From assembly GCA_024196135.1 (NCBI GenBank), contig JAMQCK010000284.1, positions 1 through 31,528 on the forward strand: a DNA stretch of 31,528 bases, given 5' to 3'. Below, piece by piece: positions 1 through 31,528 of this stretch. A program made the position numbers and the translations under genes. Each line of letters begins with the position of its first letter. Positions within the stretch are counted from its first letter, which is position 1. A model generated the notes under the pieces. That model saw only the letters and a program-made list of their open reading frames with translations, did no database searches and was not told the origin of the DNA. Source of the stretch: Pleurotus ostreatus/Saccharomyces cerevisiae fusant. Lineage: Eukaryota; Opisthokonta.

Positions 1-774
1 ATCACGACGATAGGGCTCATGTTTGTCGACCGCTTCCCCGCGGGCGCGCTCTGCGGTACGACAGTGCGCCATCTTGTCCTCGATGCGTCCGATACAGCAC
101 CGCCGGATGATGCGCTGGACCATGATGTCTGTCCGCCACCTGCGCTGGAAAGCCTCCAGATGCTCTCGCTCGGATGGAGCCCGGATGCCACCGCGCACGT
201 CGACCGCTGTCTTCAGAGCGCGCAGCTCGACCTGAGCGGGTTGCGGACTATCGTCGTCGACTGCGAGACGTACCAGATTTACACGCTGTCGCCTTTCGTC
301 GCAGGCGACGCTTCGCGCGTGAGCCGCCTCGTCATCAGCTATTCCTTCTCGGACCTACACAGTGAGCGCACTAGCAAGCCCTATTATATTCGCTGAACTC
401 ACTAACCGTCCCCAGGCGTAGCCAGCTTGATACAGCGCCTCTCGGAGGCACTCTCTGCAGCGGGTTTTGCGCTTGTCAACCTTCGCGACATCCACATCCT
501 GTGGTACAGACCGCATGTCGATGTCGTCGTAGGAGAAACACTCGATGCGCACCTCGCAGACCGGGAGCGCTTTCCTGCGCTCGAGCGCGTCACCTGGCGA
601 TTCGCAACCATCGGGCCCGCGCGCGCTCAGCCGCTTGGCTACGACCACACTTTCCCCGGGTTTGACTTGGAAAAGGTGGTCGCGGGAGATGAGGCGAAGG
701 TACGACCGGACATAGAGGCGAAGTTGAAGGAGGGTATGCCGCAGTGTTCTGCGCTTGGATTGCTGTATTTTTAG
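1..774 (+). CDS. F-box/LRR-like protein, 3' part (5' end outside window)
   Basis: The frame is open from the left edge, so the start lies outside the window. A 54-nt intron at 362-415 (GTGAGC..CCCCAG) joins the two exons in phase 1, and the stop is at 772-774. The roughly 240 visible residues are Leu-rich and alternate short strands and helices, with phrases such as LESLQMLSLGW, SRVSRLVISY and FPALERVTWRF. This is the texture of the C-terminal leucine-rich half of divergent basidiomycete F-box proteins. No F-box is visible because the N-terminus is missing. It does not obviously align with the three other F-box genes in the window, so it is a different subfamily at best. The assignment rests on texture and on the neighbouring F-box genes, and the function is inferred only. 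It faces the next gene tail to tail. Confidence 0.55.
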
Positions 775-1084
775 GTTGCTCGAATATCATATGTTGGGCT
801 ACACGTATCAAACCAGCTACTATCATTCCTCGACGCATCGCATGGGTCATCAGATTAGACGGGGACAGTGATACAGTATCTGTCGACCTCAAGGCATGAA
901 GACGTACGCCACGGTGCTTGGTCCGAGCGTCGTATGTACTGAAGGATACGAGTCATACGTTGAATTGAAGACAGTGTCCTATACAGCAGGAAGACGCATA
1001 GGAAGCCTGCGCGCCATCAATCTGTGTCATGAGTATGCATTCTGGAAACGGGTTAGAGAAACCCTTCAGGAGAGGGTCAGCGGC
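775..1084. other. convergent intergenic region
   Basis: These 310 bp separate the stop codons of two convergent genes and should hold both 3' UTRs. The open frame at 896-1228 runs antisense into the F-box gene and has no coding character. I see no RNA gene or strong repeat. Confidence 0.5.
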
Positions 1085-2763
1085 TTACTTAGCTATCAGA
1101 TCCAGTTCAGTCAAGCGCGGACGTTTCCCTCTGCCTCGAACCACGCTGAAGACGCGCCATTCCCTGCTGTAGTAGTTGCGGGTACGACTGCGATTTGTCA
1201 TCGTAACGCGCATATCCGGAAGCCATAGCATCTCCACTGCCTTCAACGGCCCGAATAGTGCCTTGACGACGTCCTGGCGGGGTATGCCGTCGCAAGCTGG
1301 AACCCTTCCGACTATTCCTCGGAGCCGTTTGGGCCATCTACCCATGCCGTCTACGATCCCGGCAAAAGTGTTCAAATGCAGCTCACGAAGATGAGCCAGC
1401 GGGGAGAGTGCGCGCGCGCATTGAGCCTGCGTTAATGTAAACAGAAGGGTATGTTTCGTGGAAAAAGCACCTACCAGGTCATGCGCCGACCATAAACATC
1501 CTGGCCCTATTTCCGCGTGGAACTCCAACAATTCGAGTCGCGGGAAAAGCGTCGCAACAACCTCGAAGAGTCGCATGTCCGTAGGGCCGCGAAAGGAGAA
1601 GCGTAGCTGCCGTAGATCGGGCAACGGCGCGGCAGACAGGACATCTATCAGTGCGGAAGGAAGGAGAGCATTCTGAGCTACAGACGCATCAATGACGCTG
1701 AGTTCCCACTCCATGTCCATCTCCGTATTTTGGATTAGGTGCGGCAGAAGAAGCAGCGAAAGCTGGCGCAGAGAAGGCGGTAGCTGGGCGAAGATCCCAT
1801 CCCGAGCAGCTGGATTGCAGAGTTCAAACTCCTCAAGCAAAGGTACGCACGAAACATATGCAGGGTCATCGCGCGGCCAGACTACGCACTGTGGGTACTG
1901 TAGCCAACCTGCATACTGGCAGTGAATGATGAGGGCCCGAAGGTTGGGAGCGGCAGCCAAGAGTGTGCCGAGATGGACGTGCTGATATATCCACGCTGGA
2001 GTTTCCAGGTTCGGGTCATCAAGCACTTCGAGGCGCTCGAGGGGATCCGGCCAGTATCCAGTGATGACGAGGCGCCGAAGTGAAGACCAGGTATATGAAG
2101 TGGCCATAGGCAGACAAAGCGCTTCTGCGCTGGTTTCGAACACCTCTATCTGTTCGACGCTGATTTCGTGCAGGAGGGTAGCAAGTGGATAGCGCAGAGC
2201 GCGTATACGGCTCTCGTACATCTGCATATTGTCGGCGTGGCTGAGATACTGCTGTCCCAGTCGCGAACAGTACTTCAGCACACGTGGATGACAATCCAAC
2301 GAGAAAAATCCCGGAAAATCCCCGTAGTGCAAAGCGTAGCCGCAGTTTCTGGGTCGGTAGCACATGTAAGATAGGTCGAGCACATCGATTCGTGAGGCGG
2401 CACTGAGTAAATTGATCATATTCGCCGATACCCCCTGCGCGTGGATAGAAACGGACCGCAGCTGACGGAGATCGTGGAAGAAGTCAGGATGCAGGTACGA
2501 TTGGTCTGTATCGATGTGAAGGTGTCTATTCAAGCGAGTCAGATGACCGGAGAGGCATTTTCGTGGGCAGCAAACCTAATGAAGGGCCATAAAGTCCGGG
2601 GTGGCACCCTATTGTGGCGCCATCGGCACGATGCAAAAAGCAGAGGACGTAGCAAAAGTCGCATGTGAGCACAGGTGGAAGCGAGTGATAGGCTGTCACT
2701 GAAGCTGAGATTGTCGCAGATGCAGCGAAGGACATCGTGGTTCAAATGTAGCAGCGTAGACAT
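1085..2763 (-). CDS. F-box/LRR-like protein
   Basis: Start ATG is at 2763-2761. Exon 1 (2763-2576) encodes an F-box-like N-terminus: LNHDVLRCICDNLSFSDSLS followed by STCAHMRLLLRPLLF. A 50-nt intron (2575-2526) is spliced in phase 2 and yields the junction WPFIR-HLHID. The rest is a Leu-rich repeat-like solenoid. A second, in-frame 48-nt intron (1474-1427, GTAGGT..CGCAG) is likely because both complete paralogues (8612-10415 and 23041-24887) have an intron at the same place, just before the phrase ARALSPLAHLRELHL. With it the protein is 526 residues; without it, 542. F-box proteins usually recruit substrates to SCF ubiquitin ligases, but no substrate can be inferred. It is one of three related F-box genes in the window. 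Confidence 0.8.
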
Positions 2764-2779
2764 GAGGGTAGGACGAGCG

Positions 2780-2832
2780 ATTGCTGTTTTGTGACATCAC
2801 AGCAATCACGGTCACTTCTCCTCACGTGATTG
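2780..2832. promoter_or_regulatory. nested inverted repeats upstream of the F-box gene
   Basis: ATTGCTGT (2780-2787) pairs with ACAGCAAT (2799-2806), and CAATCACG (2803-2810) pairs with CGTGATTG (2825-2832). The second right arm overlaps a CACGTG E-box core at 2823-2828. The set lies 17-70 nt upstream of the F-box ATG at 2763, so it is a candidate regulatory site. No factor can be named beyond the general fact that bHLH proteins bind CACGTG. Confidence 0.3.
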
Positions 2833-3569
2833 TACCCGTCCTGGATAGTATTCTCGTCCAACTTCTGTCCAACTTGAAGGGCGCGCAACCCACGTCAATG
2901 ACCGGCCCCCTTCAGCTTCGGATACAGACTGTGCTCCCACAAAATCTGTCGGGCTAATTTCCGTGAGGTGCATTCCTTTCGGTAATATTGCGTTGAGATT
3001 GACAACGGCAAGGCGACGGATCGCAGGCGCCTTCCCCTGCTATAGCATGTCGTATCAATAGCAGGCCTCAACTGCTGCTGTAGTAGAAGTACCGTGGCAT
3101 TGCCTATCGAACCTTATTGAACTCCCGGAGATGCTTGCGCGGCTGCGCCATCATGCACGCACTTAAGGCTAGACGCTGAGGGTGTCTTCTCGTGCCCTTC
3201 ATCAGGCTGACTGCCCCAGGTATGCTCCGCCCGAGTTCAAAGCCGCTCCCAGCGTCTATCTGATTACAGGTGTACCCTACTCTTTGCACGCCACAATATT
3301 GGCTCATCCTAGGCGCTCGCCACACTGCTTCGCCTGCGCCTTACCGTCTAGCGCCAAGGAATTCCCAGCGCCTACCACTGATTGGGGTACCCCGTCGTAA
3401 GTACTGGAGATAGCAAGCTCAGGTGGAGTCAAATAGACGCGCTGATGGTCTTCGTATAGCTTCGGCAGCGCTTAGGGCGGCCCTTATGCGGGACGAAGGT
3501 ACGCCGTGGCGCTTGTCATAGGCGCCCACAGCAGCTAGCTGATTGCTTCGGCGCCATGGGCGGCGTGCG

Positions 3570-3577
3570 TATATATA
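3570..3577 (+). promoter_or_regulatory. TATA box of the 10-exon gene
   Basis: TATATATA lies 65 nt upstream of the ATG at 3643, a normal distance for a fungal TATA promoter with a short leader. It supports the chosen start. Confidence 0.5.
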
Positions 3578-3642
3578 TGCTACATGTTGTGCCAACGCTA
3601 CCACTACCTCCATCTCACTCAGTTGCTTGATCAGCTACGATC

Positions 3643-5883
3643 ATGCAGGGACAGTCGAACATAGCAGGACAATCTTTCCTGCTCACAACCAATAATAATT
3701 GGGTCAAGTATACGGCGGCTGACCTTCTGCGCGCGGTGTGTGCCATCCTCTATCTGCCAGTTTGACACACCGATATGTTCATCAGTTCAATGCGACGTAT
3801 GCTCGTCAAGCACGCCGTATGGGTGTTCAACCACCTACTCCATACGTCGACTGGGCGGAGTCTTCGGATAATCGTCCTCAACCTTCCAGTCGCCCCTCGA
3901 TGAAAACACAACATCCTTTCTCGATGTCCATCCCTTCCTTTCCAGCTACCGTTGGCGGCCCATCTGGCTCACGTATGCGTGATCCAACACTACAAGATAT
4001 CCGCTTCAGTGCCCCATTGACTACGCAAGAAAGCGTTTGGGATCTCGGCACGATGGGCCCGGGTACGTACTCCCTGTCCGAGTCGAGTAGCTGTTCAAGC
4101 CACTCACCCGCTTCTATAGGTTCTCCGACGCGACTCATTCTTATGATGGTACGTAGACTCGACCTCCGGAGCATGATCTACTCATCTCGTTTCATATAGG
4201 CCTTTGATATCCCTTCACCCGAGCGACGTCCGCCATTTTTGAGGCTAGCATTGGACCTTGGTACGCTGGACCATTATAGTGTTTCCCACATCATTGATTC
4301 ACATCGTCGCTGCCGCTAGGGTCTGATGGACTGTGAGTTTCTGCCTGATACAGACACATATGCAGCTGACGAGGCGGACAACAGATGGTCGCTTCATCCT
4401 GGGTACACCGTTGGGCCCAAGAATTGGAAAGGCATACTGAAGCATTCGAGACACAAGCCCACTGGAGCACACAGAGTAAACGTCTGGGCAGGCCGATACG
4501 ATCCCCGTAGGGTACCGATGTTCGATATGGAATACATTGACGGGTCGAACTACGGTGCGTTCATACTCTCGGGATCTGGCAATTTCCTTTTACTCAAGGC
4601 AGGCTAGATTATATTCAGATCGACTCCCCGCTCATAATCGACGTGCAAATGAGAACTCAATCTCGAGATATATTCTTGCCCAACGTTCGCTCGCAAGCAG
4701 CGACACGGATCAGCAAAGAACTTGATAAGGAGGAAGATGTCGATGGATTCATCGGCTTAGAGCCACAGGCCAAGCACGTCGCACTCGTCATGACGTATCA
4801 TGCACGCTCATACAGAAATCCAGCGACTTCGAGAGTCACATCAACCCTGCGACAAGGGGCGGTGCCCGTCCGGTCAGTCTCTACTCTCAGCGCGTCACTG
4901 CTTGCACATACCAAATTGCGTTTGCGTCTACAGACCCTCATGAACCAGCTCTACCGCTTGAACAAAATTACTCGATTAGTTAGTGGGCGATGCGACAACC
5001 AGGTATATGACTGACATATCCTCAAGCGAAAGTCTTTTGCTCTGAGCCCTTCATATCGGCGGTGAGTAAAGTCATATATCTGTTGATTCGCCGTTGCTAT
5101 GGACCTTGTCATCAGCACCGTCTGTCCTAGGATGTGGATACTCGACAACGAGATTTGGCCCCCTGCCGCCTTTTCCACGCAAGATCCAAGTGAATACCGT
5201 CTGCATTCTGGCGAAGACACCCCGCCAATCCCTGTCCGTCTTGGTTCGAGTGCGGCGCCTGGCTGGACTGTGCGGCTAAGCGAAATATGCCTTTGGGACA
5301 TTGTTACGCAGAGATTTATATTGCAGGAGAAGCTTGACGACTTCGTTACCCTTGACAATGGTGAAAACTTTCACGCAATCCAGGTTATTCGCACTCAATT
5401 CTCTCACAGGCAGCGAGACGACAATACTCCCGCCAGCGGCCTTTGCATGGATTACCGCCCGTAAACATCCTGCACACGTGTACCATCCTCGCAGAAGATT
5501 CCGGCTCAGCAAGGACAAGGACACATTTTGTGTTCGACCCGACGCCATCGACAAAAGGTATCATCTGGCAATGGCTTTCAGAGCGAGCGATGGAGCGGAT
5601 TACAGAGTAACCATCGCTCCCCTGAATGAAATTGTCACGTACCGCGAAGCCGAGGACAACGGTGATTATCTGCTCGCCTTCTCTCCTGTAGTGCAAGGCC
5701 TGAAGCCGCTGATTGGGCTGGTATGTCTCTACACCAGTCGCATGCATGCCGATTGACGAATTTTCATCGTAGAACGTTCTTCGTTATCTTTGGCAGTCAT
5801 ACCATGACTGTCTTCCCACTTCGGCGTATGTTCATTTGGCCTACGGCTACTGTGGTCGGGATCAAGGCCGCGACGTCTATTGA
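3643..5883 (+). CDS. hypothetical protein, about 575 residues, 10 exons
   Basis: I do not recognise this protein. Exons fitted by frame and phase are 3643-3735, 3786-4062, 4120-4148, 4200-4260, 4354-4554, 4599-4978, 5027-5061, 5131-5360, 5410-5720 and 5773-5883. All introns are GT..AG and total length is 1728 nt, ending in TGA. The exon 4/5 join is least certain: the acceptor at 4319 breaks the frame, so 4353 (..ATACAG) was used. An in-frame intron at 4862-4933 is also possible. The product starts MQGQSNIAGQSF and has a Ser/Pro-rich segment around residues 60-130. It then becomes a mixed alpha/beta protein (PGYTVGPKNWKGILKHS; LAMAFRASDGADYRVTIAPL) in which the phrase PPAAF occurs twice. There is no signal peptide or membrane segment. 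It may be a lineage-restricted fungal protein. Confidence 0.6.
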
Positions 5884-6737
5884 TCCACTGTCGCCGTATG
5901 AAGTCCAGCGTGGCTTTGCTGGCATGGTCTTTTTTGGTTGCGGAGATCCTTGTCCCTTTATATGGCCCAATATTATTTTCAGAAATCGGCGCAGAGCGAG
6001 ACGTGTTAGAATGTAATTACATCGCTCGGTAATGCCCTAACAAGTGATGCTCTACTGTATCCTCCTCAGGATTGAACGGATACCGTCGGCCGCACTGAAA
6101 GTTTCGACGAGCATGTTACGAAAGACGCTTGACTCGCAGGCGACGGACTGCCAGATGGAGAGAGCCTTGCTTTCCAGCCTGCTAGCCCCGATAGATTGTA
6201 CGTTCTGACTGAATTTCCAAAGAGTCCGCGCAAAGGAGTCGTGTCCGTTAGTCCGCTTTCGAGATGCTCGATATGTCATGCACACGCAAGGACAGCGGTC
6301 AAGTCAGAGCGGATTGTCGTATGAGTAAACCTGGGCGAGCTTTGACTGGAGCGACGAGGAGAGCATCCACATAAGGGAGAAAAGACAGTAGTCGTCCCGG
6401 GCGAAAGCAAGGGCAGTGAATCGGGATACTACAGCAACGATACAAGAAGATATGAGTGAGTACACGTACGCAGGACGCGGTCCATATATACAGCAGTCGG
6501 TACGCAAGGCCGACGAGGCGATGTATGCGCGACGCAGAGACACAATATCTGTACATGCTGGAGAGCGTGGCGGCGCTGAGGCCGTTGGGTATTGAGTTAT
6601 CTAATGTCCGATGAGTGTGATCAGCAGCGATACATGGCGGGCGGGCGGGAAAGCGATCCGCTGAACACCTAGAGCGACTCGCTGGAGGCCTTGAGCCGAC
6701 GCTGCGCAGAAGGCGCGAAGAGGAGCGCAAAGACCGG
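5884..6737. other. convergent intergenic region (854 bp)
   Basis: This stretch lies between the stop codons of the 10-exon gene (+) and the SH3 gene (-) and should hold both 3' UTRs. Open frames on the minus strand (for example 6299-6757) lack start context, splice logic or protein-like composition. I see no RNA gene. Confidence 0.45.
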
Positions 6738-8087
6738 CTATGCGCTCCCGCCCTCATCCCCGTCGGCGCGGACGAGCTCGAGGTAGCTCTCGGGTACGAG
6801 TGCGTGCTCGCCGTCCTTTCCCTCCTTCTCTACGTCTTCCTTCCCCGAGTCTTCCGCCCCTTCCTCCGCCTCCTCTTCGTCAGTGTCGGCGAGACCGAGT
6901 TCCTGCACTCGCCGCTGCAGCTTCTCTTTTTCCGACCCCCGTGGATGCCAGCCGCGCACAGCAATAGCCCATCCAGCATCGCCGCCTCCGATCACGCGCA
7001 CGAGCTGGCCAGTGCGCACGGACATCTCGGCGGGACCTTCAGCGGCGAAAGAGTATGCAGCACGGTAAACGCCTGGGGCAGGTACCGACGATTCCTCGTC
7101 GGTCCCGTCGACGCGGCTGTCGTCGTACGCCTGCGAGTCCTCGTCGAATTCTGGCGCGTGGGGCGAATGGGAGCCGAAGCGAGCGGGAGAGTCGACGTCG
7201 GGCTCTGTAGCCACGTCGTCGTCGAGCGCAGCAGCACGGTCGAGGTCGATGCGGCCATCGGAGTCCGTGTAGCGGGCAGGGCCCTGGCTACCTCCGCCAC
7301 CACCACCGCCTGAGCCTTCGCCTCCACCTGCGGCGCCGGCACCTCCGTTGGCATTCTTGAATTGCCAGCTCAGGCGGCCCATCCAGCCAAGGCCAGCCCA
7401 GCCTTCATCGCCACCCCAAGGACCTTTATTATCTCCGTCTCCCGTACTATGATCGCTACTCCAGCCGCTGCCGCGCTTGCGCTCCCGTTCGCCCTCGCCG
7501 GAAAGGCGGACGTAGCCCTCGGCAAGGTCATTTGGCGCAGAAGATGTGGGAGGCGCGAGACCGGTGCCCACATGGCGCGGGTCGTCGTGCGGGTAAGCAT
7601 AATCTCGAATACGTGGGGGTGCGGGGGATGAGGAGCGGTGGATGCCTGGCGTGAGGGGTGCAGGGGCAGCGGAGCGAGAGGCGCGGCTAGCGGTGCCACT
7701 GGACCGTCTGTCCGTGGTGCTGCCGCGACGCGAAAGACGCGGGGATGGTGGGGCAGGGCGGCTGGCGGAAAGGGAGGACTGATGTGCGCGTTGCAGCGCA
7801 GGCGAAGATGGCTGCGAGGCACCAGACGCGCCGGATAGCTGGCTGGCGCGCTTGCTCGGCCGGTCGTCCGCGGTCGACTCGGACGCGCGCTTGCCAGGCA
7901 AAGAGAGTCGGTTCGGGTCGTCGGCAGCTTCTGTACGTGGGGTATTGTCTGCGAGCGCGACAGGAGTTTTCTCTGCGTCGTCGGAGACCGTGGGGGTTGT
8001 AAGGGGGGTGAGGCGCGGCTTGCTGCCAGGTGCGTCGATATCCATTGCTTGTGGTCTCGTGAAGACGACTTCGCTCGCGGCGGCCAT
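6738..8087 (-). CDS. SH3-domain protein, Nbp2-like
   Basis: This is a single open frame of 449 residues. The first true in-frame ATG is at 8087-8085 (MAAASEVVFTRPQAMDID). The first 200 or so residues are low-complexity and rich in Ser, Pro and Ala, followed by a Gly-rich run near the middle. The C-terminus carries an SH3 domain: GVYRAAYSFAAEGPAEMSV (ALYDF-like strand with acidic RT loop), GQLVRVIGGGDAGWAIAV (the Trp of the ligand groove) and ALVPESYLELV (the conserved ALVPxNYL end). About 50 very acidic, helical residues are inserted between the GW strand and the last strand, which is unusual. The layout, a disordered N-terminus with one C-terminal SH3, resembles yeast Nbp2, an adaptor in stress MAPK and phosphatase complexes. 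The SH3 assignment is firm; the orthology is inference. Confidence 0.75.
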   Translation of the reverse strand: MAAASEVVFTRPQAMDIDAPGSKPRLTPLTTPTVSDDAEKTPVALADNTPRTEAADDPNRLSLPGKRASESTADDRPSKRASQLSGASGASQPSSPALQRAHQSSLSASRPAPPSPRLSRRGSTTDRRSSGTASRASRSAAPAPLTPGIHRSSSPAPPRIRDYAYPHDDPRHVGTGLAPPTSSAPNDLAEGYVRLSGEGERERKRGSGWSSDHSTGDGDNKGPWGGDEGWAGLGWMGRLSWQFKNANGGAGAAGGGEGSGGGGGGGSQGPARYTDSDGRIDLDRAAALDDDVATEPDVDSPARFGSHSPHAPEFDEDSQAYDDSRVDGTDEESSVPAPGVYRAAYSFAAEGPAEMSVRTGQLVRVIGGGDAGWAIAVRGWHPRGSEKEKLQRRVQELGLADTDEEEAEEGAEDSGKEDVEKEGKDGEHALVPESYLELVRADGDEGGSA

Positions 8088-8611
8088 CGCGGTGCAGGAT
8101 AGGGGTGGGTCTGCGGCGGACAGGCTGCGCGGCGCAGTCAGTATTTCGCTTGTCCGCGTCGCGGTGCACAGCGACAAAGGGGGATTTGCTCACTGTCGAG
8201 GACGACGAACAAAGGCAGTCTGTACTTGCACGATCAGCGTTTGAACGCGAGATCGCCCCGGACGCAAGCACCGCGGTGCCTGTCGCCACAAATTGCGCGG
8301 CAACGCCGGCAATCACCGGTTGTCGCCCACACAGCCCCGCTCGCCGTCACGTTTAATTATCCCTTTCAAATTCTTCTGTCACTAATTGTCCCTCTCGTAG
8401 CCTCACACGAGCTACTCCGCCTCAGTCTCTGAGGAGACACCCGGTAATAGACATGTACACGACTGGTAGTATCTAAATTCTTCAGACTACCACGGCCCGA
8501 AAGGGCTGCATGTAACGTCAGCTTGCACGCCCCACGGTCACTCTTGACCAGACTGGCGACGTTTCAACGTGCGCTTTTGCCTCTGACCACGATCTCAACG
8601 GCTCACTCGCG
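8088..8611. other. divergent promoter region (524 bp)
   Basis: This stretch separates the start codons of the SH3 gene (-) and the second F-box gene (+). Frames stay open upstream of the SH3 start but contain no ATG on the coding strand before 8087. I see no TATA box, RNA gene or clear repeat. Confidence 0.45.
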
Positions 8612-10415
8612 ATGGGCACGACGCTCGGGGTCTTCGCTGGGCTTGCTGATTTGAGCCAGGACATACTGCTCTACTTCGAGCGATATCTGTTCAGGCAGGA
8701 TCTGATCGCGTTGTCGTCAACGTGCACTGCGCTCAGAGCAATTCTTCGCCCCCTCTTTCTCGCTTCGTGCCGTTGGGACGACGACTTGCAGCCCCCCGAA
8801 AGTGCATGGCCTCTAATCAAGTACGTGTCCCTTTGACTCTACACGCTCACAATCCATTGACCCCATTGATCCCAGACATCTCTACGTCCACGCTGAGCAT
8901 CTTCAGGCTGTTCACGCGTCGAAGTTCTTCCTTGAACTCAACGGCCTGGCCTCACTTCATGTCGAGGGCGATTTGATACCAGACGATCTAGCGAAGATTC
9001 TCACTTCCGCGCATAATTTAACGGCGCTGGACTTCTCCACATTGTGCTACGGTAGCGGAAGCGACCTTCGCGCCCTAACACTACCCCCGCTATCCTACTT
9101 TCCACCATTATCCTGCAAACCGCGGGTGGTCAAATTCTGCTCGCGCCACCAGCGTGATTACCTTTCTCCTCTCCGCCTCCTCGACAAGTGCATACGCAAG
9201 ATATCCCGAGTGCGCCGCTCATTCTCGAGTCTCCTTTATCAGATCGACCTCTCTAGAGTCGAAGTCCTCGAGGTCGGCATGGAGGTCTTGAGCATTCCCT
9301 TCGCCTCTGCGTACACTTGGATGTCGCTGACCACACTCGTGGTCACTGGGATCAGTCTTCATCCCGACGACGCCTATGAAGACTTCAAAACCGAGCCAGA
9401 GATGCGCGCTCACGCGTACGTCCATCTCGGAACGATACTCATGACTGCGCCTCGCCTGCGCGTCCTGCGCATACTCTGTCGCTGCTATAGAGGACAGCTT
9501 CCGCATTGTATCGCATGGCCCGCGGACGAGTCTCCGCCGCCGTCTAGCATCGCCATCCCTGAGCTCGAAGAGCTTGACATCCGAAACCTCGCTTTCGACG
9601 AAGGACTGTTGCACCAGCTGCCATCATCCTTGCGCAAGTTATCCCTCATGGCCTACCCACATATCCTGCACAACACGTTGCCATTGCCTATTATCTACTG
9701 GCCGAGACACGCCAAATACGCGGCATACGCACGGCTGAGGAGCTAATCGACATCCTGGAGGCGAGGCCGATGCCTGAGCTGCGCCAGCTCCGCCTCTCGT
9801 TCCGCCTGCACGCCGACATGATGCTCTTCGAGCGTATCGCGACGCTCTTCCCGCTTCTCGAGGAGCTCGAGATACACGCAGAGATCGGCCCCGGATGTCT
9901 CTGGACGCCTGACGAACTGGTGAGCATGCCTTCATTTCCCATCCCCTCTCATTCTCATCGCCTGCCAGATCGAATTCGCCCGCACACTCGCCCCTCTCGC
10001 CAACCTCCGCGTCCTCAAGGTCAGCACCTTCAACAAAGTCCTCACTGAACCGCCCGAAGACGAAGACTGGTCCATCTGCTGCATCGGGGAGCCCGACGAG
10101 GGCGAGGACCCTGAGGAATTCATGGAAACGCGCATGCGCAAAGTCCGCTTCCACCGCTGGATGAACGGCCTCCGCACCGACGACATCGTGCGCGCATTGA
10201 GCCCGCTGGAGGGCGTGTCCGAGTTCTGGCTGCCGACGATGGTGAGGACCGATTTGCGGAGGTGGAGACGCGTATGGCAGGTGTACAGAATCGCGCGGGA
10301 GAATGGCGTAGCGCGCCTTTGTTTGCAACCCGGCTTAATTGAGTGCGTACCTGGCTTTCGAATGCAAGGCTCATACTAAGACCCTTACTGCAGAATGGTC
10401 GAAGACGGCTACTGA
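8612..10415 (+). CDS. F-box/LRR-like protein, apparent frameshift
   Basis: Exon 1 (8612-8820) gives the F-box-like part: LADLSQDILLYFERYLFRQD, then STCTALRAILRPLFLASCRW. A phase-2 intron (8821-8875) restores WPLIK-HLYVHAEHL, the same position as in the paralogues. The solenoid runs in frame to about 9680. The frame that continues (AEELIDILEARPMPELRQL) is offset by one base, and no GT..AG pair joins the two without losing that conserved stretch. A frameshift between about 9660 and 9735 is therefore likely, by mutation or sequencing error. Downstream introns 9920-9968 and 10343-10393 (branch TACTAAG) are intact, giving the end MVEDGY. A splice from 9677 to 9765 would restore frame but delete the conserved ELIDILEA segment. 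It could be a young pseudogene. Confidence 0.65.
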
Positions 10416-10669
10416 TGCTATGCTTCAGCTTCGGGTCGTGTCGCCCTCGTGGGGTAATTCGACCTGTTCCATTTGTTAACGACTTGAGTGGCGTCAACCG
10501 CGATGATGGGGAGGCATTCGACACGCATTGTATACGAGGCCCGATTTCCCTGTAAAAAGACAGTGGGGTATAGTATGTATCTTTTCGCGCAATATCCATT
10601 CCTTCAAGTCCAGAAACCAGACGGCCGTGAAGCCATTCGCTCGAACGCCGCTGTGCCTCCCATCCCCGC

Positions 10670-12124
10670 CTACAGCAACTGCAACGCTCTCAGCGCACCT
10701 GGAATCTGCGACCCCTCCTCCTCCAGCAACGCCAACAGCCTCCCCTGAATATTCCCCGCCCTCGACATAAACAACCTCAACTCCGCCAGCTCCCGACAGA
10801 TCTGCTCCTCATTATACCCCGCCCCGCCCACCTCCACCGGCGCGCGCAGCCGCGCCAGTACGCGCTCGATCTGGTTGGGCGACAGCGTCATGGACGTGTA
10901 CGTCTGCTTCGCGTCCGTGACGCGCGTCGGGAGCGCCCCGTCCGACCAGCCTGCGGCGGCGAACGAGATGTTCAGGGCCGGCTGCTTGTTGGGTGCGGCG
11001 TCGCCGACCGAGTCGCTCGACGGCGACGGCGTCATGCCCATACCGCGCAGGCACGAGTCGGACTGGCTGAGGCCCTTGTCTAGCTCGCTACGCACAGATT
11101 GCGCCGATCTGGAGGTCGACATGGGTACGATCCCGCACGCAGTGGTGAGGCCCTGGATGTGCGATATCATCGAGACTTGCACGGTGTTCTGTGCGAATGT
11201 AAGTCAGGACGACGTGCTGTAGGTGCTGTTGTGCGTACGTTAAATCCCAGATTGGCCTGATGCAGGTCATTCTTCAGCTCGTTAATGCGACGCGCGATTC
11301 TGTCGCGTTCAGCGAAGGCCTTGAAGCTTGAGTAGTTATTGATCTCGATCAGGTACGCTTGGATGGCGTTGAATTTTCTGGGCGTACAATGTTAGCGAAG
11401 ACCTAGAATTGCGGAATTACACCGTACTTGATAATCTCCTGGACAGCACCATCTAAGATGGCAGCGCCTCTCGGGTCCGATATTTGGTCGACCTGCTGGC
11501 GTATAGTCGTGAGGAAGCCTGCGCAACCTACGACGAGGTTATAGCACGCGTCGCGGTTGATCTGAATAGGAGTGAGAAGAGTTCAAAGGTGAGAGCAGCG
11601 GATCGACTGACATCAAGGCGCTGCGTCTCCTGCCAGATACTAACGAGCGTGCGTGCCATCTCTGCGACGCCCGGTACCGGGACAACCTTCAAAAGCTCCG
11701 GAGACAAGACGAGGGTAGTTTTGGCAAAGCCGGGGCCGTACTCGAGCAGTCTGTCCAGCGCGCGCTCAACGCTGGCCTGCGTCGAACGGAAGAATGGGCT
11801 TTTCTTCTTGGGCGGGACGGCCTCTGAGTCCTTGGGACAATCGGAGAGCGAGGTCTCGCTCTCGGATGGGCACAGAGCGCTGGGCGTGGGCGGCGCGGTG
11901 GTCTTCGGCGAGGATGGCGGAGTGTCGCGTTTGGATTTTGCAAAAGAGCTATTGAGACGGTTCATAAAGGATGGGGACTTGTTGAGACTAGGCGGGGTGG
12001 GTGCTGACGCGCCGCGCGGGCGTCCGGTGTCGACTTCGAGTAAGGCGGGTACGCCCTCGGGCACGACGGATGTCGTCTGGCCGCGCAGACGACCGGCGCT
12101 GGTGCTTTCAGGAATGTCGGACAT
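10670..12124 (-). CDS. four-helix-bundle protein resembling the MLKL N-terminal domain
   Basis: Exons 12124-11612, 11561-11428, 11377-11239 and 11188-10670 join in matching phases through three introns of exactly 50 nt, giving 434 residues. The ATG at 12124 is preferred over the in-frame one at 12229 because a TATA box lies between them. Residues 1-115 are disordered and rich in Ser and Pro. Residues about 118-275 form an amphipathic helical region: ALDRLLEYGPGFAKTTLVLS, then VVPVPGVAEMARTLVSIWQE, DINRDACYNLVVGCAGFLTT, IIKKFNAIQAYLIEIN and FAERDRIARRINELKNDL. This matches the texture of the MLKL-N-terminal-like domain common in Agaricomycete proteins, where such four-helix bundles are linked to membrane-targeting or cell-death adaptors. 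The last 170 residues contain another amphipathic helical part and no kinase or NLR domain. The fold is inferred by eye. Confidence 0.65.
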
Positions 12125-12198
12125 GGCGAGATGTAGAGATAGTCTGTGAAGGATTGAGTAGAAAACGAGACGAAGGATGGTGATGACGCGATGTTGAG

Positions 12199-12205
12199 CT
12201 TTATA
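12199..12205 (-). promoter_or_regulatory. TATA box of the four-helix protein gene
   Basis: TATAAAG on the minus strand lies 75 nt upstream of the ATG at 12124 and downstream of the in-frame ATG at 12229, which favours 12124 as the start. Confidence 0.45.
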
Positions 12206-12229
12206 GCTCGAAAGGCGATCGGCGGACAT

Positions 12230-13018
12230 GATAGCCTGTCATCGGCGTCTAAACGAAATAATGCCTCCTATGCATAGTTGAGCGACGAGGCTATGCATAT
12301 TTTGTCAGGAGGACCCATACGATCCTTCTTCCAGCGGACAATGTCGTGCAGTCAGACATTGCTGTCCGGGGTGAGAAAGGCCCGGGCGTAACAAAATATG
12401 AGAAGGATCTCTATTTATTTTCGTGATCAGCAGAGTGCGTAGGCATAGGAGGGGTAACGGAGACGTGCTTCTCCCGCGGACCGTCTGCCAGCTGATGATG
12501 CGGAGGCAATCATACCACCGCTCCGAGGGTCCTTCTCCGCCGTATGTCAGATCCGTATGTCAGATCGAAGCAGAGCCATGCTTCATCGCCAGGAGTGCTT
12601 GCAGTAGCCCTCGCGGATTGCAAGGTCCGAGCGCTGGAGAGCCTCAACACTAGGAAGAGAGCTCGATAGGACTGGGTAGGTGAAAGCAGCACAAGATTCC
12701 AAGGCCAGAGTACGGAAAGCAGAAGCGGGATTCGGCATTCATTGCAGTATATTTCCCAGTCTCGCTGATATCTGGGGACCAGCACCGAGCACATGGGCGT
12801 CGAAGCCAAGCGGTGGTGCCACACGATCGGTGTTGTGATCGCCAACGCGTCGTGCACGTGGCGTTCTTTACCGACGCGTGTCCGCCTCCCCACTCCCTTG
12901 TTCTCTTCTTGACCGGACACGTCTACATTCAGAGTCGTCCCGGGTTCTCCAGCGCAAGCGAGTACATACGACATTCTCCCGGCGACTAGACCCCGCATCA
13001 TCTCTATCGCGACAAACA
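12230..13018. other. divergent intergenic region (789 bp)
   Basis: This stretch lies between the starts of the four-helix gene (-) and the GET2-like gene (+). It holds an inverted repeat at 12269-12299 and a 13-bp tandem duplication (CGTATGTCAGATC twice) at 12541-12566. The long minus-strand frame at 12510-13034 does not look like protein and is rejected. I see no RNA gene. Confidence 0.45.
12269..12299. promoter_or_regulatory. 9-bp inverted repeat, candidate operator
   Basis: TATGCATAG (12269-12277) and CTATGCATA (12291-12299) are perfect inverted copies separated by 13 nt, about 65 nt upstream of the TATA box of the four-helix gene. Each arm contains the palindrome ATGCAT. The placement suggests a binding site for a dimeric factor; identity unknown. 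Confidence 0.3.
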
Positions 13019-14386
13019 ATGGCCTCCTCCCCAAGCGCCGCAGAGCGCGCCGAAGCCAGGCGGCGTGCTATCCTCTCTCGTGGCAGCGACCGTCTCTCAA
13101 AATTGAAGACTACGGCTCACGGAGAGGGTGCTGCATATCTCAAAGAAGGTACGTCTTTAACTATGCTCTTACCCCAACCTCATTTGCCGTATCCCTTCAC
13201 TTGCTGCCTCCTTTCCAAGTATGCATGTCACGATCGTCAGCTAACCAACGGCCCTAGACCGCCCCCTCCATCCTATGCGGTCCCAATTTATGGGCGAAGA
13301 CAGCTCTATGCCGCCCCCATCCCGCGGAACTACGCCCTTCCGTGACTCCTCACCGAGCCCCTTCACCTCACCCTCCCCAGCCCCTGCGGCTGCCGCGTCC
13401 CCAGCGGCCCCAGACCCCAATGTTTGGTCCCAAGAAGAGCAATCCCGCTTCATGCAGGCCCTCATGGCCGGTGCCGGCGGCCCCGGCCTCGGCCCGCCCC
13501 CAGCCTCGACCAACTCGACAAGCGCGCGCTCCGCCTCGGACAACACCAATGCGAATCCCCGAGCGCACTCTGCGCGCTCTCCGTCCGCCCCGCCGCAGGA
13601 CAACCCCCTCGCGGCGCTCATGGGCATGGCTGGCGGTGGTGCGCCCGGCGCGGGCATGGAAGGCCTAGCGGACAACCCCCTCCTGGCGATGATGTCGCAA
13701 ATGGGCTTCGACCCGTCCGCCGCCGCTGCAGCTGCGGGTCCTCAGCTCGGCCAGCAGCAGCAAACGCCGCGCAAGCCTCCTACGCGTCTTCAGCGCGCGC
13801 TGCCCCTCATCCACGCCGTCGCCGTGTGGGCGCTCCTTGCGTACTTCGTGTTCTTGAGGCCGACGGGCGTCGTCGCGGACGACGCGCCATTTGGTGGCGG
13901 GGGCTTCGGCGGCCTCTCCGACGGTTGGTCAAGCTGGGCCGACCCGAGTACGTGGGCGAACACGGGCGCGTGGATTGCTTGGGACCCGTCGAAGTGGCGA
14001 CGCGGCGGCATCGGGTGGTGGCCTTGGGCGCAGCTCGCGCGTCGTGCGCCGGAAGTGGGCGTCTGGGAAGCGACTGTCGGCGCGCAGCCCTTCGTATACG
14101 CGTTCCTCGTGCTGGAGATGCTCTTACACTCCTTCAGAATCTTGAGCCGTACTGTCAGTGACCTCGTCTTCAATCACACGCGAATCGTAGCTAACATAAC
14201 TTCCAGGACGACGTGCGCCCACCTGCGCTACTGCAATTAGCGCTGCCCCATCTACCACCCGCACTCTCAAGCACCATCGTGCATGGGATGAAGTACCTGC
14301 AAATGGGCGGACTAGTACTAGACGATGTAGCCGTCCTAGTCATGGGGCTCGCGTTCTTGGTCGTCCTCGCTGGGTGGATGGCATGA
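13019..14386 (+). CDS. GET2: GET2-like tail-anchored protein insertion receptor
   Basis: Exons 13019-13148, 13258-14153 and 14207-14386 give 401 residues. The N-terminus SAAERAEARRRAILSRGSDR is the hallmark of Get2 proteins: a short basic cytosolic helix that binds the Get3 ATPase. A long Ala/Pro/Ser/Gly-rich linker follows. Three hydrophobic segments lie at about residues 223-243 (LIHAVAVWALLAYFVFL), 320-338 (PFVYAFLVLEMLL) and 380-400 (DVAVLVMGLAFLVVLAGWM), as expected for Get2. In the family, Get1/Get2 form the ER-membrane receptor that receives tail-anchored proteins from Get3. The first intron (109 nt) is longer than its neighbours. The family call rests on the N-terminal motif plus the three membrane segments. 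Confidence 0.8.
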
Positions 14387-14797
14387 GTGTAGGCTACTAC
14401 AGCTTCCAGGGACATGTCTTGTGTGTAATAATAGTGGTGCTGCCTACACCCTAAATCCCTTCAGCCTTCGTTCGCGGTAGCGCTCATACCGAGCAAATGG
14501 AGATGGAACGTGCCAACTACGGAGCACGTGGCAGAAGGTAAAATATCAACCGTGACACGCTCGGCAGTTGCCGGCAAATATACATCAGCTCCTTACGCAC
14601 GCTGCAAGCGACCTTCTACCCATCTGTAAGCTCAAGTATAGCAACCTTGGATGCCAGAGAGCGTGTAGAGCTCCATTACAACCTCTTCTGAGTTGCGTAT
14701 ATGCAAGAATATGCCATTGCACCACACCCCCTCCTCCTCGTACCTCTTCCCCGATTTTCCATCGATCCCCTTACCCAAATGGGCTGCAAATTGGGCC
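14387..14797. other. intergenic, between the GET2-like gene and the split tRNA
   Basis: This stretch of about 410 bp holds the GET2-like 3' UTR and then the downstream flank of the tRNA-Ser 3' half. It contains short pyrimidine-rich runs. I see no gene. Confidence 0.45.
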
Positions 14798-14802
14798 AAA
14801 AA
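14798..14802 (-). terminator. RNA polymerase III T-run
   Basis: Five T on the minus strand begin four bases after the tRNA discriminator base (14807), the usual position of a pol III terminator for a tRNA gene. It supports 14807-14836 being the genuine 3' end of a tRNA gene. Confidence 0.6.
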
Positions 14803-14806
14803 GAGT

Positions 14807-14836
14807 CGACACCAGCAGGATTCGAACCTGCGCCCT
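14807..14836 (-). tRNA. tRNA-Ser 3' half (disrupted gene)
   Basis: The minus strand carries a perfect T-arm, GCAGG-TTCGAAT-CCTGC (14831-14815), containing the B box GGTTCGAATCC. The 3' acceptor strand TGGTGTC (14814-14808) and discriminator G (14807) follow. The ending closely resembles yeast tRNA-Ser(AGA), which also has GCGCAGGTTCGA. No matching 5' half lies next to it. The missing half is about 8 kb away at 22806-22849 on the same strand: GGCACTA there pairs with TGGTGTC at all seven positions, with two G-U pairs. This is one end of a tRNA gene split by an insertion. Confidence 0.7.
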
Positions 14837-14871
14837 TGAGCTATACCGCACGTTTGAGTCCTGCGGAGTGA

Positions 14872-14906
14872 GGAATTGGGCACCGAGCGGAGCGAGGCCC
14901 AATTCC
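14872..14906. repeat. 10-bp inverted repeat near the left end of the element
   Basis: GGAATTGGGC (14872-14881) and GCCCAATTCC (14897-14906) are perfect inverted copies around a 15-nt spacer, about 35 bp inside the left tRNA junction. It could be a recombinase arm-binding site or a hairpin. No matching copy was seen at the right end. Confidence 0.5.
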
Positions 14907-14923
14907 GAACGGAGCGGGCAATC

Positions 14924-15057
14924 TTTCGCGAAGCGATGGGGGCATACTCTCGCGAAGCGATGGAGGCATTCTCTCGCGAAGCGATGGAGGCATTCTCTCG
15001 CGAAGCGATGGGGGCATTCTCTCGCGAAGCGATGGGGGCATTCTCTCGCGAAGCGAT
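14924..15057. repeat. 24-bp tandem repeat array with GCGAAGC mini-hairpins
   Basis: There are five full 24-bp units (14924-15043) and one partial. Decayed relatives continue to about 15145. Each unit holds TCGCGAAGCGA, which folds on itself as TCGC-GAA-GCGA and includes GCGAAGC, known from biophysics as an exceptionally stable DNA mini-hairpin. Variation between units is nearly confined to one A/G position after the hairpin. Because 24 is a multiple of three, all frames stay open through it, which explains long spurious open frames on both strands. Confidence 0.85.
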
Positions 15058-15212
15058 CCCGACCAGGCACTTTTTCGCGAAGCGACCCCACCCCGGCATT
15101 CTTTCGCGCAGGAGACCACTCAATCTCTCGCGGAGCGACCCGCCCGGGCACTCTTCCAAGTTAGGGGTCGGCCCTTTGGACGTGCAGGCAGCGGCTTTCG
15201 TGGGGCCCAACA

Positions 15213-15378
15213 AAAATTCGCGCCGCCGCCCGACCGTCTCGCCGCCATCCTCACCCGACGACGCGCGCCGTCAACCCTCCCGAGCCAACGTCCCACGCAG
15301 AGACACAGGACGGCGCCCTCCACCGTCTCCTCTGCGGCATCGAGCGGCACTCGTCCAAGATCTGGGACTCGAGCGAAC
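15213..15378 (+). pseudogene. decayed partial copy of the 15560-16707 gene
   Basis: This segment repeats, with substitutions and deletions, the sequence at about 15781-15965 inside the next gene. Shared blocks include CGCCGCCGCCCGACCGTCTC, CCCGAGCCAACGT and ATCTGGGACTCGAGC. The copy lacks the start and the 3' part, and about 40 bp in its middle are missing. It is a degenerate tandem duplicate, either left by internal rearrangement or a relic of an earlier element copy. No coding function is expected. Confidence 0.7.
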
Positions 15379-15393
15379 CTGTGTCCTACTCTT

Positions 15394-15482
15394 CGTCCGA
15401 ATCCTGCGCGTCCCGTCCGAATCCTGCGCGCGCGAACCTGCTTTCTTGATACTCTCTCATCACTCCGTCCGAATCCTGCACG
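15394..15482 (+). repeat. three copies of a 17-bp motif upstream of the first element gene
   Basis: CGTCCGAATCCTGC(G/A)CG occurs at 15394-15410, 15414-15430 and 15466-15482; the first two are exactly 20 bp apart. The set lies 78-166 bp upstream of the ATG at 15560. Twelve of 13 bases of GTCCGAATCCTGC match the tRNA T-arm GTTCGAATCCTGC at the left junction, in the opposite orientation. It may be a regulatory or recombinase-binding repeat. Confidence 0.6.
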
Positions 15483-15524
15483 CGCTCAGCCTCCGTCGTC
15501 CCACCTCCTATCCCTCCCGACGGG

Positions 15525-15530
15525 TATAAA
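15525..15530 (+). promoter_or_regulatory. TATA box of the first element gene
   Basis: TATAAA sits only 30 nt upstream of the ATG at 15560. A transcript starting about 30 nt downstream of it would have almost no leader, so translation might instead begin at the next in-frame ATG (15614). Confidence 0.4.
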
Positions 15531-15559
15531 CGGGGGGAGGGCGGGGGGAGGGGACAACG

Positions 15560-16707
15560 ATGGACCTTCCCTACGACCACAAGCGCTTCCTGCACCGGCT
15601 ACGCAAGCTGACCGAGATGGAGCTCCCGCCGCTGGCGTCGCGCCAGCAGGCGGCCCAGTTCCAGCGCGAGTCCAAGGCTCGCATGGCCGCGCTCAAGGAA
15701 TACATCAAGCCGAGCGCCAACATCATCGGTCGGGCCCCGCGCGCGGCCAAGAAGAAGGTTGCGGCGCCAGGTGATCGCGTCGCGCCGCCGCCCGACCGTC
15801 TCGCCGCCATCCTCGCGCGACCCCGCGACGCGCGCTCGGTCGAGGACGTGTGGCGGATCGCCGTCAACCCGCCCGAGCCAACGTCTCGCGCAGAGACAGA
15901 GGACGGCGCCCTTCACCGTCTGCTCTGCGGCATCGAGCAGCACTCGTCCAAGATCTGGGACTCGAGCTCCCCCGCGGACGAGGTCACACAGGCAGTGACC
16001 GCGTACGACGCCGTCGACGCACATGGAGACGATGGCGTGCTGCTCGTGCAGCTCCACAACGTGCGTATCACGCGGCCAAGGCCGCCGCCCCGCGCTCACC
16101 GTCGCCCCAGCGCATCCACACCTCCGAAATCTCTCGCGATCTCGTCGGCCTCCGCCGCCACCTCCGCATCCAGGCAGACACCATCGAGTTTGGCCTCCGC
16201 TGGCTCGCGCTCGGCGGCGAAGGCGGCCGCTCCGTCCAAAAGGAAGAGTTCTTCAAGTCCGTCTGGTTCTCGCAGTACCCGCAAGTCTACGTGACAGCGC
16301 TCGACAAGGCAGGCGTCGAACAGGATCCCGACTTTGTACGATGGAAGCAGAACGTCATGCGCCCCATCGTCACGGGCAGGAACAGACTCGTTCAGGTGTA
16401 CAAGAAGGTGACTTGCGCGCTCCCCTATCTCTCGCTCTCACTCAACATCTCCCAGTTTGGCCTCATCGTCCTTCTCGATCCGTTCTGGACAGTAAAGTCG
16501 CTCCAGCCGAACAGTCGCACCCGCGAGTTCACCGCGATCCTCAATTCTTTCTTGCAACTCCAGGAGCCCGAACGCGACTTTGACCACGCGGTCATCGCCT
16601 TTCTCAAAGGCTTCCAGAGTCGAGCCATCGCCGAGCGGCTGTTTGAGGTGGAAAACGAAGAGGAGGAGAAGGAGATGCCCGCGGACACGTCCACGGACGA
16701 GCAGTAG
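15560..16707 (+). CDS. element-encoded hypothetical protein, 349 residues
   Basis: I do not recognise this protein. Exons 15560-16060, 16111-16407 and 16456-16707 join through introns of 50 and 48 nt. The second intron is in frame and free of stops, so retention would add 16 residues. The N-terminus is helical and basic (HKRFLHRLRKLTEME; PRAAKKKV). A compact helical domain follows, with TSEISRDLVGLRRHLRIQAD, EFFKSVWFSQYPQVYVTAL and FVRWKQNVMRPIVTGRN. The end is acidic (EVENEEEEKEMPAD). It has no membrane segment or catalytic motif that I can name. It lies 121 bp upstream of the recombinase-like gene on the same strand, and part of it is duplicated just upstream. A role in element mobility is only a guess from position. 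Confidence 0.6.
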
Positions 16708-16739
16708 ACTTTTGACATTAATTGTAATCAATTTTGACA

Positions 16740-16758
16740 TGTGCTTTCCACACGCCAA
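16740..16758 (+). promoter_or_regulatory. 19-bp element motif, copy 1 (recombinase promoter)
   Basis: TGTGCTTTCCACACGCCAA ends 70 nt upstream of the recombinase-like ATG. An exact copy in reverse orientation lies at 22748-22766, upstream of the minus-strand element gene, so both copies point toward their gene. This suggests shared transcriptional control or a recombinase-binding site. Confidence 0.6.
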
Positions 16759-16828
16759 CACCGCTCGCGCGCGAATCCTTGCCCGTCGTCGCCCATAAAG
16801 ACCCGTCCAGCATGTCCCCCACTCGTCC

Positions 16829-19800
16829 ATGTCGTCAAACCCCCTCCACCCGGGTGTCCATCCCACCCGTCAGTTTCGTGCGCAGCTCGCGGCAGACAAC
16901 CCGACGCCAGGCGCGCTCGCTCGCGACGAACGTCGGTCTACCACACTCCTGCACACCCCGTTCCAAGCCCAGCCGTACATGTCCACCCTCGAGTCCAACA
17001 TCGCCGCCGGCCGCCGCCAGGTGGAAGAGGACCCCGTCGACCATGACCCTACGGCGCCCATCATGCCCGCTCTCCCCGCCTGCCTCCAGCCACTCGCGAA
17101 GCGACCGCTGAACCCGGATGCGGCCGCCATCCCGAAGCCTAGCGCGACCTCGGGGCCGTACGTGCCCCGGTCCTTGGACGAGATTCCGCTCCCGGCGCGC
17201 GTCATCGTCGACCCCCGGGACCAGCACGTCGTCGACCTCCAGATCGCCAAGCTCACCAAGGCGTTCAGGGAGTCTGGCAGGGAGATTGACCAGTACTCGG
17301 CCGAGATCCAGGCATGGGCGGAACAGGTGGAATCGTCCGAGGCCGACAAGACGCGCAACGCCCGCGCGCGGATGCTCGGTCGCTGGATGTCCTGGTACCG
17401 ACTCATGGCTCCCGACTGGCCAGAGGACGCCGCCTGGAACGGGGACGCTATCCTCAAGTTTGGCCCCTCCTTTCTACGCTTTCTCGTGCGTATTTTCCGC
17501 CCCTTCCAACCCCCCACACGCTTACCGCCTTCGCCAGCTCGACCACGTCAAGCGCCCGGACGGGCAGCCCCTCAAGTCGCGCACGCTCGCCTGCTGGTTC
17601 GGGCTCTTTGTGCAGTGCATCATCCGGTACGCTGTCGACTCCAAGTCGGGCAAGAAGTGCGGCACCGTCATCCTCGGCCAGCACGATCTCTTCACCGTCG
17701 TCAGGGACCAGGTCTTTGCGCGTGAGCCTGCTCTGCAACCCTCCTCCGCTCCTCTGACGTTCACGCAGTGACCAGGGTGTACGGCCTCGACCGCCGGTAC
17801 AGCAACCGAATCTACTACGGCCCCGGCGAGCTCATGGTTCTCCTCGAGGACCTGCTCTCGGAACCGTACAAGGACTGGCAGGTCGTCCTCCAGCACTGCC
17901 AGCAGCTCATCCTCCCCTTCTACTTTGGCCTCCGCGCATCCACCCTCGGCCCCGTCAGCAAGAAGCACGAGGAGAATGGGGCAAAGTTGACGTTCAGGGA
18001 CGTCACCGTGCGCAAGCTGGACGAGTATCGATGGCGGGTCGAGCTCCGCTTCCACAGCTTCAAGGTAGCCCACCGTGCCCACCTCTCTCATCGCATACTC
18101 ACGCACTCTTGCAGGGCTACTTCACACGTCCATACGACAAGGAGCAGGCGTACAACCTGGACTCGGTCGAGGCCATGGAGTACGTCCTCCTCGACGGACC
18201 CACGTACTTTCTCCCGGATTGGTACGCGCGTGGCGTCTTTTGTCGCAAGAAGTACTCGGTCAGCTCCCCTCTCTCTCCCCTTGCGCCCTTCCGCTGACCT
18301 CTCCGCCCAGACTTTTCTCATCTTTCTCACGCACAGCGACCCTGTGCGCGAGATCCTCCCCGAAGCCTTGGACTGGTACCTGTCCGTACACACGCCCTCT
18401 CTCCGCCGTCCGCACTCGCTCATCACGCCCTCCACAGTTTCCGCGCCGTCAAGCAGGGAGGCGCGGGCTTTGTGCACCCTCCCAAGGCAGCCAACTCTCG
18501 CGCCTTCTCGAACGTCACCGCCACCCGCACCAAGATCTCCGGCATCCCCTCCACTGGCGTCGGCGGCTGGCGACGCGGCGCGGGTGAACAGGTACGCGCT
18601 TGCGGTCCCTCTGTCGCCCATCTCGCTCATACCGGCTCCAAGGTAGCGATGACCTACGGACTCGAGATGGGTCGGGCGCTGCTCGCACAGGCGCCGGACA
18701 GAGCGTACAAGGTCCTGCTCGAGCATTACAACCACGGCAACACCAACCACTCGTTCGTCGCCATGCGCTTGTGCACGATAGACCCCACCGTCAGCCCCGA
18801 GATGGCGCGCCGGTTTCGTGAGCAGCAGGAACTCACGGCTGTCGTCCTGGACGCCGTCGTCCGCCGCACCCGCGCCCAGGTCGCCACGGCAGACGGCGTG
18901 TCGCAGACCGCGAATATCGCCCGCCTGGAGGCGGAGTCTACAGCAGCGCTGAGAGCCGAGGCCAAACGCCTTGCGGCAGAGGTACGTCCGTCAACGGATC
19001 CCGCCCAATGTCCCTCTCACCCCACTCGACAGGAACCGTTGAGCATCGAGTGCGAGGCCGATGTCGAACGCCTGTTCGCCGAGTTCAAGACACTTTTCAA
19101 CAACCTCACCCTCTGCGACCGTCCGTCCTCGGTGAGCGCGGCCATCGAGCGCGCAAACGATGCCACCGACGAGACGCTCACCTACAAGACGCTGCCCACG
19201 CGCGACCTCGCCCAGACTCGACTGCGTGCCATAGAGGTGCGGTCCCTCGCACACACCGCCCGCTTCCCAGTTCGCTCACACATATTGTCCAGCTCCAGCA
19301 CGAAGTCGGTGTCGCCAGGGAGAGGGCGACTCTGCTGCGCACCAAACGCGTCCGTGCACATTTTGACCGCCTCTGCCGCGAGGAGCTCCGTGGCAGACGC
19401 GATGCGCCACCGGTCGGCACCCTCCAGGAGCGCGCGGATGCGACGAAGCGCCTCAAGGGCATCTCGTACACCCAACGCGTTCTCGTTGAGGAAGGCCAGC
19501 GCATGTTCGGCGCGGACGGACTCGCGTCCACTTCCTGCGAGCCCGTCGCGTCCACATCCGCCCTCACCGCCACTCCCGCGCTATCCAAGACCATACCCCT
19601 CGTGCCAGACAACGACGACGGACTGCTCGCGCTCGACGACGAGCCCGATGCTCGTGTACTAAACCAGGCCATCGACTCGTCCGTCATCTACCAGCTCAAG
19701 AAACACGCGGGCACTACCAATCTCGACGGGGACGAGTACGTCGCGGACGAGTTCCTGCCCCCGACAGACGTCCCGCTTGACGGTGTGTCGGAGTCGAATC

Positions 19801-20887
19801 GCGCCATCATGCCCTCGCTCGGGCCCACCCTGCGCATCCTCACCCGTCGCCTATACCTCCCGTTGGAGAACAGCATACACAAGGCGGTGGAGGCCATCGT
19901 GGACGGCGTGCTCAAGTATCACTGCCAGCTGTGCTTGCTGGTGGACGATCACCTCGCAAAGCAGCGCTTTACTGTCCAGAGGGGCGACAAGCGCGTGTTT
20001 ACGACCATCGGCGAGTACAACAAGCACCTGTCAGTTTCTCTCTCGTGCCAGCCATCACCGTTGCTCAATTGCTCTGCAGTCTCCTCCAGCACTCGTATTG
20101 GCGGCAGCTGATCATGAAGATCTTCCGTGACGATATCAAGGGTCTCAAGTGTCCTGCCTGCGACTATCAGTACGCATCCGTCTTTCTGTCGTTCGTCACA
20201 CCTGCCTGACCCGTTCGCTCAGCGCGCCCGACTACGACACTCTCACCGACGACCACATGCTCGTGGACTGCGTCGACTCTCTCACTTTCAAGGAGATCCA
20301 GGACACGCACAGGCAAGCCTGGATCAAGGCCAGCGGCAAGAGACCCGCACGCGCGAAGGTGCCCGCTGAGGAGCTCGCCAACGCGCCCGACTCCGGATCA
20401 ACCACCGCACGCAAGAGGGCAGCGTCCCCGAAGGAGAAGGCATCGGGCACTGCACGCGACTTGGTCGCGCAAGGGCTTGAGATCTTGCAAGAGGTAAGCT
20501 CGTCTATTGCATCTCTGTATGCCGTTCTGAACATGCGCCTAGAACGCGTCAGAGAGTCCAGCCGTCGCCGATGTCATCGGCAGCGTGCAGCGACTGCTTG
20601 ATCGGCTGGACGACGAGACTGAGGAGGACTTGCCGGCGGTGGATTTCTGGCCGTCGTACGAGGACTTGAGCACCTGGACTCTGGCCGAGGCGGAGATCGC
20701 ACTCGAGGACGTACGTGTACCACGATTTGTGTACGACTCGGTACTCATGCCCTTTCAGCTTCAGCAGTCGCAGCCCGACCACGAAGTCACCCTCGCCATG
20801 GAGCGCGCGGTCCAGCACTTGAGCCAGTCGCATCACACACTTACCCTCGAAGAGTATTATGACGCATACTTGGACCTCTGTTTGTAA
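16829..20887 (+). CDS. DUF3435/Crypton-like tyrosine recombinase with zinc-binding C-terminus
   Basis: Thirteen exons fit in phase: 16829-17485, 17538-17721, 17769-18064, 18115-18258, 18311-18381, 18438-18591, 18643-18981, 19033-19236, 19293-20029, 20080-20169, 20223-20493, 20543-20710 and 20759-20887. They give 1147 residues. Residues about 295-342 read RIYYGPGELMVLLEDLL..FYFGLRASTLGP, like the DUF3435 pattern (F/Y)FG..E..LL..LRPGSLG, so R336 may be the first catalytic Arg. Residues 495-533 read WRRGAGEQ..GRALLAQAPDRAYKVLLEHYNH, like LRRGAGNA..RNQVMGHS..F..YY in Starship captains. This suggests R496/R497 and nucleophile Y531, with Gln518 where the family usually has His. The C-terminus holds C894-x2-C897-x30-H928-x4-H933 and C953-x2-C956-x13-H970-x4-C975. 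It is the likely integrase of the element. Activity is inferred. Confidence 0.7.
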
Positions 20888-21032
20888 TTGTGATACACGT
20901 GTATCCTTTAGTATATGCAATGACAACTAGTAAAGACAGGAATTATAATGTGTGACGACAGTTGTGAGCGATGCAGGTAAAGAAGGTAGGTAGTCGTGTG
21001 CAAATCCAAAGTTCATCGCAGAGCGCAGGTGC

Positions 21033-22592
21033 TCAAGTCTCATAGGCGTTGTGCGGGCCACCGTAGACCATCTGAACGTCTGCTGACGGCTATCAGGCAC
21101 GTAACAGGACCAGACAATGGTCGCTCACCTCCCATGCTGCTCATGCCAGCCGCCATGTTGCTGCCTCCCATGCTGCTCATGCCGGCCACCATATTGCTGC
21201 CACCGGCTACGCCGTACAGTCCTCCAGCACCACTCGGCCCGGGCCCCATACCGCTGCCCCCGGCCACGCCGAGCTCCCCTCCCATGCCCCCCATCCCAGG
21301 TGCGGTAGCGAGACCGTTGAAGCCAGTGCTGTATGTCTGCGGGTACGTGACAGTGTTGTTCATGCCGGTCCAGGCGCTATCGTCAAAACTGAACGCTGAA
21401 CCGTTATGAGCACGCAGCGAGAGGTAAGAAAAGGGAATATATGCGTACTGGTGAGAGACTTGCGGTAACTCTCGACCATCGCAGTCAGTTTGACGATCGC
21501 AGTGTTCGCGTTCGCCAGCGCCCTGCGTCCCTCCCTGCGCTCCTCTTCCAGAGCTTCGGCACGGTGCACAGCATACGACAGCGCGATGGTCTTGGTCGCG
21601 ATCTCCGACGTGTCGCCTCGCTGGCGGGTCGCTCTCGCCTTCTTCGCCCGTGGCGCCGCAGGAGCGGCCGTACGCACGGTAGACGCTGCCGGAGCTTTCC
21701 CCTTGCCCTTCTCTGCTGCGGGTGCAGGCGCCTTCTTCTGACCCTGCTGCTGGGTAAGCACAGGCGCATCGGTCTTGCGCGCCCGGCCTCTTGCTTTGAC
21801 GGTGCTGGCAACTGGAGATGACGCAGGCGTGGGAGCGTAGTCGATAGATGCAGAGTCGACAGATTGAGAGGGAGCGGAGGCCGGAGGGGGATCGCGAGCG
21901 GTAGCGAGAGTCGATGTGCCGTCGTCCATAACAGTGTCAACGATGATCGGCTCATCATCAGAGTCCTCAGAGTCCGAAAGCGGAGGGAGGGAAGTACGAG
22001 CGGACTTGCGAAGGAGGGCGGTCTGGGATCGAGTGATAGGGGGTGTGGCGGGCGCACGAGCAGCCGCAGCGTTCGAGGCGAGTGCAGTCGGGTCTTCCAT
22101 CGAATCGGGGGCAGGCGAGGAAGAGGCGTAAGAAGCGAGAGCAGCGAGTTCATGTGTCGGTTCGGTGATGGCGAGTTCGGGCATCGTGTCGGGTGCAGGG
22201 CTTTCGGGCATCTTGTCGGGTGCAGGGCTTGCGTCCTTCATTTCTGGTGCAGGTGAGGAGGAAACGTAAATGGCTTCAGTCTGAGACGAGCGGGTCGTGG
22301 CGGATTCGGAGGAATAAGCGGCGGGGGAATAAGCAGCGGGGGCCTTGGTGGTGAAAGGCGTGATCGGAACTCGGATGACGGGTCTTGGAGTGGCAAATGT
22401 GGTTGATGTCGTGGACTGGGAGACTATGCCAGTGCTCGCCGGACGCATATATGCGCCCGGTTCGACAGCGCTTGAACGGACGATCGGCGGTGCAGGATCT
22501 ACGCGTGCTGGGGGGTTGTTGCCTGGCTGAAAGGGCACGCTGATGCGCATACGAGGCGAGGCAGGCTTGTACAAGAGTTTACGTTGAGACAT
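21033..22592 (-). CDS. element-encoded disordered protein with coiled coil, 485 residues
   Basis: Start is the first true ATG, 22592-22590 (MSQRKLLYKPASPRMRISVP). Exons 22592-21449, 21395-21129 and 21079-21033 join through 53- and 49-nt introns. The second intron replaces a Gly/Met repeat run-on with the end DVQMVYGGPHNAYET. Residues 1-300 are rich in Pro, Ala, Ser and Thr, with repeated SPAPDxM phrases and an acidic patch (LSDSEDSDDEPIIVD). A basic stretch (KARGRARKTD..KKARATRQRG) suggests nuclear location or DNA binding. A helix of about 45 residues (AVHRAEALEEERREGRRALA) looks like a coiled coil, and the tail is Gly/Met-rich. No family is recognised. It converges on the recombinase-like gene and shares its 19-bp promoter motif, so it is probably expressed with it. 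Confidence 0.6.
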
Positions 22593-22746
22593 GGTGATGG
22601 TCAGAATCAAGAATGGTTGGGCGCAAGCGGGGCTGGCGTCCGCGCTTTTGGTGGCTATTGTTGTTGCCAAATAAGGCCAAGCACCCTCAACCCTTGTACT
22701 TTTCCATCAGGCTAGCAACGACTTGGTGATGCCCTCTTCACACACA

Positions 22747-22773
22747 TTTGGCGTGTGGAAAGCACACACCAAA
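22747..22773. repeat. imperfect hairpin at the right end of the element
   Basis: TTTGGCGTGTG (22747-22757) and CACACACCAAA (22763-22773) form 11-bp arms with one mismatch around a 5-nt loop. The left arm and loop are part of the 19-bp motif copy. It sits about 30 bp from the right tRNA junction, so it may serve as a recombinase-binding or promoter site. Confidence 0.5.
22748..22766 (-). promoter_or_regulatory. 19-bp element motif, copy 2
   Basis: On the minus strand this is TGTGCTTTCCACACGCCAA, identical over 19 bp to 16740-16758. It ends 155 nt upstream of the ATG at 22592 and is also close to the right junction of the element. Confidence 0.6.
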
Positions 22774-22805
22774 GTTGGCGTCGTGGCGAATAGGAGATTA
22801 GTCTG

Positions 22806-22849
22806 AAGAGATTTCTAATCTCTCGCGTTAACCACTCCGCCATAGTGCC
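22806..22849 (-). tRNA. tRNA-Ser(AGA) 5' half (disrupted gene)
   Basis: Reading down from 22849 the minus strand gives the acceptor strand GGCACTA, TG, the D-arm GCG-GAGTGGTTAA-CGC (stem pairs fully), G, and the anticodon arm AGAGA-TTAGAAA-TCTCT with anticodon AGA. This is the layout of eukaryotic tRNA-Ser(AGA), and the D-loop contains the A box. After the anticodon stem the sequence leaves tRNA: no variable arm, T-arm or acceptor 3' strand follows. The complementary 3' half is at 14807-14836. Confidence 0.75.
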
Positions 22850-23040
22850 TTGGAGGAGCACTCTGGAGGAGCTTGCTCGGCGCCGAGGGAGGGCTGTGGT
22901 CTCTCTGGGATGGTCCCATACCCTCAAAAGAGGTCAAGGGAGTCCTGTTTGGCGCTCAAACGCTGTATGAGTCACATTCTCATAGCAGAAATACTTGTAC
23001 ATTGACTTAAGTGGGTTAAGTGTGATTATACTCTCTACCC

Positions 23041-24887
23041 CTACTCATCGTCGTCTTCCTCCAACCTAGCGCAGATCCTAGTCAGTCTCAGGCCAGTAGC
23101 GATAAGACAAAGGATCGACTCACCTTGGATCCTCGGTCGAGCCCACCATCGGCTCGAGCCATACACCCCCTTTCTCATCGCGCCGAACGCTCAAGGGTTC
23201 TTCCCATCCTCGTCTGGCGGAGCGAAACTTGATACCCTTGGTGAAAGAATAGGGTAGCCACAGCTCTCTGACCGAGTGAAGAGGTCCGAATAAGGCTGAG
23301 ATAATATCTTCCCCCAGAATTCCTGCGTCTGGGTTCCTAGGAGGTGGGTCGTCCTCGACCACGTCCCGAAACGCATTGATACGGAGGATGCGTAGATGGC
23401 GCAAGGGCGCCAGCGCTTTCGCAAAGGCCGCCTGTTGAACATTGCCTGGTCAGGTGGAGGCTTTTCATATGGACTTTCGAGCTCACCAAGCGCTCCTTTC
23501 TCCATAGACAGTCCTTGCTCGTCTCTGCGTGAATCTCGAGCACGCGCAGCCGCGGGAACGCAGTCGCAATATGGTCAAAAAGTCGCATATCTTCCAGTCC
23601 ATAGAACGAAATACGTAGCTCGTGTAGGCGGGGCAGGGGGACAATGGCAAGAACCTTCATCAGCCTTCTTCCAGTCATGATGATACTCGGAGGATCATCG
23701 ACAGAGTCCTCATCGAAGTCATACGTCTCGAAGTGCCACAGCCCACGGGCACTAGTGGCAAAGCCAGAGTGCGGCCATTCCAACAGCGACAGAGTGCGCA
23801 GGTTCGGGGGCAGACGCCGGAAGATGCCATCCGTTGGGGCTGCATTATGCAGAGTCAGCTCCCTGAGCGACATCAAGGGTACGTCGGGCTCCTCGTCTGC
23901 AGGCCACAACAGAGCAGGGCGTGGCCGGTCATCATTCTCTGAGCACCAATCCTCTGCTCGGCGCCACTGCACGCGTAGGACGCGCAAGCGGGGTGCTGAG
24001 GCGATCAGCGTTCCCAGATGTATGTGCTCGTAGATCCACGCAGGCGTACGCACTCTTCTGTCCTCAAGCGCTACGGGGTCTTGGATCCAGAACCCCGTGA
24101 GCACGAGCGTGCGCAGGGACGACCACGTATACGCAATAGCGCACGGCAAGCAGAGCGCCTCCAAGCCAACTTGCAGGTAGTCCACCCGCGAGACGTCGAG
24201 CTGGTGCAGTAATGTCGCGAAGGTCAATCGCTGCGCAAGCATCCGCGGTTGGTAGAAATCCCGTCCGTGTGGACGTCTGTAGTCAGGTCCGAGCTTCGAG
24301 CAAAATATGACTTTGGTAGGACGAGATGACAATTCAGGAAAGACGGGAATGAGCTTATGATCAGGCCAAATGTCCCGATTTCCACGTCCGATAGGGGCCA
24401 AGGGTCCACGCCAAGACATACACGAAAGATCGAGAGTGTCGAGGTTGGAGGCAGCGGTCAAGATGGAGGCAAGGCCGGACGAGATGGTCTCGCCGGATAC
24501 GTGCAAAGATGTGACCTGACTGAGATCACGGAGAAATTCGCTACGAGGTTCGAGCTTTGCAGCATGAACGTGAAGATGCCTGTCGTGTACTAGTCAGAAG
24601 GGGAATAGGAAATGTACGCTGGCGTATCGGACATACCTGATGAAGGGCCATAAGTTGCTGGGAGGCCCCCTTCGCTTCTTCCACCAGCAGTGGGAGAAAA
24701 GAACAGGAACGACGGCGGAACGAAGACCTTTGCAAGTTGACGATAGTGCGGCGATATCGCTCGCGGTCAGAAAATAGGTAATGCGTAAAATGAGAAACGT
24801 CGGGATAGTCGATATTATATCGACGTGACGAGGTTTCCTTCGGGTACGATGGACAAGGTCTTTCAACTTGGCAGATCTGCTGTTCAT
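23041..24887 (-). CDS. F-box/LRR-like protein
   Basis: Exons 24887-24637, 24579-23487, 23431-23124 and 23065-23041 give 558 residues ending RLEEDDDE. Exon 1 encodes a short basic N-terminus (MNSRSAKLKDLVHRTRRKP) and an F-box-like segment (ISTIPTFLILRITYFLTASD, STCKGLRSAVVPVLF). The phase-2 intron gives WPFIR-HLHVHAAKL, as in the two paralogues. The third exon starts AAFAKALAPLRHLRILRINA after a phase-0 intron at the conserved position. Unlike the 8612-10415 gene, the whole frame is intact. It is probably an SCF substrate adaptor by family, with unknown target. It stands directly next to the tRNA/element junction. Confidence 0.8.
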
Positions 24888-25067
24888 GTCAAGGGACAGA
24901 TGATGGTAGGAGGACGAGAGATACGCACTGGATCGATTGTGACGTGGCCCTTGCCACGAGGCTCGCACCCACAAAGTGGTCACGCAAACTTGAGGTGATT
25001 CCACCGTCAGCCAACATCATGCATAGAACGAACCTAACTAGATAGCGAGCCCTTAAGAGAAAAGAGA

Positions 25068-27305
25068 TCATACAACACCCTTGATGATGTCCGCCGCAGC
25101 CTCTCCAATCCCAACCACCGTCGCCTGCATATGCGCTGCAATATGAATCGGAACGACCGACGCATCCGCGACCCGCAAATTCGTCGTCCCATACACCTTC
25201 AGCTGCGCGTCCACAACTCCGCCCTTGTCCTTCGGCAGCATGCTCGCCGTGCCGATGGGATGGTACTCGGTCATCAGCGTCGTCTTCGAGAAGTCGCGCA
25301 GGTCGGTAGCGTTCGGGGCGGGCACCACTTGCGCGCCGACGTAGTCTGCGTAAGGGCCTGCGCGCGCGACCTCGATCATCTTTCCTGTACCGGCGGTCTG
25401 GACGTCGAGGTCAAAGTCGACATCGAAGTAGTTGGCTTCGATGATAGGGTACGTGCTCGCATCGTTGCTAGAGATGTGGATGGAGCCTATAGACGCCTAG
25501 TCAGCGCCCAAGACCAAAAACTACGCTCTGGATGCACGCACCTCGGCTGAACGCATGCTGGTTAGCCGCAAGGTAGGTGATGTACTCTTTTCCTGCCTCC
25601 GGCGCACCGCTAGCAGCGTAGAATCCATCGATGGCGATGAGCTCCATCTGCCCGACCGTATCGTCCGCCAGGAGATCCAGCTGCGCCTGCATGATCGGGT
25701 AGTAGACCGAGTCTGCCTGCGTCGCCACATATGCCTGCACGTCCGCGAGTAACTCAGCCGCCTTTGCGTCGCCAACGAGCTGCGAGAGGGTCACGTAACC
25801 GAGGGAGGGCACGGCCTGATCGTACACACTCGGCGCGCCGCTGCGCCAGTTCGCCAGCTGCTCAGTCTGCCACGCGGGGTCGTTGCGCACTCGGTCAAGC
25901 GTGTCGGTGCCATTGGGTACCTCAAAGGCGATAGAAGTATACGCTGCGGGCTGGCGTTAGCACCGAAATACTAACAATGGAACCCCGCGCAGCCGCGCGG
26001 ATGCTCACTGTGTTCCTGGAGGTTCTTCCCGACTGGCAGGTCCAGCAGCTGGGGCACGCCGGCGCTGAATCATAATGAATGGTATCATGAGCCTGATTGG
26101 CCGACTAAATGCAAAGCTTCGGACTCACGCGGATAGCACATCGGCCTTGCCTATCCCGGAAAGCTCGAGGATCTGCGGCGTGCTAAAGACAACCCATGAG
26201 TAAAAGTAGAACGGTACCGTGACCTGGAAAACACGCACTTGACCGTCCCCGCGCTGAGCACGAGCTCTTTGGCGATGGAGACGTTGTAGGAGGAGCCACC
26301 CTTCTGGAATGAGACGCTCTTCGCAGTGAGGCTGTCGCCGGTCGTGTCGAAGTTGATACTCGTAACCAGAGCGCCCGGGAGCAGAACAAGGTTCTCGCGC
26401 GCCTCGTTGGGGTAGTAATAGGCAGCGGCAGAGTAGGCGCGCGAGCTGTTGGAAGGGCGAATGTCCGATGGAGACTGGTTTCCGCCGATATTGTTTCCGC
26501 TCAAAGGGTTGTCGTTGCGGGGAATGCCTAGCGCCTCGAGAGCAGGAATCCAGGATTGCGTCGCCTTCGAGATGTGGCTGCCGAAGGAGACGTGGATGGG
26601 CCCGTCCGTGCCAAAGTAAGACGGGTCGGGATTCGCGTGCAGCGCGGCCTCCTCGTCCGCCGTGGGCTCCATCCATGTCTCCGCCTTGTTGATGTACTTC
26701 ACCACCCTATCCCAGTTCCATCCATCGTTTCCCAGCTTCTCCCACACATCGTAATCCGCCTTCGACGCGCGGTCCCAGACCAAAAAGTTCAGCGCGGAAC
26801 TGCCTGTTACCCTCATTAGCTTAACTCGCCCACAAATCACGACGCCCTGGACTTACCTCCGACGACCCGTCCCCTAGGCCAGGGGCGACTTGGGACGCCA
26901 TTCTGCTGTGCCTCGGTTGTGTAGTTCCAGTCATACACGGTATTCAGGCCGGCGCCAAACTGTAGATGGTATCATGAGGCTTTGCGCGCTAGCGATGATG
27001 GGCGACGGGTCAGGCGCTCACCATGCCGGGAACGTCAATTCTGTCGTCGCCTAGCGCGGTGCCACCAGCTTCGATGACGCCCACTTTCACTGATGGATCT
27101 TCGCTGAGGCGGGCGGCGACCTGGACGCGCGTCTTGGTCAGTTGAAGTTGGAAAGAGGTGTGGTTCCACGTACAGTCATCCCAGCAGAGCCAGCGCCCAC
27201 AACGACATAGTCGAAGGTCTCTGCAACGAAGGCGGCGGGGTCCGTGATCGTCACCGCAGACGCGGACGAGATCAACGCCGCGAGCGCAATCTGCACGAGA
27301 AGCAT
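25068..27305 (-). CDS. secreted GMC-family FAD oxidoreductase (aryl-alcohol oxidase-like, AA3)
   Basis: Eight exons: 27305-27174, 27120-27022, 26959-26857, 26803-26239, 26182-26129, 26064-26009, 25943-25542 and 25486-25068, giving 609 residues. Residues 1-16 are a signal peptide (LLVQIALAALISSASA). The FAD-binding motif GAGSAG is at 36-41, followed by VAARLSEDPSVKVGVIEAGG. The GMC signatures PWPRGRVVGGSSALNFLVW and GTVNTPQILELSGIG are clear. The active-site pair is H546 (EYHPIGTASM) and H589 (IHIAAHMQAT), where many relatives have His/Asn or His/His. Such enzymes oxidise alcohols or sugars and deliver H2O2 or reduced quinones in lignocellulose decay. The substrate cannot be told from sequence. 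The acceptor at 27121 was chosen because it restores the family motif. Confidence 0.9.
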
Positions 27306-28246
27306 CGTGGAACGAGCTAAGGACGGGCGAAAGGTGTGCAAGACCGTTGGGCCTTGCATAAGACGGCCTTTCCGCTCCTTATATACGAGATATGTCCCGT
27401 ACAACCGCTTGAATCATCTTGATGAGCGGGAGCGCCGCGGGGTGGGTCGCGCACATTCGGAGACGCCAGAAGGTGCAGTAAGGGTGTGTCGTTGGTTGGA
27501 TATTCATCTGATTCGTCTTCAGCAAGGTCCCGCTACAACCGCCGGAGTGTACGGTGCCCGGGCATCCGTGGTACCAAGAATGGCAAGCCGATATTAATAT
27601 CGGGGAGAGCGAGTAGAGGACTCCCGACGGTATCGTGTTCGGAAAAGCATGTCGTGACTGTTGCCCTCGTCGACAAAAAGCTGTGTTAAGGGCATGCAGT
27701 TTACTGGCCTGGATGCCAACGGGTGTCCTGCAGAATGACTGTCTATTCCTTCTTGGGAGGTGTAAGCAAAACGCTCACTACCAGTGTTCCAAAGGCTTCA
27801 GCTTGGCAAAATGCCCTCAATTTACCGGTTTACTGTATCATGATTGGGGGGGGAATGTTGAGCTGCGCTGGCTGAAGTCAGCAGTTCAAAAAGGTCAAGG
27901 AAGAGTCTATATGCACGCTTGGTGTTATACTTCGGTCTCGTCGAGACAGAGCTCGATGGCGTGTGCATAACCGCCGTCCCAGCCTACGAAGCATGTCAAG
28001 TGACCATGTCAGTGACGCACCTGACCTCAGCCCACCGACGCCAGCGTGCGAAGGAACGCGTGCAACAGCGGACGTATAACCAGACTTGAGAGCAAGGGAA
28101 GCCTTTGCAGACATAGTTCCGTAGGCCATGATTGGTCGTACGCGAGTGGCGCTTCAGCATTATAAGATTTCTCTAAGAGCATGATGCTGTATAGTAGCTG
28201 TACTTGTTGTAATTTTGTGGCTGGAGAGGGCGGGGTCGTGACTGAA
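27306..28246. other. upstream region of the GMC gene and TIM13 3' flank (941 bp)
   Basis: Apart from the GMC TATA box, I see no convincing gene. A minus-strand frame starting ATG at 28129 could be spliced (for example at a GTCAGG..CGTAG intron) into a small basic protein of under 100 residues, but nothing supports expression. Confidence 0.4.
27378..27385 (-). promoter_or_regulatory. TATA box of the GMC oxidoreductase gene
   Basis: TATATAAG on the minus strand lies 72 nt upstream of the ATG at 27305, a good fit to an inducible secreted-enzyme promoter. Confidence 0.55.
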
Positions 28247-28673
28247 CTACGCGCTGAGGACGTCGCCCGAGGCAGCGTGCTCTTGGCGGTCCCTCTTGAG
28301 GCGCGTCACGTATGTCGAGGCCACGATGTTGACTGCAACGGGGAGAAACGGGAACGGGTCAGGACCTCGCAACGGACATAGAACGTGAACCACGCACAGG
28401 CATCCATATACCGCCCAAGACAGCGGTCGAGGCAGGTCTCCTCACTGCTGCTGAGGCTTCCCCCCGGCTTCGTAATGCACTTCTGGAAGCAAGCCTTGTT
28501 CGCCGAGTTCATGAGCTCCTGCGCGTTGGCGAGGGCGAGCTCGGAGCGAACGGACTGCATGACCTGCTCCTTGCGGGAGGCCATGTCTACCTCAGAGTTA
28601 GCTTAGGCTTTCTAAACCAGTCCCTCCACTCACCAGAGGGGGACGAGGAGGAGCCGCCGAAAAGAGAAGTCAT
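28247..28673 (-). CDS. TIM13: mitochondrial intermembrane-space chaperone Tim13
   Basis: Exons 28673-28634, 28586-28398 and 28332-28247 give 104 residues. The twin CX3C motif of small Tim proteins is present: C46-FQK-C50 and C65-LDR-C69, 14 residues apart. It sits in the Tim13 context SELALANAQELMNSANKACF, TKPGGSLSSSEETC and YMDAFNIVASTYVTRL. In the family, Tim8-Tim13 hexamers escort hydrophobic precursors across the intermembrane space, with the cysteines forming two intramolecular disulfides. The first exon encodes just 13 residues (MTSLFGGSSSSPS). The acceptor at 28587 was chosen because it alone keeps frame. It is divergent from the mitoribosomal gene, with 75 bp between the start codons. 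Confidence 0.92.
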
Positions 28674-28748
28674 GACGGTGGGTGCAGAGAAGCGCGCGCT
28701 GCAACGCCACAAACTCCCGCCCCCGATCACTCCTCTCGTCTGGCAGTC
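28674..28748. promoter_or_regulatory. 75-bp bidirectional promoter
   Basis: This is the complete space between the ATG of TIM13 (-) and that of the mitoribosomal protein gene (+). Both 5' UTRs and any core promoter must fit here or overlap coding sequence. There is no TATA box. Confidence 0.6.
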
Positions 28749-29463
28749 ATGGCGCGCGGCAAGCTGCCCACCGGCCCGTCCAAGCTCTCCAAGGTGCTCG
28801 AGCACCTCAAAGCGGCGCCGCGCCTGCAGCTATCTGGTGTCTCGCGTATCTCGCTCGTCCATGCGTACCGGAACGACCACTGGGGCGCCCGCCTCTTCAC
28901 CGAGCGCGACCTCCCGCGCATCCGGTATGCGAACGACGCGCTCCGCATCGAGGTCGAGCGCCATGGGAAGGCGAAGAACGAGTTCTGGCGTCCGCAGATG
29001 ACGGTTGAGCTTGGTGCGTAACCTGTCTCTGGGGAAGCCTTCGTCCGCTTACCGTCAGCAGAAAACGGCACGACACAGACGCTCGAGCTTTCGAAAAAGT
29101 CTGCTAGCGACATTCTTTCCGAGCTCATGTCCCTTGCTGGTGGGCCGGCGTGGACCAAGGTGCGCTCTCTTACGCCAGTCCACTACTTCTCGTGCTAACT
29201 CTTCTCAGTGGGTCGAGGAATGCCAGGAAGCCGGCCGCGAACCCATACAACCGGACACTGCGGACGAGAAGGCTATCACCTGGTCCTCTCGCTCGTCTAG
29301 CGAGTCAACGTCCGTCCCTCCATACGACGTCTTCGCCAAGCAGCACGAAGCAGACTCCGCCCGCCGCGCCGAGGAGGCGAAGCGCCAGAAGGAGGAGGCT
29401 ACGCGGAACGCTGCTTTGAATGCAGCACCAACCCCTGCTGCTTCCGCACCTCCACCGGCATAG
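28749..29463 (+). CDS. mitochondrial ribosomal protein, L51/S25/CI-B8 domain (mL61/Mrp49-like)
   Basis: Exons 28749-29013, 29062-29159 and 29209-29463 give 205 residues. Residues 1-125 fit the thioredoxin-like L51/S25/CI-B8 fold: GPSKLSKVLEHLKAAPRLQL, RISLVHAYRNDHWGARLF, PRIRYANDALRIEVER, and then the acidic helix LSKKSASDILSELMSLAGG. Basidiomycete proteins of this shape correspond to the large-subunit protein mL61 (yeast Mrp49) or to mS25; I favour mL61 by the basic N-terminus but cannot exclude the other. The C-terminal 80 residues are a charged helix (QHEADSARRAEEAKRQKEEA) and an Ala/Pro tail. Its neighbour TIM13 also acts in mitochondria. Confidence 0.75.
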
Positions 29464-30359
29464 TTGCTCAACGGCTTCATGTCCTCCCCCACTTATATAC
29501 ACTCTAATCGCATTGCATGTCCATCACGTCTCTCATCCTCGACGGACTGCTCGCCTGAATTACTTCAAGACTTAACATCCTGCGTTTGACTCAATATGTC
29601 CAGCCATACATATGAGAGGTCCTCATCTCATTCGTCTCGACCAGCCTGAGGTTCCAAGCGCCGCTGTGGCGTAGCTGCCTTCATGGACCTTTTTCGATGA
29701 GGGAATCACGGCGTGGGGTGACAGTTACCTGATTCCTGGTATTTCCATGTCATCATACACAATGTTAAGGAAGGTAAGGACTGTAGGGAAGGAGTAAGTA
29801 GGCCATCTCGAATGCGAAGGTACGGATGCCCGCGCCGTAGGTGCGCTCGCCTGATTGGGTAGTGAATGAGTGAGACCACAACTTGCTCGTGGTCGCCATC
29901 TCGCTTAAGCTCGATGCCTTACCGCAACCCTTGCCGCTTGACGGCACGTCTCGAGTCTACGAAATACCAAACGCTAACAACGATGTCTGCCGCTCGAGAA
30001 CCAACAAATTGAACCACCACATTCGATCACCCTCCTCTGTTTGTCCTGCAGCCCTGCCATGCATGGCAAGGAGAGTCGAGGGCTATGAGGCTTTCTCAGA
30101 GGCCACAGAGGTCTTCCTTTGTTATTGCTTGCTGCTCAACGTCAACGACGAGGTCGCCCCCTCGGGGTATGCCGCGACGGTTTGTCCCGCAGAAATCACG
30201 CTCGGCGCACGCTACCATCACGTGAGTGCCTCGAGGTCAACAACAACTGTTGACACCACGTTCCCATCCGCTTTTGATGTGACGGCCCGTGACCGTTCGA
30301 TAGCACCCCAGGACCCCCTCCCATTTTCGTCTCTCGAATCCTCATCACCCGCGACCATC
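29464..30359. other. intergenic region (896 bp)
   Basis: This holds the mitoribosomal gene 3' UTR and the upstream region of the next gene. The frame of that gene stays open upstream with an ATG near 30060, but the translation lacks protein-like composition compared with the part after 30360. I see no RNA gene or repeat. Confidence 0.4.
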
Positions 30360-31175
30360 ATGAGCTCCCCTCCCCACCACTCGCGCGCCCCCACGCCGCC
30401 CTCGACGCAGGAAGAGTTCCTCGCCCTCGAGACCGTCATGGCCGTCATCTTCCCCAACAGTGGCCCGCGCCCCGCCGAGCAGTACAAATCCTACGCCCCG
30501 CTGCGCCGCTCCGTCCGCGAGAGCGAGCTCCGCCGCATCCGCCGCGCCCTCGACCTCCGCCCCTACCACCTCTCCGCCTATGACGTCCAGCGCCTCCGCG
30601 ACGGCGTCGAGACCCGCAGGCAGTTCCTCCTCTCCCTCGGGGCCGCCGAGCAGATGGAGGATCGCCTCGTCGAGCTGAAGTGTATCGGGCCTGAGGTCGC
30701 GCGCCTCACCATCGCCGAGAAGATCATCCTCGCGCGCACGACGCGCACGTGGCAGGGCCTGCGCGACGAGATGACGGTCTGGGGACGGTTCCTCGAGGAT
30801 CTCCTCCACCAGGACCGCGTTCTCGCACGCGATATGCTTGGCGAGGGCGAGTTCTGTATGAGCCAGTTGCATATATCGGACTTCGCGGTCTGCCAGCGTA
30901 AGCAGGTCTACAACATGGCGAGGGGAATGGGCAGGGAGAACGACCTGTTCGCGCATGGGACGCACAAGATGGAGCCGGCGCTGCGGCCTGCCAAGGGTGC
31001 GTGATACCTGTTGATGTTATGGGCGAGGACTCATGGGTTTGCAGACCTCCGTTACGAGTCTGAAGAGGTCAAAAAACTAGAGAAGGAGAAGCGGCGCTGG
31101 CTCTGGGCGATGCTCAAGGCATACGACCAAATTGAGTGCAAGCTCGCGGGAGTCGATGGCCCGGACCATGTCTGA
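30360..31175 (+). CDS. conserved-looking helical protein of unknown function
   Basis: Start ATG is at 30360 (MSSPPHHSRAPTPPSTQEEF), chosen because GC-rich coding sequence begins there. Exon 2 (31045-31175) follows a 48-nt intron (30997-31044). The 255-residue product is almost entirely amphipathic helix: LRRSVRESELRRIRRALDLR, LSAYDVQRLRDGVETRRQFL, LTIAEKIILARTTRTWQGLR and EEVKKLEKEKRRWLWAMLKA. Two Cys lie at GEGEFCMSQ and FAVCQRKQ. It has no signal peptide, membrane segment or catalytic motif that I recognise. The regular composition and clean splicing argue for a real gene. Confidence 0.7.
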
Positions 31176-31528
31176 GCATTGTCAGCCCTTTTTTTTTTTT
31201 TTTTTGGAATCCCGTTTATTGTCCTCTGGGGCCGGGCCCTATGGTAGACACGTACAACGGGTACTCTACTGTATATGTATACTCCTGTCCAGATGCAAAC
31301 TAATCAACTGCGCGGAATACATCGTGCGTATCCGAGCGATATCTCCTTTGTCTCTCCGAGTGCTGTTGTGAGGTCTGTATGCAGCAGAAGGCTATGGTCG
31401 ACGGGCTTGTTCAAGAGGGAGGGGGAGTACTCTGACGTTGTCTGGGCCGATATTTCGAAGTCCGAATATGTTGTCCATGAAAGTCGATGCCGTATCGGAG
31501 CAGTCTGTCGGCGCTCGATGGATCATCG
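31176..31528. other. 3' flank and right edge
   Basis: A run of 17 T (31189-31205) follows the stop codon by 13 nt. The remaining sequence shows no supported gene. The last 150 bp could be the edge of a gene outside the window, but no frame is convincing. Confidence 0.4.

Follow-up and report, generated by a model that had tools for sequence, protein, structure and literature searches.

The DNA analysed here, referred to as the window, is a stretch of 31,528 nucleotides that contains a tRNA-Ser(AGA) gene split in two. The 5' half (22806..22849, minus strand) comprises the acceptor, D arm and anticodon arm, and the 3' half (14807..14836, minus strand) comprises the end of the variable arm (AGGGC), the T arm, the acceptor and discriminator G, followed by a T-run. 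Both were found exactly where the preliminary description had placed them, in the order and on the strand of one gene, with 7,969 bp in between. Their 44 nt and 30 nt recur without change in six tRNA-Ser(AGA) genes that are intact (L001, L002, L007, L010, L011 and L012). When joined, the halves give 74 nt as compared to 82 nt in the intact genes, 8 nt of the variable arm being gone (CCTCTCTG). The joined sequence was called as tRNA-Ser(AGA) by ARAGORN, and neither ARAGORN nor Rfam (E up to 1) reported a tRNA in the uncut window. Inspection by eye also bore out the proposed acceptor stem, in which all seven pairs can form, two of them as G-U.

The assembly was searched with both halves, allowing up to three mismatches and using reversed patterns as control, which had no match under the same limit. 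For the 5' half, of which the initial 25 nt served as query, there were 12 matches, all of them exact, and 11 extend into a complete tRNA-Ser gene, the window copy being the sole exception. For the 3' half, of which the terminal 27 nt were used, there were 13 matches (11 exact and two with one mismatch), of which 12, including C947, lie within complete genes; the sole orphan is again the window copy. Each outer flank, the tRNA half aside, occurs once in the assembly, and a search of the same assembly for an uninterrupted allele of this locus found none.

The inserted element (14837..22805; 7,969 bp) is bounded by the tRNA halves and shares the order of its helper and tyrosine-recombinase-like (YR-like) genes with two other loci, C549 and C602. 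The element and the tRNA 3' half join at the position of the core, AGGGCG (14831..14836, minus strand), which was located by comparing junctions by eye. Near this orphan end there is an inverted repeat seen by eye, GGAATTGGGC...GCCCAATTCC (14862..14896), with a similar form in C602, which may be a recombinase binding site. A repeat search also revealed a run of 24-nt direct repeats with CGCTTCGCGA (14893..15081), and related repeats were noted by eye at the ends of C602 and C1193. A partial duplicate of the helper gene (15218..15374, plus strand), in two pieces that are 92% and 94% identical to it in the repeat search, precedes the helper gene itself (15560..16707, plus strand). The latter has two short introns, judged by eye, and no Pfam domain, and its homologues occupy the same place in C549, C602 and C1193 (start only). 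The YR-like gene (16829..20887, plus strand) has 12 exons and encodes 1163 amino acids, with R336, K379, R496/R497 and Y531, and CxxC pairs near the C terminus. Gene 1 (21033..22592, minus strand) encodes a predicted low-complexity protein, and its model is incomplete at the 3' end; at the corresponding position and in the same orientation, C549 and C602 each contain an open frame that has no significant similarity to gene 1. A 30-nt motif upstream of the YR-like gene (16729..16758, plus strand) recurs as an inverted copy upstream of gene 1 (22748..22777, minus strand), with 26/30 positions in common. These copies were considered as terminal repeats and rejected, being internal and each upstream of a gene start, and the pair reads better as a putative shared promoter motif. 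Among the repeats of at least 14 nt that were listed for the window, no inverted pair lies at the two junctions of the insert, the pair I2 being internal.

Tyrosine recombinases are characterized by an ordered catalytic signature, R, K, (H/Y/W)xxR, H and Y. In the four aligned proteins of this family R, K, R and Y are invariant, and a His-His before the Tyr is present in C549 and C602 and absent from the window lineage. The first protein search (7,992 candidates scored) returned two Schizophyllum commune proteins, and the window protein is 79% identical to SCHCODRAFT_02674955. Wider relatives were not found at E up to 0.001 with either the four-row alignment (7,993 candidates) or the recombinase region of C549 (5,013 candidates). 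Pfam gave no matches for P0001 and the C549 and C602 proteins at E up to 1, and none for the six-frame translation of the insert when E was limited to 0.1. The search of PHROGs gave one PHROG of unknown function (E 1.3), and the best matches among PDB sequences were zinc fingers (E 0.04 and above), with no recombinase among them. In hhalign comparisons with seven E. coli YRs (FimB, FimE, XerC, XerD, IntA, IntS and IntR), the best alignment pairs the first Arg motif with a score of 19.4, which is not significant, 4/60 column-shuffled controls being higher. The AlphaFold2 model, obtained with the H4-8 homologue and one relative, had a pLDDT of 31.9 and was unusable. The tyrosine recombinase that had been attributed to the element is supported by the conserved R-K-R-Y residues and by the junction pattern presented below, and the profile and structure tests provided no significant match in its favor.

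At least four sets of YR-like and helper genes are present in the genome, namely those of the window, C549, C602, and C561 (YR-like gene) with C1193 (start of the helper gene), the latter two being probably one insertion. All four sets found reside in long-variable-arm (class II) tRNA genes with the same junction, three in tRNA-Leu and the window copy in tRNA-Ser, and for one of them there is an empty site; in this respect the earlier proposal of an element entering the variable-arm region was well supported. In the Leu cases, the tRNA at one end is complete and differs in its 3' part, and the other end has an orphan 3' half. The tRNA/element junction in these cases is a 6-nt core, GGRGCG (either GGGGCG or GGAGCG), at the border of the variable arm and the T stem. 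The core is identical on both sides of C602, and its two copies are near-identical in C549 (GGGGCG vs GGAGCG). The exchange point lies within the 6-nt core in C602 and C549 and within the core plus two bases in C561/C1193, and after the core the copies diverge again at base 1 (C549 and C602) or base 3 (C561). The tRNA 3' halves share a stretch of ~27 nt, 23/27 identical in the two pairs compared. All 20 Leu 5' matches have a 3' half, and three of the 25 Leu 3' matches are orphans, each of them at an element end; the orphan loci L072 and L077 had no Rfam match at E up to 0.1. Since the searches with Leu and Ser 3' halves gave four orphans and each of these adjoins an element, they are not independent tRNA-derived fragments, an alternative that the preliminary description had raised.

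The empty site of the C561/C1193 insertion is C429, which contains one intact tRNA-Leu(TAG). It aligns with C1193 (91.6% over 3,115 bp) up to the core, where the alignment stops, and with C561 (89.1% over 1,349 bp), tRNA included. The C1193 orphan is identical to C429 in 27/27 nt, and the tRNA at the C561 end in 23/27 nt; both strands of the T stem of the latter carry substitutions, and the stem stays paired. The Rfam scores were 47.2 bits for the C561 tRNA, 46.6 for the C602 tRNA and 51.1 for the empty-site tRNA. A tRNA-Leu with the unusual 3' part of the C549/C602 type is also found at C835, with no element found beside it. Because of this element-free tRNA, we assigned the putative native and element-borne halves of C549 and C602 by analogy with C561/C1193.

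The junction pattern of the Leu cases and the empty site indicate, therefore, that integration of this family is site-specific and that the target gene is regenerated. We consider it quite probable that the window contains one copy of a family of fungal elements of 8-9 kb which integrates site-specifically into long-variable-arm tRNA genes, most likely by means of an element-encoded YR-type recombinase, the host tRNA receiving the 3' half of the element. A circular form of the element would be joined to the tRNA gene by this tyrosine-recombinase-type enzyme, for which the YR-like protein is the candidate, through an exchange inside the 6-bp core (GGGGCG or GGAGCG, and AGGGCG in Ser). Immediately behind its core the element would bring along a tRNA 3' half, so that integration would supply the host 5' part with a new 3' part. 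The result would be a tRNA gene that is complete and base-paired, and the original 3' half of the host, together with its terminator, would be moved to the far end as the orphan. The helper protein and gene 1 may also have roles in this process.

The window copy is an exception, as its tRNA was left broken. Its orphan end is as expected, and at the 5' junction both the reconstituted 3' part and the core repeat are absent; local alignment scores for any trace of the missing 3' half at this junction were within shuffled values. The 3' part may have been lost by a later deletion at 22805, or the integration may have failed to restore the gene. The lack of a reconstituted 3' part would also fit a view of the window halves as remnants of different tRNA genes, united by rearrangement or misassembly and unrelated to the element, and C561, which contains part of another copy, does have an inversion or assembly fault. 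However, the order, strand and orphan junction agree with those of the other insertions, the window orphan end is 75% identical to the C602 end (185 nt of query) and both outer flanks are single in the assembly, making this view very unlikely. It is scarcely credible that the split gene functions as a trans-spliced or permuted tRNA: judging from the sequence, the A box is kept in the 5' half and the B box and T-run in the 3' half, but such a function is not demanded, since the genome has six copies of this gene that are intact.

Two other explanations, equal to each other and only marginally less improbable than a rearrangement, concern the way in which the element was inserted. One is a cut-and-paste (DDE-type) transposon, somewhat similar to Dada, which would duplicate 6 bp of its target (GGGGCG) and would by chance encode a tRNA 3' half in its terminus. 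Dada elements are DNA transposons of the DDE type that, like the present element, insert inside tRNA genes. They are described from fish, with target duplications of 6-7 bp (PMC8869645), and the identical 6 nt on both sides of C602 would be in agreement with such a duplication. However, no DDE domain, of the Dada kind or other, was matched by Pfam in the six frames of the window insert, no inverted pair of at least 14 nt was listed at its junctions and R-K-R-Y is kept in the large gene. Moreover, the two differing cores of C549 are natural for recombination between two cores and not for a fresh duplication. The other is ordinary homologous recombination between the tRNA 3' half of the element and host tRNA genes, with the large protein in another role. 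The shared ~27 nt might serve as substrate, but the exchange maps each time to the core instead of being scattered over the T arm and acceptor, and the copies differ again as early as the first or third base after it.

In bacteria and archaea, mobile elements classically use tRNA genes as attachment sites, and their integration displaces the native 3' part. Like these elements (prophages, SSV-type viruses and pT26-2-like plasmids, with tyrosine integrases), the fungal family inserts inside the tRNA and an intact tRNA is reconstituted; the pattern of complete tRNA, orphan and common core is present in C549, C602 and C561/C1193 and absent at the window 5' end. Unlike them, it resides in a fungal genome, has an intron-bearing gene of ~1,160 codons and has its core at the border of the variable arm and T stem, and its YR-like protein had no significant sequence match to prokaryotic integrases in Pfam, PHROGs or hhalign. 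According to PMC8371274, target switching by related archaeal integrases stays inside one class, that of tRNAs either having or lacking a supplementary loop, and the listed targets of one group are Ser and Leu tRNAs, a rule which the Leu/Ser restriction observed here repeats.

Cryptons are fungal YR DNA transposons for which a circular intermediate has been proposed and whose ends carry direct repeats of 4-6 bp and lack terminal inverted repeats, and the word tRNA is absent from the main text of the paper describing them (PMC3212892). The family presented here resembles Cryptons in its YR-like gene, in the 6-nt direct repeat at the ends (C602, and near-identical in C549; absent at the window 5' end), in having no terminal inverted repeats seen in the window and in the circular intermediate proposed. 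It differs from them in having three genes and tRNA targets with regeneration, and the GCR1_C domain of CryptonF was not found by Pfam (E up to 1 for P0001, C549 and C602 proteins; E up to 0.1 for the six frames of the window insert). Starships are also fungal elements with a large YR-like gene. These giant YR elements with DUF3435 captains were described from Pezizomycotina (PMC12134995); in contrast, the fungal tRNA element has 8 kb, and DUF3435 was matched neither by P0001 and the C549 and C602 proteins (E up to 1) nor by the six-frame translation of the window insert (E up to 0.1).

To our knowledge, the known eukaryotic tRNA-directed elements insert near tRNA genes or break them, and no eukaryotic counterpart of a tRNA-regenerating family was found in the literature searched. 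It is rather likely that a eukaryotic YR family, for which the searches made revealed recognisable relatives in Schizophyllum alone, evolved independently or inherited the lifestyle of phage and archaeal elements: it would reside in class II tRNA genes and restore them by means of a 3' half that the element brings along and that fits the isoacceptor targeted. If this is true, a tRNA-restoring family in fungi would show that the prokaryotic solution is workable with pol III promoters, tRNA introns and chromatin, and the restoration of the tRNA would account for the survival of the element in a gene-dense genome. Moreover, fungal engineering would gain a natural site where integration does little damage, and possibly a site-specific integration system for fungal genomes.

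Among the intron-bearing tRNAs, ARAGORN misread those of C549 as tRNA-Thr(CGT), C835 as tRNA-Glu(CTC) and the uninterrupted C702 as tRNA-Arg(CCT), and the Leu(CAG) labels of these three were given by eye. A tRNA-Cys with a 1,088-nt intron, in which ARAGORN used the C549 orphan as 3' end, was taken as spurious. Within the recombinase region, a comparison of 507 codons between the copies of C602 and C561 gave a dN/dS of 0.21.

The insertion in a tRNA gene suggested by the preliminary description is real, and the finding is larger than was described, an element family rather than one broken tRNA. Both halves of the window tRNA-Ser(AGA) gene lie exactly where they had been placed (22849-22806 and 14836-14807, minus strand), 7,969 bp apart. 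Searched with up to three mismatches against the assembly (40.05 Mb, 1,277 contigs; the window is contig C485, 1-31528, forward strand), the opening 25 nt of the 5' half gave 12 matches and the final 27 nt of the 3' half gave 13, and the reversed patterns of both halves gave none at the same threshold. Complete tRNA-Ser genes account for all but the window's own half in each set, 11 of the 12 and 12 of the 13 matches. An identical 82-nt sequence is shared by six intact tRNA-Ser(AGA) genes; of it the window keeps nucleotides 1-44 and the last 30, the variable-arm CCTCTCTG being missing. All 20 tRNA-Leu 5' matches are accompanied by a 3' half. The 25 tRNA-Leu 3' matches comprise the 20 partners of these, two further matches in complete tRNAs whose 5' part has diverged more (contigs C130 and C779) and three orphans, namely 3' halves without their 5' part, on contigs C549, C602 and C1193. 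An element end adjoins all four orphans of this Leu and Ser 3'-half census, that of the window included. ARAGORN calls the tRNAs of C602, C561 and C429 Leu and misreads those of C549, C835 and C702; the C549, C835 and uninterrupted C702 genes all contain introns, and their names were given by eye. Flanks of tRNA genes also look similar by eye on the contig pairs C28/C59, C741/C995 and C551/C1178, as if two haplotypes had been assembled in places.

The window insert carries a helper gene (15560-16707, plus strand), a tyrosine recombinase (YR)-like gene (16829-20887, plus strand) with 12 exons and an uninterrupted reading frame of 1,163 codons, and a third gene, gene 1, with an incomplete gene model (about 22592-21033, minus strand). 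Searches with the recombinase regions of the window and C549 and with the C602 helper, whose counts are lower bounds, revealed at least four YR and helper sets: the window, C549, C602, and C561 (YR) with C1193 (helper start). C549 carries, in succession, the orphan tRNA-Leu 3' half, the helper, the YR-like gene, an oppositely oriented open frame and a complete tRNA-Leu, with about 8.1 kb between the tRNA pieces; C602 has the same gene order over about 8.9 kb. Gene 1 has no significant similarity to the third open frame of either C549 or C602. The element end of C602 is 93% identical to that of C1193 (206 nt) and 75% identical to that of the window (185 nt of query). Directly upstream of the window helper, at 15218-15374, lies a partial copy of it in two pieces (92% and 94% identical), which may stem from local duplication or from a previous element. 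A 30-nt motif upstream of the YR gene and of gene 1 (16729-16758 and 22748-22777, 26 of 30 positions in common) is possibly a shared promoter element.

Junctions were compared by eye and are given here as read along the tRNA. The orphan junctions are ACA-GGGGCG-TGGG in C602 and C1193, ACA-GGAGCG-TGGG in C549 and TCA-AGGGCG-CAGG in the window, and the complete-tRNA junctions TCCTCC-GGGGCG-CGAG in C602 and C549 and TCCTTC-GGGGCG-TGAG in C561. Both element ends thus have a common 6-nt core followed by divergence, immediate in C602 and C549 and beginning two bases past the core in C561/C1193; the two core copies of C549 differ by one mismatch. The core spans the last five variable-arm bases and the first T-stem base, and on the tRNA side the T stem is base-paired (GCGAG/CTCGC; in C561 GTGAG/CTCAC).

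Contig C429 has a single intact tRNA-Leu(TAG). Alignment of its 3' flank with C1193 extends over 3,115 bp (91.6%) and stops at the core; the 5' flank, with the tRNA, aligns with C561 over 1,349 bp (89.1%). C429 is thus the empty form and C561/C1193 the occupied form, as alleles or duplicated segments. From these alignments and the complementary element parts we infer that C561 and C1193 represent one insertion. Compared with the empty-site 3' half, the orphan is identical at 27 of 27 nt and the reconstituted half at 23 of 27, which indicates that the native half was displaced and another substituted. The Rfam bit scores are 51.1 for the empty C429 tRNA, 47.2 for C561 and 46.6 for C602; no Rfam match was obtained for either orphan locus, L072 or L077. 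As C549 and C602 are both without empty sites, the native and element-borne roles of their halves are assigned by analogy. Caution comes from a tRNA-Leu at C835:272990-272856 (L062), which shares its unusual T arm with those of C549 and C602 but has no element found next to it; it may be either a native variant that supplied the elements with their 3' half or the scar of a lost element.

The window copy is an exception. Its orphan end conforms to the family pattern, with about 21 extra nt ahead of the core relative to C602 (by eye), but its 5' end deviates, other DNA following immediately past tRNA nucleotide 44 and no trace of a 3' part being found at that junction. Either a later deletion or a faulty integration that removed 8 nt would account for the missing part. 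The 20-nt stretch that follows an intact tRNA-Ser(CGA) at C602:143132 (L008), GGTATAGCTTGCTCAAGGGC, is similar to the end of the window element together with the core start before 14836, GGTATAGCTCAAGGGC. On C561, the tRNA-side piece (C561:739) and the remaining element (C561:20414) are oppositely oriented about 19 kb apart, reflecting either misassembly or an inversion whose breakpoint lies within the element. In L094 (C561:1-3500), at about 130-200 nt beyond the tRNA-Leu(TAG) as read along the tRNA, the element contains by eye a decayed second tRNA-Leu(TAG) piece (end of the D arm, anticodon region and intron), perhaps a trace of earlier integration or capture. In both C561 and C602, the interval separating the helper from the YR gene has a weak second match to a portion of the YR protein (L050 6211-6059, E 0.008; L051 5364-5215, E 0.004), perhaps a duplicated fragment.

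Tyrosine recombinases have ordered catalytic residues such as R-K-R-Y, with a His expected ahead of the Tyr. In the alignment of the large proteins of the window, C549, C602 and a Schizophyllum commune H4-8 homologue, window residues R336, K379, R496/R497 and Y531 are invariant in all four and follow a similar order; the His is missing in the window and H4-8 proteins. No Pfam family matched the six frames of the insert. In hhalign the first Arg motif was paired with its counterpart in bacterial YRs, and 4 of 60 shuffled controls scored above the real alignment. Thus, while the proposed element insertion holds, its own tyrosine recombinase has the support of motif and junction and lacks that of profile and structure tests; since these gave no confirmation, the large protein is a putative member of this class, and the assignment is the weakest link of the whole case. 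When the C602 and C561 copies are compared, dN/dS is 0.21 in the recombinase region (507 codons) and 0.48 in the remainder (500 codons), where the gene model is less reliable; these values fit a protein maintained functional across copies. For the large window protein the best match is the H4-8 protein, with 79% identity along its length, and the sole further match is also from S. commune, so that this one mobile gene points to Schizophyllum or a close relative as the probable host.

The elements form a family in a mushroom genome whose attachment sites resemble those of prokaryotes. Among the listed titles and abstract openings of mainly open-access journal papers on tRNA-linked YR and fungal elements, none describes such an element. 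In eukaryotes, Dada transposons enter tRNA genes themselves (PMC8869645). Cryptons, which are DNA transposons with a YR, have terminal repeats of 4-6 bp (PMC3212892). For cryptophyte polinton-like viruses, some of which have YRs, no tRNA gene lay within 1 kb of the insertions (PMC12220804). Endogenous crustacean viruses have telomere- and rDNA-associated YRs (PMC10871703), and the neighbourhoods of tRNA genes are targets of retroelements in dictyostelids and yeast (PMC5006619). The mechanics of the family are those of bacterial and archaeal tRNA-targeting integrases. According to a review of archaeal tyrosine recombinases (PMC8371274), bacterial integrases reconstitute an intact tRNA gene, and target switching by archaeal integrases is confined to one class of tRNA, either with or without a supplementary loop, a limit also respected by the Leu and Ser targets found here.
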